Positions 1 to 64,000 of a DNA stretch of 64,000 nucleotides are shown piece by piece. The position numbers were made by a program, and so were the translations under genes. Source of the stretch: Fodinibius roseus (GTDB lineage: Bacteria; Bacteroidota; Rhodothermia; Balneolales; Balneolaceae); NCBI RefSeq assembly GCF_900129315.1, contig NZ_FQUS01000012.1, forward strand, positions 62,001-126,000, read 5' to 3'. Each line of letters begins with the position of its first letter. Within the stretch, counting starts at the first letter, position 1. The notes beneath the pieces are model-generated. The model saw nothing but the letters and a program-made list of their open reading frames with translations, did no database searches and was not told the origin of the DNA.

Positions 1-569
1 CAGGTCGAGGTCACTATACAGGTCCGCCGAACACGGTCCGGGCCGGGAGCGGTCGTAAATTCCCCTGTTGCTACTGTTGCGCTATCCGGTAAAGAAGGAC
101 GGCCCTCAATTTCAACCTGGTATGCCTGGTTTTCCCGCAGATCATCAAACGGTATTTGGGCCGTGTAATCATCGGCGGCCTCCACCTTCACCCATTCGGA
201 GACCTTTTCCTCCTCTGCGTTGAATACCCTCGCCCGCACATATCCCTCTGCGCCGGCCACGCCCCCGTCCATCGATTCCACCGGCTGCTCTTCGTCAAAA
301 TCAATAGGATGACGAAAGACCTCCGGTCGCCTTTTGTGTTGAATGGGATTCGGGGTTTCCCGGTCACACAGCCGCGTCCAGATGATGGCGGAATGCCGGC
401 TCACTTCCGAGATTTTGAACCCGGTCGTAAAATAAACAATCCGCTCTGAACGGTAACCCGGGAAGGCGCTTTTAACCCATGAGAACAGGGGGATATAATC
501 CCCTATTGAAAAAGAGAGAAATCCCAGACCTATCTTTTTTAAAAAGCTCCTTCTGTTATTTTTGGACAT
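1..569 (-). CDS. PhoD-like alkaline phosphatase/phosphodiesterase, N-terminal part (cut by window edge)
   Basis: An open minus-strand frame runs from an ATG at 569 off the left edge, so only about 189 N-terminal residues are visible. It begins MSKNNRRSFLKKIGLG, a twin-arginine export signal (RRSFLKK then a hydrophobic stretch). The following residues (FTTGFKISEVSRHSAIIWTR, then VRARVFNAEEEKVSEW) resemble the fibronectin-like N-terminal domain of PhoD phosphatases, which precedes the metallophosphatase domain; that catalytic domain is outside the window. Family knowledge: PhoD enzymes are Tat-exported metal-dependent phosphomonoesterases/diesterases. It lies 147 bp downstream of the polysaccharide lyase on the same strand, so joint transcription is possible. 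The catalytic activity itself cannot be checked here. Confidence 0.72.
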   Translation of the reverse strand, partial: MSKNNRRSFLKKIGLGFLSFSIGDYIPLFSWVKSAFPGYRSERIVYFTTGFKISEVSRHSAIIWTRLCDRETPNPIQHKRRPEVFRHPIDFDEEQPVESMDGGVAGAEGYVRARVFNAEEEKVSEWVKVEAADDYTAQIPFDDLRENQAYQVEIEGRPSLPDSATVATGEFTTAPGPDRVRRTCIVTST

Positions 570-716
570 CGTGTTATCAGTCTTATGTATATATTTTTGA
601 CGGACTTCTCCAAAAGCTGTATCAAGCTGACACCGGATCCCATCACGAATAGCCGGGCGCCAAAATGTCCCGCTTACAAAATAAAAAAGGCGGCATCTAA
701 CGCAACCTTTTCATTC

Positions 717-2936
717 TCATTCTGTTTCTACCAACGGCGAGAGCCCCTCCTGCAGGGGGACCGTGGCTGTGACAGGGGGTTCGCCCTCCACCTCCACGCG
801 GATCCTGGCCTGCCGGGGGGTAGCCTCCAGCAGCGTTGCCCGCACGGGCGGGACCTCCCCGCCGGCGGGCGTCAACACCCAGCCGAAGACCACATCGCCG
901 TCGATCTCCGCCCTGTAGACCGCCGTGGGATTCGGGGTTTTCCGGCCATAGGTCTCGCTGTACCATCCCTGGATAACCGGCTCCGTTTGGCCCTCTACAA
1001 CCTCCAGCGTCCACTCCATGGCACCGGGACCGGCCGGGGTGATGCGCAGGTTGGCCCCGCCCGGGCTGGTCGAGACCACCTGCCGGTGCCCCTCGCTTTG
1101 CAGCGGCAGCCCGGGGGCATAATGCCACAGGGCCTGAATTTCACGCGGGCGATCCGTGGCGATGCGGTCCACTACCACCCAGTATCGTCCCCGCACATAC
1201 AGCACCGCGCGGGTATGGGCCGCCCCTCCCGCGGCCCCGGCATAGGCTCCCCCGTAGGTGCCACGCGCGTAGTCAAAACCAGGCCTGTTCAGGTAATCGT
1301 CCCCGGATACCAGGGCCGCTTCGGCCCGGTTGGATTCGCTGGTTTGTCCCCCTCCGTCGACCAGAATCACATTATGGGAAAATGAGCTGCGAAAATACCC
1401 CCGCCAGGTGGTCGGGTCAAAACTAAAGTAGTTCTCATGGGTATAGCGTCCCCCGTCCACCAGCAGGTCCCGCCCGTAGGCGGACACCGACAGGTGCAGC
1501 TTGTCGCTGTGCTGGTGGCCGGTGCCGAAGGGACCCGTATCAAAGAACCCCCACTGGGCCTGCGGGCCCCACCCATCGCGCATCACATGAATGCCGGCCC
1601 ACGGGAAAACCGCCGACGGCACACCCCCGGGCGGCTGTCCCTCCCGGCCGTTGGTAGCGATCCAGCGCCAGTCCGGCCGCCCGTATGTGCCGGCGGCTTC
1701 CAGGACTCTCGGCCGGAGATCCTCCCGGTCGGAATCATTGTTCAGCGGCTGGTGTCCGTCGGGGCGCATGCTGTAGGCAAGGTACCGGTACATCTGCTCC
1801 AGCCGCTCCACATAGCTCCCCGGGACCGCCTGTCCCGCTTGCCCGAAATTATCCGCCAGCGACTCAAAACGCTTTAACGCCACCCACTGTGTTTTCGTGG
1901 ATAACTCCGTCTGGGTGCCGTCGGGGTATACCTGATTGTTAATTTCTTTCTGCATCACCTCGAGGGCGTAGCGGGACCATGCTTCGGCCTGCTGAAATTC
2001 CGGGAACGCCAGCCCGACCAGCGACAGCCCGTTCATTTCCATCGTCGTCCAGTTATGTCCCTCCTTGTGATATGCCCGCAGGTAGGCGGCATGTTCGGCG
2101 ATGCTCCAGAGCATGAGCAGGCGGGTGGCGGGCAAAAAGGCACCGGACTGCTGGAACCCGTAAAAAGTCTGGGGCCAGGTAGCCCCCATGCGCTGCCCGG
2201 CTTCGATATCCCGCCACCGGACCTCCGTAATATCCCGCCAGTCCAGGGTTTCCGTGGACGTATTGAGCACCATATACATCGAATCCTGTTCACTGGGCAG
2301 CGGGTTGTGTATGATCCAGTTTCTGAGGAGCCGGTCAAATTTTTTTACATATTCCTCCCTGTTCGTTTTTTGCCATGCCTTCAGAAGCGAGATAATATAC
2401 TGGTGACCATTCAGCGAATAGGCGAACTCGCTGTCTTTTTCAGGTCCTTTGTAATACCACGGCCATCCTCCGTTGTCAGCCACCGGCAGGGCTACGTCCT
2501 CCCCGCTAAAGCTGACCCTGTTTTCCAGGAGATTATTTGCCTCCCGGATATCAGTCCCCGCAATGCTCTCAAACGCCATGTCTCTTAACCAAAACCCCGA
2601 ATTGGATTCCTTATAATACGCTATTAAAGCTTTGGCGGCCTCAACCGTATCCCCTTTTTGCACGGCTACCCTTACTTTTTCGAGTCCCGCTTTATCAAGA
2701 TCCAGCTGTTCCATCAGAAACCGAACCCGGTCCGGATAAGCACGCCAGACCTCTTCAACGCTCCTTATCGCCCGCCAGTCCGTTGAATCCGCCTGAAAAA
2801 GTTCTACCGGCTGCAAAACCGGTCCTTTTTCCATATTCCCCTTTTCGGTACCTTCAGCAGCCGTATGCATACCCGTAACAGGATGTACGGGTACAAAGGC
2901 CACGCCCCACAGTAGTAACACCATCCAATTGTACAT
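717..2936 (-). CDS. Heparinase II/III family polysaccharide lyase, secreted
   Basis: 739 residues. The N-terminus (MYNWMVLLLWGVAFVPVHPV) is a signal peptide. Residues about 60-400 are a helical region of the heparinase II/III N-terminal type (NWTTMEMNGLSLVGLAFPEF fits the catalytic Asn region). The C-terminal half is the beta-sandwich Hepar_II_III domain, with the conserved GTGHQHSDKLHLSVSAYGRD stretch near residue 470 and SFSHNVILVDGG further on. Enzymes of this fold (PL12, PL15, PL17, PL21 and others) cleave acidic polysaccharides such as heparan sulfate or alginate by beta-elimination. The substrate cannot be told from sequence. Neighbours are a PhoD-like phosphatase and a GMC dehydrogenase, consistent with a polysaccharide or sugar-acid catabolic setting. 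Length is normal for the family. Confidence 0.82.
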   Translation of the reverse strand: MYNWMVLLLWGVAFVPVHPVTGMHTAAEGTEKGNMEKGPVLQPVELFQADSTDWRAIRSVEEVWRAYPDRVRFLMEQLDLDKAGLEKVRVAVQKGDTVEAAKALIAYYKESNSGFWLRDMAFESIAGTDIREANNLLENRVSFSGEDVALPVADNGGWPWYYKGPEKDSEFAYSLNGHQYIISLLKAWQKTNREEYVKKFDRLLRNWIIHNPLPSEQDSMYMVLNTSTETLDWRDITEVRWRDIEAGQRMGATWPQTFYGFQQSGAFLPATRLLMLWSIAEHAAYLRAYHKEGHNWTTMEMNGLSLVGLAFPEFQQAEAWSRYALEVMQKEINNQVYPDGTQTELSTKTQWVALKRFESLADNFGQAGQAVPGSYVERLEQMYRYLAYSMRPDGHQPLNNDSDREDLRPRVLEAAGTYGRPDWRWIATNGREGQPPGGVPSAVFPWAGIHVMRDGWGPQAQWGFFDTGPFGTGHQHSDKLHLSVSAYGRDLLVDGGRYTHENYFSFDPTTWRGYFRSSFSHNVILVDGGGQTSESNRAEAALVSGDDYLNRPGFDYARGTYGGAYAGAAGGAAHTRAVLYVRGRYWVVVDRIATDRPREIQALWHYAPGLPLQSEGHRQVVSTSPGGANLRITPAGPGAMEWTLEVVEGQTEPVIQGWYSETYGRKTPNPTAVYRAEIDGDVVFGWVLTPAGGEVPPVRATLLEATPRQARIRVEVEGEPPVTATVPLQEGLSPLVETE

Positions 2937-3123
2937 AGCCGGTGAGTTTTAGTGATCTGTTTTAGTAATATCTTGCCTTCCCCGGAATCGGTTCCCCATC
3001 CAGTCCCCCGCCTCCCAAAATTTCCCTTCAACAGCAAATTCTATAAAAGTAAACAGTTGCCCGACAAGGTCTTTTGTACCGACAGCCTTTTCCCCTTCCT
3101 GTAATTACAGACTTCGCTCCTAA

Positions 3124-4836
3124 TTATATATTTCCCTTCTTCATCTCTCCCACGGCATAATTGGCCGCCCGGGCCGTCAGTGCCATATACGTGAGCGAAG
3201 GGTTTTGCGTGCCCGTGGAGGTCATACAGGCGCCATCCGTCACAAAGACATTGCGGCAGGAATGCAGCTGATTCCATTTGTTAAGCAGGGACGTTTTGGG
3301 ATCCCGGCCCATCCGCACGCCCCCCATCTCGTGGATATCCAGTCCCGGCGCCTGCCTGGTATCGCTGGTCCGGATATTGCTGAAGCCGGCTGCCTCATAC
3401 ATCCCGGTAAGCTGTTCAAAAAAATCCTCGAGCATCTTTTCATCGTTCTCGTCATAATCCACCGAGACGGCAAGCTGCGGCATCCCCCACTCATCCTTTT
3501 TATCCGGATGCAGGGATACCTCGTTGCTTACTTTCGGGATTGTCTCGCCCATCATATGGGAGCCGACCCGCCAGGGACCCGGCTGCGGGTTCAGCAGGCT
3601 TTTTTTCAATGATTCTCCGACCTGATCGGTATCCCGCCGGGAGGTCCGGCTGGCACTGAATCCCGCGGCATACCCTCTCAGGAAGTCGGTTTCCTGGCGG
3701 AAGACATTCCGGAAACGGGGCAGGTACCCGCTCGTGGGACGCCGACCGGAGGTCGTCCGGTCAGGAAACCCCTCGTATTCCGCCGATATTTTGCCCCGGT
3801 AGTTGTGAAAAGCCACATATTTGCCTAACAGTCCATTATCGTTGCCCAAACCGTTGGGAAAGCGATTGGACGTTGAATTCAGCAAGATCATAGTGCTGTT
3901 CAGGGCGCTGGCATTGACAAAGACCAGCCGGCTGTAGTATTCTATCATCTCCTTGCTGTTGGCATCCACCACCCGTACGCCTGTGGCCCGGCCCTTCTGC
4001 TCGTCATAAATAATAGAATGTACGACCGAATGGGGACGCATGGTCATATTGCCGGTGTCGCGGGCCCACGGCAGGGTCGAGGAGTTGCTGCTGAAATAGG
4101 CCCCGAACGGGCAGCCCCGCTGACACAGGTTGCGGTGCAGGCATTTGCCCCGTCCCTGCTCCAGGTGTATGGGTTGGGGCTCCGTCAGGTGGGCACAGCG
4201 GGCAATAATCACGGGGCGATCCGGATACTGCTCGGACATCTGCTCTTTAAAATATTTTTCCACGCACGTCAGCTCCATCGGCGGCAAAAACTCGCCGTCC
4301 GGCAGCTGTGGGATTCCGTCCTCGTTACCTGAAATACCCACGAATTTTTCCACATGGCTATACCAGGGAGCAATATCTTCGTAGCGGATCGGCCAGTCCA
4401 CGGCAAAACCGTCGCGCGCCGGACCCTCGAAATCGTAGTCGCTCCACCGCTGGGTATGGCGTGCCCAGAGCAGTGACTTCCCGCCCACCTGGTACCCGCG
4501 AATCCAGTCAAAGGGCTTCTCCTGCACGTACGGGTGCTCGGTGTCCCTGACAAAGAAATGTTCGGTATCTTCCCTGAAGGCATAGCAGCGGCTCACCACG
4601 GGATTTTCTTCCCGGATTTCCAGCGGCACCTCCCCGCGATGCTCGAACTCCCAGGGCATCATGTTCGTGGTGGGATAATCTTCCCCGTGCTCCACCGCCC
4701 GTCCGCGCTCCAGGACCAGTGTCTTAACGCCTTGTTCGGCAAGTTCTTTGGCCGCCCATCCCCCGCTCATCCCGGAACCGATGACAATAGCGTCGTAGGT
4801 CCGCTGCTGTTTGCTGTCGATGTTTATGTTCGCCAT
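3124..4836 (-). CDS. GMC family FAD-dependent oxidoreductase (gluconate 2-dehydrogenase large-subunit type)
   Basis: 570 residues. The N-terminal FAD-binding motif AIVIGSGMSGGWAAKELAEQ (GxGxxG) lies near residues 16-35, followed by an acidic strand end LVLERGR. GMC landmarks include GYQVGGKSLLWARHTQRWS in the middle and, at the C-terminus, HEMGGVRMG plus VTDGACMTSTGTQNPSLTYM, the substrate and FAD closing region. A Cys/His cluster (CLHRNLCQRGCPFGAYFS) is typical of the gluconate-2-dehydrogenase/fructose-dehydrogenase-like branch. Family role: oxidation of sugars or sugar acids in the periplasm, passing electrons to a cytochrome or quinone. The partner subunit 3 gene lies directly upstream at 5090-5635 on the same strand, separated by 253 bp. 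No signal peptide is seen, so export with the partner subunit is the usual explanation. The exact substrate is unknown. Confidence 0.88.
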   Translation of the reverse strand: MANINIDSKQQRTYDAIVIGSGMSGGWAAKELAEQGVKTLVLERGRAVEHGEDYPTTNMMPWEFEHRGEVPLEIREENPVVSRCYAFREDTEHFFVRDTEHPYVQEKPFDWIRGYQVGGKSLLWARHTQRWSDYDFEGPARDGFAVDWPIRYEDIAPWYSHVEKFVGISGNEDGIPQLPDGEFLPPMELTCVEKYFKEQMSEQYPDRPVIIARCAHLTEPQPIHLEQGRGKCLHRNLCQRGCPFGAYFSSNSSTLPWARDTGNMTMRPHSVVHSIIYDEQKGRATGVRVVDANSKEMIEYYSRLVFVNASALNSTMILLNSTSNRFPNGLGNDNGLLGKYVAFHNYRGKISAEYEGFPDRTTSGRRPTSGYLPRFRNVFRQETDFLRGYAAGFSASRTSRRDTDQVGESLKKSLLNPQPGPWRVGSHMMGETIPKVSNEVSLHPDKKDEWGMPQLAVSVDYDENDEKMLEDFFEQLTGMYEAAGFSNIRTSDTRQAPGLDIHEMGGVRMGRDPKTSLLNKWNQLHSCRNVFVTDGACMTSTGTQNPSLTYMALTARAANYAVGEMKKGNI

Positions 4837-5004
4837 TCGTTTATCGAATTACAGAAATTATTAATATTCAGATGCATAAAAATCAGTATTAAAACAGGGA
4901 GCCTGAGGGTTTTCAATGAAAAATTATAAATAAGGAAATTATAAATTGGCGGAAATAGCCGAAGCAGAGGCCCCGTTGCCTTTTCCTTAGCCCGTTCATC
5001 TTTT

Positions 5005-5078
5005 CCTTCAAAAGACCTTTTCAAAACCTTCGTTTGCCCAATTGCTACATTTTCACGATTTCAACATCCTTTTAAAAA
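5005..5078 (-). repeat. Dispersed repeat family 1, copy G (3' half only, reverse orientation)
   Basis: Read on the minus strand, the segment contains TTGAAATCGTGAAAATG, then ATTGGGCAAACGAAGG and GTTTTGAAAAGG. This matches, with few changes, the right half of the full-length copy at 15851-15994. It sits between the subunit 3 gene and the GMC gene. Only the right half is recognisable, the left part being replaced by the end of the subunit 3 gene. Confidence 0.6.
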
Positions 5079-5089
5079 TCTTCAGCTCA

Positions 5090-5635
5090 CTATAGCGTTA
5101 CGCAGCCGTCAAAATGTCCGGGCACCAGCTGGTAGGGAAGTTCTTCGGTCATCACGTACTCCGAGTTTAAAAAGCCCCGGATCGCATACTGTTTGGTCAT
5201 GGCCAGGCATTCCCCGGCATCCTCATACGCTTCACCTCCGGATTTCAGTTCCGGTTGTCCCTCAAACACAGCGGCGAGCAGCTGTTCTCTTTCTCCGGGG
5301 GTGCAGTCCGTAAATTCGGCCCCGTATCGATGCTCCGCCAGCCGGTCCACCTGATCCAGTCCCCGTACAAACCGGTGCCGGTCCTCTTCGCCCCGGCAAT
5401 CGTCCACCATGACCAGTACAAAGTGATGCAGCTTCAGGGCTTTCGCCCCGGGCGCGTCACCGGTCGCCGGAATAAACGTTTCCACGATGCCGGCAAGAAG
5501 CTTCTCCTGCCGCCCCGAAACATTTAAATTATTCAGGGCTATGGATACCCGCTCTTCACTGAACGTACACGATGGAGCCAGGATCACGCCCCCTCCCAGC
5601 AGAGCCATATTCTTTAAAGCTGATCGTCTGTCCAT
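5090..5635 (-). CDS. Gluconate 2-dehydrogenase subunit 3 family protein
   Basis: 181 residues. The N-terminus MDRRSALKNMALLGGGVILA combines a twin-arginine-like motif (RRSALK) with a hydrophobic core, and a lipobox-like APSC follows. The body (LLAGIVETFIPATGDAPGAK, then HHFVLVMVDDC and later FLNSEYVMTEEL) matches the small subunit 3 family of membrane-linked FAD dehydrogenases. Family role: this subunit accompanies the GMC flavoprotein, helps its folding and Tat-dependent export, and is needed for activity. The GMC partner is the next gene downstream. A degenerate copy of repeat family 1 lies in the 253-bp spacer between them. It is slightly short for the family but appears complete. Confidence 0.8.
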   Translation of the reverse strand: MDRRSALKNMALLGGGVILAPSCTFSEERVSIALNNLNVSGRQEKLLAGIVETFIPATGDAPGAKALKLHHFVLVMVDDCRGEEDRHRFVRGLDQVDRLAEHRYGAEFTDCTPGEREQLLAAVFEGQPELKSGGEAYEDAGECLAMTKQYAIRGFLNSEYVMTEELPYQLVPGHFDGCVTL

Positions 5636-5783
5636 ATCGTCTTACTGATTTTACGGGTGAATACTATCCACTAATATATTCATTTATCCATTCTTGTCAA
5701 CATTCGCGAGTCAAAAGAAGAAAAAGTGGTAATATCTGGGTAGATTACGCATTCATTTATTTAATCAATATACCGACTATTTT

Positions 5784-6239
5784 ATGGCTAAAGATTCAGA
5801 CAAGCAAAAGATTGTTCACGTACATCTGCCGAAAGAGGAAACATTTACCACCACCCTCACCGCCGGGAAGCATGAACTGACCTCCGACGAGCCCACCTCG
5901 GTGGAAGGCGGAAAAGACAAGGGACCCGATCCCTACGATTACCTGCTGATGTCGCTGGGATCATGCACGGTCATGACCATCAGGATGTACCTCCGCCACA
6001 AAGGCTGGCCGGTGGATGACGTGTATATGGAACTGCGTCACAATAAGCGTCACGCCGAAGACTGTGACCACTGCGACGACCCCAAAAGTAAAATTGACGT
6101 CATTGAAAAAGAAGTGATTGTGGAAGGCGATCTCACCGACAAACAGGTCGATCGCATCCTGGATATATCAAAAAAATGCCCGGTGCACCGGACCCTGCTG
6201 AGCGATATCACGATCGAGAGTTCCATAACGCATAAATAA
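5784..6239 (+). CDS. OsmC family redox/peroxide-resistance protein
   Basis: 151 residues, intact, starting at MAKDSDKQKIVHVHLPKEE. The family's two redox cysteines are visible: Cys61 in LLMSLGSCTVMTI and Cys132 in SKKCPVHRTL. OsmC/Ohr proteins are thiol-dependent peroxidases that reduce organic hydroperoxides. The variant here carries the HAEDCDHCDDPKSKID segment (Cys94, Cys97) found in one common OsmC-like subgroup, so it is closer to the general OsmC-like group than to Ohr. It is transcribed divergently from the dehydrogenase pair and convergently with gcvP. No regulator is adjacent. Confidence 0.88.
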   Translation: MAKDSDKQKIVHVHLPKEETFTTTLTAGKHELTSDEPTSVEGGKDKGPDPYDYLLMSLGSCTVMTIRMYLRHKGWPVDDVYMELRHNKRHAEDCDHCDDPKSKIDVIEKEVIVEGDLTDKQVDRILDISKKCPVHRTLLSDITIESSITHK

Positions 6240-6324
6240 TCCCGGGGACAGAGTTCAATCCAGATGATACAGGATCAGTCTAAAATATTCAGAACGCTCT
6301 TGAAGCGAATTTATCTCCGTCCGC

Positions 6325-6394
6325 GGACTCACAATAAGTTTTCTGCCCAGAGATCTGCAACGATAAGATAAACAACCCCTGCCGGTGTGAGTCC
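6325..6394. repeat. 9-bp perfect inverted repeat in the osmC/gcvP convergent spacer
   Basis: GGACTCACA (6325-6333) and TGTGAGTCC (6386-6394) are perfect inverted copies 52 nt apart in the 202-bp space between the convergent osmC-like and gcvP genes. It could be a weak bidirectional termination structure or chance. No T-run follows either arm. Confidence 0.3.
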
Positions 6395-6441
6395 ATGGTC
6401 GTCGCCATCGCCACAGGCAGAGCCATGGGTGAGACTGTATA

Positions 6442-9384
6442 TTAATCCACGGCCGCCGGCTGCTGTCCCTCGCTGTAGGCCTCCATCGGCACGCAGCTGC
6501 ACATAAGGTTGCGATCACCGTACGCATCATCGACGCGACTGACGGCCGGCCAGAATTTGTCGAACCGGAGGTAATCCAGCGGAAAGGCTGCTTCTTCCCG
6601 GCTGTAGGGATGATCCCACACCGAGGCCATGACGGTGCGCATGGTGTGAGGGGCGTTCTTCAGGGGATTGTCCTCCGCGTCGGAGGCTCCCTTTTCAATG
6701 GCCCGGATCTCCTCCCGGATGGCGATCATCGCCTCGCAAAAACGGTCCAGCTCCGCTTTCGATTCGCTCTCGGTGGGCTCGATCATGAGGGTTCCCGGCA
6801 CCGGGAAGGACATGGTCGGGGCGTGAAAACCGTAATCCATCAGGCGCTTGGCCACATCCACCGACTCCACATTCGCCGACTGTTTAAAGGGTCGCAGGTC
6901 CACGATAAATTCATGGGCCGCCCGGCCGTTCTGGCCGGTATACAGAACCGGGTAGTGCTCCTCCAGACGATCTTTCAGGTAGTTGGCGTTCAGGATCGCT
7001 ATTTCCGTAGCGCGTGTCAGTCCTTCATTGCCCATCAGCTTGATATAGGCGTACGAGATGGGGAGGATACTTGCGCTTCCCCAGGGCGCGGCTGAAATGG
7101 CGTCAATGGCCTGCCCGCCGCCGGTGCTTACCACGGGATGGCCGGGTAGAAAAGGCTCCAGCTGCCTGGTGGCCACGATGGGACCCATACCGGGACCGCC
7201 CCCGCCATGAGGAATACAGAACGTTTTGTGCAGGTTCAAATGACAGACATCGGCCCCGATTTCGGCGGGACTCGTAAGTCCCACTTGCGCATTCATATTG
7301 GCCCCGTCCATGTATACCAGTCCCCCGTAATCGTGCACCACCCGGCATATCTCTTTAATATCCTCCTCAAACACCCCATGGGTGGAGGGATAGGTCACCA
7401 TCAGCGCCGCCAGATCTTCGCTGTGCTGTTCCGCTTTCTCCCGGAGATCATCCGGGTCAATATTCCCGTGCTCGTCACACTGCGTAACCACCACTTCCAT
7501 GCCGGCCATCACCGCGCTGGCGGGATTGGTGCCGTGGGCCGAATCGGGCACGATGGTCACTCTCCGATGCTCCTCCCCCCGGTGCCGGTGATAAGCCCTG
7601 ATAGTCATCAGTCCCGCAAACTCGCCCTGGGCCCCGGAGTTCGGCTGCAGCGAGACCGCCTCGAAGCCGGTAACGGCCTTCAGCTGCTCTTTAAATTTTT
7701 CAAACAGGAGATGATAGCCCCGGGCCTGGTCCTGCGGGGCAAAGGGATGGATGCTGCTGAATTCGGGCCAGGTCAGCGGAATCATTTCAGCCGTGGCATT
7801 CAGCTTCATCGTGCAGGAGCCCAGCGAAATCATGGAGTGTACGAGGGACAAATCCCGGTTTTCCAGCACCTTCAGGTATCGCAGCATTTCGTGCTCGGTG
7901 TGATACAGGTTAAAAACCTCGTGCTCCATATAGGAGGAGGTACGGGTCAGGGAATCCGGGTAATCCACCGTAACGCCCTCGGCAAGCTGCCGAACGTCCA
8001 CCTGCAGATCAGACTCTCCATCGTCGCTTTCATCTCCCGCTCCCTCGAGTCCCGCAAACAGGGAAAGCAGCTGGTCCACATCATCCAGGTCCTTCACCTG
8101 GTCAAAGGCGATACCGACCGAAGTGTCCTCGAAATAGCGCAGATTTATCTGCCGGGCCAGCGCCGCTTTTTTTAGCTCCTCCTTGCGGGCATTGCTTTCA
8201 AGACGCACTTTCAGCGTATCGAAATAGTGCTCGTGTTCAACGGAAAAACCGAGGGACTGGAGTCCCCGGTGCATGACCCTGGCCAGCCCATGAATGCGCT
8301 CCGCAATGCGGCGGAGTCCCCCGGGACCGTGATAAACGCCGTAAAATCCGGCTATGACCGCCAGCAGCACCTGGGCCGTACAGATATTGGAGGTGGCCTT
8401 CTCCCGGCGGATATGCTGTTCCCGCGTCTGCAGCGCCATCCGGTACACCGGATTCCCCTCCGCGTCTTTGCTCACCCCGATAATGCGTCCCGGTATCTTG
8501 CGCTTATAGTTCTCCCGGGTGGCGAAATAGCCGGCGTGGGGACCCCCGAAGCCCATCGGCACGCCGAACCGCTGGGTGGTCCCCACCACCGCGTCGGCGC
8601 CCATCTCCCCGGGAGGCGTCAGCAGCGTGAGGCTAAGCAGGTCCGCGGCAACCGCTACCTGGTTGCCCTGAGCCCGTGCCGCTTCAATAAAACCGCTGTA
8701 ATCCGCGACCGACCCATCCGTCCCGGGATACTGCAGCAGGATACCGAACAGCTCCGGATCCGATACATCAAGCTCCCCGTGGTCGCCGACCATAACCTCG
8801 ATATCCAGCGGCTCCGCCCGTCCCTTTACCACCTCGATCGTCTGCGGGTGGCAGCCTTCGGAGACAAAAAAGGTGTGGGCCCCTTTCCGTTTGTTCCCGC
8901 GCCGCATCGCATAAAACATCGACATCGCCTCGGCCGCGGCCGTCCCCTCATCCAGCAGCGAAGCATTTGCCAGCTCACGTCCCGTCAGGTCCGCCACCAT
9001 CGTCTGAAAATTGATCAGTGCTTCCAGGCGTCCCTGGGCGATCTCTGCCTGGTAAGGCGTATAGGCCGTATACCAGCCCGGATTCTCCAGCACGTTGCGT
9101 AAAATAACATTGGGCGTCAGCGTTTCATGGTAGCCCATGCCGATATAGGAGTCGAAAATCTTATTTTCGGAAGCGAGCTCGCGAAACTCCTCCAGAAACC
9201 GGTACTCGCTCATCGGTTCATCCAATTCCACCTCCCGGGTCAGGCGAATATTCTTCGGAACGGTCTGGTCCATCAGTTCATCCAGCGACGAGGCGCCGAT
9301 GGCAGAGAGCATTTCCCTGATTTGACGGGGGTTCGTTCCTATGTGGCGGTGCAGAAAGCGCTCTTTGTTAAAATTGATGCTCAT
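6442..9384 (-). CDS. gcvP: Glycine dehydrogenase (decarboxylating), P-protein of the glycine cleavage system
   Basis: 980 residues, the full single-chain form that fuses the two halves found separately in some bacteria. The start [20 protein letters not shown] is typical. The PLP lysine is Lys720 in [20 protein letters not shown], and the glycine-rich loop follows it. Other landmarks are [20 protein letters not shown] and [15 protein letters not shown]. Reaction: PLP-dependent decarboxylation of glycine, transferring the aminomethyl group to lipoylated H-protein. gcvT and gcvH are not in the window, so the system is split in this genome. The upstream region (9385 onward) shows no glycine-riboswitch sequence that I can recognise. 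The 3' end faces the OsmC gene. Confidence 0.97.
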
Positions 9385-9696
9385 TTATGCTAATTTTTGT
9401 TGCAAAAAGTTAAATCAATAACCAACTTGGGGTTTGTGAAAAGGATCTCTCACAGCTTCTTCAGGCTCCATGTTTGAGAATGCAGGAAGGTAAGCATTCG
9501 ATGGTAAAATTAACAGTCATGGAACATCAATAAAGAAAGGTTGCCATAAAAATATGCCGTATAAAAAGCCGTGCAGCTATTTTATCCTGAGGATACTTCT
9601 TTAAACAGTACCTGCTGTTATCACCACTCAGAAAAAACATTATGTTTGTGTTACAGCCTCAGCTGAATTCAGCAGCCAAACGCCACGTTATAGAGG
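9385..9696. other. Gene-free stretch upstream of gcvP
   Basis: This divergent intergenic region is AT-rich and must hold the gcvP promoter on the minus strand. I see no open frame above about 30 codons that looks coding, no tRNA, and no riboswitch consensus. A repeat family 1 copy occupies its right end. Confidence 0.5.
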
Positions 9697-9830
9697 ACCT
9701 TTTGAAAAACCAGGAATTTTGTTCAACGTCAAAGCCGGAGGGAGGTTGGGATCGCAGCATATAGCCTCTATTTGAGAACTTCAACCGACCGGTAAGCCGA
9801 CATCGGATATAATAACGGTTTTGCAAGCTG
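9697..9830 (+). repeat. Dispersed repeat family 1, copy A (full length)
   Basis: The left end reads CTTTTGAAAAACCAGGAATT and the right end AATAACGGTTTTGCAAG; the ends are imperfect inverted copies of each other. The core shares GGGAGGTTGGGATCGCAGCA and CATATAGCCTCTATTTGAGA with copy C at 54242-54376, 44 kb away, at high identity. It lies directly upstream of the Ig-like/LVIVD lipoprotein gene. Confidence 0.78.
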
Positions 9831-9865
9831 CCTTATAACTATTCCTGTAATCAATCATAAAATAT

Positions 9866-11878
9866 ATGAAGCTTTTTCAACATTCCCTGCTCTCTGCTGC
9901 CTGTGCCTGTCTCCTCCTGTTCGTTGTTACTTCGTGTTATGGTCAGCAGTCTGACAGCAACTACCGGATTGCCGTAATCCCCGAAACACTGTCCCTCGAA
10001 GTCGACGAGACGGCCCGGCTCACAGGAACCGTCCGGGATGCCGGCGGCAATGCGGTCCACGACTCCGTATTCTTCTATTCTCTCAGCCGCGAAAGCGTTT
10101 CCGTGAGCCGCAGCGGGCTGGTCAAAGGGCTGCAGCCCGGCACCTTTGAACTCCAGGCTTATGCGTTGACCCCCGGTAACCAGCGACTGACGGCCACCAT
10201 TCCCGTGGAAGTGAGTTTTCCTCCCATCACCGACATCGCCTTTACCGGCCGGCCCGGGCGCATGTATGCCGACACCAGACGTCCGGTTACCCTCTCGGTT
10301 ACGGATGCGAAAGGGTTCGATCGCAATCCAGGGGAAGTCACCCTCACCAGTTCTGATTCCTCCGTGGCCTATGTGGATAACTTCGGGCAGCTGCATGCAA
10401 AAAAACCCGGTGCCGTCACCATTACCGCGCAAGCCGGAGAGGCCACCGCCCGCCGGCGGACCGAAGTGGTGGTTAATCCCGTTACCACCATTGAGCTGAC
10501 CCGCAAGGGGGAGCAGCAGACCCGCACCGGCGATGTGGTACGCTTCACGGCCAGTCCCAAAAACGCAGAGGGCCGGGTTATTGACGATATGCCCGTGGAA
10601 TATTCCCTGGCCGCTCAGCCGGATAACAACCGGGGCGAAGCGTCCCCGGCACAGGTCAAAGAGGACGGCCGGTTTGTCGCCCGCAAGCCCGGCACCTACA
10701 CCGTCCTCGCCCGGGCCGGTACCGTATTTGCCGAACAGACCATCGGGGTGGAGGCGCGGGATATCCAGCGGGAGGTAGAGGTAGTGGGACACGCTCTCGT
10801 GGGTGACGTCCACACTTCGGATCTCTGGGTCTGGGAGGGCGTTGACGGCAACGATTACGCCGTCACCGGCACCTGGGGCGGCAACGGAGAGGCGTATTTT
10901 TGGGATGTCACCGACCCGGCGAATATGACGATCATCGACACGGTAACGGTGGATGCGCGCACGGTCAACGACGTGAAAATATCGGAAGACGGACGCGTAG
11001 GCGTTATCACGCGAGAAGGCGCCTCCGATCGTAAAAACGGCATCGTGATCCTGGATGTGCGAAATCCGCACGAGGTGGAGATCATCTCCGAATACAGCGA
11101 GGGACTCACGGGCGGGGTGCACAACGCCTTTATTTATGAGGATCACGTGTATGCCGTCAACAACGGGCGCCGGTATGATATTATTGACATCAGTGATCCC
11201 GGGAATCCCGAGACCGTCAGTCGTTTTGAACTGGATACGCCCGGCCACGCCGTCCACGATGTATGGGTGGAGGACGGTATCGCATATTCTTCGAACTGGG
11301 ATGACGGTGTCGTGGCGGTGGATGTGGGGAGTACGCCGGCGGCCGACTCTCCCGAAACGCATGAGGTGGGGACCGGTTCCCCCGAAAATCCCGTACAACT
11401 GGGCAGCTACAGCTATCCCAGCGGCTGGAATCACGCGGCCTTCCCGTTCCGGAGTCAGTCCACCGGTGATTTCTACGTCATTGCCGGCGATGAGGCTTTT
11501 CCCAACGGACTGTTTGTACAGGATAAACCGACCATACCGGCCGGATGGATCCACTTCATAAAGTTTGAAGGCGGGTGGGACCACCCGAAGGAAGTGGCCC
11601 GCTACCGGGTGCCCGAAGCGGGGACCCATAATTTCTGGGTGAAAGGGGATACGCTGTACGTCGCTTATTACAATGCCGGGTTGCGCGTGGTCGATATCTC
11701 CGGTGAGCTGATGGGAAATCTGTACGAGCAGGGACGCGAGATTGCCCGGTTCGTCCCCACACATCACCGGGGACGTATTCCCAATGCTGCCATGAGCTGG
11801 GGACCTCACCCATACAAGGGATATATTTTCGTGTCCGACTGGAACTCCGGGCTCTGGGCGCTCAAACTGACGGATTAG
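9866..11878 (+). CDS. Secreted lipoprotein with bacterial Ig-like domains and LVIVD-type beta-propeller
   Basis: 670 residues. The signal peptide ends in a lipobox VTSC with Cys24, so it is probably a lipoprotein. Residues about 33-300 form three bacterial Ig-like (BIG2-type) repeats; the recurring pattern is a hydrophobic strand plus phrases such as KGLQPGTFELQAYA, KKPGAVTITAQAG and RKPGTYTVLARAG. From about residue 305 the protein becomes a propeller of LVIVD-type repeats (for example YDIIDISDPGNPETVSRFEL and LRVVDISGELMGN), a family of extracellular proteins of unknown activity. Two clustered histidines (HNAFIYEDHVY, WNHAAFPF) could bind metal, which is speculation. It is followed after only 7 bp by a second propeller gene, strongly suggesting an operon. 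Confidence 0.78.
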   Translation: MKLFQHSLLSAACACLLLFVVTSCYGQQSDSNYRIAVIPETLSLEVDETARLTGTVRDAGGNAVHDSVFFYSLSRESVSVSRSGLVKGLQPGTFELQAYALTPGNQRLTATIPVEVSFPPITDIAFTGRPGRMYADTRRPVTLSVTDAKGFDRNPGEVTLTSSDSSVAYVDNFGQLHAKKPGAVTITAQAGEATARRRTEVVVNPVTTIELTRKGEQQTRTGDVVRFTASPKNAEGRVIDDMPVEYSLAAQPDNNRGEASPAQVKEDGRFVARKPGTYTVLARAGTVFAEQTIGVEARDIQREVEVVGHALVGDVHTSDLWVWEGVDGNDYAVTGTWGGNGEAYFWDVTDPANMTIIDTVTVDARTVNDVKISEDGRVGVITREGASDRKNGIVILDVRNPHEVEIISEYSEGLTGGVHNAFIYEDHVYAVNNGRRYDIIDISDPGNPETVSRFELDTPGHAVHDVWVEDGIAYSSNWDDGVVAVDVGSTPAADSPETHEVGTGSPENPVQLGSYSYPSGWNHAAFPFRSQSTGDFYVIAGDEAFPNGLFVQDKPTIPAGWIHFIKFEGGWDHPKEVARYRVPEAGTHNFWVKGDTLYVAYYNAGLRVVDISGELMGNLYEQGREIARFVPTHHRGRIPNAAMSWGPHPYKGYIFVSDWNSGLWALKLTD

Positions 11879-11885
11879 TTTTATT

Positions 11886-12974
11886 ATGAAACGTGTGCTA
11901 CTTCTTTTGGTACTGTTTTTGGCCGGGTTCTGCCACCATACCGCAGCCCAGACCCACCACCTGTACGTCGCGGCCGAGTCCGAGGACAAGGTATACCAGC
12001 TCGCCTTCGATGCCCGCAGCGGGGAGGGGGACATCCGTGATAGTATTGCTGTGGGACAATTTCCCACGGAGAACGAAGGTCCCCACGGCATCAATGTGGG
12101 GATTGAGGGCGACTACTGGTTCCTCTCCCTGGCACACGGCAATCCGTACGGCTGGCTATACAAGTTTACAACGGGCGGCAACAAGTTTGTCAGCCGCACC
12201 GAGCTGGGCATGTTTCCGGCCAGCATGGAAATGTCCAAAGTCACCGGACTGCTGTACGTGGTAAACTTCAACCTCCACGGCGATATGGAACCCGGTACCG
12301 TTTCGGTGGTCGATCCCCGGGCCATGACCGTGGTCTCGGAAATCACCACCGGTATTATGCCCCACGGTTCGCGCATGAGCGAAGACGGCCGGTACCAGTA
12401 CCATGTTTCCATGATGACGGACGAGCTGATAGAGATAAATGCGTCCGCCCTGAAGATCAGCCGGCGTCTTTCTGTTGCACCCGAAGAATCAGCTTCCGCT
12501 TCATCTGCCGCAAATCCTCCCGGAAAGACCGAAGCCATAGCCCAGCCGACCTGGGTCGATCCGCATCCGACCCAGGGCCTCGTATATGTGGCCAACAACA
12601 AATCGAATGAAATTGTCGAAGTGGATACCCAAAGGTGGGAGGTGAGCCGTCGATATAACACCGGGAAGGCGCCGTATAATCTCGAAATAAGCCATGACGG
12701 ACAATGGCTGGTCGCCAGTTATAAAGGAGAGGGAGCCACCGGCATCTGGAACCTGCAATCGGGAAAAGAAGTGGCCAGGATTACGAACAGCCGCAGGATA
12801 CCCCACGGCGTCGCCATCGCTCCCGACAGCCGGTATGCGTTCATATCGGTGGAAGGCATCGGGGGGGAGGCCGGCTCGGTGGATGTCATTGACCTTCAGG
12901 CTCTTCAGCGGGTGGAAGTGATAGAAGTCGGCAAGCAGGCCGGGGGCATTGTCTATTGGAAGACAACTTACTGA
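11886..12974 (+). CDS. YncE-like secreted seven-bladed beta-propeller protein
   Basis: 362 residues. The signal peptide MKRVLLLLVLFLAGFCHHTA ends before AQTHHLYVAAES. The mature part is a series of YVTN/YncE-type blades: LYVAAESEDKVYQL, LYVVNFNLHGDMEPGTVSVV, VYVANNKSNEIVEVDTQ, RYAFISVEGIGGEAGSVDVI. Such proteins are periplasmic or surface propellers without known catalysis; the E. coli member is iron-regulated, but no function can be transferred. It begins 7 bp after the Ig-like/LVIVD gene, so the two are almost certainly co-transcribed and may act together at the cell surface. A ZIP metal transporter follows 304 bp downstream behind its own probable promoter. Confidence 0.75.
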   Translation: MKRVLLLLVLFLAGFCHHTAAQTHHLYVAAESEDKVYQLAFDARSGEGDIRDSIAVGQFPTENEGPHGINVGIEGDYWFLSLAHGNPYGWLYKFTTGGNKFVSRTELGMFPASMEMSKVTGLLYVVNFNLHGDMEPGTVSVVDPRAMTVVSEITTGIMPHGSRMSEDGRYQYHVSMMTDELIEINASALKISRRLSVAPEESASASSAANPPGKTEAIAQPTWVDPHPTQGLVYVANNKSNEIVEVDTQRWEVSRRYNTGKAPYNLEISHDGQWLVASYKGEGATGIWNLQSGKEVARITNSRRIPHGVAIAPDSRYAFISVEGIGGEAGSVDVIDLQALQRVEVIEVGKQAGGIVYWKTTY

Positions 12975-13041
12975 TGGTTAAAAATATTAAGTTCTAAGTA
13001 TATAGTTCTCGTAAGAAGATATACAGTACCCCGGCTATTCC

Positions 13042-13074
13042 CCTCAATTTATAATTTGAGGATTTTTCATTTTT
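13042..13074 (+). terminator. Probable terminator after the propeller operon
   Basis: CCTCAA (13042-13047) and TTGAGG (13056-13061) pair across an 8-nt loop, and a T-rich tail (ATTTTTCATTTTT) follows at once. It lies about 70 bp after the YncE-like stop codon. The stem is short, so confidence is moderate. Confidence 0.5.
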
Positions 13075-13160
13075 AATTGAAAATCGTCTGTCCCCCTGTT
13101 TAAGACTGCATTTCACGCATTTAACTTACCCCGGACCTGTTCTTTTTTTAATCCTTCCCC

Positions 13161-13206
13161 GAAACCGCAAAAAAAGCGGGGTTTCAAAATTGTTAGCCTA
13201 CGCTAA
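13161..13206 (+). promoter_or_regulatory. Hairpin plus palindromic operator-like site upstream of the ZIP gene
   Basis: GAAACCGC (13161-13168) and GCGGGGTTTC (13176-13185) form a hairpin around an A7 loop. Immediately after it comes TTAGCCTACGCTAA (13193-13206), a perfect 5-bp inverted repeat TTAGC/GCTAA with a 4-nt spacer, 72 bp before the ZIP start codon. DtxR/IdeR-type metal repressors bind palindromes built on TTAGG-TTAGC-like half sites, so a metal-responsive operator is plausible. No regulator gene is nearby, and the half-site match is partial. Confidence 0.35.
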
Positions 13207-13278
13207 TTTTTTATTTTGAAAAAGATTAAAATTTCTTATCCTTTGTTTTATAAAAAAATATAACCGATCAATCATCCG

Positions 13279-14118
13279 ATGATTACATTAGCTGAGCTTA
13301 CAGATCTGTTTTTTAGTTTGGGTCCCGTTACCCAGAGTCTCTTCGGCGGTTTGTTTACCTACACGCTAACTGCACTTGGCGCGTCGCTTGTCTTTTTTAC
13401 CAGGGAAATAAACTACAAACTGCTGGATGCCATGATGGGATTCGCCGCCGGCGTGATGATTGCCGCCAGTTTCTGGTCGCTGCTGGTGCCGGCGATCGAT
13501 ATGGCTGCGGCTCAGGGTATCATCGAGTGGCTGCCTGCTGTTATCGGATTCCTTTCCGGCGGTATTTTCCTGCGGGTTTGTGATGCCTACCTTCCCCACC
13601 TTCATATCGGCTTGCCGGTCGAAGAAGCGGAGGGATTGCCGACCAGCTGGAGACGGGCCACGCTCCTTGTGCTTGCGATTACGCTCCATAATATTCCGGA
13701 GGGACTTGCCATCGGGGTGCTTTTCGGAGCGGCGGCGTCCGGGATTGAGGCTGCGGGTGGTGCTACCGTAATGGGCGCCGTGACGCTGGCCATCGGCATA
13801 GGTATCCAGAATTTCCCGGAGGGTACGGCCGTCTCCATGCCGCTGCGCCGGGAAGGGCTGTCGGTCGGCAAAAGCTTTTGGTACGGACAACTTTCAGGAA
13901 TTGTAGAACCCATATCCGCGGTCATTGGCGCCGCGGCCGTGTTAATGATACAGCCGATACTGCCCTATGCCCTCGCCTTTGCGGCCGGCGCCATGATTTA
14001 TGTGGTCATAGAAGAACTGATACCGGAATCTCAGATCCGCGGTAATACCGATATCGCTACGCTCGGGACCATGCTGGGGTTCACCATTATGATGATCCTG
14101 GACGTAGCCCTGGGCTGA
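13279..14118 (+). CDS. ZIP family divalent metal transporter
   Basis: 279 residues with about eight membrane segments, the size of the GufA/ZupT branch. The metal-translocation motifs are clear: HNIPEG at residues 137-142 in the fourth-helix position and [13 protein letters not shown] at 177-189 in the fifth-helix position. It also has [13 protein letters not shown] and a C-terminal [19 protein letters not shown]. Family role: uptake of zinc and other divalent ions across the inner membrane. The histidine-rich loop between helices 3 and 4 is short (PHLHIG). A candidate metal-repressor palindrome lies upstream. A second, differently organised ZIP protein is encoded at 46739-47491. Confidence 0.9.
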
Positions 14119-14152
14119 GTCCCTCCACACCCTGCCGTTCCCGGTCCCTCAT

Positions 14153-14211
14153 TTGCGGTCTTAACCGGGAGCCCGGTAGTGGGAATCCGGGCTGAGCAAT
14201 TTCGACCGCAA
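14153..14211 (+). terminator. Nested hairpin downstream of the ZIP gene
   Basis: An outer perfect 8-bp stem TTGCGGTC/GACCGCAA (14153-14160 with 14204-14211) encloses an inner 7-bp stem AGCCCGG/CCGGGCT (14170-14176 with 14187-14193). It starts 34 bp after the ZIP stop codon. No T-run follows, so it may stabilise the transcript end rather than terminate by itself. The rest of this 316-bp gap up to the desaturase is AT-rich near its right end and should contain the desaturase promoter. Confidence 0.5.
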
Positions 14212-14434
14212 CCCGTCCCCTCCTTCCCGAATGTCCGTGTGTGAAAGTGAAAAACCCTTATCTTTATGTATGACTGCAGGCGTATTCAACCAAAGGAGGA
14301 GCCCGCCAATCACAATCCGAAACAAAACAAAATCGGATGCTCAGCCGTTGGCTTTCGTAAACCATTTTTTTTCCTGTCCTTATTTTAGTTTATTATAACG
14401 ATAGGTTAATTTTACTTTAGGGCTCTCATAACAT

Positions 14435-15532
14435 ATGGCACCAACCAGGATATCGTTCAAAAGCAGGGACAAAAAGGATTTCTCCCGAAACGTAAAGCGG
14501 GAAGTAAGTCGCTACTTTGAAGAAAACAACCTGTCCCGTCACGCCAACGGACAAATGATCCTGAAAACCGTTATTCTATTGACGCTGTACTTCGGGGCCT
14601 ACGGCCTGATTATCAGCAATAGCGTCGGACTCTGGGGCATGGCTTTTCTCTGTTTCGTCATGGGTATCGGCATGGCCGGGATCGGTTTTTCCGTTTCCCA
14701 CGATGCCCTCCACGGTGCTTACTCCCCGAATAAATATGTCAATCAAATTCTGGGGTACACCTTCGACCTGATGGGAGCCAACGGGTATATATGGAAAATC
14801 ACCCATAATATTATCCACCATACCTATACGAATATTTATGAACATGACGAGGACCTGGAAGTAGCGGAATTTATCCGGCTCTCTCCCAATGCCGAACACA
14901 AGCCTATCCACCGCATTCAGCACCTGTTAGCGTTTATAGCGTACGGTTTTGCCACGCTTTTCTGGGTCTTTATCAAGGATTACAAATACTTCTTTCAATC
15001 CAGTTTAGGTCCCTATGAGAATAAGTCTCACCCTGTTTCAGAGTGGATTACGCTCGTCATTACCAAGCTTGTCTACTACGGCTATATGCTCGTCCTCCCC
15101 TATATGCTCCTTCCCATCACCTGGTGGCAGCTCGCCATCGGTTTTTTAATCCTCCATTTTACGGCCGGTATCATTCTGGGGATCATCTTTCAGCTTGCCC
15201 ATGTCGTTGAGGGCACCGAACATCCCACGGAAAATGAAGAGGGCAATATCGAAAATACCTGGATGATCCATCAGCTGGAAACAACTTCCGATTTTGCCCA
15301 TGACAACAAGCTGCTTTGCTGGTATATAGGGGGACTCAATTACCAGATCGAGCATCACCTGTTTCCCAAGATCTGCAGCATCCACTACCCGGAAATAAGC
15401 TCGATTGTGCGATCGGTGGCCGAGAAGCACGATATTCCCTACAATTACCAGGAGTCACTGGCCACAGCCGTGAAATCCCATTACCATACACTCAAAAAAT
15501 TCGGCCGGCAGCCCAATCCCGAAGGTGCGTAA
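14435..15532 (+). CDS. Membrane fatty acid (acyl-CoA/acyl-lipid) desaturase
   Basis: 365 residues. All three histidine boxes of the membrane desaturase family are present: HDALH (89-93), HNIIHH (124-129) and QIEHH (304-308), the last in NYQIEHHLFPKICSIHYPEI. The Q-x-x-H-H form of the third box is that of front-end (delta-5/delta-6-like) and DesA3-like desaturases. Four or more membrane segments lie around residues 45-85 and 155-250. Reaction: oxygen-dependent introduction of a double bond into a fatty acyl chain, using a di-iron centre and an electron carrier. No fused cytochrome b5 domain is present. The likely role is membrane fluidity adjustment. It stands alone between two intergenic regions of 316 and 494 bp. 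Confidence 0.9.
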   Translation: MAPTRISFKSRDKKDFSRNVKREVSRYFEENNLSRHANGQMILKTVILLTLYFGAYGLIISNSVGLWGMAFLCFVMGIGMAGIGFSVSHDALHGAYSPNKYVNQILGYTFDLMGANGYIWKITHNIIHHTYTNIYEHDEDLEVAEFIRLSPNAEHKPIHRIQHLLAFIAYGFATLFWVFIKDYKYFFQSSLGPYENKSHPVSEWITLVITKLVYYGYMLVLPYMLLPITWWQLAIGFLILHFTAGIILGIIFQLAHVVEGTEHPTENEEGNIENTWMIHQLETTSDFAHDNKLLCWYIGGLNYQIEHHLFPKICSIHYPEISSIVRSVAEKHDIPYNYQESLATAVKSHYHTLKKFGRQPNPEGA

Positions 15533-15850
15533 AGCCTCGCCATGTATGTCGTCATATCACCGGAAGTCGTTGCGTTGAGCCCGGAACTATCACCATTCTG
15601 ATAAATGGCTGTGCAATCTGCCGTGTCTCATCAAACGGCTGGCCCCGGCGTCCGATGATTGTCTTGGCCGGTATGTCGCACGATCAGGAAAGTGGAATAA
15701 TGCCAAGCTTCTCAATAACGACGGGTAGATTTGAACAGTCCGCCGGCACGAAATCAGCAGAAAAATAGTTATGGGTAGCATAGATGTCTTTCTTCTGTTA
15801 CATTTAAATGCAAAGTGGGATTTTTATTTCTATTATCATTTAGGTTAAGG
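15533..15850. other. Gene-free stretch after the desaturase
   Basis: I see no coding frame here that is independent of the desaturase tail, and no structured RNA. An AT-rich section at about 15780-15850 leads into repeat family 1 copy B. Confidence 0.4.
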
Positions 15851-15994
15851 AGTCTTTGGAAAACCAGAAGTTTTGTTCGATATCAATATCAAAGCCTGAA
15901 CGATTTCAAAACCGCAGTGTATTGATGACTATACATGAGAATATGGAAATCGCGAAAATGCAGAGATTGGGCAAAATAACGGTTTTGCAAAGGT
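15851..15994 (+). repeat. Dispersed repeat family 1, copy B (full length, best preserved ends)
   Basis: The left end CTTTGGAAAACC (from 15854) and right end GGTTTTGCAAAG (15981-15992) are inverted repeats matching at 11 of 12 positions. Inside are TTTTGTTCGATATCAATATC and GAAATCGCGAAAATGCAGAG, shared with other copies (18831, 58128, 5005). The copy ends about 30 bp before the next gene at 16027. Confidence 0.8.
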
Positions 15995-16026
15995 TTCGTT
16001 AAGGTCAACTTAAAATAAGAGGGCTT

Positions 16027-16500
16027 ATGGAAGTTAATCTCTTCATTGCAGCACTCGCAGGCTTTATCGGCGCTATTATCCTAACCCTTTTCATCTACTT
16101 GCTCAAGCTCGGAGGACAAAACCTGGATATTCCCTATCTCATCGGCACCCGTTTTGTCGATATCACTGAGCGGTCCAAAGTGTATGTGACAGGCATTACC
16201 CTGCACCTGCTGATCGGGGCCGGATGGGGCGTCCTCTATGTTATTCTGCTCCGGGCTATGGTTGTGACCCCTGACTGGCCGGTTGGCATGCTTTGGGGGT
16301 TCGCTCACGGTATCTTTGTGGGAACGATGATGGGTATTCTGGCCGATACCCACCCGGCCATCGGCAGCGGAAAGGCCATCCCGGATCCGGGCATCATGGG
16401 CCGGTCGTGGGGACCAATGATTCCCTATTACGTATTGAGCCTGCATATTATTTATGGCGCCTGCACCCTCGGAATCTATAACTATCTCGTTTTCGGATAA
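16027..16500 (+). CDS. Small integral membrane protein of unknown function
   Basis: 157 residues with four predicted membrane helices, roughly at residues 5-28, 57-80, 88-107 and 130-155. It starts MEVNLFIAALAGFIGAIILT. Conserved-looking loops include GTRFVDITERSKVYVTG and ADTHPAIGSGKAIPDPGIMG. I do not recognise a characterised family; glycines within the helices suggest tight packing. A repeat family 1 copy lies just upstream. The gene is followed 57 bp later by a small acidic protein gene on the same strand, so the two may be co-transcribed. Confidence 0.65.
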   Translation: MEVNLFIAALAGFIGAIILTLFIYLLKLGGQNLDIPYLIGTRFVDITERSKVYVTGITLHLLIGAGWGVLYVILLRAMVVTPDWPVGMLWGFAHGIFVGTMMGILADTHPAIGSGKAIPDPGIMGRSWGPMIPYYVLSLHIIYGACTLGIYNYLVFG

Positions 16501-16557
16501 CTTTTTTGCACAAACCCTCTCTTAAATCAAAAATATTAAGTTCAAACCAGATCTCCG

Positions 16558-16758
16558 ATGAGTAATAAGTTAAAAACACTGTCTGTCCACCAGCTCGAAA
16601 GTCTTATCTCTGATGCTGTGGGGGAATACATCGATGAAGACTGCAGCTGTCAGATCAGCAACCTTGACACCCCCAATATCGATTCGGAAGCGGACATAGC
16701 CATCGAGGATGAACGGAAGCTGCGCTTTGACATAGAACTTTCCTACCGGGAAGAGTAA
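16558..16758 (+). CDS. Small acidic hypothetical protein
   Basis: 66 residues, beginning MSNKLKTLSVHQLESLISDA. About a third of residues are acidic, with a Cys pair in DEDCSCQISN. No signal or membrane segment is present. The frame is plausible as a gene because its composition matches the proteome and it fills the gap between the membrane protein and the convergent PH-domain operon, whose stop is 4 bp away. The function is unknown. Confidence 0.5.
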   Translation: MSNKLKTLSVHQLESLISDAVGEYIDEDCSCQISNLDTPNIDSEADIAIEDERKLRFDIELSYREE

Positions 16759-16762
16759 CGCG

Positions 16763-18298
16763 CTACGTATCTTCGGAAAAAGACAGCGACTCCGCATCAT
16801 TGCCATTGTCTCCGGGCGAGCGTTTCTTTCCCCCGGAGGCGGACAACGGCTCATGGAGCATCCATGCCCAAAACCTGCCCGCGTCCCCTTCATCCAGATC
16901 ACGGACGGTAAAAGAGCGCCCCTGGTTTCCACTGGCCACATGGAGGGTAAAGTCCCTCAGCTGCAAGCGCGACTGAAAGGGGTTTTGCTTTAGCGTGGTG
17001 GCCTGCATCCGGTATTTTTTTACAATGGCCGTTCTTTTACTCAACAGGCGGGCGCGCAGCACGATGGTATGATCTTCGGTGCGGATGGCAGCATCCCGGT
17101 ACTGCTGGTACCCGAGCAACAGGGCCGGAACCAACAGTACCAATCCATACAGGCCGTATGAGGGAAAGATGGCCCAGAAAATAAGTATAAACGGGAGCGA
17201 CCACCAGAGCATCCGCAGCAGGTACCGACGCAGCGCCCGCAGCGGTGGTGCATGATCGTCCTCCCCTTCAATGGCAACATTATATTCGGGCAATACCTCC
17301 TCCAGGAAATCATACATCTTCTCCCGTTTAATCAGGGGGAAAAGCGTGGTAGAATTCCCTTCGCTTTCGCCGTAGCCCGCACTTTCGATCACCAGGGAAG
17401 CATAGCCGAAAGGCTGACGCATCAGCTCTTCTTTGATCTGAACGGCCTGAATTCGGTTGAAGGGGACCGTAAGCTGGGTCCGTTCAAACAACCCTTGTGA
17501 AATGACCAGCTCTTTTTCCCGAACCTCCACCTTGAAATCATAATAAGCGATAAGCGCCGACAAAAAGGAAAAGACCCAGGAGATAACCAAAACGGCTGTA
17601 ATCGAAAGCACAATAAGGGAGGCCGAAGTGGATTGCGGGATATTATTCTCGATAAACCGGACCATCCGTTCATCCGACACCACCTGATCGATCTGTGAAA
17701 ACCCCGCTCCCACCAGCGACAGGGCCACCCCCATGCGTCCCGATGTCGTAGCGGCAATCAGCAGGTCGCGCGGGGCGATGGCATAGCTCTTCCGGGGCTC
17801 GGTTTCCTCTATCCTTTCCCCCGCTTCTCCTTCTCTGCCGCGCGGCTCCGCCCCCTCCGCCTGGTTGATAACGCGCCGAAGCTGTGCCTTCAGGGTTTCT
17901 GCCTCCTGGCGGGTCAGGGCACTTATTTTTGCTTCCTTGGAGCTGCTGCCCGCCGTCTTGATCTCCACAGCCACCAGTCCGAACAGCCGCTGTATTACTC
18001 CTGCGCTTATATCGATAACCTGTATGCGGTCGGAGGTCAGATACAGTTTCTTTCGGACAAACACGCCCTGTTCGATCCGCAGTTCCCCCTCCGCTACCTG
18101 AAAACTAAAACGATACCATGAAACGACTCCCCATACAAGCAGGATGACGGCCATACCCAATATCCAGTAGGCCAGAAGGATATCCTCATCCCCCCCGCCA
18201 ATGAAAAGAAGGATCAGAATCGTAATAAAATTTCCGCGTATGACATCCAGCGCCTTGGTTAGAGCCGCAACCGGATGCTGGCGTTGGGGCTCAGACAT
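16763..18298 (-). CDS. Bacterial PH domain membrane protein, YdbT-like
   Basis: 511 residues. Three bacterial PH (bPH2) domains lie at roughly 60-140, 255-340 and 385-470, each carrying the recurring run LYLTSDRIQVIDISAGVIQR / LTVPFNRIQAVQIKEELMRQ / AIVKKYRMQATTLKQNPFQS. They alternate with paired membrane helices near residues 20-55, 190-250 and 365-400. This matches B. subtilis YdbT. Its start overlaps the stop of the smaller YdbS-like gene by 8 bp, so the two form an operon and probably a complex. In B. subtilis the pair gives resistance to certain bacteriocins; the role here is unknown. The C-terminus is acidic and polar. Confidence 0.82.
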   Translation of the reverse strand: MSEPQRQHPVAALTKALDVIRGNFITILILLFIGGGDEDILLAYWILGMAVILLVWGVVSWYRFSFQVAEGELRIEQGVFVRKKLYLTSDRIQVIDISAGVIQRLFGLVAVEIKTAGSSSKEAKISALTRQEAETLKAQLRRVINQAEGAEPRGREGEAGERIEETEPRKSYAIAPRDLLIAATTSGRMGVALSLVGAGFSQIDQVVSDERMVRFIENNIPQSTSASLIVLSITAVLVISWVFSFLSALIAYYDFKVEVREKELVISQGLFERTQLTVPFNRIQAVQIKEELMRQPFGYASLVIESAGYGESEGNSTTLFPLIKREKMYDFLEEVLPEYNVAIEGEDDHAPPLRALRRYLLRMLWWSLPFILIFWAIFPSYGLYGLVLLVPALLLGYQQYRDAAIRTEDHTIVLRARLLSKRTAIVKKYRMQATTLKQNPFQSRLQLRDFTLHVASGNQGRSFTVRDLDEGDAGRFWAWMLHEPLSASGGKKRSPGDNGNDAESLSFSEDT

Positions 18299-18776
18299 CT
18301 TCTTTAGCTAACCGGGCAAATTTAGAGATTTGATCGCGCATCTGTTCCGCGGTCTCTTCGTTGAGAGCCGGGATACGGTGCGTCGTAGCCGCCGTGGAAA
18401 TAGTGACATCCGCCAGTCCATAAGAACGAAGAATGGGTCCCTGGCGCGTGTCAACATGCTGTACCCGCTTGATGGGTACCAGGGTGCGGGTAATAATAAA
18501 AATTCCGCTCTGCAGGTCAACTTCATGCTTATCCACCTGGTACGACCACCGCTGCCAGCGAACTTCAGGGACAAACAATATCACCAGTGCCGCAACAACA
18601 ACCAGCAGTACCGTTATGGCTATAATCAGCCATAACGACAGCTGTCCGTCGCCGAAATAGCTGTACATCCACAATGTCAGGGGGACCAAAAACAGGAAAA
18701 GCATAAAAATAAGCGTCGAAATACGCCATGCTTTAATAGCAGATTTGGAGAGCTTATGTTTGGGAGAGGTGCGCAT
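18291..18776 (-). CDS. Bacterial PH domain membrane protein, YdbS-like
   Basis: 161 residues. Two adjacent membrane helices occupy about residues 18-70 (ISTLIFMLFLFLVPLTLWMY, then LIIAITVLLVVVAALVILFV), followed by one bPH2 domain (residues 80-155) with SGIFIITRTLVPIKRVQHVD. It is the first gene of the pair with the YdbT-like protein, overlapping it by 8 bp, which suggests translational coupling. Small size and single PH domain are normal for YdbS. Confidence 0.82.
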   Translation of the reverse strand: MRTSPKHKLSKSAIKAWRISTLIFMLFLFLVPLTLWMYSYFGDGQLSLWLIIAITVLLVVVAALVILFVPEVRWQRWSYQVDKHEVDLQSGIFIITRTLVPIKRVQHVDTRQGPILRSYGLADVTISTAATTHRIPALNEETAEQMRDQISKFARLAKEDV

Positions 18777-18830
18777 GAATAATTTATGAAGGCGGTATTC
18801 ACCCTTTTTAAATTATAGAAATCTTTGCAA

Positions 18831-18925
18831 AGGCTTCTTATATATATATATATGCTGAGGGGTTGAATCCGCTCAGGCTTTGATATTGAAATTGGTCAAA
18901 ATTCCTGTTTTTTCAAAAGCCCGTT
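18831..18925 (-). repeat. Dispersed repeat family 1, copy E (left half, reverse orientation)
   Basis: On the minus strand it reads GCTTTTGAAAAAACAGGAAT, then TTTCAATATCAAAGCCTGA, matching the left end and adjoining core of copy B. It is truncated and ends in a TA microsatellite (18839-18853) followed by CCTTTGCAAAG. It lies between the YdbS-like operon and the histone-like gene. Confidence 0.65.
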
Positions 18926-18930
18926 GTAAA

Positions 18931-18958
18931 TAAAAAAAAGCCACTTTTCAGTGGCTTT
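18931..18958 (-). terminator. Rho-independent terminator of the histone H1-like gene
   Basis: AAAGCCACT (18937-18945) and AGTGGCTTT (18950-18958) form a perfect 9-bp stem with a 4-nt loop. Read on the minus strand it is followed by a run of eight T. It starts 22 bp after the stop codon of the Hc1-like gene. Confidence 0.88.
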
Positions 18959-18979
18959 CCAAAAGAAAACAACAGCAGC

Positions 18980-19156
18980 TTAACTGTTGTTTTTAATGTC
19001 CTGTATTTCAAGGCGAACTTCCTGCGAGAGTTTGCGAAGCTCTTGCAATCCCTTACGAGCCCGGGTGCCTGCTGCTTTATTTCCTTTCTCGTAGAATTTT
19101 GTCATATCCTCTTCGACTCCTGTTACAATGCCTTTGAGTTCATCAAATCGGCTCAT
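18980..19156 (-). CDS. Histone H1-like Hc1 family DNA-binding protein
   Basis: A 58-residue frame starting MSRFDELKGIVTGVEEDMTK and continuing with FYEKGNKAAGTRARKGLQEL, then RKLSQEVRLEIQDIKNNS. The phrase FYEKGNKAAGTRARK is the hallmark of the short Hc1-like proteins widespread in Bacteroidota and relatives. They are named after chlamydial histone H1-like Hc1 and are thought to bind DNA or chromatin. The protein is mostly helical. Unlike Chlamydia Hc1 it has no long Lys/Ala tail. It has its own terminator and probably its own promoter. Confidence 0.85.
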   Translation of the reverse strand: MSRFDELKGIVTGVEEDMTKFYEKGNKAAGTRARKGLQELRKLSQEVRLEIQDIKNNS

Positions 19157-19267
19157 AGTATTTTTATATTGAGTTTATGTTAACTGAGAGTAATTTCTCC
19201 CGGGATGATATCATCCAATTTAAGCCCTGTAAGGTACCATTTTATCTGTTAAATGGGGATTATTTTT

Positions 19268-20566
19268 TTACGGCGTGGATGAACGTCTGTTTCTTTTTAC
19301 CTCTTCAGCGTCCGGCAGCCGAAAAAGCAATATGAATCCCAGCACAAAAAGGACTACAATAATACTCATCCCTATACGCTGACTGTCCGCTATATACGTA
19401 AGCCATCCGACCAGCAGTGGGCCCATAAATGCCGTTACCTTGCCGGAAAGGGCCATAAGACCGAACATCTGATTTTGCAAATCCGGCGGGGAAACATGCC
19501 CCATATACGTCCGGCTGGCCGCCTGGACGGGGCCCACGAAGATGCCCAGCAACAGGCCGAAGACCCAAAAGAACAGCACCTCGTATACCAGCAGAACGGC
19601 TGTCGTACAGGCAATCAGTCCCACCAGCGAGAGAAGCATCGTTGTGCGGCTGCCCAGCTTGTCATCCAGCCAGGCAAAGGTCGCCGCCCCCAATCCGGCC
19701 GTCAGGTTGAGTCCGATGCCAAACATCAGTACCTCGCGCTCCCCGAGATTAAACGTGCCGGCCGCATAGATCCCCCCAAAAGCAAAGACGGTAGCCAGGG
19801 CATCGATAAACACCATGCGGGCCACTAAAAAACGAACAATGTGCCGGTACTTTCGGACTTCCTTCACCGTGTTCTTCAGCTGTCCCCAGCCTGATTTGAC
19901 CGCTTCGGAGAGGTTGATCCCGGTAGAGGGACGATCACTCGTAACCATAAACATCGGAATGGAAAAGAGGGCATACCAGACCGCGACCAGCACAAACGTT
20001 GCCCGGACATGCTCGGCGGCGGCTTTATCCAATCCGAAAGGCGGCTGTTCCACATCCACAAACAGGAACAGTGCAACGACAAGACAGGCCAGTCCCCCGG
20101 CATATCCCAGTCCCCACGCCCAGCCCGACCATCGCCCCATGCGCTCCTCCGAGGCAAGATCGGGCAGCATGGCATTGTAAAAGATGATGGCAAATTCCGA
20201 TCCTATGGTTCCGAAGAATACCAGCGCCAGCGCCAACCACACAAATTGCTGGGAGGGGGCCACAAACCACAATGCCGCAGTGGCTCCGATCGCCAGCAGG
20301 GTAAACCAGCCGATCCACGGCTTTCTTCGGCCCATCTGGTCGGCAACAGCACCTACAAAAGGAGCACAAATTGCGATCACCAGTCCCGCCGCCCCGATGG
20401 TGTTGCCCCATTGGGTGCTTCCCAGCGTATCATTTTCAGCTACCGACTGCATAAAATAGGTCGCAAAGACAAACGTCTGAATAACGGCAAAAAAAGCGCT
20501 GTTGGCCCAGTCGTAGAGCGCCCATGAAAAAAGGGAAACGGTTGATTCTTGCTTTTTTGTTTTCAT
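19268..20566 (-). CDS. MFS transporter, Atg22/UMF1-like family
   Basis: The frame is open from 20695, but the ATG at 20566 is the better start: the protein then begins MKTKKQESTVSLFSWALYDW and has 432 residues, the normal size. LFSWALYDWANSAFFAVIQT is the signature N-terminus of the UMF1/Atg22-like major facilitator branch. Twelve membrane helices can be traced, with GAVADQMGRRKPWIGWF as the loop 2-3 motif. Family members are putative effluxers of amino acids or other small solutes; the substrate is unknown. It is transcribed alone. Confidence 0.85.
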   Translation of the reverse strand: MKTKKQESTVSLFSWALYDWANSAFFAVIQTFVFATYFMQSVAENDTLGSTQWGNTIGAAGLVIAICAPFVGAVADQMGRRKPWIGWFTLLAIGATAALWFVAPSQQFVWLALALVFFGTIGSEFAIIFYNAMLPDLASEERMGRWSGWAWGLGYAGGLACLVVALFLFVDVEQPPFGLDKAAAEHVRATFVLVAVWYALFSIPMFMVTSDRPSTGINLSEAVKSGWGQLKNTVKEVRKYRHIVRFLVARMVFIDALATVFAFGGIYAAGTFNLGEREVLMFGIGLNLTAGLGAATFAWLDDKLGSRTTMLLSLVGLIACTTAVLLVYEVLFFWVFGLLLGIFVGPVQAASRTYMGHVSPPDLQNQMFGLMALSGKVTAFMGPLLVGWLTYIADSQRIGMSIIVVLFVLGFILLFRLPDAEEVKRNRRSSTP

Positions 20567-20747
20567 TATGGAGGATCCGTTGCATATTGCCATAATCCGG
20601 AAGCCTGCAGAATACAGCAAAGACTGTTGCGTGTATTCAAATGTGTCCGGCTTCCGGCGGACTCCTATTATGAATGGAATACTTGGGAAATGCAATATGT
20701 TATTATAAACTTAACGGTAGGATAACAGACAAAGAATCAGAAGCATT

Positions 20748-21320
20748 ATGAATAAACGAAACAAGAATCTCATCTATATATACGATACCGATCATCAAAA
20801 GATCATTATGATAGATGGTGAGACCGGAGAGCGAGTGCGGGAAGATGATGACAAGGTGACCGGCTTGCTCAAGTACCTGCACGAGCAGGGACGCTCTCGT
20901 TTGCTGCGAAAATTTGCCGTCTGGTGTACCCGGCAAATCAACGAAGATCTGAAACCCATACAGAAAAAGATACTTGACCTTGCCGAGAAAGCGATCCACG
21001 AAGATGTCGAGTCCGAAGAACTTAACGAGCTCTACGAGGAGACGGAGGGGACAGCGGTAGCCGCCGACACGGTGGGACTCCGCCAGGGATCCAGAAGTGC
21101 ACCGGCCTACCTCGCGGCACGGGAGTGTATCAATCCCGATGCCCTCGAGGGAGCTATTCAGGCTGCCCGTTTCCACCGCCTGTGGAAAGAAATGCAGGAT
21201 CAACCCGAGGAATTCTCTGACAAGGCGCTCAAAGAGATACGGGCTGCCTCTGATCAAGATACGCTCAAGAATGTCACCGAACAGCAAACGGATCGGCTGC
21301 TGGATCTCATGAACGAATAA
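20748..21320 (+). CDS. Conserved-looking hypothetical protein, helical and acidic
   Basis: 190 residues, starting MNKRNKNLIYIYDTDHQKII. There is no signal peptide or membrane segment. A short beta-rich start (IYIYDTDHQKIIMIDGETGE) is followed by a charged, mostly helical body with LRKFAVWCTRQINEDLKPIQ and RSAPAYLAARECINPDALEG. I do not recognise a family. The plus frame is preferred over the 213-residue minus frame on the same DNA because its composition (acidic, Gln/Glu-rich helices) matches neighbouring real proteins. It precedes the Gfo/Idh/MocA gene by 103 bp on the same strand. Confidence 0.6.
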   Translation: MNKRNKNLIYIYDTDHQKIIMIDGETGERVREDDDKVTGLLKYLHEQGRSRLLRKFAVWCTRQINEDLKPIQKKILDLAEKAIHEDVESEELNELYEETEGTAVAADTVGLRQGSRSAPAYLAARECINPDALEGAIQAARFHRLWKEMQDQPEEFSDKALKEIRAASDQDTLKNVTEQQTDRLLDLMNE

Positions 21321-21423
21321 TTTTTTTGTCTTTTCGGGTAGCATTTTCGTGATATATTTTTACTTTATACAGGCTATTTTCACTTTCTTCTCAGGTTAAA
21401 TACAGATTTTCAACACAGATTTT

Positions 21424-22668
21424 ATGGAATCACTTCAAATAGGATTTATCGGCTCCGGTTTTATTGCACACTTTATGGCAAAAGCTATGAAACAGGTGCG
21501 CCACCTTGAACTTACGGCCGTTTACGACCGCGGTGGAGCCGAAGAGCTGGCCCGCTTTGCCCGGGACAACCGCCTCGGTGAATGTTCGGTCTACGACACC
21601 GTTGAAGAAGTATGCCGGCACTGCGACGCCGTGGCCATCCTCGCTCCCAACTACGTGCGCGTGGAAATCATGGAGAAAATTGCGGACGCCGTACAAAAAG
21701 GGGCCGCATTGAAGGGAGTGATCTGCGAAAAACCATTGGGCCGGACGATTGAGGAAGCCCGGCGGCTGGTCGAGCTGGCGGATGATGCGGATCTGCTTAC
21801 CGCCTATTTCGAAAACCAGCTTCACATGAATGCCGTCAATAATGCGCTGGAACAACTGCGTCCCCAGCAAAAAGAGATGGGCAACTTCAGCCTCGCCCGC
21901 AGCACCGAAGAGCATGCGGGTCCCCACAACAGCTGGTTCTGGGATCCCAGGAAGCAAGGCGGAGGCGTATTGTCGGATATGGGATGTCACAGCATCGCTG
22001 TCTCGCGTCATATTTTAACGCCGGAAGGCAAAGCGCCCGACTTCCTGAAGCCGGTCTCCGTGCAGGCCGAAACCTGCCTGCTGAAATGGGGACAGCCGAA
22101 GTACCGCGACCAGCTAAAAGAACGCTTCGGTGTGGATTACGGGGAGACGCCCGCCGAAGATTTCTGTACCGGACTGATTACCTTCGAAAACCCGGACACC
22201 GGTCAGCGGGTCAAAGCACAATTCACCGATTCCTGGATGTACGACAAGCAGGGCCTGCGGCTGAGCATGGATGCCCTGGGTCCCGGTTACGCCATGGAGG
22301 TCAATACCCTTATTTCACCGCTGGAAATCTTTATCAGTGACGAGGCGGCGGCAGCGGTGGCGGATGCCGAAACGGCCCTTGAAAAATCGACCTCTACGCG
22401 TGGACTCCTGCCCGTACAGCCCAACGAGGCGGACCTCTACGGCTATGTCGGGGAGATGGAGGATATGAAAAATGCTTTTTTGGACGGCAAAGACGCCAGG
22501 CTGGACTGGAACTACGGGCTGGAAATCACCCGGATCTGTCAGGCCGCCTATATGGCCGCCGAACGGCAGCAGACGCTTGATCTCACCGATCCCGGTACCA
22601 GGGACGAGCTGAAAGACTACCGGTCGCTGATCGCCCGGGGCGAAGGAGCACAGGTATTATTCAGGTGA
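21424..22668 (+). CDS. Gfo/Idh/MocA family NAD(P)-dependent oxidoreductase
   Basis: 414 residues. The N-terminal Rossmann fold begins MESLQIGFIGSGFIAHFMAK (GxGxxA type) and contains the family lysine region ICEKPLGRTIEEARR, where Lys is the catalytic EKP lysine. The C-terminal alpha/beta domain contains GGGVLSDMGCHSIAVSRHIL, with the conserved histidine of the active site. Family members oxidise or reduce sugars, inositols and related polyols. The substrate is unknown; the adjacent Kelch protein suggests use on sugars taken from outside. Confidence 0.85.
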   Translation: MESLQIGFIGSGFIAHFMAKAMKQVRHLELTAVYDRGGAEELARFARDNRLGECSVYDTVEEVCRHCDAVAILAPNYVRVEIMEKIADAVQKGAALKGVICEKPLGRTIEEARRLVELADDADLLTAYFENQLHMNAVNNALEQLRPQQKEMGNFSLARSTEEHAGPHNSWFWDPRKQGGGVLSDMGCHSIAVSRHILTPEGKAPDFLKPVSVQAETCLLKWGQPKYRDQLKERFGVDYGETPAEDFCTGLITFENPDTGQRVKAQFTDSWMYDKQGLRLSMDALGPGYAMEVNTLISPLEIFISDEAAAAVADAETALEKSTSTRGLLPVQPNEADLYGYVGEMEDMKNAFLDGKDARLDWNYGLEITRICQAAYMAAERQQTLDLTDPGTRDELKDYRSLIARGEGAQVLFR

Positions 22669-22877
22669 TGCTATGTTGGTACTGTTCGCCTTATCACAGT
22701 AGGGCGACGGCTGAAAACGACACGGCTGCGGAAAATAACTTCAACTGGCAGTGCGCCTGCACCTTTATCGTGGGTGAGCGGTACAAAAGGGTCATCCCCC
22801 GGACCTTACATAAACGCTCGGGGAAGAATCTTTGCCGCCGCAATATGATATAATGTTAAGCCCGAAAATCATTACCG

Positions 22878-23918
22878 ATGAAATCATCCCTGCCAATATT
22901 TATATCCTCATCTTTAACAATCGTTGCCGCCGGCCTCATTCTCTTAACCACCGTCCAGCCGGTACCGGCCCAGGATCATAAGAATGACAGTGCGAGCTGG
23001 CAGCTTTTAGACCTGAATGAGCCTCCCGCAAACCGGCACGAAAATGCGGCGGCCATCGCAGGGGACAAACTATATCTCATTGGGGGACGGGGCGAACGTC
23101 CGGTGGAAGTGTATGATCCTGCCACGCAAAGCTGGTCGGAAAAAGCCACGCCCCCGCTGTCGATGCATCACTTTCAAGCGGTAACCTATAACGGGAAAAT
23201 TTATGTTCTGGGTGCGTTCAACGGCAACTATCCCTACGAAGATCCCATTGCCCATGTTTATATCTATGACCCGGGGGACGACCAGTGGACCAAAGGGGCG
23301 GAGATACCGGAAGACCGGCGCCGGGGTGCGGCGGGCGCGGTGGTGTATGAAGATAAAATCTATATCGTCGGCGGCATTCAAAATGGTCACGCCAGCGGGC
23401 ACGTGCGCTGGCTGGATGCCTTTGATCCCCGGACGGGTGAGTGGAGCCGGTTAGCGGACGCGCCCCGGAATCGCGACCATTTTCAAGCGGCCGTCATTGA
23501 TGGCAAGCTGTATGCGGTGGGGGGACGAAGGAGCTCGCAGGCGACGGGACAAACGTTTGAGCTGACCATTCCGGAAGTGGATGTGTATGACTTTTCTACC
23601 GGTACGTGGACGCCCCTACCGCCCTCCGGCGACCTGCCCACGGAAAGGGCCGGCACTACCTCCCTTTCCACCGGTAAGTACCTGATCGTCCTCGGAGGTG
23701 AAAGCGCAGCCCAGACCGCCGCCCATGCGGAGGTTGAAGCATTCAATACCGAAACCGGCAACTGGCACTCCCTGCCCTCCTTGAATCAAGGGCGACACGG
23801 TACCCAGGCCGTTATACTCGACGATCAAATCCATATTGCAGCAGGATCAAAAGTGCGGGGGGCCGAGGAAATTCACTCGCACGAAGTATTCAGCATCCCG
23901 GATTCTCTTGCTAACTAA
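22878..23918 (+). CDS. Secreted Kelch-repeat beta-propeller protein
   Basis: 346 residues with a signal peptide (MKSSLPIFISSSLTIVAAGL, cleavage near PVPAQ). Six Kelch repeats are visible from the recurring pattern of GG, Tyr and Trp: DKLYLIGGRGERPVEVYDPA, GKIYVLGAFNGN, DKIYIVGGIQNG, GKLYAVGGRRSS, KYLIVLGGESAA, DQIHIAAGS. The fold is a propeller exported to the periplasm or cell surface. Kelch propellers bind partners or glycans, and some resemble galactose oxidase or N-acetylneuraminate epimerase; no catalytic residues are recognised here. It lies 209 bp after the Gfo/Idh/MocA gene. Confidence 0.82.
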   Translation: MKSSLPIFISSSLTIVAAGLILLTTVQPVPAQDHKNDSASWQLLDLNEPPANRHENAAAIAGDKLYLIGGRGERPVEVYDPATQSWSEKATPPLSMHHFQAVTYNGKIYVLGAFNGNYPYEDPIAHVYIYDPGDDQWTKGAEIPEDRRRGAAGAVVYEDKIYIVGGIQNGHASGHVRWLDAFDPRTGEWSRLADAPRNRDHFQAAVIDGKLYAVGGRRSSQATGQTFELTIPEVDVYDFSTGTWTPLPPSGDLPTERAGTTSLSTGKYLIVLGGESAAQTAAHAEVEAFNTETGNWHSLPSLNQGRHGTQAVILDDQIHIAAGSKVRGAEEIHSHEVFSIPDSLAN

Positions 23919-24168
23919 ATGATGAAATGTATCCGGCTATAGCTCATAAAATGAAACTCAATCCCCTTCCCCCTCGTCATGTCTTTGAATGCACGGGGGG
24001 AAGAGATTGCTGGTCTGCCTGAAAGGGAAACCCACAAAGTGCCTTTTCCTATTAATTGATCAGTCCCTCCGGGAAGCAGCATTCAACATTTTTAGGCCCG
24101 TTAGCGTTAGTTTGTGTATGTAATGCATATACCTGTATCTGTATACGCTTTATGTAAACCCAACAGTT

Positions 24169-24606
24169 TTACAACAGGTAATCGAGCACGGCCTCCCAGT
24201 CGGGATACCGGTCTGACCCGAAGTGGATATGCTCTCCCCGGAACCGCTCAACGCCATTGGCCAGGCGGTCGTCAATGAGGTAATCGCCCTCGTTCAGATT
24301 TTTATGATGGCTTAAAATAAGCCGCTTGTATCCCGCTTCCGGCAAATGGTTTTTGACCCACAGCAGCTTGTCCCGCCACGCAGAGGGATTGTTCCACGGG
24401 CTGGTGGATAAGATATAGGTATCGTAGCGGCTGCTCAGTTTCCGGAAGCCCTCAACAGCTCCATCCACCGGCGGAAGATCGCTGAAGAAATCCGGTACCT
24501 CGTCAAAGTCGCCTTCGTACTCCTGCCTGAGTTCCGCTGAAAGCTGGTCGATGCCCCATGGAAAATCCACCAGGACGTTATCCATATCAACATATACAAT
24601 TTCCAT
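24169..24606 (-). CDS. 5'(3')-deoxyribonucleotidase-like HAD phosphatase (NT5C family)
   Basis: 145 residues. Motif I of the HAD superfamily is VYVDMDNVLVDFP (nucleophile Asp7, with Asp9), motif II is YILSTSPWNNPSAW, and motif III is DYLIDDRLANGVERF. The lack of a large cap and the VDMDNVLVDF start are typical of bacterial NT5C-type 5'(3')-deoxyribonucleotidases. Reaction: removal of phosphate from deoxynucleoside monophosphates. It is slightly shorter than the usual 170-190 residues, but all motifs are intact. It stands alone. Confidence 0.82.
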   Translation of the reverse strand: MEIVYVDMDNVLVDFPWGIDQLSAELRQEYEGDFDEVPDFFSDLPPVDGAVEGFRKLSSRYDTYILSTSPWNNPSAWRDKLLWVKNHLPEAGYKRLILSHHKNLNEGDYLIDDRLANGVERFRGEHIHFGSDRYPDWEAVLDYLL

Positions 24607-24779
24607 AGGCTGATCTTTTTAAGTTAACGTTAGTTCAATATAAGGACTCGTCAAAAACGTAATTGCCATCGCGAAGAGACTTTTTTGAATCTTTCCCCGG
24701 ATGGCCGCTGAACCTCTCGCATTGCCCGTTATTTATTTTTAAGTCAAACCGAGGTTAAATAAAATGTGAGGTTCCTCTG

Positions 24780-25805
24780 CTATGGCACCAGGATAACCTT
24801 GCCTATATTTTTTCGCTCCTCTATGTAGCGATGCGCATCGGCCACATCTTCAAAAGAAAAAATAGCATCCACATGGGGATTAATCCACCCTTCCTCAACC
24901 CCATCCAGTAACCTGTTCATCCAGGTGCGTGCCTTCTCCTTCTCATGCCATAGATGGCCCAAATTAACCCCGAATACGCCCCTGTTTTTATTCAGCAACG
25001 GCAGCGGATGGAAAAAAGGCATCTGCGCAACCGTCTTGAGCATACTCCACATCCCGCTGATGCCTCCCTTGCTGCCGGTGCTTGCCGATGATATGCCAAA
25101 CATACCCAGCCGGCCGGTGGACCGAAGCGCTTTATAGCTGCGCCTCCATTCCCTGCCGCCCAGCGGATCCGTAATTAAATCGACGCCCCGGCTCTCCGTC
25201 AGGTCCATCAATTCCTCGTACCAATCCCTGCTGCGATAATCGATCACATGATCCAGTCCCCGGTTTTTCAGAAAAGTGTGTTTTCTTTTGCTGGCGGTAC
25301 CATACGTTTCAGCCCCGATATGCCGGGCAATATCCAGGGCAGCGATCCCCACCCCTCCGCCTGCATTATGGATAAGAACCGACTCGCAGGACTGCAGCGA
25401 ACCCATAACGACTAACAATACATAAGCCGTAAGATAATTGACGGGCAGTACAGCGGACTCCTCAAACGAAAGAAACTTCGGTTTCGGAAAAACCTGGGAA
25501 GGGGCGACAGCCACCTGTTCGGCATGTCCTCCAAATTTGGTCATGGCAAAAACCTCCTCTCCCAATAGCCCCTCATCCACGTCCTCTCCCACCGAGCTTA
25601 CCGTTCCCGCAACCTCATATCCCACCACACAGGGTTTCGGGGGAGCGTCCGGATACTGCCCCTTCCTGGCTAATATATCTGCAAAATTGAGGCCCGAAGC
25701 CTTCACATCGATAACGAGCTCACCGGGTTTTGCCATAAGATCCGCTTTTTCCTGAACCTCGAGCACTTCATAACCGCCACTTTTCGTATGTACGATTTGT
25801 CTCAT
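24780..25805 (-). CDS. Medium-chain dehydrogenase/reductase, quinone oxidoreductase/VAT-1-like
   Basis: 341 residues. The GroES-like N-terminal domain contains ASGLNFADILARKGQYPDAP. The nucleotide-binding site is VLIHNAGGGVGIAALDIARH in the Rossmann domain, and the C-terminus ends in VADAHRYIEERKNIGKVILV. No structural zinc cysteines are seen, so this is the zinc-free quinone-oxidoreductase branch closest to VAT-1-like proteins. Reaction: NADPH-dependent reduction of quinones or alpha,beta-unsaturated carbonyls. It is the last gene in a run of three on the minus strand, 27 bp after the lipoprotein gene, but probably has an independent role. Confidence 0.85.
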   Translation of the reverse strand: MRQIVHTKSGGYEVLEVQEKADLMAKPGELVIDVKASGLNFADILARKGQYPDAPPKPCVVGYEVAGTVSSVGEDVDEGLLGEEVFAMTKFGGHAEQVAVAPSQVFPKPKFLSFEESAVLPVNYLTAYVLLVVMGSLQSCESVLIHNAGGGVGIAALDIARHIGAETYGTASKRKHTFLKNRGLDHVIDYRSRDWYEELMDLTESRGVDLITDPLGGREWRRSYKALRSTGRLGMFGISSASTGSKGGISGMWSMLKTVAQMPFFHPLPLLNKNRGVFGVNLGHLWHEKEKARTWMNRLLDGVEEGWINPHVDAIFSFEDVADAHRYIEERKNIGKVILVP

Positions 25806-25832
25806 ATAAACTACCGCTGTACACGTTGTCTG

Positions 25833-26810
25833 TTATCTGTTATTCCCTTCCCCTCCCAGCTCCCGGGGACGCACCACGTACATCCCGCCGACCTGTTCGA
25901 AGTGGGCATCTTTGGGTTCCAGTACGATAAACAGCACGTCCCCTCGTCCCCCGTACTGCTCCGGTATTTTGTACAGCTTCATACGGGGATTGCGGATATC
26001 GCTGTAGCGCTTGATCCTGAGCGTGTCCCCGCCCGGCATATACACCTGCAGGTACCACCATCCGGCCGAATACGTGTAGCTGTCCCACCCCTCGTTGATC
26101 TCTTCGCTGTAGACCGACTCGTAGTCGATCTCCCTGATCAGGGAACTGTCCCGCTTTTCCGGGGGCACATAATAGTCCGGGGACTGGTCTTCCAGATCGA
26201 TCATGCGGACCTGCTGGTCTTCTTTGGGTGGGAAAAGTTTTCGAAAATTCGATGGCCTTTCTTTTAAAGTGTCAGCAATTATATACCACTCTTTATCAAC
26301 CTTCAAATAATAATCAGATATATCAATGTATACATAAGAAGCTCCATTATATAATTCCTTGAACTTCTCAAACCATCGATCAAAATCTCTCTTCTCTTCC
26401 GCCGTCAAGGGATCTTTAAACTTATATCTGGTGGTATCGCCGTTGATAATCCAGTTATTGTAATGATCCGTATACCATAAGGTGCCATCTTTTAAGAGCG
26501 TGTATATTGGTCCTTCATCAATAAGCTCCCCGGTAGTTGATACTTTAAGTCGCTTATATTCGGTATCCTCTTCTTTAAATGGGGTTGTTTTGGTATTTAC
26601 AATCAGCTGATGCTTATCCCTATCCACTAAAGTTTGCCTGATTAGGTATTCGGGATCGAGGATGGAGACAACTTCGTAATTCTCTGATCCTGGATGATCA
26701 TGTAATTCTTTATATTCGCTATGGTCGTTGGATGGCCCGTTCATGTTACAATTCGTCAATATTATAAGTTGCAATGACAGCGCTAAAAAAAGTACAAGGT
26801 ATTTTCGCAT
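25833..26810 (-). CDS. Lipoprotein of unknown function, candidate partner/immunity protein of the upstream hydrolase
   Basis: 325 residues from the ATG at 26810 (a GTG one codon earlier is also in frame). The signal peptide MRKYLVLFLALSLQLIILTN ends in a lipobox LTNC followed by NMNGPSND. The mature protein is acidic and Tyr/Lys-rich, with mixed beta strands such as EVVSILDPEYLIRQTLVDRD and VYIDISDYYLKVDKEWYII. No known domain is recognised. Its start lies 2 nt past the TAG of the hydrolase gene, which suggests translational coupling. Outer-membrane or periplasmic lipoproteins are the usual immunity partners (Tli) of type VI lipase effectors, hence the suggestion. The first half of the gene is visibly AT-richer than the second. 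Confidence 0.6.
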   Translation of the reverse strand: MRKYLVLFLALSLQLIILTNCNMNGPSNDHSEYKELHDHPGSENYEVVSILDPEYLIRQTLVDRDKHQLIVNTKTTPFKEEDTEYKRLKVSTTGELIDEGPIYTLLKDGTLWYTDHYNNWIINGDTTRYKFKDPLTAEEKRDFDRWFEKFKELYNGASYVYIDISDYYLKVDKEWYIIADTLKERPSNFRKLFPPKEDQQVRMIDLEDQSPDYYVPPEKRDSSLIREIDYESVYSEEINEGWDSYTYSAGWWYLQVYMPGGDTLRIKRYSDIRNPRMKLYKIPEQYGGRGDVLFIVLEPKDAHFEQVGGMYVVRPRELGGEGNNR

Positions 26811-26812
26811 CA

Positions 26813-28726
26813 CTATGCCTCATCCGGTTCTTTGTATAACTGATCTTCAGCGGACTCATCCCCTTCCACATAAGCCTTGATCACGTTTTTTATGTAGAAT
26901 GTTTCTGCTATAGAGGTATCAATTAATAGTTTTTTTGATTCTGAATCCTCTACATATCTTTTGTCTTTCTCCCTTTTTTCTTCATCAAGTGGTTCACCTC
27001 CATCAGGATCTTCATCATACTCCACCCGATAGAACATATCCTCCCCGGCCTTCTTGATACGCTCCCAGATGCTGGAGGATCCGAACTTATCGTCAAAACT
27101 GCCGGAGGCGCCCAGCAGGTCCGGGTCATGGATAAGTCCCACCGGGCTCCTGTGGGCAAACAGGTCCCCGTGCTGCAGCCGCCCGTAGTGGTAAAGCATC
27201 CTGCGGTGGGCCCGGGCTACTTTTCCGTAGCCATGATCGTCCCACCCGGGGTACCGGCGGCTGAGGGGTCCTTCTTCAAAGGCGCGCCCGCTGTCTTGGC
27301 GGTACTGTCGCTTCAGCCGCTTATAGCGGGCCAGCGCGTTCCCCCAGTCGCGGGCCACGCTCCGGTAGTCCTCCCAAAACTCTTTCTTTTTACCGTCCGG
27401 CTGGTCGGGATCTTCCGTTACGTGGATGCGCTGGATCACCGCGTAAGCGGGCACCACCAGGCAGCCCCCCTCCTCCAGATCTATCAGTTCCTTCTCCTGC
27501 AGCGACAGGTAGGGGGCGGGGACATCCGAGTGGTCCGGAAAGTATTCGGCGCTGTAGAGCGTGGCATCGACGCGGGGATTGCAGGCGCAGCGCATCTTCG
27601 GCATATCCCCGTCCCGGCAGACCAGGTCGCCCCGGTCGTTGGAAAACGTAAACTGAAGGGCGCGTTTTTTAAAGGCTTCCCAGTCGGTAATGGCCTGCAG
27701 GTGCTCGATCATCCCGCGCCGGTGTTTAAGCTTGTTACGGGCAAGGCTGAACAGCTCGGCGATCCCATTCATAAACTTATAGACCTGCCGGTCTTCCCCG
27801 TACCAAACGGAAAAGGGGTCGGCCTCCCAGAAGTTGGCATCAACCCCATAATAATCCCTTTTGGCCCAGATAAATTGCTCATATTCCTCCCCGCAGAGCC
27901 CTTTGGGTTGGTGCACGCCCAAATAAATCATGTTGAGGGCCGCCTGCTCCCAGCCCAGCTCCCCGGCGTAGCGCAGCAGTCCCAATGCCACCCCGGCCCC
28001 GACCGCGGCGCCCTGGCTGTGGGCCACCAGCGTGACCGGCCGGTACGGGGGCGAGTAGCTCTGCACGTAGGGAGCCTGCTCTTTCTTGCTGGTCACCTCC
28101 TCTTCGGGGCGGATATCCCAATGAGTACGAGCCCACCGGTAGCCCAGGGCCACCCCGTGGTCGATGCGGTGGGCCGCGTTGGACGCCAGCCCGTGGGAGC
28201 CGTTGATATAGTGGTCGTGGCGCCAGGCGTTAAAATACCTGGCGTATTCTTCGGAGCCTTTATTATCGTTTTTAATACTGTTCCAATAGCCCCAGAACAT
28301 GCCCAGCACATAGTCATTGGTTTTCCCTGTGGCATCGCCCTGCCCCAAATGCCGCTCGCGCAGGTCCATCTCCTCAATGGCCTCCCGCTCCCCGGAGGTG
28401 AAGATGTCGCTGCCGGCCGAGCGGTCCCTTTCACTGGCGTTATCTCCGCGCATGGTAAAAAAACCGGGCTCATCGGGGGTGATATCCAGCAGGGCATGGT
28501 AGTTCCCCGCAAAGGAATCGCTGTGATAGCCGTTGACAAACAGGATTTCCCCCTGCAGCTTGGGAAGACCCTTTTCGGGCTCCAGCTCGCTCATGCCGGT
28601 GCCCACAAAACTCCGGTAGGCCTCCCCGCGGGCCGGCTCGGGGGGAGGCGACTGCGGCGGGGTGGGATTGACCATAAAGGTGTTCGGGTCGTCGGTGCTT
28701 TCCGGGGAATCGGTTCGCTCACTCAT
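26813..28726 (-). CDS. Large alpha/beta hydrolase with lipase-type AHSQG nucleophile motif, candidate Tle-like effector
   Basis: 637 residues with no signal peptide or membrane helix. The N-terminus is proline-rich and unstructured (NPTPPQSPPPEPARGEAYRS), then ILFVNGYHSDSFAGNYHALL looks like the first hydrolase strand and oxyanion region. The nucleophile elbow is RPVTLVAHSQGAAVGAGVAL, with Ser237 in AHSQG, a variant of GxSxG. HSQG is the form found in type VI lipase effectors (Tle). A Cys-rich stretch VCRDGDMPKMRCACNP and a possible catalytic histidine in YFPDHSDVPAPY lie further on. The C-terminal 70 residues are Lys/Glu-rich and AT-rich in DNA. A lipoprotein gene follows with a 2-nt gap. 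No type VI or other secretion genes lie in the window, so the effector role is inference; a cytosolic lipase/esterase is the alternative. Confidence 0.65.
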   Translation of the reverse strand: MSERTDSPESTDDPNTFMVNPTPPQSPPPEPARGEAYRSFVGTGMSELEPEKGLPKLQGEILFVNGYHSDSFAGNYHALLDITPDEPGFFTMRGDNASERDRSAGSDIFTSGEREAIEEMDLRERHLGQGDATGKTNDYVLGMFWGYWNSIKNDNKGSEEYARYFNAWRHDHYINGSHGLASNAAHRIDHGVALGYRWARTHWDIRPEEEVTSKKEQAPYVQSYSPPYRPVTLVAHSQGAAVGAGVALGLLRYAGELGWEQAALNMIYLGVHQPKGLCGEEYEQFIWAKRDYYGVDANFWEADPFSVWYGEDRQVYKFMNGIAELFSLARNKLKHRRGMIEHLQAITDWEAFKKRALQFTFSNDRGDLVCRDGDMPKMRCACNPRVDATLYSAEYFPDHSDVPAPYLSLQEKELIDLEEGGCLVVPAYAVIQRIHVTEDPDQPDGKKKEFWEDYRSVARDWGNALARYKRLKRQYRQDSGRAFEEGPLSRRYPGWDDHGYGKVARAHRRMLYHYGRLQHGDLFAHRSPVGLIHDPDLLGASGSFDDKFGSSSIWERIKKAGEDMFYRVEYDEDPDGGEPLDEEKREKDKRYVEDSESKKLLIDTSIAETFYIKNVIKAYVEGDESAEDQLYKEPDEA

Positions 28727-29252
28727 AATGTAACTATATATGACGTAACAGGTTACGGGTTCAACGGGTAAAGGGCATCTCTCAGATGAATAGCGTTATA
28801 AGGTATCACATACATTCAGGGACTTTGTTTGCCGTCCGGCCAAAGTCGTCGAGGGGCACCATCCTGATATCCGACTAAGCAGTGTATCTCAATTGCGGAT
28901 GTTAAAAAAACGCATCCCGGCTTCCGGGGAAGTACTAAAAACCCTCTGATGACAATCAAGACGCCTTAGCGTCACGTAATCCCTTGCTATGAAGTACTCG
29001 TAATTTAACGCTCTGCATAAAATATGCAAGTTTTTTTGGCCGAGCACTTGTGATTCCCCAAAAAGATGCCAAAAACTACTGACTGTTCGAGCTGGCAGAA
29101 TGATCTGAGGAAGAATAAACCCACCACGGTCCCGCCCTGAAAAACCGCACTAAGTGACGGACACTCGGCTATACTAATCCTAAAATACTTTCAGGAGGAG
29201 ACAAGCCCGTTGGACTATATCTATGCTACGGCCCTCAATTCACCCCGGCCTT
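28727..29252. other. Gene-free stretch between the hydrolase and the IS110 region
   Basis: No convincing coding frame is present on either strand. The left end should contain the hydrolase promoter (minus strand). A weak terminator-like hairpin, TGCATA/TATGCA around an AAA loop at 29014-29028 followed by T7 at 29031-29037, lies in the plus direction. Composition is uneven, as expected for an insertion-prone site. Confidence 0.4.
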
Positions 29253-29381
29253 GAAAAGTCAGCGCCCCGGGTGGCGTACGCAAAGCGGAGGAAATAGAAA
29301 AATATTTGTCTGAACCCGACGGTGTCGGGTGAGTTTATATTTTTCTTCGGAGATGCAGCGTACGCCGGGCGCTGAGTTTTC
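29253..29381. repeat. 129-bp nested palindrome, structured DNA or RNA
   Basis: Four stems nest symmetrically. GAAAAgTCAGCGCCC (29253-29267) pairs with GGGCGCTGAgTTTTC (29367-29381), with one mismatch. GGCGTACGC (29273-29281) pairs with GCGTACGCC (29358-29366). GAAAAATAT (29297-29305) pairs with ATATTTTTC (29337-29345). ACCCGAC (29314-29320) pairs with GTCGGGT (29324-29330) around a GGT loop. There is no coding frame in it. It lies about 55 bp left of the structured leader of the IS110 element and may be a target-site structure, a remnant of another element, or an ncRNA. Confidence 0.75.
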
Positions 29382-29447
29382 TCAGCCGGCGACTCATATG
29401 TTTACCCCCTATTGATGAAGGCTAAATAATTTAGGTTGTTTATATAC

Positions 29448-29639
29448 CAACACCCCATGAATGTTCATGGGGTGTTGAGTCTGAGGGTTAACAAGGAGAG
29501 CGGGCTCGGCGACAAGCCCTTGCTGGCGCAAGAGGCTGTAAAAAAGGTTCTGCTCCCTCTCCTCAGGCGTGTAGGCTCAACCAGTACAAAGAGCCGACTT
29601 CCAGTCGAGCTCGTATTCAGCGTGAGTAAAGCCAACGCC
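29448..29639 (+). ncRNA. Candidate bridge RNA of the IS110 element
   Basis: The non-coding region 5' of the transposase folds into three modules. First, a perfect 14-bp hairpin CAACACCCCATGAA / TTCATGGGGTGTTG (29448-29461 with 29464-29477). Second, a large stem: CTGA (29481-29484) with TCAG (29563-29566) and GGAGAG (29495-29500) with CTCTCC (29557-29562), with a 10-nt bulge GGGTTAACAA and an inner hairpin GGGCT/AGCCC. Third, GGCGT (29566-29570) with ACGCC (29635-29639) enclosing GGCTC/GAGCC (29574-29578 with 29591-29595) around loop AACCAGTACAAA. Known IS110 bridge RNAs have exactly a 5' stem-loop followed by a target-binding and a donor-binding loop. Limits are approximate. Confidence 0.6.
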
Positions 29640-29688
29640 GGTCCTCATTTAGTAAGCTAAGGCTAATCTAAGAAATTAATAGCATAGA

Positions 29689-30732
29689 ATGAATTTTTCA
29701 GATTCCCAAGATGTTTCCCCTCAATCGGTCGGTATTGATATAGCAGAAAAAACCTTAGAAGTACGATTAGGAGCTGTCACCAGCGGTCACCAGTACCACT
29801 TTACCCGCCCGGAGCGCTTTCCCAACACCAAGGAAGGATTCCGGCAGATGATACGGTGGGTCCAATCAAAAAAGAAGGCCAATGAGTGTTGGTTTATCAT
29901 GGAAGCGACCGGGGTGTATTATGAAGAACTTGCGTATTTCCTGCATCAAAAGAATCGGCAGGTATGCGTGCTGGTTCCCAAGCGGGTGCACCATTGGGCC
30001 AAAAGCCTACCGATCAAATCCAAGACCGATGCTATTGATGCTCGTCTGCTGGCCCGCTACGGGCTGGAACGACGCCCCGAGCGGTGGCAACCAGGCTCGG
30101 AGCGATTGCGACAAATAAAAGCGCTTCTGCGCGAACGCGGGCAGCTCCAGCAACAACGCACTCAGCTGATCAACCGCCGGCATGCAGCGCGCCAGGCATG
30201 GAATCATCCCGAAAGCAGTCTCCATCGACTGACTGACCATATCCAGCAGATTGATGGCTATATTGAACAGATTACCCACGAACTGGACCAACTCTGGCAG
30301 TCTGAGGAGCAGCTGGCCGAACCGATCCGTCGCATTGGCCAAATTACCGGCTTAGGCTGCCGGAGTGTGTTGCAGGTAGTAGCTGAAACCAACGGATTTG
30401 CCTTGATCAGTAATCGCAATCAGCTGGCCTCTTACGCTGGACTCGATGTGGTGCTCGACCAGTCGGGGCGACGCCGGGGAACAACCAAAATATCGAAACA
30501 GGGAAATGCCCGTATTCGGCAGGCTCTCTATATGCCGGCTGTGTGTGCCAGTCAGCATAACCGGGCTCTGCGCGCATTTTATAAGCGCCTGGTCGCCAGA
30601 CACCCGGACCACAAAAAGATCGCTCTGGTCGGTGTAATGCGGAAACTCCTGCTGTTAATTTACAGCTTGTGGAAAAGTGGTCAGCGGTACGATCCGGAGT
30701 TCCATTACCGTCAAATTACCAACAAAGCCTAA
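29689..30732 (+). CDS. IS110-family transposase/recombinase (DEDD type)
   Basis: 347 residues, full length for the family. The N-terminal RuvC-like domain carries the DEDD residues: Asp17 in VGIDIAEKTLEV, Glu72 in FIMEATGVYYEEL, and Asp114/Asp117 in SKTDAIDARLLARYG. A coiled-coil linker (about residues 130-205, rich in RQIKALLRERGQLQQQRTQL) precedes the C-terminal Transposase_20 domain with GQITGLGCRSVLQVVAE and NRNQLASYAGLDVVLDQSG, where Ser248 is the likely catalytic serine. IS110 recombinases join DNA guided by an RNA made from the element's own non-coding end. The upstream 250 bp has the right structure for such an RNA. No frameshift or stop interrupts the gene. Confidence 0.96.
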   Translation: MNFSDSQDVSPQSVGIDIAEKTLEVRLGAVTSGHQYHFTRPERFPNTKEGFRQMIRWVQSKKKANECWFIMEATGVYYEELAYFLHQKNRQVCVLVPKRVHHWAKSLPIKSKTDAIDARLLARYGLERRPERWQPGSERLRQIKALLRERGQLQQQRTQLINRRHAARQAWNHPESSLHRLTDHIQQIDGYIEQITHELDQLWQSEEQLAEPIRRIGQITGLGCRSVLQVVAETNGFALISNRNQLASYAGLDVVLDQSGRRRGTTKISKQGNARIRQALYMPAVCASQHNRALRAFYKRLVARHPDHKKIALVGVMRKLLLLIYSLWKSGQRYDPEFHYRQITNKA

Positions 30733-30789
30733 CATATTTAAGCTTCACCGGTCCATTTAACTTGACTTTAGACACAGTACCTTTTTTTG

Positions 30790-30825
30790 TGTTCCGTTTT
30801 TTTCGTCGCTGAAAAAAATGGAACA
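30790..30825. terminator. Strong hairpin downstream of the IS110 transposase
   Basis: TGTTCCGTTTTTTTC (30790-30804) pairs with GAAAAAAATGGAACA (30811-30825), 15 pairs including one G-T, around a GTCGCT loop. It lies about 60 bp after the transposase stop, just outside the proposed element. It could act as a terminator protecting flanking genes, or be the pre-existing terminator of the locus. Confidence 0.6.
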
Positions 30826-30960
30826 CCCCCCGTAAGATTTACAATCTCTATAAATCCCATAGATTATTACTAAGGGATACACTCGGAAATCCACTCCTCA
30901 GTTTTGTATCTTTGGCTGGCCTTCACAAATACTCAGCGTTTGATTGCGATATAGAGATTC

Positions 30961-30988
30961 AGATATAGATATAGATATAAATATAAAT
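30961..30988 (+). repeat. AT-rich microsatellite (AGATAT-type) upstream of the CynX-like gene
   Basis: Short tandem units of AGATAT and AAATAT run directly in front of the MFS start codon at 31021. Length variation here could alter promoter spacing; this is speculation. Confidence 0.45.
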
Positions 30989-31020
30989 GCACATATATAT
31001 TATAGATAACCTATAACTTC

Positions 31021-32217
31021 ATGGCTGCATCATCTCCGTATGAACAAAATTCTACGGGACAAAATATCCTGCTTATCAGCGGTATCGTACTTATCTCCCT
31101 CAACCTGAGGCCGGCCCTCGCAAGTGTGGGTCCCCTTATCGGCGCCATCCGTGAGACGACGGGACTTTCGAATACCATGCTGGGACTCCTTACCACCCTG
31201 CCGCTTCTGGCCTTTGGGGTTCTTTCCACCCTGACCCCACTCTTTACCCGCCGCCTGGGCATCGAAGGCACCATTGCGGGAGCGCTGGGGCTGCTGACCG
31301 GGGGACTGTTTTTGCGGGTGATTCCAACCCATGCGGCCCTGTTCGGGGGGACGCTGCTGATCGGGATTGCGATTGCCCTCGGAAACGTGCTGCTGCCCAG
31401 CATCGTCAAGCGTGATTTTCCCAACCACTCCGGCATCATGACCAGCGTCTATGCCGGCATGCTCGGACTCGGCGCCGCCGTGGCAGCCGGGGTCAGCGTC
31501 CCCCTCGCCTTCGATTTCAACTGGGGATGGCACTGGTCCCTCGGAGCCTGGGGCGTGCCCTCGGCCATTGCACTGATTGTATGGCTGCCCCAGCTCAAAA
31601 AGCTGACCCTCTCCCGGCATGAGAAAAGTTTTCTGGCGGCTTTAAAAGACCTCGGCCACTCGAAAAGAGCCTGGCAGGTCGCTTTTTTTATGGGACTCCA
31701 GTCCCTGGCATTCTACGTTATTTTAGCCTGGCTGCCCGAGATCCTGCAAGACCGCGGGCTTACCGCCAACGCCGCAGGATGGATGCTTTCCCTCTCGCAG
31801 GGGATGGGCGTCCTCGGATCCCTGGTACTGCCCTACTGGGCCGAAAAGCGAACGGACCAGCGTCCCCTCGTGTGGATGCTGCTGGTACTGGAGATTGTCA
31901 GCCTGGCGGGATTGCTGTATCCCGAGGCTTTTTTAGTCGGACTCTGGGTTTCTCTTATCGGATTTTCGCTGGGCGGCAGTTTCGGATTGGCGCTCCTGTT
32001 TATCGTCCTCCGCACTTCCGACTCGGAAACGGCCACGGAACTCTCCGGGATGGCCCAGTCGGTGGGCTACCTTCTCGCGGCGATCGGTCCGACGCTCTTC
32101 GGGGCCCTGCATGATCTTAGCGGGGCGTGGTTCATCCCGCTCCTGTTTCTGTTCGTAGTTGCCATTCTCAAGCTAATATCGGGGCTGGGAGCCGGCAAAC
32201 CCGAAACGATAGACTAA
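31021..32217 (+). CDS. MFS transporter, CynX/NimT family
   Basis: 398 residues with twelve membrane helices. The conserved first-helix phrase LISLNLRPALASVGPLIGAI is diagnostic of the CynX/NimT (cyanate/2-nitroimidazole) branch, as is ALGNVLLPSIVKRDFPNHSG in the fourth segment. Members transport cyanate or export 2-nitroimidazole; the true substrate here is unknown, and no cyanase gene is nearby. It ends in a strong bidirectional terminator shared with the DEAD-box helicase gene. Confidence 0.87.
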   Translation: MAASSPYEQNSTGQNILLISGIVLISLNLRPALASVGPLIGAIRETTGLSNTMLGLLTTLPLLAFGVLSTLTPLFTRRLGIEGTIAGALGLLTGGLFLRVIPTHAALFGGTLLIGIAIALGNVLLPSIVKRDFPNHSGIMTSVYAGMLGLGAAVAAGVSVPLAFDFNWGWHWSLGAWGVPSAIALIVWLPQLKKLTLSRHEKSFLAALKDLGHSKRAWQVAFFMGLQSLAFYVILAWLPEILQDRGLTANAAGWMLSLSQGMGVLGSLVLPYWAEKRTDQRPLVWMLLVLEIVSLAGLLYPEAFLVGLWVSLIGFSLGGSFGLALLFIVLRTSDSETATELSGMAQSVGYLLAAIGPTLFGALHDLSGAWFIPLLFLFVVAILKLISGLGAGKPETID

Positions 32218-32247
32218 AAAAATGAAGGAACGGTATCTACCAAAGAA

Positions 32248-32279
32248 AAAGCGGATACCTGTTGAACAGTATCCGCTTT
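32248..32279. terminator. Bidirectional terminator between the MFS and helicase genes
   Basis: AAAGCGGATAC (32248-32258) and GTATCCGCTTT (32269-32279) pair perfectly, extended inside by TGTT/AACA with one bulged base. It lies about 30 bp after the MFS stop and 50 bp after the helicase stop on the other strand. Confidence 0.85.
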
Positions 32280-32330
32280 CGTTGATTACATAAGTGCGTT
32301 CCCAAAACGGGAACAGGTACAAGCAAAAGA

Positions 32331-33914
32331 TCAGGCCACTTTAACCCGGATCTTCTTCCCTTTCACGCGATTCCGGTTCATGATATCAAGCACCTGCTTC
32401 ACGTGTTTTCCCGGGATATCCACAAACGAATGATGGGGAAAAATATCGATGTTCCCGATCACATTGCCCGGAACATTGGATTCGCCGGCAATGGCTCCCA
32501 CCAGATCACCTGGATAGACATTATTCTTTTTGCCAACATTGAAGTGCATCCTGACCATGGCAGAATCGTCATAATTATGAGACTGGGACTGCCCGTTCTC
32601 CCCGGCAGCTTCCTCCTGCTGATCCGGAGCCTCTGTTCGCTTCTTAAGCAAAGCCGCGGCAATTTCAACGGTCGTAAAGCGATCATCCGTAAACGACTCA
32701 ATCTGATCGATAAAGGGACGCAAGTTCCCCTTCTCCAGCACTTCCACCAGCCCATCCATCTCCCCGGCCAGGCGTGACTTCTGCACATCGGCCGTAGACG
32801 GCAGATCCAGGGGATTCAGCTGATTCTTGATCTGTCGCTCTATTGTGCGAAGCTGCTTCTTTTTGCTCTTGGTGCTAAACGTGATAGCCATGCCCGATCG
32901 CCCGGCACGTCCGGTTCGCCCGATACGATGAACATAATACTCCGGATCCTGGGGAATATCATAATTGAAGACGGCCTCGATATCATCGATATCAAGTCCC
33001 CGCGCCGCAACATCCGTACCCACCAGGATATCAATCGCTCCGCTGCGAAACTTCCCCATCACCCGGTCGCGCTGGTTCTGGCTGAGATCACCGTTGATAA
33101 AATCGGAAGAATAGCCGCGGGAACGGAGCTCCCGGCTTACCTTTTCGGTTTTACGCTTGGTATTGCAAAACACCAGCGCCAGCTTAAAGTCATTGATATC
33201 CATAAAACGGCAGATCGCCTCCGTACGCACCGAGTCGCGGACTTCCACCACGTACTGCTCGATATTCGGGGCGGTCATCTTCTTGCGTTCGATGGCCACA
33301 GTCTCCGGGTTATCCATATAGCGATTCATGATTTTCCGGATGCCTTTCGACATGGTCGCCGAAAACATGATGGTTTGCACCGGCTGACTGGCGTAGGACA
33401 GGATTTGTTCCATATCATCCCGAAATCCCATGTTCAGCATTTCATCGGCCTCATCAAACACAACGCGCTGCAGGTGATCCAGCTTCATCGTGCCCCGGCG
33501 GAGATGATCGATCGTCCGCCCCGGCGTCCCCACGACCACATGCGCACCGCGCTTCAGCGCCTTGATTTGCCGCGAGATCGATTGTCCCCCGTACACCGGC
33601 ACCACGTGCAGTCCGTCCAGGTGCTTCCCGATTTTGATAAGCTCGCCCGTCACCTGGATCGCCAGCTCGCGAGTGGGACACATAATGATGGTCTGCACTT
33701 CCTTTATACTGATATCGGTCTGCTGAACCAGAGGAATGCCGAATGCAGCAGTTTTTCCGGTCCCCGTCTGGGCTTGTCCCACCACATCTTTCTGTTGCAG
33801 AAGAGGGGGAATACATTTTTCCTGTACCGGAGTCGGTTCTTCAAAACCCATATCTGTGAGAGCCTGAAGAATTGGTTGGCTGAGATTGAGCTCAGCAAAA
33901 GTTAGATCTGTCAT
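32331..33914 (-). CDS. DEAD-box RNA helicase (DeaD/CshA-like) with C-terminal RNA-binding domain
   Basis: 527 residues. All helicase motifs are visible in order: the Q motif (FEEPTPVQEKCIPPLLQQ), Walker A AQTGTGKT, PTRELAIQ, GG and TPGR, DEAD (Walker B), SAT, then ARGLDIDD and HRIGRTGRAG in the second RecA domain. The last about 75 residues (MVRMHFNVGKKNNVYPGDLV, then GNIDIFPHHSFVDIPG) form the DbpA-type RNA-recognition domain. Role: ATP-dependent unwinding in ribosome assembly and RNA turnover, often important in the cold. It is transcribed alone behind a 427-bp leader region. Confidence 0.95.
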   Translation of the reverse strand: MTDLTFAELNLSQPILQALTDMGFEEPTPVQEKCIPPLLQQKDVVGQAQTGTGKTAAFGIPLVQQTDISIKEVQTIIMCPTRELAIQVTGELIKIGKHLDGLHVVPVYGGQSISRQIKALKRGAHVVVGTPGRTIDHLRRGTMKLDHLQRVVFDEADEMLNMGFRDDMEQILSYASQPVQTIMFSATMSKGIRKIMNRYMDNPETVAIERKKMTAPNIEQYVVEVRDSVRTEAICRFMDINDFKLALVFCNTKRKTEKVSRELRSRGYSSDFINGDLSQNQRDRVMGKFRSGAIDILVGTDVAARGLDIDDIEAVFNYDIPQDPEYYVHRIGRTGRAGRSGMAITFSTKSKKKQLRTIERQIKNQLNPLDLPSTADVQKSRLAGEMDGLVEVLEKGNLRPFIDQIESFTDDRFTTVEIAAALLKKRTEAPDQQEEAAGENGQSQSHNYDDSAMVRMHFNVGKKNNVYPGDLVGAIAGESNVPGNVIGNIDIFPHHSFVDIPGKHVKQVLDIMNRNRVKGKKIRVKVA

Positions 33915-34341
33915 AAATTAAATAAAAGTAAATGAATATTAGTAATAACCTGACGCACACAAAATATACCTTTAGTACCAGCAAGAAGTTGCTGCCATCC
34001 TAAAACGTATATAACGAGAGGCGCCGACAGACCTGAGAGAGGGATGTAAGAACCTGTTTAAAACGAATAGGTGGGATTCACGTAACACCAGAGCGGCAAG
34101 ATACGGAAAATTATTCACAATACATACTTATGGATGAACAACAGCTCCTTTTGGATGGTCTCCGGACAACCCCTCGCCCCTTTGCACGACCGGGAAGCAT
34201 TGGCAGGTAAAGACGCTGGAGAGAGAAGCTAAGCTGGTATGCTGTCAGGCCAGCTAACCACACTGCAGGGTAATATGGCATCCGTGAGGCAACATAATAA
34301 GCGTGACACCGGGCAGAACTTTTCGGTTAAAAACAGGCGGG
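33915..34341. other. Gene-free stretch between the helicase and the sterol desaturase gene
   Basis: It contains the helicase promoter and presumably a long 5' UTR on the minus strand. I see no coding frame with normal composition and no hairpin with a T-run. DEAD-box helicase genes often carry long regulatory leaders, but nothing specific can be shown here. Confidence 0.4.
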
Positions 34342-35268
34342 CTACTCCTCTAAAGGTGCCGAAGAGGCAGCGGTCTTCATCTCTGCTTCTACCTCTACCT
34401 GCTTTTCCTTCTCAACGCGGGCCTGTTCGGCGGGACTCGCAAACAGGATGAATAGCCATTCCCGCCATCCCTGCGCCTTTTTCAAGTCGCGCCAGATGGC
34501 TATGAACTCATGAAAAACGAGATAAATGGGATTATAGGAATCCGGCGGCTTGGTGATGCCGTAATTCGGCGTATTAAGCTCAGGCTGGAAGGTCCCGAAC
34601 ATGCGGTCCCAGATAATAAACGTGGATCCATAATTTTTGTCGAGGTAATGATCATCTTTGGCATGATGCACCCGGTGATGGGAGGGCGTCGTGAAGAAAA
34701 ACTCAATCGGCCTGGGCAGCTTGTCGATAAGCTCGGTATGGATCCAAAACTGGTACAATACCGCAATCTGGTGACAGATGAAAAACACGACCGGGTGAAA
34801 GCCGGCCAAAGCCACCGGCAGAAAAAAGATCACCTTGAAGCCCTGCACCCACGAAAGCCGAAAAGAGACCGAAAAGTTATATTGCTCGGACGAGTGATGC
34901 GGCACATGCGTGGCCCACCAGATTCGCTGTTCATGGGCAATACGGTGCGCCCAGTAGCGGCAAAAATCCAGCACGAAAAAGCAAAGTACATACGACCACC
35001 AGGTATGCGGTACCCGCCACGGCACCATGTTATAGAAAAAGAGTACGAGACCGAAGATACTCACTTTGGTCAGCGAGCTGACGATAACATTTCCAATACC
35101 GATCGCCGTGGAAGCCCAGAAATCCTTGCGGTCATAAAGGTCCCATTTGAGCCAGGCACTGATTCCCCACTCAATAAAGACCAGAGCAAACATGACGGGG
35201 GCCGCATAAATAATGATCGGTGGAAGCCCCATGGCCATGAGCTCTTCAATCGTGATAAGTTCGGGCAT
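34342..35268 (-). CDS. Sterol desaturase/fatty acid hydroxylase superfamily membrane protein
   Basis: 308 residues with about four membrane segments at residues 15-35, 50-80, 90-110 and 150-175. The di-iron histidine motifs are HRIAHEQRIWWATHVPHHSS (H-x3-H and H-x2-HH types) and PSHHRVHHAKDDHYLDKNYG at the C-terminal side. Family members hydroxylate or desaturate lipids (sterols, carotenoids, ceramides, alkylglycerols). The pattern HRIAHE...HVPHHSSEQYN...HHRVHH is that of bacterial sterol desaturase-like proteins of unknown substrate. The Glu/Lys-rich tail after residue 285 is probably cytoplasmic. Confidence 0.85.
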   Translation of the reverse strand: MPELITIEELMAMGLPPIIIYAAPVMFALVFIEWGISAWLKWDLYDRKDFWASTAIGIGNVIVSSLTKVSIFGLVLFFYNMVPWRVPHTWWSYVLCFFVLDFCRYWAHRIAHEQRIWWATHVPHHSSEQYNFSVSFRLSWVQGFKVIFFLPVALAGFHPVVFFICHQIAVLYQFWIHTELIDKLPRPIEFFFTTPSHHRVHHAKDDHYLDKNYGSTFIIWDRMFGTFQPELNTPNYGITKPPDSYNPIYLVFHEFIAIWRDLKKAQGWREWLFILFASPAEQARVEKEKQVEVEAEMKTAASSAPLEE

Positions 35269-35611
35269 AAGAAAGTGAATTCTGATCTGACAGTTAAAGC
35301 AACTAACATATCAGATATTACCCTCAATTAAAAGAAAGGTTTCCAAAACGGACTTTTTTCTAATTTTATCGGTAGGGGGATTTTAACATCCTCCACACGC
35401 TCAATATACGGTGGTTTTACCATCCCTGTGGCGTTGATCTTAACCAAAGATCCTTGTTTTACGATGCCCGCTAAAAACAACCTGTCAGGGGCCGGCGCAC
35501 GGGGATGCCCTCGAAAATATCAACCCCTTCCCGGATATCACGGCTCAGAAGTGCAGGGATCCTTTCGCCGGGGAATGGGGAATGGGACAGGCGGGAACAG
35601 CGGGATACACT
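35269..35611. other. Gene-free stretch between the sterol desaturase and universal stress genes
   Basis: There is no credible coding frame. The right part is GC-rich, the left part AT-rich. A stretch near 35338-35365 weakly resembles, on the minus strand, the right half of repeat family 1 (GATGTTAAAATC near 35378-35389 and CCGTTTTGGAAACC near 35339-35352). I regard that as unproven. Confidence 0.35.
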
Positions 35612-36610
35612 CTACTCCCGTTTTTTCAACTCAGACTGCGGTGGCCTGACCGTAACCACCGGAATGTCAAGGTGCTGGGCCACCATCTCGGTTGTGGACC
35701 CCAGGAAGAGATGAGCCCAGCCACTGTACCCGTGGGTGGCCATGACGACAAGGTCGGCATGATCACCGGCATACTCCTGGATGCCGACATGAGCCGAAAC
35801 GCTCTTCTCAACAGCCGTGGAAAAAGGGATGCTGTGGCTTGAGGCCCCTTCGGTGATCACAAACGCATCCTCAAAATCAGCTTCCCCGCGATGAATTTGA
35901 ATACGTCCCCCCTTATCACTGCTCAGATACGCTTCCAGGCGATCGATAAGCGCTTCATATATATTCGCTTCCTCCGACTTCCGGGGATCCCGCTTTTTAC
36001 CATCATCCAGGGGATTCCCATACAGCTCCATGGCATAATACAAAATAATTTCGGCCCCGTAGATATCGGCCAGTGAAAGAGCCACCGGCAGAGCGGAGAA
36101 GGAGAGCTTCGACCCGTCGGTCGGCAGCAGGATGCGCTCGAACCCGTCGGAGCTCAGACTCGCATCCACGGTGAAGACCGGGATATCGGAGTATCGAATC
36201 ACCTTTTCGGTCGTAGAGCCCCGCAACAGGTGAGAATCGTGACGGCCTTTGGAAGCCATGACAATCATATCGTAGCCTCCTTCCCCGGCCCAGTCGGATA
36301 TTCTTGCCGACGGCTTGCGACCGACCCTGCAGATCGCCTCTCCTCTCTGTTCATCAGTGAGGTAGGTCTCCATGAGCCGCTTTAATTTCTGCTCTGCCTC
36401 TTTCTGGGCCCGGGGATAGATTTCCCCTTCCATGTCCAGGGGATTACCCAACGTTGCGATACTTTCATGGAAATACTTCAACATGGGGATAATATGGATA
36501 AAATCAACCCTCGCATCGAACCGGTGCGCAATCTCCCGGCTGTGTTCATACGCTGATTTGGCATTGTCCGAAAAATCCGTAGGCACTAATATTTTTTTAA
36601 TAGGCTCCAT
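35612..36610 (-). CDS. Universal stress protein with two Usp domains
   Basis: 332 residues made of two tandem Usp domains. The first begins IKKILVPTDFSDNAKSAYEH and the second FERILLPTDGSKLSFSALPV near residue 175. The ATP-binding loop of the second domain is ATHGYSGWAHLFLGSTTEMV (G-x2-G-x9-GS type). In the first, ASKGRHDSHLLRGSTTEKVI has a related but altered loop. Tandem Usp proteins are common in Bacteroidota and relatives and bind ATP under stress. It follows the DUF368 and pcm genes on the same strand and may belong to the same transcript. Confidence 0.92.
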   Translation of the reverse strand: MEPIKKILVPTDFSDNAKSAYEHSREIAHRFDARVDFIHIIPMLKYFHESIATLGNPLDMEGEIYPRAQKEAEQKLKRLMETYLTDEQRGEAICRVGRKPSARISDWAGEGGYDMIVMASKGRHDSHLLRGSTTEKVIRYSDIPVFTVDASLSSDGFERILLPTDGSKLSFSALPVALSLADIYGAEIILYYAMELYGNPLDDGKKRDPRKSEEANIYEALIDRLEAYLSSDKGGRIQIHRGEADFEDAFVITEGASSHSIPFSTAVEKSVSAHVGIQEYAGDHADLVVMATHGYSGWAHLFLGSTTEMVAQHLDIPVVTVRPPQSELKKRE

Positions 36611-36705
36611 AAAAGGTAAAAAGTAGTTTGTACTATCTGTTATCTATCCGGATGTACCATTATTACAGACGCACAGGCCGAATAGCTCCATTACAGGGTA
36701 AAACA

Positions 36706-37845
36706 TTACTCTTTCACTCGCAAATAATCAAGGCCGACAACCATAACAAGTCCGATAATAATACCCCAGATACCCTGGACAAAATGTGCGGTCCGGGGCC
36801 CTTCGACCGTAATATACGGCACATAGGGGTCGCTCTTTATCAGTTTCTGCTTAACCGTCTGCAATTTTACCTTTTTGGACTCGTCGGTTTCGGCAGCGGG
36901 ATTGATCACCTCTCCCAGCCGCTGAAATTCCGGCCGCAGCTTGTCCGGAGGCTGTTCCCGCAACGCCCGGGCTTTGGGACTCGTAAACCCGATCACTTCC
37001 TCCCTGGTTACAATTTCGGTGTAGGTGCGCTCCTGGTACGGCCAAATCACATACAGCGAGCCGATAAGGAAGCCGATCAGCAGGGCCAGCGTTCTGGCCT
37101 CATATCGATTTAACAGCCAGGACAGGATCCGCGAAAAGAGGGCTAATCCCACGATGGCCCCGGCGATGAACGGGAGAAGCGTTATCAGTCCCCCCGCCGT
37201 CTCGGAGGTCCCCAGCTTTCCGATTTCCGAGAGGATAAAGTCGTATTTCCGCAGGATAAGCAGCAGATAGGATCCGGAGATGCCGGGCAGAATCATCGCA
37301 CAAATGGCAATCGATCCCGCTACAAAAATAAACAGGGGCGACTCGGACGTCGCGGTCGGCACCAGCGTAACCACCCAGTAACCGATCCCCGCGCCCAGCA
37401 CAATCGCAAGCCCGTGCACCCAGCGGAACCCATTGATGGCTTTGGCCAATACCACAACAGAGCCCACGATAAGCCCGAAAAACAACCCGTAAATCAGTTC
37501 GGGATCAGTAAACATGTAGATTTGCAGCGGCACCACTTTCGTAAAGAAAAAGACCGCACACAACATCCCCGAGAGCAGCAGCAACAGGAACTTCCAGTGC
37601 ACTTCCTGCAGCGCCGCCCTGAATTTAAACGTAACCAGCCGTTTCAGAAAGCCCGCGTCAAAGCTCCGAATGGCGTTAATCAGCCGCCTGTAGATGCCCA
37701 CAATCAGCGCCATTGTCCCGCCGCTGACCCCGGGAACGATATCCGCCGACCCCATCAAAAATCCTTTCATCAATAAAAAAGGTGCTTCCTTCCAGGAGGT
37801 GGGATCGTTGTTTGCGTCCGTTGATGTCCGTTCGGTTTCAGCCAC
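36706..37845 (-). CDS. DUF368 polyprenyl-phosphate transporter (PopT-like)
   Basis: 379 residues with about eight membrane helices. The family signatures FLMGSADIVPGVSGGTMALI and ICAMILPGISGSYLLLILRK are both clear and sit in re-entrant, symmetry-related positions. DUF368 proteins have been shown to recycle undecaprenyl phosphate across the membrane (PopT), supporting cell wall synthesis, and are more important at alkaline pH or high salt. The protein has a longer polar C-terminal loop (residues about 275-355) than typical members, which lies before a last helix. It sits between pcm and the universal stress gene. Confidence 0.88.
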   Translation of the reverse strand: MAETERTSTDANNDPTSWKEAPFLLMKGFLMGSADIVPGVSGGTMALIVGIYRRLINAIRSFDAGFLKRLVTFKFRAALQEVHWKFLLLLLSGMLCAVFFFTKVVPLQIYMFTDPELIYGLFFGLIVGSVVVLAKAINGFRWVHGLAIVLGAGIGYWVVTLVPTATSESPLFIFVAGSIAICAMILPGISGSYLLLILRKYDFILSEIGKLGTSETAGGLITLLPFIAGAIVGLALFSRILSWLLNRYEARTLALLIGFLIGSLYVIWPYQERTYTEIVTREEVIGFTSPKARALREQPPDKLRPEFQRLGEVINPAAETDESKKVKLQTVKQKLIKSDPYVPYITVEGPRTAHFVQGIWGIIIGLVMVVGLDYLRVKE

Positions 37846-37862
37846 TTGAGAATCAGGAATTG

Positions 37863-37923
37863 AAAATTAGGAATTAGGTGGATCGCAGTGAATTTAAAAT
37901 TCCTAATTCCTAATTCCTAATTA
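37863..37923. repeat. Perfect 14-bp inverted repeat between pcm and the DUF368 gene
   Basis: AATTAGGAATTAGG (37865-37878) pairs with CCTAATTCCTAATT (37902-37915). The right arm continues as a third copy of the 7-bp unit CCTAATT up to the pcm stop codon. As RNA it would form a strong hairpin in the spacer of a probable operon. Confidence 0.7.
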
Positions 37924-38589
37924 CTCCTTCCACCCCTGTTCGCCGATAAGGGGCACGAATTTGAAGTCGCTGTAGTGCTCTTCTTCGTATTCGTTTTCCC
38001 TGATTTTAATAATCCGAACCATCTCCTGCCGGCGCTCATCCCCCACCGGAACCACCAGCCGTCCGTTGACGTTTAGCTGGGCCACCAGGTCGTCCGGGAC
38101 CACCGGTGCGCCGGCCGTGACGACAATAGCGTCGTAGGGCGCGTAGGCCGACCACCCTTTGCTGCCGTCGCCCAGCTTCGCACGAACCGAGTAACTTAGC
38201 TCCCGAAGAGTCGACCGGGCTTTTTCGTACAGTTTCTTATGCCGCTCCACGGTATACACTTCTGCTCCCAGCTCACATAAAATGGCCGCCTGGTAGCCCG
38301 ACCCGGTACCGATTTCCAGCACTTTCTCCCCGGGCATGACTTCCAGCAGCTCCGTCTGCCGGGCTACCGTATAGGGCTGAGAAATGGTCTGCTTTTTCCC
38401 GATGGGAAGGGCGGAATCCTGGTAGGCGCGGTCCTGCAGCGCCGTATCGACAAAAACGTGACGGGGCACCACGTTGATCGCCGACAGCACCCGTTCATCC
38501 TGTATGCCTTTTTTTCGGAGCTTATCGACCAGGTTTTGCCGCCGCTGCTTGAATTTCGGATTATTCGCTCCAGATCCCCAGTTCAACAT
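37921..38589 (-). CDS. pcm: Protein-L-isoaspartate O-methyltransferase
   Basis: 222 residues. The SAM-binding motif is KVLEIGTGSGYQAAILCELG, and the family's substrate signature is ALPIGKKQTISQPYTVARQT (the SQP-type active-site segment). VPRHVFVDTALQDRAYQDSA precedes it. Reaction: methylation of isoaspartyl residues in damaged proteins, starting their repair. It is the first gene of a minus-strand run with DUF368 and the universal stress protein. It is transcribed divergently from the AsmA-like gene across 122 bp. Confidence 0.95.
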   Translation of the reverse strand: MLNWGSGANNPKFKQRRQNLVDKLRKKGIQDERVLSAINVVPRHVFVDTALQDRAYQDSALPIGKKQTISQPYTVARQTELLEVMPGEKVLEIGTGSGYQAAILCELGAEVYTVERHKKLYEKARSTLRELSYSVRAKLGDGSKGWSAYAPYDAIVVTAGAPVVPDDLVAQLNVNGRLVVPVGDERRQEMVRIIKIRENEYEEEHYSDFKFVPLIGEQGWKE

Positions 38590-38711
38590 AGCTCAAATAC
38601 TTGCTGTTTTACACGCATTAAATGTTACCTTGTAACATAAGGAACTTGAGGCAATAAAATTGACTTTTATATACCTTGTTTTCATAGAACAAATAATGCA
38701 TATAACTAAAA

Positions 38712-41700
38712 ATGAAGACTTTTCTCAAAATTTTGGTCGCCGTTGCAGCGCTGCTGGTTGTCATCATCATCGGCGTGAACCTCTACTTCACCAATGAACG
38801 GCTGCAAAATCTGCTTATGCCGTACATCAACGAGTCGGTGGGACGTCAGGTAGAGGTGGGCACGATGTCCGCTACTTTTTTCAGCACGTTCCCCAATCCC
38901 GGGGTGGAAGTGAACAACCTCAGAATTCCCGGCGACACCGAAGAAGACACCCTGCTTACGATGGAGCAGCTGGTGGCCGGGGTGGAGCTTTTTCCTCTTT
39001 TCCGGGAGGAGGTCAATATTACCGAACTGACGCTGGCCAACCCGTATTTCGTGTACCGGATCCGCGCCGACAGTTCCACCAATATCGATTTTTTGCTGGA
39101 CGAAGGGCCCGGCGACACCACCTCCGCGGGCAGCTACAATATCAACATCCCCTATTTTGAAGTCCAGAACGGTTATTTTGGCTACCGGGACCATACCTCC
39201 GGCACCTCGGCCACGCTGGAGGACGTCGGGGGCGACCTTTCGCTGAGCTATGCCGATTCCATCCAAAGCAGCATCGATATGGAGGTCGGGGGACTCTCTG
39301 CCACGGTCGACAGCGTCAGCTATTTCAGCGGCCTGCCGCTGAGACTGACCGAAGAATCCGTCATCCACACCGGGAGCGAGCTCATTCGCCTCGAGGAAGG
39401 TACGCTTGCTATTCGCGGTCTGGAGATGGACCTGACGGGCGTGCTCAGCAACTGGAGCGAGGCGTTTACCGTGGACCTGCAGTTCAACTCGTCGAGCGAC
39501 AATTTCGGCGACCTGTTGCGCCTGGTGCCCGAAACCTATGCCGAATCTATCGAAGGATTCCAGTCCCGGGGCACCCTTGACCTGGGCGGGACGGTACAGG
39601 GACCCGTAACAGGCGACTCCATCCCCCGCTTTGACGTTCGCGTCAACGTACAGGACGGTTACCTGAAAGACCCCGATCTGCCCCAGGCCATCGAGGATAT
39701 CCAGATTGGAGCCAATGCCACCAATGAACGGGTAACTATCCAGGCTTTCAATGCCACGGCCGGCGCCAATACCCTCACCGGTTCGGGCACCATCAACGAG
39801 CCGCTGGAAGATGAAGGGACCTTTGACATGGATTTCGTGGCCGATGTGGATCTGTCCACGATACACCAGTTCTATGATATTTCCGACTTCGACATCGAGC
39901 AGCTGGACGGCCAGCTGGATATCGATGCTGCGGCCGAGGGCCGACTCGATCAGCCGGAAAACGCTGCATTCGACGGAAAGGTTATGCTTGCCGACGGCCT
40001 GCTCAAATACCAGGATGTGCCGGAAGCTATCCGGAACATCAACATCAACGCTGCGGGCACGCAGGAGCTTTTTACCATCCACAGCCTGAGCCTGCAGGCC
40101 GCCGAAAACAACTTTTCGGCAGAGGGACAAATACGGCAGCTGCTGGACGAAAGCAGCCGGCAGGTCAATAATATGAATACGAACCTGCAGTTCGACCTGG
40201 CAACCATCAAGAATTTTTACCCTATCGACGAAGATACGCTTCGCCTGGAAGGGATACTCACCGCACAGGCCACCCTGGACGGGCGGGCCGACCAGATTGA
40301 GCGGGCGGTCCGGAGCGGGAGTATCAACCTGGAAAACGGCTTTATCGACTACCGGGAATTTGACGTCCCCTTTCGAAACATCACCCTCGAGTCGATCCTC
40401 GAGGGTCCCCGCATGACCATCGTGGAGGGCGGATTTCAAAGCGGCGATAACAGCGTAGAGCTCAGCGGGATCGTCAACAATTACCTGAGCGAGAACCGGG
40501 ACCTGAACCTGAAGGCCGAGGGCAGTGCGCGGCTGCAGGAGATCAGCAACTACTATGAACTGGAACCGGACATCACCGATCTGACCGGTAATGCCGACTT
40601 CAACCTGAACATACAGGGACCGGCCGATGCGCCCGCGGAGATGGCCTTTTCCGGGAATTTGTCCCTGCAAAACGCGGCGATGTCCGGCGAATCCCTGCGG
40701 GAGCCGGTCAAAGACCTGAACGGGACGTTTACGCTGACGCCCCAAAAAGCGACGCTCAGCCAGCTCACCTTCAACATGGGGTCATCCGACCTGGATGTCG
40801 AGGGGTCGCTCAGCAACTACATGGAATACCTGAAAGAGGAGGGGGAACGCGCCGCCACCCCACAGCTGACGGGACAGGTTCGCAGCAACTATTTGGACCT
40901 GGATGAGCTGATTGACTGGAGCGATACCACCTCAACCTTCAACCTTGAGCTGCCGGACCTAAACGGTAATTTCAGTGCGCAAATTGACCGCTTCAGGATC
41001 ACGGGGGTCACGATGCGCAACCTGCAGGCCAGGGCCACCTCCACCCCCTCTCAGATCAATCTGACGCAGGCGAACGTAGAGCTCTTCGAGGGAGAAGCCA
41101 GCGGCACCATGGTCTGGGAGATCCCCGGCGACCGGCCCTCGACGTTTAGCTTCAAGGGAGCGCTCGACAGCCTGCGCCTGGAATCGTTTTTTGCGGAATA
41201 TCCCATTCTCGGGAGGGACAGCCGGTTCCACAACTACATCACCGGCACCTTCAGCACCGATATCGACTACACCACAAAAATCGACACGGAACTGAATCCC
41301 ATGATCCCCACCACGGTGCTAAACGGCACCTTTGGCATGAGCAAGGCGCAGGTACAGAATCATCCGCTGCAGGAAGGAATTGCCACCTTTACCAGGATTA
41401 ATACCCTCCGCGACGTAGCCCTCGACCAGTGGGAAAGCTCCATTTCGGTTGAAGACAACATCCTCACTCTTTCTGAGCTGACGCTCACCAGCAGCGACAT
41501 CGGGATGGAGCTGAACGGCACCCAGCACCTGCAAACCGACAAGATCGATTTTCAGGTCTCCATCCTCCTGCCCGGGCGCTTTAAAGAGACCATCGCCCCC
41601 GTTATTACCAAGCAGGCCGCCAATGCCCTCACCCGCGACAACGGCACCGTCAGGGTCCCCCTGCAAATCACCGGCACCTACGGGAGTCCCTCGGTCCGGC

Positions 41701-41870
41701 CCGACCAGAGCGTGATCAAGCCGATCGTCAGGGAGTACCTGAAGAACAAGGCCGGGAATACGATCCGGGACCTGTTCGGCCGCGGTGATGAGAAAGAGGA
41801 GAAAGAGCAGGCCCAACCCGATACAGCGGCGGCGGATACTTCTTCTGTCTCTGTCCCCTCCCCGAACTGA
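38712..41870 (+). CDS. Large AsmA-like membrane-anchored protein
   Basis: 1052 residues. A single N-terminal membrane anchor (ILVAVAALLVVIIIGVNLYF, residues 7-26) is followed by RLQNLLMPYINESVGRQVEV, the typical AsmA/DUF748 start. The rest is a long, beta-rich, repetitive periplasmic region (phrases such as NFSAEGQIRQLLDES, LEGILTAQATLDGRADQ), ending in an AsmA_2-like C-terminal section with VPLQITGTYGSPSVRPDQSV. AsmA-like giants bridge inner and outer membranes and are thought to carry phospholipids between them. The last about 30 residues are Lys/Glu then Ser/Pro rich. It is not part of an obvious operon. Confidence 0.85.
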   Translation: MKTFLKILVAVAALLVVIIIGVNLYFTNERLQNLLMPYINESVGRQVEVGTMSATFFSTFPNPGVEVNNLRIPGDTEEDTLLTMEQLVAGVELFPLFREEVNITELTLANPYFVYRIRADSSTNIDFLLDEGPGDTTSAGSYNINIPYFEVQNGYFGYRDHTSGTSATLEDVGGDLSLSYADSIQSSIDMEVGGLSATVDSVSYFSGLPLRLTEESVIHTGSELIRLEEGTLAIRGLEMDLTGVLSNWSEAFTVDLQFNSSSDNFGDLLRLVPETYAESIEGFQSRGTLDLGGTVQGPVTGDSIPRFDVRVNVQDGYLKDPDLPQAIEDIQIGANATNERVTIQAFNATAGANTLTGSGTINEPLEDEGTFDMDFVADVDLSTIHQFYDISDFDIEQLDGQLDIDAAAEGRLDQPENAAFDGKVMLADGLLKYQDVPEAIRNININAAGTQELFTIHSLSLQAAENNFSAEGQIRQLLDESSRQVNNMNTNLQFDLATIKNFYPIDEDTLRLEGILTAQATLDGRADQIERAVRSGSINLENGFIDYREFDVPFRNITLESILEGPRMTIVEGGFQSGDNSVELSGIVNNYLSENRDLNLKAEGSARLQEISNYYELEPDITDLTGNADFNLNIQGPADAPAEMAFSGNLSLQNAAMSGESLREPVKDLNGTFTLTPQKATLSQLTFNMGSSDLDVEGSLSNYMEYLKEEGERAATPQLTGQVRSNYLDLDELIDWSDTTSTFNLELPDLNGNFSAQIDRFRITGVTMRNLQARATSTPSQINLTQANVELFEGEASGTMVWEIPGDRPSTFSFKGALDSLRLESFFAEYPILGRDSRFHNYITGTFSTDIDYTTKIDTELNPMIPTTVLNGTFGMSKAQVQNHPLQEGIATFTRINTLRDVALDQWESSISVEDNILTLSELTLTSSDIGMELNGTQHLQTDKIDFQVSILLPGRFKETIAPVITKQAANALTRDNGTVRVPLQITGTYGSPSVRPDQSVIKPIVREYLKNKAGNTIRDLFGRGDEKEEKEQAQPDTAAADTSSVSVPSPN

Positions 41871-42017
41871 GATACACAAACCATACTGTCAACTCTCCAC
41901 GGTAAGCGTTATCTTAGCATGCATTGATATTCTAAGCCGGAGCGCTCACCACCGAATTTCCCGGTGAGAATTCCTCCGGATTCACCCTTTTTCAACTGAG
42001 TATTAAGCAATCATTTG

Positions 42018-43484
42018 ATGGACGATCTGCACATTTACAACACCCTGAGCCGGCGCAAAGAAAAGTTTACCCCCATCACCGATCATTTTGTCGGAATCTA
42101 CGTCTGTGGTCCCACCGTCTACGGCGACCCGCACCTGGGGCATGCCAAGAGCTATGTCTCCTTCGATGTGGTCGTCCGCTACCTCCGTTATCTCGGCTAC
42201 CAGGTGCGGTATGTGCAGAATATCACTGATGTGGGACATCTTACCGACGATGCCGATCAGGGGGAGGACAAGCTTGAGAAACAGGCGAAAATCGAGCAGC
42301 TCGAGCCGATGGAAATTGCCGAGAAGTATACCTACAACTATTTCCGCGACATGGATAAGCTGGGCGTGCAGCGTCCCGATATCTCCCCCCGGGCGACGGG
42401 ACACATTATCGAGCAGATCGAGATGGTCAAGAAGCTGCTGGAGAACGGGCACGCCTACGAGGCCAACGGCAATGTCTATTTCGATGTCTCCTCCGCCGAA
42501 GACTACGGCAAGCTCAGCGGACGCGCGGTGGAGGAGCAGGAAAGCGGCACGCGCATTGAGACGGCCAGTGACAAACGGGCGCCAGAGGATTTTGCCCTCT
42601 GGAAAAAAGCCGATGACGGACATCTTATGAAGTGGCCTTCGCCGTGGGGACCCGGCTACCCGGGCTGGCACGTGGAGTGCTCGGCGATGTCGACCAAATA
42701 CCTGGGGGAGCATTTCGATATCCACGGCGGGGGACTGGATAACCAGTTTCCCCACCACGAGTGCGAGATCGCCCAGAGCGAAGGCGCCTTCAACCAGCCG
42801 TTCGCCAACTACTGGATGCACAACAATATGGTGACGCTGGAGGGACAAAAGATGGGTAAATCGCTGGGCAACGCTATTTCACTGGACCAGTTTTTCTCCG
42901 GCGACCATGATCTCCTGAGCCGGGCGTGGGACCCGCAGGTCATCCGCTTTTTCCTGCTGCAAAGTCACTACCGGAGCACCACCGACTTTTCGGAAGAGGC
43001 GCTCAGCGGGGCGGAAAGCGGCCTGCGCCACCTGCAGGAGATGCTTCTGGAGATCGACGCCGCAGAGGAAGGGGCCGGCGAGCGCTATCCCGTGGAAGAG
43101 CTCAAGGGCTCACTGGAAGCAAAGCTGAACGACGATTTTAATACCGCCCAGTCTATCGCGGTGCTGTTTGAGGAGCTCAAAACCATTCGCAAACAGGTCA
43201 ACAAAGACCATACCCCTGAAAACATCGGGGAGATAAAACAGCTTCTCCATGATTTTGTGGACGGCGTACTCGGCTTATGGCCCGGGGCCGGGGAGCCGGG
43301 AGACAGCGGAAGCGGGGACGATAAAACCGAACAGCTGGTGGAGCTCCTGATTGATATCCGAAACAGTGCGCGCCGGGAGAAGAATTTTGAACGGGCCGAC
43401 GCTATCCGGGACCGGCTCAGCGAAATAGGCATCGAGCTCATGGACAATCCCGGGGGGACGGACTTCACTGTCAAAAAGAGCTGA
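42018..43484 (+). CDS. cysS: Cysteinyl-tRNA synthetase
   Basis: 488 residues from the ATG at 42018 (an in-frame TTG one codon earlier is less likely). The HIGH-type signature is [20 protein letters not shown] (HLGH), and KMSKS appears as [11 protein letters not shown]. The zinc-binding residues include Cys in YVCGPTVYG, and [14 protein letters not shown] followed by [10 protein letters not shown]. The C-terminal DALR-like helical domain is complete. Reaction: attachment of cysteine to tRNA-Cys. An acidic insertion ([17 protein letters not shown]) near residue 430 looks like a surface loop. Confidence 0.96.
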
Positions 43485-43623
43485 TTTTTCATATTTGTCC
43501 CTTGTCAGTTGTTACCCGTTATTTGTTATTGTGCGATCATTTGTTCTTTTCACCGCTGCATGACTCTGACAACCAGCAAGCTGCTGTTTATTCTCACTGT
43601 TCACGACTAATTAACCAAATCTT

Positions 43624-44673
43624 ATGCAACAATCCGATCATCTTGTATGGAGTGCCGATCCCATAGCCTTCAGCATCGGCACCCTTGAACTGCCGTTTCC
43701 GCTTGCAATCTGGGGCATCGTCGCTGCATTCGTATTTATCTACCTGGGCTATCAAAAGTTAGTGCCCGAGGATCTGCCCCGCGGGGAAGAGCCGGATGTG
43801 CCCGTGTGGAAATTCTGGGGCATGGTTATCGGCTCGTTTGTAGTGGGACAGCTGCTCTTTTTGGTGCTGCCCTCCCCTACCATCAGTGAAATCGGTCCCA
43901 TCCAGCCGCGCTGGTACGGCCTGCTGTTTGCCTCCGCCTTTGTGGTCGGCTACCTGCTGATGCGCACCATGTACGAAGCGGCCGGGCGCACGCAGGAGGA
44001 GCTGGATAAGCTGCTGACCTACGTTTTAATCGGTACGATCATAGGCGCCCGGCTCGGACATGTGCTCTTTTACGACCCGGCCTTTTATTTCCGCTATCCC
44101 TCCCAGATCCTGGCCATCTGGAACGGGGGACTGGCCAGTCACGGGGCCGCCATAGGTATCCTCCTTGCAATGTATCTCTATATCAAAAAGGTTCCCAAAA
44201 TGAATTTTCTCTGGATTGCCGACCGCGTGGTGATCGTCGTCGCTATCGGGGGCGCTTTTATCCGCACCGGCAACTTTGTGAACTCCGAAATCATCGGCAA
44301 GCCTTCCGAACTCCCGTGGGCCGTTATTTTTAAAAACGCCCATGGCCTCAGCGCCGCCCAGCAGATGATGCCGCGGCATCCCACCATGCTCTACGAGGCC
44401 GTGCTCTGTGTCATTATCTTTGCCCTTCTCTGGGCCCTCTATAAAAAATACCGCTCGCAGCCTCCCGAGGGATCCATATTCGGCCTCTTCCTGGTTATGC
44501 TTTTCAGCGGTCGATTTCTGCTCGAATTCACGAAAATAAACCAGGCGGCCTTTGCCGACCAGTGGTCCATTAACATGGGACAGTGGCTCAGTCTTCCCCT
44601 GATCCTTATCGGCGCCTGGCTGCTTGCTAAAAAAGTAACGTGGTCCCAGGCACCACCGGCCGTGAAACGGTAG
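43624..44673 (+). CDS. lgt: Prolipoprotein diacylglyceryl transferase
   Basis: 349 residues with about seven membrane helices. Family landmarks are IQPRWYGLLFASAFVVGYLL, GARLGHVLFYDP, GGLASHGAAIGILLAMYLYI, the lgt signature IRTGNFVNSEIIGKPSELPW, and PRHPTMLYEA. Reaction: transfer of diacylglycerol from phosphatidylglycerol to the lipobox cysteine of prolipoproteins. Several predicted lipoproteins in this window are its expected substrates. The N-terminal 90 residues form two extra helices with a charged loop. The gene is followed by a MITE-like repeat and then the phosphosugar mutase. Confidence 0.96.
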   Translation: MQQSDHLVWSADPIAFSIGTLELPFPLAIWGIVAAFVFIYLGYQKLVPEDLPRGEEPDVPVWKFWGMVIGSFVVGQLLFLVLPSPTISEIGPIQPRWYGLLFASAFVVGYLLMRTMYEAAGRTQEELDKLLTYVLIGTIIGARLGHVLFYDPAFYFRYPSQILAIWNGGLASHGAAIGILLAMYLYIKKVPKMNFLWIADRVVIVVAIGGAFIRTGNFVNSEIIGKPSELPWAVIFKNAHGLSAAQQMMPRHPTMLYEAVLCVIIFALLWALYKKYRSQPPEGSIFGLFLVMLFSGRFLLEFTKINQAAFADQWSINMGQWLSLPLILIGAWLLAKKVTWSQAPPAVKR

Positions 44674-44746
44674 GCAAGGTTAAAAAAGCATTTGAACTTT
44701 GGAAAAACCGGGATTTTTTTCCAGCAAGCTGGATCCAAATCCGGAT

Positions 44747-44829
44747 CAGCCCGGATTTCTCACCAGGAAATTTGTTCTTCAGCAAGGCGAAGAGAAAATG
44801 GCAGCGGGACGGTAGGTAATCCGGATTAG
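44747..44829 (+). repeat. MITE-like repeat family 2, short copy
   Basis: The left end CAGCCCGGATTTCTCACC (44747-44764) is followed by AGGAAATTTGTTCTT. The right end GGTAATCCGGATTAG (44815-44829) is an imperfect inverted match. The left end matches the right-end reverse complement of the copy at 63309-63432 over about 30 nt. Upstream hairpins CCAGC/GCTGG (44721-44732) and AAATCCGG/CCGGATTT (44737-44758) may serve as lgt transcript ends. Confidence 0.55.
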
Positions 44830-44904
44830 ACATAATAACAAGGAAACAGTACTTTCCAGTAAAGCAGGTTAACCCATACATCTCAGACAAACTTTTACAG
44901 GCAT

Positions 44905-46644
44905 ATGAAATCATTAGAGCCGGACATTCAGGATACAATCAACCAGTGGCTGCAGGGCAATTACGACGAGGAGACCAAAACCGCGATCAGGGAAAAACTG
45001 CAGCAGGAAAAATTCAAGGAACTGACCGACGCGTTCTATAAAGAGATGGAATTCGGTACGGGGGGCATCCGCGGGATTATGGGCGTGGGACCCAACCGCG
45101 TTAACAAGTACACCTTCGGGATGGCCACCCAGGGGTTCAGCAATTTCCTGAAAAAGAACTACCCGGATGAGCAAATCAAGGTGGTCATCGCCCATGACTG
45201 CCGCAATAACTCGGAGAAGCTGGCCCGGGTCGTGGCCAACATCTTTTCTGCCAACGGCATCTACGTGTACCTGTTCGAGGGACTGCGTCCCACTCCCGAG
45301 CTTTCTTTTGCCATCCGTGAGCTCGGCTGCCAGGGCGGGGTCATGCTCACGGCCTCTCACAACCCCAGGGAATACAACGGCTACAAAGCCTACGGGTCGA
45401 ACGGGGGACAGCTGGTCTCCCCGCACGACAAGATGGTAATGGAGGAGGTCCAGCAGATCGGGAGCGTGGACAAGGTGAATTTCGAAGGCGATGAAGAGCG
45501 TATCGAGATGATTGGCGCGGAGATGGACGAAAAATATCTGGACGCCCTTGTGGACCTTTCCATATCGCGGGAGGCCATCCGGCGACAGAAAGACCTGAGC
45601 ATCGTCTTCTCCCCCATTCACGGGACCTCCGGCGTGCTGGTCCCCCCCGCCCTTGAGCGGTATGGATTCGAAAACGTATCCTATGTGGAGGAGCAGATGA
45701 GTTACGACGGCGATTTCCCCACCGTGGAATATCCCAATCCCGAAGAAAAGGAAGCCCTTTCGATGGCACTGGATAAAGCCCGCGACATTGATGCGGAACT
45801 GGTCATGGCGACCGACCCCGATGCCGATCGCGTGGGTATTGCGGTAAAGGATCACCACGGGGAATGGACGCTGCTTAACGGCAACCAGACGGGCACGCTG
45901 ATTATCCACTACATGCTCGACGCATGGCAGCAGGCCGATAAACTCACCGGCAACGAATATATTGTCAAAACGATTGTCACCTCCTATCTCATCGATCACA
46001 TTGCCGACCATTACGGCGTTGCCTGCTACAATACCCTGACAGGGTTCAAGTATATCGGCGAGCTGATGACCGAGCTCGAAGGCAAACAGCAGTTTATTGC
46101 GGGCGGGGAAGAAAGCTACGGCTACCTTATCGGCGATCACGTGCGGGACAAGGATGCCGTCGTTTCTACGGTTATCATTGCCGAGATGGCCGCTTTCTAC
46201 AAGGACAGCGGCAGCAGTCTTTACGAGGCCCTGCTCGGTATCTACGAAGAGTACGGCTATTTCAGGGAGCGGATGGTTTCCGTCTATAAAAAAGGCCGGG
46301 AAGGCGAGCGGGAAATAAAGGAGATGCTGGCCCGCTACCGGGAAAATCCCCCCTCCGAACTCGGCGGCTCGCGCGTCACCACCATCAGGGATTACAAAAC
46401 GCAGAAGGAAAAAAATCTTATTTCGCAGGCCGTATCGACCATCGACCTGCCGAGCTCCAATGTCCTCCAGTTCATCACCGAGGAAGGCTCCATGGTGACC
46501 GTTCGTCCCTCGGGCACCGAACCCAAGATCAAGTTCTACTGCAGCGTCAACACCGACCTGCCGGACCGAAGTCAGTACGAAGACATCACCGGCCGGCTCG
46601 AAAACAAGATCGACGCGATCATCACCGACCTTACGGGGGACTGA
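44905..46644 (+). CDS. Phosphoglucomutase/phosphomannomutase family phosphosugar mutase
   Basis: 579 residues, the length of the PGM2-like/PgcA branch. The phosphoserine is Ser151 in LTASHNPREYNGYKAYGSNG. The metal-binding loop is ATDPDADRVGIAVKD, the sugar-binding loop is GGEESYGYLIGDHVRDKDAV, and the phosphate-binding tail is VRPSGTEPKIKFYC. Reaction: interconversion of hexose 1- and 6-phosphates, feeding glycogen, trehalose and cell-envelope sugar synthesis. It starts 231 bp after lgt. All four domains are complete. Confidence 0.93.
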   Translation: MKSLEPDIQDTINQWLQGNYDEETKTAIREKLQQEKFKELTDAFYKEMEFGTGGIRGIMGVGPNRVNKYTFGMATQGFSNFLKKNYPDEQIKVVIAHDCRNNSEKLARVVANIFSANGIYVYLFEGLRPTPELSFAIRELGCQGGVMLTASHNPREYNGYKAYGSNGGQLVSPHDKMVMEEVQQIGSVDKVNFEGDEERIEMIGAEMDEKYLDALVDLSISREAIRRQKDLSIVFSPIHGTSGVLVPPALERYGFENVSYVEEQMSYDGDFPTVEYPNPEEKEALSMALDKARDIDAELVMATDPDADRVGIAVKDHHGEWTLLNGNQTGTLIIHYMLDAWQQADKLTGNEYIVKTIVTSYLIDHIADHYGVACYNTLTGFKYIGELMTELEGKQQFIAGGEESYGYLIGDHVRDKDAVVSTVIIAEMAAFYKDSGSSLYEALLGIYEEYGYFRERMVSVYKKGREGEREIKEMLARYRENPPSELGGSRVTTIRDYKTQKEKNLISQAVSTIDLPSSNVLQFITEEGSMVTVRPSGTEPKIKFYCSVNTDLPDRSQYEDITGRLENKIDAIITDLTGD

Positions 46645-46738
46645 TAGCGCTCACTATTTAATCCGAATCTAAATTTCGGTCCCCCGCTGTATTACCTCCA
46701 TACTCTGGTTATATTCCGCCTCATTGAACACAGGCGCT

Positions 46739-47491
46739 ATGACCGAACTTCTGCAACACCCTGCATTTGACGTATTTTTATACGCCATGATTACGGCCGT
46801 GGCAACGGGACTGGGCGCGCTGCCGTTCTTCTTTTTCAGGGAGCTTACCCGTACCTGGCTCGGCATTTCGAATGCTATTGCCTCCGGGCTCATGCTCGCG
46901 GCCAGCTTCGGCCTGATTTATGAGGGACTGAATTACGACTTGTGGTTTACCTTCTACGGCATCATTCTGGGACTCCTTTTCATTGTCGGCAGCCAGAAAC
47001 TGCTGGATAAATACGACGACCAGTTTTCGATCAAGCATATCCGCAAGGCGGACAGCACGAAAATGCTGCTTATTGTCGGTATCATGACCGTGCATTCTTT
47101 TACGGAAGGCGTGAGCGTGGGCGTCTCCTTCAGTGGCAGTCTCGATCTCGGTCTTTTTATCACCACCGCTATCGCGGTCCACAATATACCCGAGGGACTG
47201 GCAATCAGTCTTGTACTCATTCCGCGGGGGACCTCCCCCCTGAAGGCTGCCTGGTGGAGTATTTTCTCAAGCCTGCCCCAGCCGCTGATGGCCGTCCCCG
47301 CTTTCCTCTTTGTGGAGATATTCCGGCAGTATTTGCCTATGGGACTCGGGTTCGCCGGGGGTGCCATGATCTGGATGGTCTTTGCCGAGCTCATCCCCGA
47401 CTCCATGGAAGACATCAGCGCCTCCACCGTCGCCACCACGATCACCATTTCCGTAGCCCTGATGATTGTCTTCCAGGTCCTTATTGGTTAA
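46739..47491 (+). CDS. ZIP family divalent metal transporter (second paralogue)
   Basis: 250 residues from the ATG at 46739 (a TTG at 46724 is the only earlier in-frame option). Two adjacent metal motifs, HSFTEGVSVGVSFSG and [18 protein letters not shown], occupy the core helices, and AGGAMIWMVFAELIPDSMED lies near the end. It differs from the ZIP at 13279 in spacing and has a soluble loop DKYDDQFSIKHIRKADSTKM. Role: divalent cation transport. The stop codon is created by the first unit of a GGTTAA hexamer tandem repeat. The last about 20 codons are duplicated at 49053-49110. Confidence 0.88.
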   Translation: MTELLQHPAFDVFLYAMITAVATGLGALPFFFFRELTRTWLGISNAIASGLMLAASFGLIYEGLNYDLWFTFYGIILGLLFIVGSQKLLDKYDDQFSIKHIRKADSTKMLLIVGIMTVHSFTEGVSVGVSFSGSLDLGLFITTAIAVHNIPEGLAISLVLIPRGTSPLKAAWWSIFSSLPQPLMAVPAFLFVEIFRQYLPMGLGFAGGAMIWMVFAELIPDSMEDISASTVATTITISVALMIVFQVLIG

Positions 47492-47580
47492 GGTTAAGGT
47501 TAAGGTTAAGGTTAAGGTTGAGGTTGAGGTTGAGGTTGAGGTTGCAGAAAAAGCTGCGGATTCAGCGTTTTCCCGGCAGG
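47426..47580 (+). repeat. Direct repeat copy 1: ZIP gene tail plus downstream sequence
   Basis: ATTTCCGTAGCCCTGATGAT, TGTCTTCCAGGTCCTTATTG, the hexamer tract and GCGGATTCAGCGTTTTCCCG recur, in the same order, at 49053-49182. Between the two copies lie an S9-peptidase remnant and the beta-barrel gene. Confidence 0.85.
47486..47545 (+). repeat. Hexanucleotide tandem repeat (GGTTAA)5(GGTTGA)4GGTTGC
   Basis: Ten consecutive hexamers start inside the ZIP stop codon, which is the TAA of the first unit. The duplicated copy at 49104-49122 has only three GGTTGA-type units. Such tracts commonly vary in number by slippage. Confidence 0.9.
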
Positions 47581-47595
47581 GATACAACGAATGCC

Positions 47596-47648
47596 ATTCC
47601 TATCTCTCCACCCCGACCCAAGTTGAACTCTGGGAAACGGAGGACGGG
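47596..47648 (+). pseudogene. Remnant of an S9 peptidase gene
   Basis: The 53 bp align without gaps to 50974-51026 inside the S9 peptidase gene, with about 43 identical positions. They encode STPTQVELWETEDG, against NTTTPTQVELWETDEG in the intact gene. A stop codon follows directly. The flanking peptidase sequence is gone, so this is a small scar of a former copy. Confidence 0.75.
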
Positions 47649-47752
47649 TAACCGGGTGCTCTCGCAAGCTTTTTATTCCGGGAACTATTGGCTGGTTATT
47701 GTCGGCTAAAAACTTTATTTATAGCTTGAAAATTTTCACGTTAAAAACATAC

Positions 47753-49006
47753 ATGCGCTTCAAGATAAAACTTCTCCTCGTACTGACGCTTTTCCTCGGA
47801 TTCAACGGAATCAGTAAAAGTCAGCCCTCCTCTTCCTCATCTGCCGACCGGACCATTGACGTTTTTCTCGATTGCAGGAGATGCAGCGAAACCTATATCC
47901 GCAATGAACTGACCTATATCAATTATGTGCGTAATAAAGAAGATGCGGAACTGCACCTGCTGATTACACGGCAATCCACGGGCAGCGGCGGCTTTGAATA
48001 TACCATGCGATTCATCGGCAGCCGGGAATATGAAGGAGAAGACAATACCTACCGGTATATCTCTTCGGCATCCGATACCCAGCAAGAACGGCAACAGGGG
48101 CTTGTCAATCGTATAGGCATAGGACTGGTTCCCTACCTGTCTTCACTGCCGGTCGTCAAGAGATTGCGGGTACATTACGAGCCCAGGGAAGAACGCACAT
48201 CACCTTCGGCACAAGCTGATGACTGGAACTACTGGGTTTTTGAAGTCTATGCCTACACCTCCCTGCGGGGAGAGCAAAGCCAGAATCATTTTTTCATGAG
48301 TACGGGCGCGGATGCCGACCGGATATCGGAAGAGCTGAAAATACGGCTCAATTATGACTGGGACTATGGCCGGCAAAGTTTTGACAGGGATGATTCCACG
48401 GACGTTTTCATAACCCGCGGGCAGGAACTGGACGGGACCGTAGTTCAAAGCCTCTCCGATCACTGGTCCGTAGGTATCTTTGCAGAAGCAAACCGCTCTA
48501 CCAGGAACAACATCGAGCTGGGTATCTATGGAAGTCCGGCCGTTGAATACAACCTTTTTCCATACCGGGAATATGCGCAGCGTGAATTCAGCATCAGATA
48601 TAGTCTTGCCCCCAACTATTATCAGTACCAGGAGGAAACCATTTATGGTAAAATGCAGGAAACACTGGTGCGGCAGAGTCTGCGTACAAACATTCAAATA
48701 AACCAACCCTGGGGAGAGTTCGAAGGCCGGATTGACGCGACCACCTTTCTTCACGACCTAAGCAAAAATCGTTTCGAAATCGACCTTGAACTCGATGTCA
48801 GGATATTCAGGGGACTCTCGTTCAATATCAACAGCCGCTACGCAATCATACATGACCAGCTATATATTCCAAAAGGCGACATCAGTGATGCCGAGCAGCT
48901 GCTCAACCTGCGGCAACAGTCCACGTCCTACTCCTATCGCGTATCCATGGGTATTGCCTACAGTTTCGGTTCCATATACAATAACATCGTGAATCCCCGT
49001 TTCTGA
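47753..49006 (+). CDS. Exported protein with probable outer-membrane beta-barrel, unknown function
   Basis: 417 residues from the ATG at 47753, chosen because it gives a clean signal peptide (MRFKIKLLLVLTLFLGFNGI, cleavage near SKSQ); upstream TTG starts are possible. Residues about 25-170 form a soluble domain with an unusual Cys pair in VFLDCRRCSETYIRNELTYI. From about residue 230 the sequence alternates polar and hydrophobic residues in strand-like runs (WSVGIFAEANRSTRNNIELG, REFSIRYSLAPNYYQYQEET, GLSFNINSRYAIIHDQLYIP) and ends in Phe, as many outer-membrane barrels do. It lies inside a rearranged segment flanked by direct repeats. Confidence 0.7.
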   Translation: MRFKIKLLLVLTLFLGFNGISKSQPSSSSSADRTIDVFLDCRRCSETYIRNELTYINYVRNKEDAELHLLITRQSTGSGGFEYTMRFIGSREYEGEDNTYRYISSASDTQQERQQGLVNRIGIGLVPYLSSLPVVKRLRVHYEPREERTSPSAQADDWNYWVFEVYAYTSLRGEQSQNHFFMSTGADADRISEELKIRLNYDWDYGRQSFDRDDSTDVFITRGQELDGTVVQSLSDHWSVGIFAEANRSTRNNIELGIYGSPAVEYNLFPYREYAQREFSIRYSLAPNYYQYQEETIYGKMQETLVRQSLRTNIQINQPWGEFEGRIDATTFLHDLSKNRFEIDLELDVRIFRGLSFNINSRYAIIHDQLYIPKGDISDAEQLLNLRQQSTSYSYRVSMGIAYSFGSIYNNIVNPRF

Positions 49007-49052
49007 TATGCTGTCAGTATGCAAGTGCCAGCGGTGTCCTGTTTCGGCTCGG

Positions 49053-49182
49053 GACCGTCCGCCATTTCCGTAGCCCTGATGATTGTCTTCCAGGTCCTTA
49101 TTGGTTGAGGTTGAGGTTGAGGTACAGGATTGTGGGTTGGGATTGAAGAAAATATTGCGGATTCAGCGTTTTCCCGGCATAG
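49053..49182 (+). repeat. Direct repeat copy 2: displaced ZIP gene tail
   Basis: It contains the last about 20 codons of the ZIP gene at 46739 (with a 12-bp gap), followed by fewer hexamers and then the GCGGATTCAGCGTTTTCCCG block. The DNA is too short to code for a working protein. It forms the leader of the S9 peptidase gene. Confidence 0.85.
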
Positions 49183-49286
49183 ATGCCTTGAAAATATCAG
49201 GTGATAAATTTGTTATTTGTATGGGTTCCCGATATTTAATTACCTTCCGAAGTCTAAATATTATTCCCAACAGCCCGTACCCAGCC

Positions 49287-51851
49287 ATGAACTGTCTGCT
49301 ACAGAATTCTTCTCATTCCAAACTCCTTTCTTCTCATTCCAAACTCATTGTACCGTTTGTGCTGCTGACCCTCCTCCTGTTCCCGGGGCTGGGCCAAAGT
49401 GAAGCGCAACAACAGGAGCACAACCAACCACAGATCCGGGTCCGATCCCAAACCCATGAACAGGCTACAACCCAGCCGCGGGCCCAGTCCCAAGCACAGA
49501 GTCAGACTCAACGTCAGTCCCGGAACCAAACTCAAATCCAAGTCCAGTCCCAGGATCAAGCTCAAATACCGGACCAAACCCGATCACAGGGCGAAGCCCA
49601 GACTCGGGCACAGCCACAGGTCAAACCCCAAACACAGGCACAACACCAAGCCCGAACACAACTCCAAGCCCGAACACAATCCCAAGTCCGGACCAAGTCC
49701 CAGTCCCTGAAAAAAGAACGGTATTCCAGCCTCAAAGAGGCTCTCTACAGCAGCGGGCTGCGCAGCTCAAACGGACCCCGCAACGTCAACTGGATTGATG
49801 GCGGAGATCGCTACTCCTATATGCAGCGAAATGAGGAAACCAGCAGCATGGAAATCCGCGCCTACGATCCCGCAACAAAAGAGGATATGCTCATTTTCAA
49901 CGCCGAAAATCACACTTTCCCCGGCGCCGACTCTACCTTCGAATACTCCTCGTTCCAGTGGTCCGGGGATTCCAAATACCTCGTCTTCCAGTCCAACTTC
50001 CGTCCCGTCTATCGCCGCTCCGGCATTTCGGACTACTACCTCTACTCGGTTGAAGAGGAAAGCCTGCAGCTGCTGGTCGAAGACGCCCGCACCGCCGAAC
50101 TGTCCCCCGACGGACAAAAAATCGGCTATGAACGCGATGGGGACCTTTTTGTGTATACTCTTGAAACGGAAGAGGAGCGGCGGCTGACCGACAGCGGAGG
50201 TGACTATTTTTACAACGGGCGTTTCGGCTGGGTCTATGAAGAGGAATTCGGGCTGGCACAAGCCTGGGAGTGGTCCCCGGACAGCCGGTATATCGCCTAC
50301 TGGCAGGTGGATGAACGGGAGGTCCCGATCTTCCAAATGACCGACTATGAAGGTCAGCATCCCGACTATGAAACCATTCCCTACCCCAAGGTGGGGGACC
50401 AAAATCCTTCGGTCAGAATCGGCGTGGTGGAGGTCTCATCGGCGGATAAACAGTGGATCGACCACCCTGAAGACGGCTATATCCCGCGGCTCTACTGGAC
50501 CTCCCGGGAGGGACAGCTGGCCGTGGTGCATCTCAACCGCCTGCAAAACCACCTGAAACTTTTTTTTAGTGACGTGCGCAGCGGCAGCAGCGAACTGATC
50601 ATGGAAGAGCAGTCCGACGCCTGGATTGACGTTTTCGACTTCTTTGCGGGGATCAATCACCTGTTTTTCTTTCCCGACGACCGGGAAGAGTTCTTCTGGA
50701 TCAGCGACCGGGACGGCTGGAGTCATATTTACCGGTACGATTACGACGGCCATCTCAAGAACCAGGTCACCACCGGCGACTGGGAGGTCACCTATGTGCA
50801 TGCCGTCGACGGGGAGGACCGGCGGATCTACTACACCTCCACGGAAGTCTCCCCGCTCGAGCGCCACCTCTATGCGGTTGATTTCGACGGCAGCGGCAAA
50901 CAGCAGCTTACCCGGGTCGAAGGCACCCACAACATTCATATGAGTCCCAATACCCGGTACTTCCTGGATCGCTATTCCAATACCACCACCCCCACCCAGG
51001 TGGAACTCTGGGAGACGGACGAAGGGAAGCTGCGGACGCTGGAGGATAACGAAGCTGTCAGGGAGTTTACCGAAAACCACGTCTACGCGCCGCGGGAGCT
51101 GTTTGCCTTCACCACCTCCGGCGGGCAGCAGCTGGATGGGTACGTAATTAAACCCGTCGATTTCGATTCCACCCGCTCATACCCCCTGCTGCTGAATATT
51201 TATGGGGGTCCCGGCGCCCAGGGCGTGTATAACGCCTGGGAGTCCACCGGCTGGCTGCAGTATCTCGCCCAGGAAGGGTATGTTATTGTCAACGTGAACA
51301 ATCGCGGCAACGGGGGCTATGGAAAAGATTTCGAAAAAAAGGTCTACAAGCAGCTCGGCAAGTGGGAAGCCAACGACTTTGTGGAAACCGCCCGGCATAT
51401 GGGAGCAAAAAGCTGGGTGGACTCCAGTCGCATGGCCATCAGGGGACACAGTTACGGGGGGTACATGACGACCTACACGATGTTCACTCATCCCGGCGTT
51501 TTCCGGGTGGGGATTGCCGGCGCCCCGGTGACCGACTGGCGGCTGTACGACAGCATCTATACCGAACGCTATATGGGACTTTTGGATGAGAACGGGGAGG
51601 GCTATGAGCAAAGCTCCTCCGTTACGCACGCGGGCAACCTGGAGGGAGATCTTTTTGTGGCACACGCTGCGATGGATGAAAATGTTCACCTCCAGAACAC
51701 CATGCAGCTGATGACGCAGCTGACAAGCAGCGGGAAAGATGCCGACCTCCGGATATACCCACCGGGCGCCCACGGCGTGGCCTATAATTCAACCAGCTAC
51801 CTGCTCCTGTACGAAACATACACCGAATACCTGAATACCCATCTGAAATAA
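49287..51851 (+). CDS. S9 family dipeptidyl peptidase (DPP IV-like) with long Q-rich N-terminal insert
   Basis: 854 residues from the ATG at 49287; the frame is open upstream, but that part is the displaced ZIP tail. The start MNCLLQNSSHSKLLSSHSKL leads into a signal segment (IVPFVLLTLLLFPGLGQSEA). About 100 residues of Gln/Thr/Arg/Ser-rich low complexity follow (for example QTQAQHQARTQLQARTQSQV). Then come the DPPIV_N propeller, with YRRSGISDYYLYSVEEESLQ, and the catalytic alpha/beta hydrolase domain. The nucleophile is in AIRGHSYGGYMTTYTMF, the Asp is in AHAAMDENVHLQNTM, and the His is in PPGAHGVAYNSTSY. Role: removal of dipeptides (often Xaa-Pro) from peptides in the periplasm. Confidence 0.92.
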   Translation: MNCLLQNSSHSKLLSSHSKLIVPFVLLTLLLFPGLGQSEAQQQEHNQPQIRVRSQTHEQATTQPRAQSQAQSQTQRQSRNQTQIQVQSQDQAQIPDQTRSQGEAQTRAQPQVKPQTQAQHQARTQLQARTQSQVRTKSQSLKKERYSSLKEALYSSGLRSSNGPRNVNWIDGGDRYSYMQRNEETSSMEIRAYDPATKEDMLIFNAENHTFPGADSTFEYSSFQWSGDSKYLVFQSNFRPVYRRSGISDYYLYSVEEESLQLLVEDARTAELSPDGQKIGYERDGDLFVYTLETEEERRLTDSGGDYFYNGRFGWVYEEEFGLAQAWEWSPDSRYIAYWQVDEREVPIFQMTDYEGQHPDYETIPYPKVGDQNPSVRIGVVEVSSADKQWIDHPEDGYIPRLYWTSREGQLAVVHLNRLQNHLKLFFSDVRSGSSELIMEEQSDAWIDVFDFFAGINHLFFFPDDREEFFWISDRDGWSHIYRYDYDGHLKNQVTTGDWEVTYVHAVDGEDRRIYYTSTEVSPLERHLYAVDFDGSGKQQLTRVEGTHNIHMSPNTRYFLDRYSNTTTPTQVELWETDEGKLRTLEDNEAVREFTENHVYAPRELFAFTTSGGQQLDGYVIKPVDFDSTRSYPLLLNIYGGPGAQGVYNAWESTGWLQYLAQEGYVIVNVNNRGNGGYGKDFEKKVYKQLGKWEANDFVETARHMGAKSWVDSSRMAIRGHSYGGYMTTYTMFTHPGVFRVGIAGAPVTDWRLYDSIYTERYMGLLDENGEGYEQSSSVTHAGNLEGDLFVAHAAMDENVHLQNTMQLMTQLTSSGKDADLRIYPPGAHGVAYNSTSYLLLYETYTEYLNTHLK

Positions 51852-51995
51852 CCGGCCAAGAGGCGGTGGCGGGGGTTGTCGCTTTCAAAGGAAGTCGCCA
51901 TGCAGCCACGCTTACCTTCTCACGGAAACTGTTTGCATTCACCACCGGCGGCCGGACAAGTGGGAGCCAGCGACTTTGTGAAAGGCCCTGTATGA

Positions 51996-52937
51996 TCACC
52001 CCGTTTCCCCATTCGGTTCCCGCTCCTTCCCGCGTCCGCGAAGCATGGCGTCCAGCTTCTCCCCGCCACGGATGCCGAAATCCAGCGTCCGGATCGGGAA
52101 CGGAATCATGATATCGTGTTCGTTGAACTTGTCGTTGATTGCCATGATAGCCTCGCTTCGCATATCCAGGAAATCGGGATTCGTTCGAAAATTTACCCAG
52201 AAACAGACTTTAAAGTTGATCGAACTCCCTCCGAATTCTTCATAAAAGAACAGGATATCCCGGTCGCTGTTATATCCCTCCAGCTCTTCAATCGCTTCAA
52301 TGGCCAGGCTGCGGGCCTTTTGCAGGTCGTCCCCGTATGAGATGCCGCAGGCCAGGTCGATCCGCCGCTGTCCCTCCGAGGTATAGTTGGTCAGTGGATT
52401 TTCAAAAACGATCTTGTTGGGAATATAGACAATCTGTCCCTGCGGCGTCTCCAGGATGGTATTACGCAAATTCAGTTTTCTCACCGTACCGTAAATATCC
52501 TTGGTCTCGATAATATCACCGATACCGAAGGGATGGCGAATCGTCAGGATGATACCGGAGATAAAATTGGAGGCAATATCCTGGAAGGCAAAACCTAACG
52601 CCAGACCAACGATACCCGCACCGGCAAGCAGCGAGGTAACGGCGCCATCCAGGTTCAATACGCCCAGGGCGATAAAAATCCCCAGGCCCACAATCATGAT
52701 CCCGGCAACAGTTTCCAGCAGGTCGATCACGGTTTTATTCATCGTGGCCCGTGACAGCAGCTTGTGCACGGCCTTGCGGACCAGCTTGCCGATTCCGAAA
52801 AACAGGAGCAGCACGAACAGCGCTACGACCATCTCGGGCAGCATGCTGATCAGGGTGTCCAGCCAGCTCTCCAGCTTACTCATCACCTCCTCATTCAGTT
52901 TCGATCTGAAATCCTGAAAAACTCGGGAAATATCCAT
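51996..52937 (-). CDS. Small-conductance mechanosensitive channel family protein
   Basis: 313 residues. An N-terminal amphipathic part and three membrane helices (residues about 28-50, 70-95, 100-125) end in the pore-lining helix VTSLLAGAGIVGLALGFAFQ, the MscS signature. The beta domain follows (GDIIETKDIYGTVRKLNLRN, then ILETPQGQIVYIPNKIVFEN) and a C-terminal alpha/beta domain. Role: release of solutes on hypo-osmotic shock, fitting a halophilic lifestyle. A basic/polar tail ends the protein. It is convergent with the S9 peptidase gene. Confidence 0.93.
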   Translation of the reverse strand: MDISRVFQDFRSKLNEEVMSKLESWLDTLISMLPEMVVALFVLLLFFGIGKLVRKAVHKLLSRATMNKTVIDLLETVAGIMIVGLGIFIALGVLNLDGAVTSLLAGAGIVGLALGFAFQDIASNFISGIILTIRHPFGIGDIIETKDIYGTVRKLNLRNTILETPQGQIVYIPNKIVFENPLTNYTSEGQRRIDLACGISYGDDLQKARSLAIEAIEELEGYNSDRDILFFYEEFGGSSINFKVCFWVNFRTNPDFLDMRSEAIMAINDKFNEHDIMIPFPIRTLDFGIRGGEKLDAMLRGRGKEREPNGETG

Positions 52938-53110
52938 CGGTTGATTCTTTTTTGCCTGGGTTGCAGCTCATAATTTCGGTATAAAATCAAGATATCTGGA
53001 TTTAATTCATAATATTTTAAGAAATTTTATGAATTTGCTATTCGCTGGCCGGTTATTTGTTCCCAATTCCCAATTAACAAAGCTCTGCTACAATTTGTAT
53101 CTTTGGGGTT

Positions 53111-54229
53111 ATGACCGTACAAACCGATATTGACGAAAAAATTAACCTGAAAGCCCTCACCAGGCAGGAACTCCGGGAGTTTACCGAAGAACTGGGATTG
53201 CAGTCCTTTCGAAGCGACCAGCTTTTCCAGTGGCTCTACCAGAAAGGAGTCCACAGCTTCGATGAGATGACGAACCTGTCGAAAGACCTCCGCTCGCGCC
53301 TGAAAGAGATAGCGACCGTCCCCACCATCGAGCATGTCCGCCGGCAGGAATCCAAGGACGGCACGATCAAGTTCCTGTTCAAGCTGCAGGGGGAGGGAGA
53401 GGAAGAACACAAGGTCGAGTCGGTCCTGATTCCCGACTTTTATCCCGACGGGGCCGCCAACCGCCTGACCGTCTGCGTCTCCTCGCAGGTAGGGTGCGTA
53501 TACGGATGCTCCTTTTGCGCGACCGGCAAGATGGGCTTCTTTCGCAACCTGACCCACGGCGAGATCGTCGACCAGGTACAGTATATCAATGCTCTTTGCG
53601 AGGAAAAATTCGGCAAAGGCATTACCAATGTCGTATACATGGGGATGGGCGAGCCGCTCCATAATTACCAGGCGGTGGTCAGCTCGGCCTCCATCATTAC
53701 GGATCAGCTGAGCATCGGTCTGTCTCCCAGGCGGATTACCGTTTCGACGGTCGGACTCACCCGGCGGATCAGGCAGCTGGCCGACGAGCGGCAGCCGTTC
53801 AACCTGGCCATCTCGCTCCACGCCGCGAATGACGAAAAAAGGGATGAGATTATGCCGATCAACAGTTCGATGGACCTCGGGCAGTTAAAGGAGGCGGTCC
53901 AGTACTACTACGCCAGGCTGCACCGGCCCCTCACCTATGAATACCTGCTGTTTGACGAGTTCAACGACAGCCCGGAAGATGCGCGGCAGCTGGCCGAGAT
54001 TGTGCGCTGGGTGCCCAGCAAAGTGAACATCATCATGTATAACGATGTCGCCGGCGTGGCGCTGAAAGGAGCCCGGGAAGAACGGCTGGACCGCTTTATG
54101 CAGGAGCTTGTGGCGCGCGACATCACCGCTACCGTTCGCCGCAGCCGCGGGGACGATATCGACGCCGGGTGCGGGCAGCTGGCCATCAAGGAGGGACAGC
54201 CCCAGGGGAAGTCGATCCGGAAGAAATGA
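53111..54229 (+). CDS. rlmN: 23S rRNA (adenine-2503-C2)-methyltransferase RlmN
   Basis: 372 residues. The radical-SAM cluster motif C-x3-C-x2-C is Cys129, Cys133 and Cys136 in QVGCVYGCSFCATGKMGF. The second methyl-carrying cysteine is Cys354 in DIDAGCGQL. Also present are VYMGMGEPLHNYQAVVSS and SPRRITVSTVGL. It methylates A2503 of 23S rRNA and, in some bacteria, A37 of certain tRNAs. RlmN rather than Cfr is indicated by the N-terminal extension and overall match. A repeat family 1 copy begins 13 bp after the stop. Confidence 0.95.
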   Translation: MTVQTDIDEKINLKALTRQELREFTEELGLQSFRSDQLFQWLYQKGVHSFDEMTNLSKDLRSRLKEIATVPTIEHVRRQESKDGTIKFLFKLQGEGEEEHKVESVLIPDFYPDGAANRLTVCVSSQVGCVYGCSFCATGKMGFFRNLTHGEIVDQVQYINALCEEKFGKGITNVVYMGMGEPLHNYQAVVSSASIITDQLSIGLSPRRITVSTVGLTRRIRQLADERQPFNLAISLHAANDEKRDEIMPINSSMDLGQLKEAVQYYYARLHRPLTYEYLLFDEFNDSPEDARQLAEIVRWVPSKVNIIMYNDVAGVALKGAREERLDRFMQELVARDITATVRRSRGDDIDAGCGQLAIKEGQPQGKSIRKK

Positions 54230-54241
54230 TTTTATTCAGAA

Positions 54242-54376
54242 GGCTTTGAAAAACGAGGCATTTTGTTCAATATCAAGGCCAGAGGGAGGTTGGAATCGCA
54301 GCATATAGCCTATATGTGAGAATCTCAACCGACCGATAACACCGATATTGGGCAAAAGGACCGTTTAACAGAGCCC
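54242..54376 (+). repeat. Dispersed repeat family 1, copy C (full length)
   Basis: The left end GGCTTTGAAAAACGAGGCAT and right end GGGCAAAAGGACCGTTTAAC resemble the family ends. The core GGGAGGTTGGAATCGCAGCA and CATATAGCC match copy A at 9697-9830 at high identity. It fills nearly the whole gap between the convergent rlmN and lepB genes. Confidence 0.8.
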
Positions 54377-54379
54377 TTC

Positions 54380-55468
54380 TCAATCATGGATAAAATTCAG
54401 TATCCGATCGAAGCGGGGAAGCCAGCGTTCGCTGTCCCACGAGAAATAGATCATGCCGGCTTTGCCGACAATATGCGTCTGCGGCACAAAACCCCAGAAT
54501 CGGCTGTCCTCGCTGTTATCCCGGTTATCCCCCATCATAAAATAGTAATCCTGACGGATGGTATATTCATTCGTCTCTTCCCCGTTGATAATAAACTGCT
54601 CGCCTTCCCGCTGCACGCTGTTGCCTTCGTAGCGGGTCAGAATATCCTCATAGACGTGGTAGTTGCCGGGCGTCAGCGTTACCGTCTGTCCCTCAAACGG
54701 CACCACCGTGGGCGGCAGGTGATGATGGTTCATGAATCCGGATGAAAAGCTGAATTCCCGCCGGTCGTATTCATTAAATCCGTCGGGCAGCACAAACGGG
54801 TTGACGTCGGTCACTTCCTGCCACCGGCTAATCGTTTCCGCCACCTGCCGGGTCATATTGACGCGGTAGACGCCGGGCTGCTGGGTCTGGTAAAGGGTGC
54901 CTCCCGCCGCTCTCACTTTTGCCGCGCTCAGACGCACGCGATCCCGCACGCGAACCTCATAGGTCCGCTGGATCCCCGGAAACGGCTCCGCCTGTTCTCC
55001 GTTGACAAACAGCTGGTTGTCATCGATAGAAAGCGTATCTCCGGGCATCCCGACCAACCGTTTGACGTAGTTGGTCTTGGCAGCAATCGGCGCCAGGTCC
55101 ACCGGGTAGTTAAAGACCACAATATCATTGCGCTCTATCTCATCGAATCCCGGCAGGCGGGCCCAGGGCAACACCAGTCCCTGCATATAGATATTGGTAA
55201 ACGGGACACCCAGCACCATGGGGGTGCGGGGACCGTAGCTCATTTTTGATACGATCAGAAAGTCACCCGTCATCAGGGTCTTTTCCATCGACGGGGTGGG
55301 AATGCGATACGCTTCAAAAAAGAAAGTGCGAATAATCAGTGCCGCCACGGCCGCAAAAAGGAGCGCATCCGCCCACTCCCGCAGCCAGCTCTTTGCCTTT
55401 TTATGTTGATTTTTTCTCCGCTGCTCCCGGCGTTTTTGTCGTTCTTCTCTGGAAAGTTTATTGGCCAA
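54380..55468 (-). CDS. lepB: Signal peptidase I
   Basis: 362 residues. A basic N-terminus with Lys/Arg-rich residues 1-30 precedes one membrane helix (LLFAAVAALIIRTFFFEAYR). The catalytic serine is Ser60 in RIPTPSMEKTLMTGDF, and the general base Lys136 lies in TNYVKRLVGMPGDTLSID. Box E MMGDNRDNSEDSRFWGFVP is near the C-terminus. An insertion of about 80 residues between the core boxes is usual in this phylum. Role: cleavage of Sec signal peptides at the inner membrane. It ends the lepA-X-lepB cluster. Confidence 0.95.
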   Translation of the reverse strand: MANKLSREERQKRREQRRKNQHKKAKSWLREWADALLFAAVAALIIRTFFFEAYRIPTPSMEKTLMTGDFLIVSKMSYGPRTPMVLGVPFTNIYMQGLVLPWARLPGFDEIERNDIVVFNYPVDLAPIAAKTNYVKRLVGMPGDTLSIDDNQLFVNGEQAEPFPGIQRTYEVRVRDRVRLSAAKVRAAGGTLYQTQQPGVYRVNMTRQVAETISRWQEVTDVNPFVLPDGFNEYDRREFSFSSGFMNHHHLPPTVVPFEGQTVTLTPGNYHVYEDILTRYEGNSVQREGEQFIINGEETNEYTIRQDYYFMMGDNRDNSEDSRFWGFVPQTHIVGKAGMIYFSWDSERWLPRFDRILNFIHD

Positions 55469-55514
55469 AACAACTCCTTATATCGTTCTATTGGTACTGG
55501 ATGATTAACAATTA

Positions 55515-56099
55515 TTAGTAGCTCATGCCGGGAGGGGACGTTATTTCGGTCGTGCGGTAATCCCCGCTGTCGTACGTCACATTATACCACTGCCTGCGCT
55601 CCGGAGAGTAATAGTAATCCTGGTAGGCCGGCAGGTTCTCCACGGCCATCAGCTCTTTTGCAAAGACCCGTTTGATCTGGGGCATCAGGTCAATGTACTT
55701 GCTGGCCCCCGCGTATACCAGGCCTCTGCCGAAGGGCCCGTCAATATCGAGCACCATCATCGGTATGCTGTCGTCGACGACGAACCAGTATTCGAACTGG
55801 ATGGCCTGGGCCGGGCGAAAATCCTCCAGCTTGATCAAATCCTCTATGGTCTTGGTGGGATCCCCGTAGGCAGCCTTCAGCCGGGCTCGGATTTCATTCG
55901 TCTGTTTTCCATCGATTTCCGACCTGTCGTAAAAACCCTGTCCGGTCCACTTTACATCGTCGAATTTATTCATAAACCAGCTTTGCCGGTCGTTGCTTAT
56001 TTTTTCGATTTCAGGCGCTTCAAATTGCGCATAGCCCGCAACCGATAGTGCCAGTGATATGAGAACGGTGAGAAACAGAGATTTTAATAATGCTTGCAT
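55515..56099 (-). CDS. Exported hypothetical protein between lepA and lepB
   Basis: 194 residues with a signal peptide (MQALLKSLFLTVLISLALSV, cleavage near AGYAQ). The mature part is acidic with aromatic-rich strands (AIQFEYWFVVDDSIPMMVLD, then QDYYYSPERRQWYNVTYD). I do not recognise a family. It starts 78 bp after lepA and ends 46 bp before lepB, so it is expected to be co-transcribed with the export and translation factors. It has no lipobox and no predicted membrane anchor after cleavage. Confidence 0.7.
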   Translation of the reverse strand: MQALLKSLFLTVLISLALSVAGYAQFEAPEIEKISNDRQSWFMNKFDDVKWTGQGFYDRSEIDGKQTNEIRARLKAAYGDPTKTIEDLIKLEDFRPAQAIQFEYWFVVDDSIPMMVLDIDGPFGRGLVYAGASKYIDLMPQIKRVFAKELMAVENLPAYQDYYYSPERRQWYNVTYDSGDYRTTEITSPPGMSY

Positions 56100-56177
56100 C
56101 AGAAAAGTTTATGTTAGTAAGTGGGGTTGAGTAAATTAACGTCAAACGCCGGCAGTTATTACCGGCTCCTAATATAC

Positions 56178-57986
56178 TTAATTATCATCATCCATGGAAA
56201 GCACCGCAAGAAAAGCTTCCTGGGGCACTTCTACCGTACCGACCTGCTTCATTCGTTTCTTACCCTCTTTTTGCTTCTCCAGAAGCTTGCGTTTCCGGGA
56301 GATATCGCCGCCGTAGCATTTGGCCGTGACATCCTTGCGTATGGCCCGGATGGTTTCGCGGGCGATGACCTGCGAGCCGATAGCCGCCTGGATGGGGATT
56401 TCAAACTGGTGCTGCGAAATCAACTCCTTGAGTTTCTTGCAGAGCTTGCGTCCCAGGTCATAGGCTTTATCGCGGTGGATAATACTCGACAGCGCATCCA
56501 CCGGGTCGCCGTTCAGCAGGATATCCAGCCGTACCAGGTCGCCCTGCCGGTATTCCAGGAACTCATAATCGAGGGATGCATAGCCGCGCGTCCCGCTTTT
56601 CAGGCGGTCATAAAAATCAAACACCACTTCGGCCATCGGCAGCTCATAGGTGATATCCACACGCTGACTCTGCATGTGAATCTGGTTGACATACTTCCCG
56701 CGTTTTTCTTCACACAGTTTCATAACCGGGCCGATATAATCCGAAGGAGTAATGATACTGGCCTGGATATAAGGCTCATACACCGCATCCACTTTGCTCG
56801 GATCCGGCATCTCGCTCGGGTTATCGACAATCACTTTTTTCTGCTCATTTTTCTCGGTGATATGCACCTCATACTCCACATTCGGCACGGTGGTGATTAT
56901 ATCAATATCAAACTCGCGGTCGAGGCGTTCCTGAACGATCTCCATATGCAGCATGCCCAGGAATCCCGCCCTGAAACCAAAACCGAGGGCCTTCGACGTT
57001 TCCGGCTGGTAGGTCAGCGAGGCGTCATTGAGCTGCAGTTTTTCCAGCGCCGAGCGCAGGTCCTCGAACTCGTCCGACTGCGTCGGAAACAGTCCGCTGA
57101 ATACCATCGGCTTCGGCTCCTGATAGCCGGGAATAGGCTCATCGGCCGGATTATCGGTCCGGGTCAGCGTATCCCCGACGCGGGCGTCCTGCAGCGACTT
57201 CACGCTGCCGATGACGTAGCCGACATCCCCGGCCTCGAGGGTATCGGTCTGCACCTGCTTGAGCTTCAGGTGGCCGATCTCCTCGGCGTCGTATTCCTTC
57301 TGGGTCGCCATAAAGCGGATGCCGTCCCCCTGGTGAAGCGTGCCCTCCATCACTCGGACATACACGATAGATCCGCGGTAGGTGTTGAACACCGAATCGA
57401 AAATAAGGGCCCGGAGCGGTTTGTCGGTGTTGCGGGCGGGACCGGGAATGCGCTCGACGACGGCTTCCAGCAGCTCGTCAATTCCCTCCCCGGTCTTGGC
57501 TGAAACGTGCAGGATATCCTCATGGTCGCAGCCGATAAGATCCACGATCTGCTGCCCCACCCCTTCGGGGTCCGCCCCCGGGAGGTCGATCTTATTCAGC
57601 ACCGGCACGATCTCCAGGTCCTGTTCGATAGCCTGGTACAGGGTCGAAATCGTCTGTGCCTCTATCCCCTGCGCCGCATCCACGACCACCAGTGCGCCTT
57701 CACAGGCTTTCAGCGCCCGCGATACTTCATAGGCGAAATCCACATGGCCCGGCGTATCAATCAGGTTAAAGGTCACATGCTCGCCGCCGGGACGCTCATA
57801 ATCCATTTGGATCGCGTGACTTTTGATGGTAATGCCGCGCTCCCGCTCCAGGTCCATATCATCCAGGATCTGCTCATGCATCTCTCGCTCGGTGATGGCG
57901 CCGGTACGCTCCAGCAACCGGTCTGCGAGCGTGGATTTGCCGTGATCGATGTGGGCAATAATACAAAAGTTGCGAATCTGAGACAT
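56178..57986 (-). CDS. lepA: Elongation factor 4 (back-translocating GTPase LepA)
   Basis: 602 residues, the standard LepA length. The P-loop is [20 protein letters not shown], and switch II is [19 protein letters not shown]. Further GTPase motifs are NKID and [12 protein letters not shown]. The domain order follows EF-G but lacks domain IV and has the LepA-specific C-terminal domain, ending in [20 protein letters not shown]. Role: ribosome-bound GTPase that can promote back-translocation and assist translation under ionic stress. It heads the minus-strand operon with the exported hypothetical protein and lepB. Confidence 0.97.
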
Positions 57987-58127
57987 AGGGTTGTGCTACC
58001 TGCACATATTTGGCTTACAAAAAAGAACGCTAAAGATACAAAATTCGGCTCCTGATTTCACACTTAATGTTCAATATGTTAAACAATATTAGTGGAGTAA
58101 TCTTTAATTTTACTATTTCGCGAATCA

Positions 58128-58203
58128 TTCGGATTAAACATATGTGAGGATCCTGAAAGTGCGAAAAAGCAGAGATTGGCCAGAAAAACGGTTTTGCAAA
58201 ACG
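58128..58203 (+). repeat. Dispersed repeat family 1, copy D (right half)
   Basis: TATGTGAGGATCCTGAAAGT, then GCGAAAAAGCAGAGATTGGC and ACGGTTTTGCAAAACG, match the right half of copy B. It lies in the region between the lepA operon and the thiamine-binding protein gene. Confidence 0.65.
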
Positions 58204-58250
58204 CTCAAAAAAAGCAGATCCCGGATTAAGGTCCGGGGTCCGGCTGCATA

Positions 58251-58282
58251 AAAAAACCCAACACTTTAGCAAAAGTATTGGG
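58251..58282 (-). terminator. Rho-independent terminator of the thiamine-binding protein gene
   Basis: CCCAACACTTT (58257-58267) pairs with AAAGTATTGGG (58272-58282), with one G-T wobble on the minus strand. Read on the minus strand it is followed by a run of T (complement of the A-run ending at 58256). It begins about 23 bp after the gene's stop codon. Confidence 0.8.
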
Positions 58283-58305
58283 CCTCCATGAGGTAATAAG
58301 AGATC

Positions 58306-58581
58306 TTAACTTCCTGCCTCGCCCCTGCGGGTCTCTCCTTCGGCAACGGGGCTTAACAGCTCTATATGAAAACGGAACTCCTCCCCCTCAATCGCCATGG
58401 TTTCATACATCTCGCGGATAAGCTCGAAGACGATCTCCGTCTCTCCCCGCACGCTGGTCGACAAGTAGTTTACATCGACCTCCACGTCGTGCTGGGCTAC
58501 CAATTCAAGCAGGAAATCGATACTCTCCCTCGGGTTGACCGCTTTAAGCGGGATATACGTAAACTGGGCTGTTGTAATCAT
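58306..58581 (-). CDS. YkoF/thiamine-binding protein family member
   Basis: 91 residues, starting MITTAQFTYIPLKAVNPRES. The alternation of a beta strand with FTYIPLK, a helix (IDFLLELVAQHDVEVDV) and a strand followed by STSVRGETEIVFELIREMYE matches the ferredoxin-like thiamine/hydroxymethylpyrimidine-binding fold (YkoF, MTH1187 type). Members bind thiamine or its pyrimidine precursor. A single domain is expected to act as a dimer or tetramer. It stands alone with its own terminator. The assignment rests on fold-level similarity, so the ligand is uncertain. Confidence 0.6.
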   Translation of the reverse strand: MITTAQFTYIPLKAVNPRESIDFLLELVAQHDVEVDVNYLSTSVRGETEIVFELIREMYETMAIEGEEFRFHIELLSPVAEGETRRGEAGS

Positions 58582-58973
58582 AAGGCAAATACTCTGAACA
58601 TTATATTATTAAAAAATATGTGCGGTACTATTCTTCTCTTCCGCCAATCACTGTCTTTCGCGTCCATAAGGATAACCGTTTCGCAGTAATAGTTCAATCA
58701 AAATGTATGGCGATTTGAGATGTAGGGAACAGCTGTATTCCTTATATTTGCTGCCTTTGAAAAATCCCGTTCACAGGCCTTAAGTCCCGGGTCCCGGGAG
58801 ATCGGTTGACAAAGGATCATACCACCGCCTCCGAGCCCGCTGTTCCCCCATTTAACTATTCCGGGGCAGCGCCGATAATAACAGGGAATCTGCCGGGAAC
58901 AAATTATTTTTTTACCGGTACCAGATAAATAAACGAACCATCACCATATCCATATCCACTGTTTACCACCGCC
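58582..58973. other. Gene-free stretch upstream of the thiamine-binding protein gene
   Basis: The right part includes a GC-rich section with the palindrome AGTCCCGGGTCCCGGGAG near 58784-58801. GCCTTTGAAAAATCCCGTTC near 58753-58772 may be an isolated left end of repeat family 1. No coding frame is supported. Confidence 0.35.
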
Positions 58974-59063
58974 ATGCACAAAAAATTAATCAGTAGCGCC
59001 TTTATACAGCTTACCCTCTTTACCTTGCTGTTAATTTTTCTCGTCGTCACTGTTTCAGCATAG
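58974..59063 (+). CDS. Possible 29-residue membrane peptide or signal-peptide remnant
   Basis: The short frame reads MHKKLISSAFIQLTLFTLLL followed by IFLVVTVSA and a TAG stop. It has a basic start, a hydrophobic core and an AxA-like end, exactly like a secretion signal without a mature protein. It may be the decayed 5' end of an exported protein gene, a small membrane peptide, or chance. Repeat family 1 copy F begins 10 bp later. Confidence 0.3.
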   Translation: MHKKLISSAFIQLTLFTLLLIFLVVTVSA

Positions 59064-59072
59064 GAACCTGCC

Positions 59073-59247
59073 GGGCTTTGCAAAACCCGGCTTTCCAAAA
59101 AACCTTTACCGGGGAATGGACTGCAATAGCCATGTCCTGTTGCTCACGGCGACGCCCCCCCGAAACGCGGAACGGCTGTACGGTTCCCTCGTCGTTTCGA
59201 ATCGCGAAAATACAGAAACTGAACAAGATACCGGTCTTGCAAAAGGC
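59073..59247 (+). repeat. Dispersed repeat family 1, copy F (divergent)
   Basis: The left end GGGCTTTGCAAAACCCGG (59073-59090) and right end CGGTCTTGCAAAAGGC (59232-59247) are related inverted ends. AATCGCGAAAATACAGAAAC near the right side matches the internal block of copy B with few changes. The middle is unrelated to other copies. Confidence 0.5.
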
Positions 59248-59460
59248 GCTGCTATTGCCTGCGTCCAAAAGGATTATTCCGCCAAACTAAATATTGCAAT
59301 GATTCAGCGCTTTGCCAATATTTAGAGGAGGATAAAACAGAACCGGGCCCGGCAGCGGGAGGGTCCCGCTTATCCTGCTTTTTGGATATATGAGTGGAGA
59401 TCATTAAAAACAAACCAAAATAGGGACGGTTTATTAATTTCAATAAAAAAACGGGAAGTC

Positions 59461-60384
59461 ATGGATAAACGACCATTATTATCACAGGGTATACTCATAC
59501 TGGTATTCACGATACTGGCCGGCTGCGGACCGGATACAGAGCAAGAAACCGATTCGGACCAGCGCCGGGAGGTCGGCGACCGGCTGACATCCATTGAGGA
59601 GGGACTGGATGGCCCGGAAGCGATCCGCTACGACCCCGGCCAGGACGCCTACTTCATTTCTAATTTCAACGGTTCCAGCAGCGAAGCCGACTCCAACGGG
59701 TATATTGCCAAAGCACAACCCGACGGCACCATCGACTCGCTGAAATTCATGACCGGCACGGAGGAGGCCCCGCTTCACTCCCCGCGCGGAATGTATATTA
59801 CCGGCGACACGCTTTTTGTGGCTGATCTGAAGGGGGTACACGGTTTTCACACGCAAACCGGACAGCAGCTTGCCTTCGCCGACTTTACGGAATTTGAACC
59901 GGGATTTCTCAATGACGTGGCCGTGGGTCCCGACGGCGCCGTCTATGTCACGGATACCGGTCAGGCCCGGGTGTACCGGATGAGCGGCACGGAGGTCACT
60001 ATTGCCGCCGATTCGCTGGAAGATCCTCCCAACGGGATTACCCTGGACCCGGATAACCAGCAGCTCATTATTGCCCCGTGGGGCGGGGGACAGACATTTC
60101 GCTCGATTACGGCGGACGATACCACGCCCAGGGATTTCATAAGTGCTGGCTCGGGCGGCAACTTTGACGGCATCGAGCCCTACAACGGCTCATTCCTGGT
60201 CTCCAGTCAGGCCGACACGAGCATCTACCTGCTGGGCGAGGACCGCGAAAGCAGGGCGATAATTAAAACGGCCCCTGAACCCGCCGATATCGCACTCGAC
60301 ACCAAACGCAACCGGGTCGCCGTCCCCTATATCGAATTAGACCGGGTGGATATCTGGGAAATCGAGGCCGGACAACAGCAGTAA
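59461..60384 (+). CDS. SMP-30/gluconolactonase-like lipoprotein
   Basis: 307 residues. The signal peptide ends in the lipobox LAGC (GILILVFTILAGCGPDTEQE). The mature protein is a six-bladed propeller with strand phrases EAIRYDPGQDAYFISNFNGS, SPRGMYITGDTLFVADLKGV, LNDVAVGPDGAVYVTDTG, NGITLDPDNQQLIIAPW and PADIALDTKRNRVAVPYIEL. These match the SMP-30/gluconolactonase/LRE-like region. Members hydrolyse sugar lactones using a metal; the metal-binding Glu, Asn and Asp are not confidently placed here, so activity is uncertain. Confidence 0.78.
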   Translation: MDKRPLLSQGILILVFTILAGCGPDTEQETDSDQRREVGDRLTSIEEGLDGPEAIRYDPGQDAYFISNFNGSSSEADSNGYIAKAQPDGTIDSLKFMTGTEEAPLHSPRGMYITGDTLFVADLKGVHGFHTQTGQQLAFADFTEFEPGFLNDVAVGPDGAVYVTDTGQARVYRMSGTEVTIAADSLEDPPNGITLDPDNQQLIIAPWGGGQTFRSITADDTTPRDFISAGSGGNFDGIEPYNGSFLVSSQADTSIYLLGEDRESRAIIKTAPEPADIALDTKRNRVAVPYIELDRVDIWEIEAGQQQ

Positions 60385-60750
60385 CTACCGACGCAATCCT
60401 TTTTTCGGGCTATAGAACCGCGGCAGGGACACCGGGCATGAGGGCCATCCCTGGGCGGTGCCCTGGATCTTTTTGTGAACGGCGGTGCTTTGTTGATGGA
60501 GCAACAAACATGTTGACGTTGAACGGGGATCCCACAGGAACTACCTCCCGATATTGCAAAGCAGGGCACACCTCTCCGGGAGGCAGCCTGTGCCGACTCC
60601 CACCCCCATCGGTAAGGCAGCAAGGATGACCCCGGTAAGCCGGCGGGAAATAAGGAAGCAATTTTCCCGATGGATCTTCACGTCGCACGACGCCTGATTT
60701 TACCTTAAATTTATATGGAAGATTTATCAAAAAATATTATCTTACACCTG
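60385..60750. other. GC-rich gene-free stretch upstream of the his leader
   Basis: The middle (60410-60690) is GC-rich and contains hairpin-forming sequences such as TTTGTTG/CAACAAA near 60490-60510. No frame in it looks coding and no riboswitch consensus is recognised. The last 60 bp (AT-rich) probably contain the his operon promoter. Confidence 0.35.
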
Positions 60751-60810
60751 ATGCAAAAAAACACGCTCCATATCCACTCCCTCCATCATGGCGGTTTCGA
60801 CCGTCAATAG
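60751..60810 (+). promoter_or_regulatory. Candidate his operon leader peptide
   Basis: The short frame encodes MQKNTLHIHSLHHGGFDRQ, with four His codons within seven positions (CAT ATC CAC TCC CTC CAT CAT). It ends 100 bp before hisG. After it come TAGCA/TGCTA (60808-60818), CAGGC/GCCTG (60819-60834) and a T6 tract at 60870-60875. This is the layout of an attenuator, in which ribosome stalling at His codons controls read-through. A textbook terminator stem next to the T-tract was not found, so the mechanism is not fully supported. Confidence 0.55.
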
Positions 60811-60910
60811 CATTGCTACAGGCAGCCAAGCCTGCTTTCCGACTCTCTTGTTACAACGCTCTCATACCATTTTTTCAATCTATAATACATAATATCGATC
60901 GCTCATTGCC

Positions 60911-61792
60911 ATGGAACGAACCGCAGATTCCAAAACTTCTCTTCGAATCGCCATACAAAAATCCGGTCGGCTGACCGACAAGACCATCGAACTGCTCAAA
61001 GGCATCGGCTTGCGTTTTGACGACTACAAGCGCAACCTGATGGTCAAATGCCGCAACTTTGACGTGGAACTCCTGCTGATCCGCGACGACGATATCCCCG
61101 AGTATGTACAGGACGGCGTGTGCGACCTGGGCTTCGTGGGAGCGAATGTCCGCGCCGAAACCGGGGCGGACGTCCGTGTTCTTCGGGGACTCGATTACGG
61201 GGTGTGCCGCCTTTCCCTGGCCGCCCGCAAGGACGGTGCGATTCAGACCCTTGAAGATTTCGAGGGCAAGACCATCGCCACCAGCTATCCCAACCTGACG
61301 CAGCAATTTTTAGACAAGCATAATATCGGGGCCAACCTGGTAACCATTTCAGGCGCCGTGGAAATTGCCCCCCGCCTCGAAGTCGCCGACGCCATCTGCG
61401 ACCTGGTGTCCACGGGCAATACCCTCAAGGCAAACGGACTCCAGGAACTGGAGGTGATCCTGGAGTCGGAAACGCAGCTCATCCAAACGAACAAGGAACT
61501 GTCCCCGGGCAAGAAAAAGCTGATCGAGAAATTTTTGATACGGATGGACAGCCACCAGCAGGCGGAACGCAGCCGGTACATCATGATGAATGCCCCGAAA
61601 TCTTCGGTGCCCGAGATCAAAGAGATCATACCGTCACTTAACAGTCCCACGGTCATGCCCCTCGCCGATGAGGAGATGGTGGCCGTTCATACGGTGATCC
61701 CGATCGACCAGTTCTGGGTGGTGATGGAGCGGCTCAAAAAGGAAGGAGCCACCGGCATTGTCATCCTTCCCATCGAAAGCATGATATTATGA
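60911..61792 (+). CDS. hisG: ATP phosphoribosyltransferase, long form
   Basis: 293 residues, the long form with a C-terminal ACT-like regulatory domain. The N-terminal catalytic part contains LRIAIQKSGRLTDKTIELLK and CDLGFVGANVRAETGADVRV. The PRPP loop region is ADAICDLVSTGNTLKANGL (E/DxVxTGxT). The C-terminal domain (from about residue 215) has ADEEMVAVHTVIPIDQFWVV. Reaction: first step of histidine synthesis, with feedback inhibition by histidine through the C-terminal domain. A His-rich leader ORF lies just upstream. hisD and hisC follow. Confidence 0.96.
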   Translation: MERTADSKTSLRIAIQKSGRLTDKTIELLKGIGLRFDDYKRNLMVKCRNFDVELLLIRDDDIPEYVQDGVCDLGFVGANVRAETGADVRVLRGLDYGVCRLSLAARKDGAIQTLEDFEGKTIATSYPNLTQQFLDKHNIGANLVTISGAVEIAPRLEVADAICDLVSTGNTLKANGLQELEVILESETQLIQTNKELSPGKKKLIEKFLIRMDSHQQAERSRYIMMNAPKSSVPEIKEIIPSLNSPTVMPLADEEMVAVHTVIPIDQFWVVMERLKKEGATGIVILPIESMIL

Positions 61793-61951
61793 TAGTCGAC
61801 GGGAATGCAGGGATTGAAATAAAAGAAATCGACCACTGTAATAACATGATTCACCCCGCCCCGCAAGCCCGGCGTGGCTGCCGGGGGACAGAGATGGGGA
61901 TGGCAGGAGCTTTAATCATGCGCTAAGGATCATATTAAACACAGCTGAACC

Positions 61952-63229
61952 ATGGAACACTATAACTACCAAAACCTGGAAGAAAAGGACCTTCAGCGCC
62001 TCTGCCGGCGACCCAAAATGGAATTCAAGTCCATCTTCAGGGATGTGGAACCGATAATCGAGGGAGTTCGGAGGGACGGTGACCGGGGGATCAATCATTT
62101 TACCCGGAAGTTCGACGGGGTCTCCCCCGATCCCCTGGTGGTCGACCCGGCCGACAGGAACGTCACCCTCGACCCGGAGGTCAGGCAGGCCATTGACACG
62201 GCTTTCGACAACATCCGCCGCTTTCACCAGGCCCAGCTGCCGGAGACGCTGGAGGTCGAGACCATGCCCGGCGTCCGGTGCAAGCGGGTAGCGCGGCCCA
62301 TTGAACGGGTCGGGCTATACGTGCCCGGGGGGACGGCGATATTGCCCTCCACCCTGCTGATGCTCGGCATCCCGGCACAGCTGGCCGGGTGCAAAACCAT
62401 CGTGGTGGCCACCCCGCCGCAGGAAGAAGGCTCCGCGGACGAGATGATCTATATCGCCCAAAAAATCGGGGCGACCCACCTGCTCAGGGCCGGCGGGGCG
62501 CAGGCGGTAGCCGGCATGGCCCTGGGCACCTCATCCGTTCCCAAAGTGGACAAGATCCTGGGTCCCGGCAACCAGTTCGTGACCGCCGCAAAAATGCTGC
62601 TGCAGAACAGCGACGCCCAAATTGCCATCGACATGCCCGCGGGTCCCTCTGAAGTCCTGGTCATCGCCGACGGCTCGGCGGAGCCCGACTTCGTAGCGGC
62701 CGACCTGCTTTCCCAGGCCGAACACGGTCCCGACAGCCAGGTCGTTTTGCTGGCGACAGAGGGATTTGACCTGCCCGCCTTCAACCAGTCGCTCAACCGG
62801 CAGGTAGAAGAGCTCCCGCGCAAGGCGATCGCACAGCAGGCCGTCAGCCAGAGTTTTATCATCACGGTCAATACCCTCGAAGAAGCCTTCCGCTTCTCCA
62901 ACCGCTACGCCCCGGAGCACCTGATCGTACAATGCACCCGTGCCGAAGAGTGGGAGGACCACATTACCAGCGCCGGCTCCGTCTTCCTCGGTCACTGGTC
63001 CCCGGAAAGCGCCGGCGACTACGCCTCAGGGACCAACCACACGCTGCCGACCTACGGCTATGCCCACATGTACAGCGGCGTATCCGTCGATTCGTTCCTG
63101 AAGCAGATAACGATGCAGCAGCTCTCGGAAGAGGGACTGAAAAATCTCGCTCCGACGATTTCAACGCTGGCGCAGCTGGAGGGGCTCCACGCGCACCGCA
63201 ACGCCGTAACCATCCGCTTGAAGGAATGA
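61952..63229 (+). CDS. hisD: Histidinol dehydrogenase
   Basis: 425 residues. The family signatures are RVGLYVPGGTAILPSTLLML, KILGPGNQFVTAAKMLL, IDMPAGPSEVLVIADGSAEP and DLLSQAEHGPDSQVVLLATE. The catalytic Glu/His pair lies in YAPEHLIVQ, and the zinc-binding residues fall in SAGDYASGTNHTLPTYGYAH and the final LHAHRNAVTIRLKE. Reaction: two-step NAD-dependent oxidation of histidinol to histidine. It is 159 bp after hisG and 226 bp before hisC, with a MITE-like element in the second spacer. Confidence 0.97.
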   Translation: MEHYNYQNLEEKDLQRLCRRPKMEFKSIFRDVEPIIEGVRRDGDRGINHFTRKFDGVSPDPLVVDPADRNVTLDPEVRQAIDTAFDNIRRFHQAQLPETLEVETMPGVRCKRVARPIERVGLYVPGGTAILPSTLLMLGIPAQLAGCKTIVVATPPQEEGSADEMIYIAQKIGATHLLRAGGAQAVAGMALGTSSVPKVDKILGPGNQFVTAAKMLLQNSDAQIAIDMPAGPSEVLVIADGSAEPDFVAADLLSQAEHGPDSQVVLLATEGFDLPAFNQSLNRQVEELPRKAIAQQAVSQSFIITVNTLEEAFRFSNRYAPEHLIVQCTRAEEWEDHITSAGSVFLGHWSPESAGDYASGTNHTLPTYGYAHMYSGVSVDSFLKQITMQQLSEEGLKNLAPTISTLAQLEGLHAHRNAVTIRLKE

Positions 63230-63308
63230 AATGAGCCGGACATGCACGGACCATCATAAGCATAAAACTTCAAAACAGCCGCTTTATTTATCGGTACCGG
63301 CCGCGATT

Positions 63309-63432
63309 GCTAACCCGGATTTCTCACGAATATAATATTGAATATATTGCAACCTTTTAAAAAGCAAGAAGGTTGCATCAATTGTTAATCCTTTTAAAGG
63401 AAAAATTTTCTTGGTGAGAAAACCGGGCTAAC
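63309..63432 (+). repeat. MITE-like repeat family 2, full copy between hisD and hisC
   Basis: The left end GCTAACCCGGATTTCTCACG (63309-63328) and the right end, whose reverse complement starts GTTAGCCCGGTTTTCTCACC (63411-63432), match at 18 of 22 positions as terminal inverted repeats. Inside, TGCAACCTT (63348-63356) pairs with AAGGTTGCA (63369-63377). It has no coding capacity. It ends 24 bp before the hisC start, within the his operon. Confidence 0.72.
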
Positions 63433-63455
63433 ACAGAAACAGATATATTCCAGTA

Positions 63456-64000
63456 ATGAGTAAGAAGAGTACATCCTTTGACCTTGACCAGCTCGTCCGT
63501 CCCAATATCCGGGACCTGAAACCCTATCACAGCGCGCGGGAGGATTTCAGCGAAGGCCTGCTGCTCGATGCCAACGAGAACAGCTACGGGGACCCCTCCC
63601 GGAGTACACAGGAGCTGCACCGGTATCCCTCGCCCACGCACCCTCTCCTGCGGCAGCGCATCGCCCAGTGGCGGTCGGTCCGCGCCGAAAATATATTTGT
63701 GGGCGCCGGCAGCGACGAGGGCATCGACCTGCTGTACCGCATCTTTTGCACGCCCGGGCGCGACCGCATCCTCATCACGCCGCCGACCTACGGCATGTAC
63801 CGCGTTTCGGCCCACATCCACGACATCGCCATCGACGAAGTGCTGCTCAGCAACGATGATTTTCAGCCGCGCGTGGACCGGATCCTGGAGGCAGTCACCC
63901 CGCACACCAAGATATTGCTGCTCTGCTCGCCCAACAATCCCACGGGCAATACCTTTGAGCGGGACAAAGTACGTCGGCTGGTCGAGGAGTTTCCCGGCAT
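63456..64000 (+). CDS. hisC: Histidinol-phosphate aminotransferase, N-terminal part (cut by window edge)
   Basis: A frame from the ATG at 63456 runs off the right edge, giving about 181 residues. It begins MSKKSTSFDLDQLVRPNIRD. Typical class I/II aminotransferase landmarks are LLLDANENSYGDPSR, IFVGAGSDEGIDLLYRIFC, ILITPPTYGMYRVSA and LLLCSPNNPTGNTF, the last preceding the PLP lysine, which is outside the window. Reaction: transamination between histidinol phosphate and glutamate in histidine synthesis. Its place after hisG and hisD supports the name. Confidence 0.93.
   Translation, partial: MSKKSTSFDLDQLVRPNIRDLKPYHSAREDFSEGLLLDANENSYGDPSRSTQELHRYPSPTHPLLRQRIAQWRSVRAENIFVGAGSDEGIDLLYRIFCTPGRDRILITPPTYGMYRVSAHIHDIAIDEVLLSNDDFQPRVDRILEAVTPHTKILLLCSPNNPTGNTFERDKVRRLVEEFPG

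What the first reader, a model, noticed from the sequence alone, without database searches (positions are those of the whole stretch)
29448..29639. Structured upstream region of the IS110 element looks like a bridge RNA
Directly 5' of an intact DEDD transposase, a non-coding stretch of about 190 nt has a perfect 14-bp 5' hairpin followed by two larger stem-loops with internal loops. This is the architecture of the bridge RNAs that guide IS110 recombination (a 5' stem-loop, a target-binding loop and a donor-binding loop). The 10-nt bulge GGGTTAACAA (29485-29494) and the loop AACCAGTACAAA (29579-29590) would be the guide segments. An apparently complete element in this phylum could be a new natural example.
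Basis: partly seen in the sequence, partly recalled or inferred. Interest (0 to 1): 0.75.

Follow-up and report, generated by a model that had tools for sequence, protein, structure and literature searches.

The report
Bridge RNA of an IS110 element
A jumping gene in this bacterium carries a folded guide RNA that matches both the jumping gene's own ends and the repeated palindromic DNA site it landed in, so it very probably moves by the recently described RNA-guided 'bridge' mechanism; it is a good new example, not a new kind.

Summary
The 192-nt stretch folds far better than shuffles (z -6.35) and lies upstream of an intact DEDD+Ser IS110 recombinase. An uninterrupted copy of the insertion site elsewhere in the genome fixes the element at 29395-30782 with a CT core. 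With the ends known, four guides can be read: left target guide 29506-29513, right target guide 29540-29546, left donor guide 29582-29587, right donor guide 29622-29626. A 61-62% identical relative in another genus has a different target and correspondingly different target guides, while donor guides and ends are kept; swapping targets destroys the match. Across 13 elements own targets fit own RNAs better than in any of 100,000 permutations, and target-loop helices show compensatory changes. The target is a dispersed hairpin repeat, as IS621 uses REP sequences. In the circular form the joined ends would make a promoter before the RNA. A covariance model from relatives alone scores the window only weakly (E 0.3). 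No RNA or recombination was measured. New member of a known kind.

The parts
29395..30782 (+). complete IS110-group element, 1388 bp (equally 29393-30780; the CT core is shared)
   Evidence: uninterrupted copy of the site in G000:C44 (L019): left and right flanks abut with a 2-base CT overlap
29393..29394 (+). left CT core
30781..30782 (+). right CT core
29386..29392 (+). left target half CCGGCGA
   Evidence: empty site; matches left target guide
30783..30789 (+). right target half TTTTTTG
   Evidence: empty site; matches right target guide
30774..30780 (+). left donor ACAGTAC (right end of element)
   Evidence: conserved in relatives with matching guide changes
29395..29401 (+). right donor CATATGT (left end of element)
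30762..30767 (+). TTGACT, -35-like half of the promoter formed at the circular junction
   Evidence: same spacing in relatives; function inferred
29397..29402 (+). TATGTT, -10-like half of the junction promoter (17 nt after TTGACT in the circle)
   Evidence: function inferred
29448..29477 (+). 5' stem-loop, 13 bp in RNA (14-bp perfect palindrome in DNA)
   Evidence: 14 bp in L017; shorter or absent in the other relatives
29479..29568 (+). target-binding stem-loop
29506..29513 (+). left target guide TCGGCGAC (7 Watson-Crick pairs and 1 wobble to the target bottom strand)
   Evidence: mean pairing probability of 29507-29513 in the RNA is 0.25
29540..29546 (+). right target guide AAAAAAG
   Evidence: mean pairing probability 0.14
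29569..29638 (+). donor-binding stem-loop
29582..29587 (+). left donor guide CAGTAC
   Evidence: mean pairing probability 0.60
29622..29626 (+). right donor guide GUGAG (pairs with CTCAT, one G-T wobble)
   Evidence: mean pairing probability 0.58
29689..30732 (+). IS110 recombinase, 347 aa; D17 E72 D114 D117 and S259-G260 align with IS621 D11 E60 D102 D105 S241-G242
29244..29392 (+). left part of the host's hairpin repeat (target), interrupted by the element
   Evidence: 12 other copies of at least 139 nt at 76-89% identity; long hairpin (0 of 100 shuffles as low)
30783..30829 (+). right hairpin of the same repeat

Best explanation
29448-29639 encodes the bridge RNA of an intact IS110-group insertion sequence (29395-30782). 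Inferred cycle: the recombinase excises the element as a circle by recombination at CT. The joined ends create a promoter (TTGACT-17-TATGTT) that transcribes the left end. The RNA binds the recombinase. Its first loop reads the host target CCGGCGA-CT-TTTTTTG, found in a dispersed hairpin repeat, and its second loop reads the circle junction ACAGTAC-CT-CATATG. Strand exchange at CT then inserts the element. Shown here by sequence: the ends, the empty site, the four guide matches, co-variation of guides with targets across relatives, the conserved target-loop helices and the catalytic residues. Inferred: transcription, binding and recombination.
For: Fold z -6.35. Intact recombinase, 2.4e-59 to NCBIfam 'IS110 family RNA-guided transposase', 1.6e-35 to IS621 and 1.2e-35 to ISCro4, catalytic residues kept. 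Ends from an empty site. Target guides: on the summed, ordered score only 2 of 6538 other CT sites in the window do as well with this RNA, and 1 of 6538 with the L017 RNA; exchanging the two targets destroys both matches. 13 elements: own targets beat all of 100,000 permutations for left and for right guides; the own target ranks first of 13 for 10 of 13 RNAs. Donor-guide changes follow donor changes (ACAGTAC, ACAGAAT, GCAGTAC, ATAGTAC; CTCAT, CTCGT, CTCCT). Target-loop helices: 15 of 17 pairs with double changes, 0 of 500 shuffles as high. Stem arms: 0 (target stem) and 1 (donor stem) of 100,000 permutations as good. -35/-10 spacing kept at the circle junction.
Against: No Rfam family matches, even at E up to 5. 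A covariance model built from 11 relatives without the window and L017 ranks the window locus first of three hits, but only at 12.9 bits, E 0.3, next hit 12.1, and does not report L017 at E up to 10. Handshake guides match 12 and 11 of 26 positions, against about 6.5 expected if bases were equally frequent, which is suggestive at most. Three RNAs (L044, L064, L066) do not rank their own target first. Own partner is the best donor-stem arm in only 4 of 13. The element is single copy in its genome, so mobility is not shown. The donor guides are more paired than free in the predicted fold (0.60, 0.58).
Confidence: 0.94

Rival explanations
1. The leader is only a structured 5' UTR or attenuator that represses recombinase translation in the integrated state; the guide matches are incidental.
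For: Strong hairpins directly before the gene; regulation of the ISPpu9 transposase by two small RNAs and by its mRNA 5'-UTR structure is published (PMC8450116, title and start of abstract in the listing).
Against: Loops change together with target and donor sequences across 13 elements, which a UTR would not need. Both roles could coexist.
Confidence: 0.04
2. A bridge-RNA element that has decayed and no longer works (a qualification of the best explanation, not an alternative origin).
For: Single copy in the genome; first donor-guide base mismatched and one wobble; weak score with the relatives' model.
Against: Open reading frame, all six checked residues, both ends, core and four guides intact.
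Confidence: 0.12
3. An IS1111-type element with a guide RNA downstream of the gene.
For: Same recombinase superfamily.
Against: The downstream non-coding end is about 50 bp and the long non-coding end with the guides is upstream; no long subterminal inverted repeat is apparent at the junction by eye.
Confidence: 0.01

Closest known systems
IS621 (IS110 group, Escherichia coli) bridge RNA and recombinase (PMC11208160, PMC11208158; passages seen)
   Same: RNA upstream of the gene; 5' stem-loop, target loop, donor loop; CT core; 5' side of each loop reads the bottom strand and 3' side the top strand; junction promoter; DEDD plus serine; target in repeated extragenic palindromes; a G-T pair at the fifth donor position from the core (G161-dT12 there, 29622 here)
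   Different: protein similarity only about 126 bits; different donor and target sequences; 45 nt between the predicted -10 and the 5' stem-loop here; the repeat hit is a different one
seekRNA of ISEc21 (IS110) and of IS1111-type elements (PMC11187229; passages seen)
   Same: upstream non-coding region with target-complementary stretches in the IS110 order; 347 aa lies in the 345-385 aa range given there for the ISEc21 cluster
   Different: there the RNAs were found experimentally; here no RNA was sequenced. Whether the window protein belongs to the ISEc21 cluster was not tested
REP-targeting IS110 elements ISPa11, ISPpu9, ISPpu10 (PMC1525189; passages seen)
   Same: insertion into repeated extragenic palindromes
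   Different: other repeat, other host lineage

Membership tests
IS110-group insertion sequence with bridge RNA | DEDD RuvC domain plus Tnp domain with catalytic serine | tested here: met
   PF01548 and PF02371, NF033542, residues
IS110-group insertion sequence with bridge RNA | core dinucleotide at both ends, no target duplication beyond it | tested here: met
   CT at 29393-29394 and 30781-30782; empty site L019
IS110-group insertion sequence with bridge RNA | structured RNA in the left non-coding end with 5' stem-loop and two internal loops | tested here: met
   a long 5' stem-loop (13-14 bp) is seen in the window and L017, not in the other 11
IS110-group insertion sequence with bridge RNA | first loop complementary to both halves of the target | tested here: met
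IS110-group insertion sequence with bridge RNA | second loop complementary to the circle junction | tested here: met
   (left 6 nt, right 5 nt with one wobble)
IS110-group insertion sequence with bridge RNA | promoter restored at the circle junction | tested here: inconclusive
   sequence pattern only: TTG at fixed spacing in 12 of 13 junctions; activity not measured
IS110-group insertion sequence with bridge RNA | handshake guides | tested here: inconclusive
   12 and 11 of 26 positions
IS110-group insertion sequence with bridge RNA | RNA expressed, bound by recombinase, required for recombination | not testable with these tools
   needs an experiment
Rfam 15 families | match to a curated covariance model | tested here: not met
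   no match
IS1111 group | guide RNA downstream of the gene | tested here: not met
   the right non-coding end is about 50 bp

The most novel reading that the evidence does not exclude
The window element and its relatives are a branch of bridge-RNA elements whose donor junction doubles as a host-type promoter (TTG-N20-TATGTTTG) and whose target loops have been reprogrammed again and again onto each host's own palindromic repeats, with a window/L017 sub-branch that carries a much longer 5' stem-loop than its cousins; within the wider branch a clade works without the fourth D of the DEDD site.
Probability: 0.3. Interest if true: 0.55.

Novelty: new member of a known kind. Interest (0 to 1): 0.4.

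Why it matters
It gives a wild bridge RNA with all four guides assigned, plus 12 relatives with ends, targets and guides read the same way, in a lineage that the main texts of the two founding papers do not mention (no word beginning 'Bacteroid' in PMC11208160 or PMC11187229). That is a ready test set for programmable recombinases and for how target loops are rewritten in nature. It also adds a lineage to the known habit of IS110 elements of landing in repeated palindromes.

Tried and rejected
Rfam at gathering and at E up to 5: nothing. Viral-contig scan: no relative. Empty site of L017 in its own genome by exact pattern: none. Plasmid search with the L042 protein at E up to 1e-70: none. Held-out covariance model: weak for the window, silent for L017 and for the 5'-truncated L013, strong for L012, L018, L040, L065, L067 (E 7e-8 to 9e-15); its automatic structure had only 7 pairs, so it is mostly a sequence model. 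RNAalifold on the MAFFT alignment found the target stem and its apical hairpin but not the donor stem; the donor stem was tested without alignment. The pair counts use the structure that RNAalifold derived from the same alignment, so they lean towards it. Handshake guides: suggestive at most.

Limits of the counts. Of 7 loci, L014 and L015 (partial) were not taken on; of 8 plasmid records, four were fetched. Of the 22 relative loci, L045-L048 (identical to L042 over the 1402-bp element) were dropped as copies, and L012, L013, L018, L040, L065, L067 because an end was not found, leaving 12 plus the window. Ends of relatives were picked by the donor motif, so the donor tests are partly circular, and the left donor guide was anchored at its own best position; the target tests do not depend on that. 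Some guide positions (L017, L066; L038) were corrected by eye. The L009 right end is the least certain.

Full report
What is there. Window 29689-30732 encodes a 347-aa IS110 recombinase with both Pfam domains, an equivalog-level match to NCBIfam 'IS110 family RNA-guided transposase' (2.4e-59) and sequence matches to the solved ISCro4 and IS621 recombinases (1.2e-35, 1.6e-35). D17, E72, D114, D117 and S259-G260 align with the IS621 residues D11, E60, D102, D105 and S241-G242 (the roles are from passages of PMC11208158; the chain numbering runs two higher than the paper's). Upstream, 29448-29639 folds with z -6.35 against shuffles.

Ends and target. A DNA search of the window's own genome (40 of 45 candidates scored) showed that both flanks belong to one dispersed repeat: 12 other places match at least 139 nt of the left part at 76-89% identity. 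In contig C44 (L019) the left and right flanks meet without the element, overlapping by CT. This sets the cores at 29393-29394 and 30781-30782. The target is CCGGCGA-CT-TTTTTTG and the circle junction ACAGTAC-CT-CATATG. The 13-mer CGGCGACTTTTTT occurs three times in the genome besides the interrupted copy, and the 19-nt site (one free position) three times without mismatch. Joined, the repeat folds into two long hairpins (-95.6 kcal/mol; 0 of 100 mononucleotide shuffles as low, mean -59.3) and the element sits between them. Of the 12 other copies, 10 are overlapped by no ORF of 100 aa or more; the copies in L019 and L021 lie inside ORFs of 138 and 124 codons whose reality was not tested.

Guides. 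In the order known from IS621 (5' side of each loop reads the bottom strand, 3' side the top strand; PMC11208160 passages), the RNA holds TCGGCGAC (29506-29513), AAAAAAG (29540-29546), CAGTAC (29582-29587) and GUGAG (29622-29626). Against 6538 other CT sites of the window, 2 do as well on the summed, ordered score, 1 on both halves apart.

Comparison. The nearest relative found, L017 (61-62% identity), in one other genome of the 92 of the family (own included), has the same ends but sits at GGGAT-CT-CCCAAAA. Its RNA reads GGGATC and TTTTGGGAG in the corresponding places. Exchanging targets between the two drops the matched runs from 7+7 to 3+4 for the window's target and from 6+9 to 0+4 for L017's. 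With 11 more distant elements (34-44% identity), own targets score 88.5 (left) and 92.5 (right) against permuted means of 74.9 and 78.0, with no permutation of 100,000 as high; 10 of 13 RNAs rank their own target first. Loci left out are listed under Tried and rejected. Donor guides follow donor changes as well (0 of 100,000 for each side), with the circularity noted there. The best illustration is the right donor guide: ATGAG, ACGAG and AGGAG go with ends CTCAT, CTCGT and CTCCT, and three RNAs (window, L041, L064) have G in place of the first A, a wobble (L066 likewise).

Structure. The target stem and its apical hairpin are supported by 15 of 17 pairs with double changes and 80.6% paired cells, against 63.1% in shuffles and at most 62.4% when slid. 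Without an alignment, own stem arms pair better than permuted ones: target stem 0 and donor stem 1 of 100,000 permutations as good; own partner best for 10 and for 4 of 13. The 5' stem-loop is long in the window and L017 (13 and 14 bp; 3 and 0 of 200 shuffles reach that, G-U pairs allowed). Elsewhere it is shorter (L011 and L064; 11 bp at the extreme left end of L042) or not above chance. A model trained on the 11 others finds the window locus first but weakly (E 0.3) and does not report L017, so this pair is a divergent branch.

Promoter. At the circle junction TTG begins 23 nt before TATG(T/A)T or TATCTT in 12 of 13 elements (L011 has TAG; L064 was read by eye because the script's pattern missed it). 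In the integrated left flank it stands there in 1 of the 12 that the script read (L041); in L044 and L064 a TTG lies one base off. TATGTTTG also fits the Bacteroidota -7 consensus TAnnTTTG, which I recall and did not look up. The pattern agrees with the junction promoter published for IS621 (passages).

Repeat targeting. In the single-contig genome G129 five copies of one relative, identical over 1402 bp, sit at the same site GGCTGT-CT-AAAAAGG, and nine uninterrupted exact copies of that 17-nt site remain. In G138 sites one or two mismatches from the target of L038 recur, on both strands at three places. For the other relatives this was not tested. IS110 elements in repeated palindromes are known from Proteobacteria (PMC1525189 passages).

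Host. It is unnamed. Named relatives of the protein come mostly from Bacteroidota (Saccharicrinis, Pontibacter, Hymenobacter, Rufibacter and others), with one partial match labelled Ignavibacteriae; that the host is near them is inference.

Literature. Searches for IS110 with bridge RNA (19 papers, 18 listed), for IS110 with REP sequences and IS621 (15 papers), with Bacteroidetes added (0 papers), and for IS110 with palindromic intergenic repeats and Bacteroidetes (4 papers) did not show this element in titles or abstract starts; of these papers I saw passages of four (PMC11208160, PMC11208158, PMC11187229, PMC1525189). Others predicted a bridge RNA in 85.7% of the IS110s they examined (PMC11208160), so finding one here is expected, not surprising.

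Noticed in passing
L040, L042 (= L045-L048), L043, L071: In this subclade (4 of 4 genomes found among 395 searched) the fourth D of the DEDD site is A or C (window D117; IS621 D105), with D, E, D, S and G kept where covered (L071 is cut before the first two and has an internal stop). L042 exists as five copies identical over 1402 bp at five places, so it moved recently, yet mutation of D105 in IS621 is reported to abolish recombination (PMC11208158 passage)..
   Followed up: partly
window 29244-29392 and 30783-30829; G000 C11, C17, C20, C23, C25, C38, C42, C44, C54: A dispersed two-hairpin repeat of about 200 bp in the host genome; several copies match only one half. Origin unknown.
   Followed up: partly
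L040, within 420 bases before the gene: The left end of this relative appears twice in tandem, each with the start of a target loop (seen by eye).
   Followed up: no
L012, L039, L044: Flanks of these relatives look like repeated palindromic sequences that I recall as common in Bacteroidota; not tested by any search.
   Followed up: no
window 29403-29447: 45 nt between the junction -10 element and the 5' stem-loop; either an unpaired 5' leader or a second start site (one promoter-like match at 29401-29430, 0.4 expected by chance in the scanned stretch).
   Followed up: no
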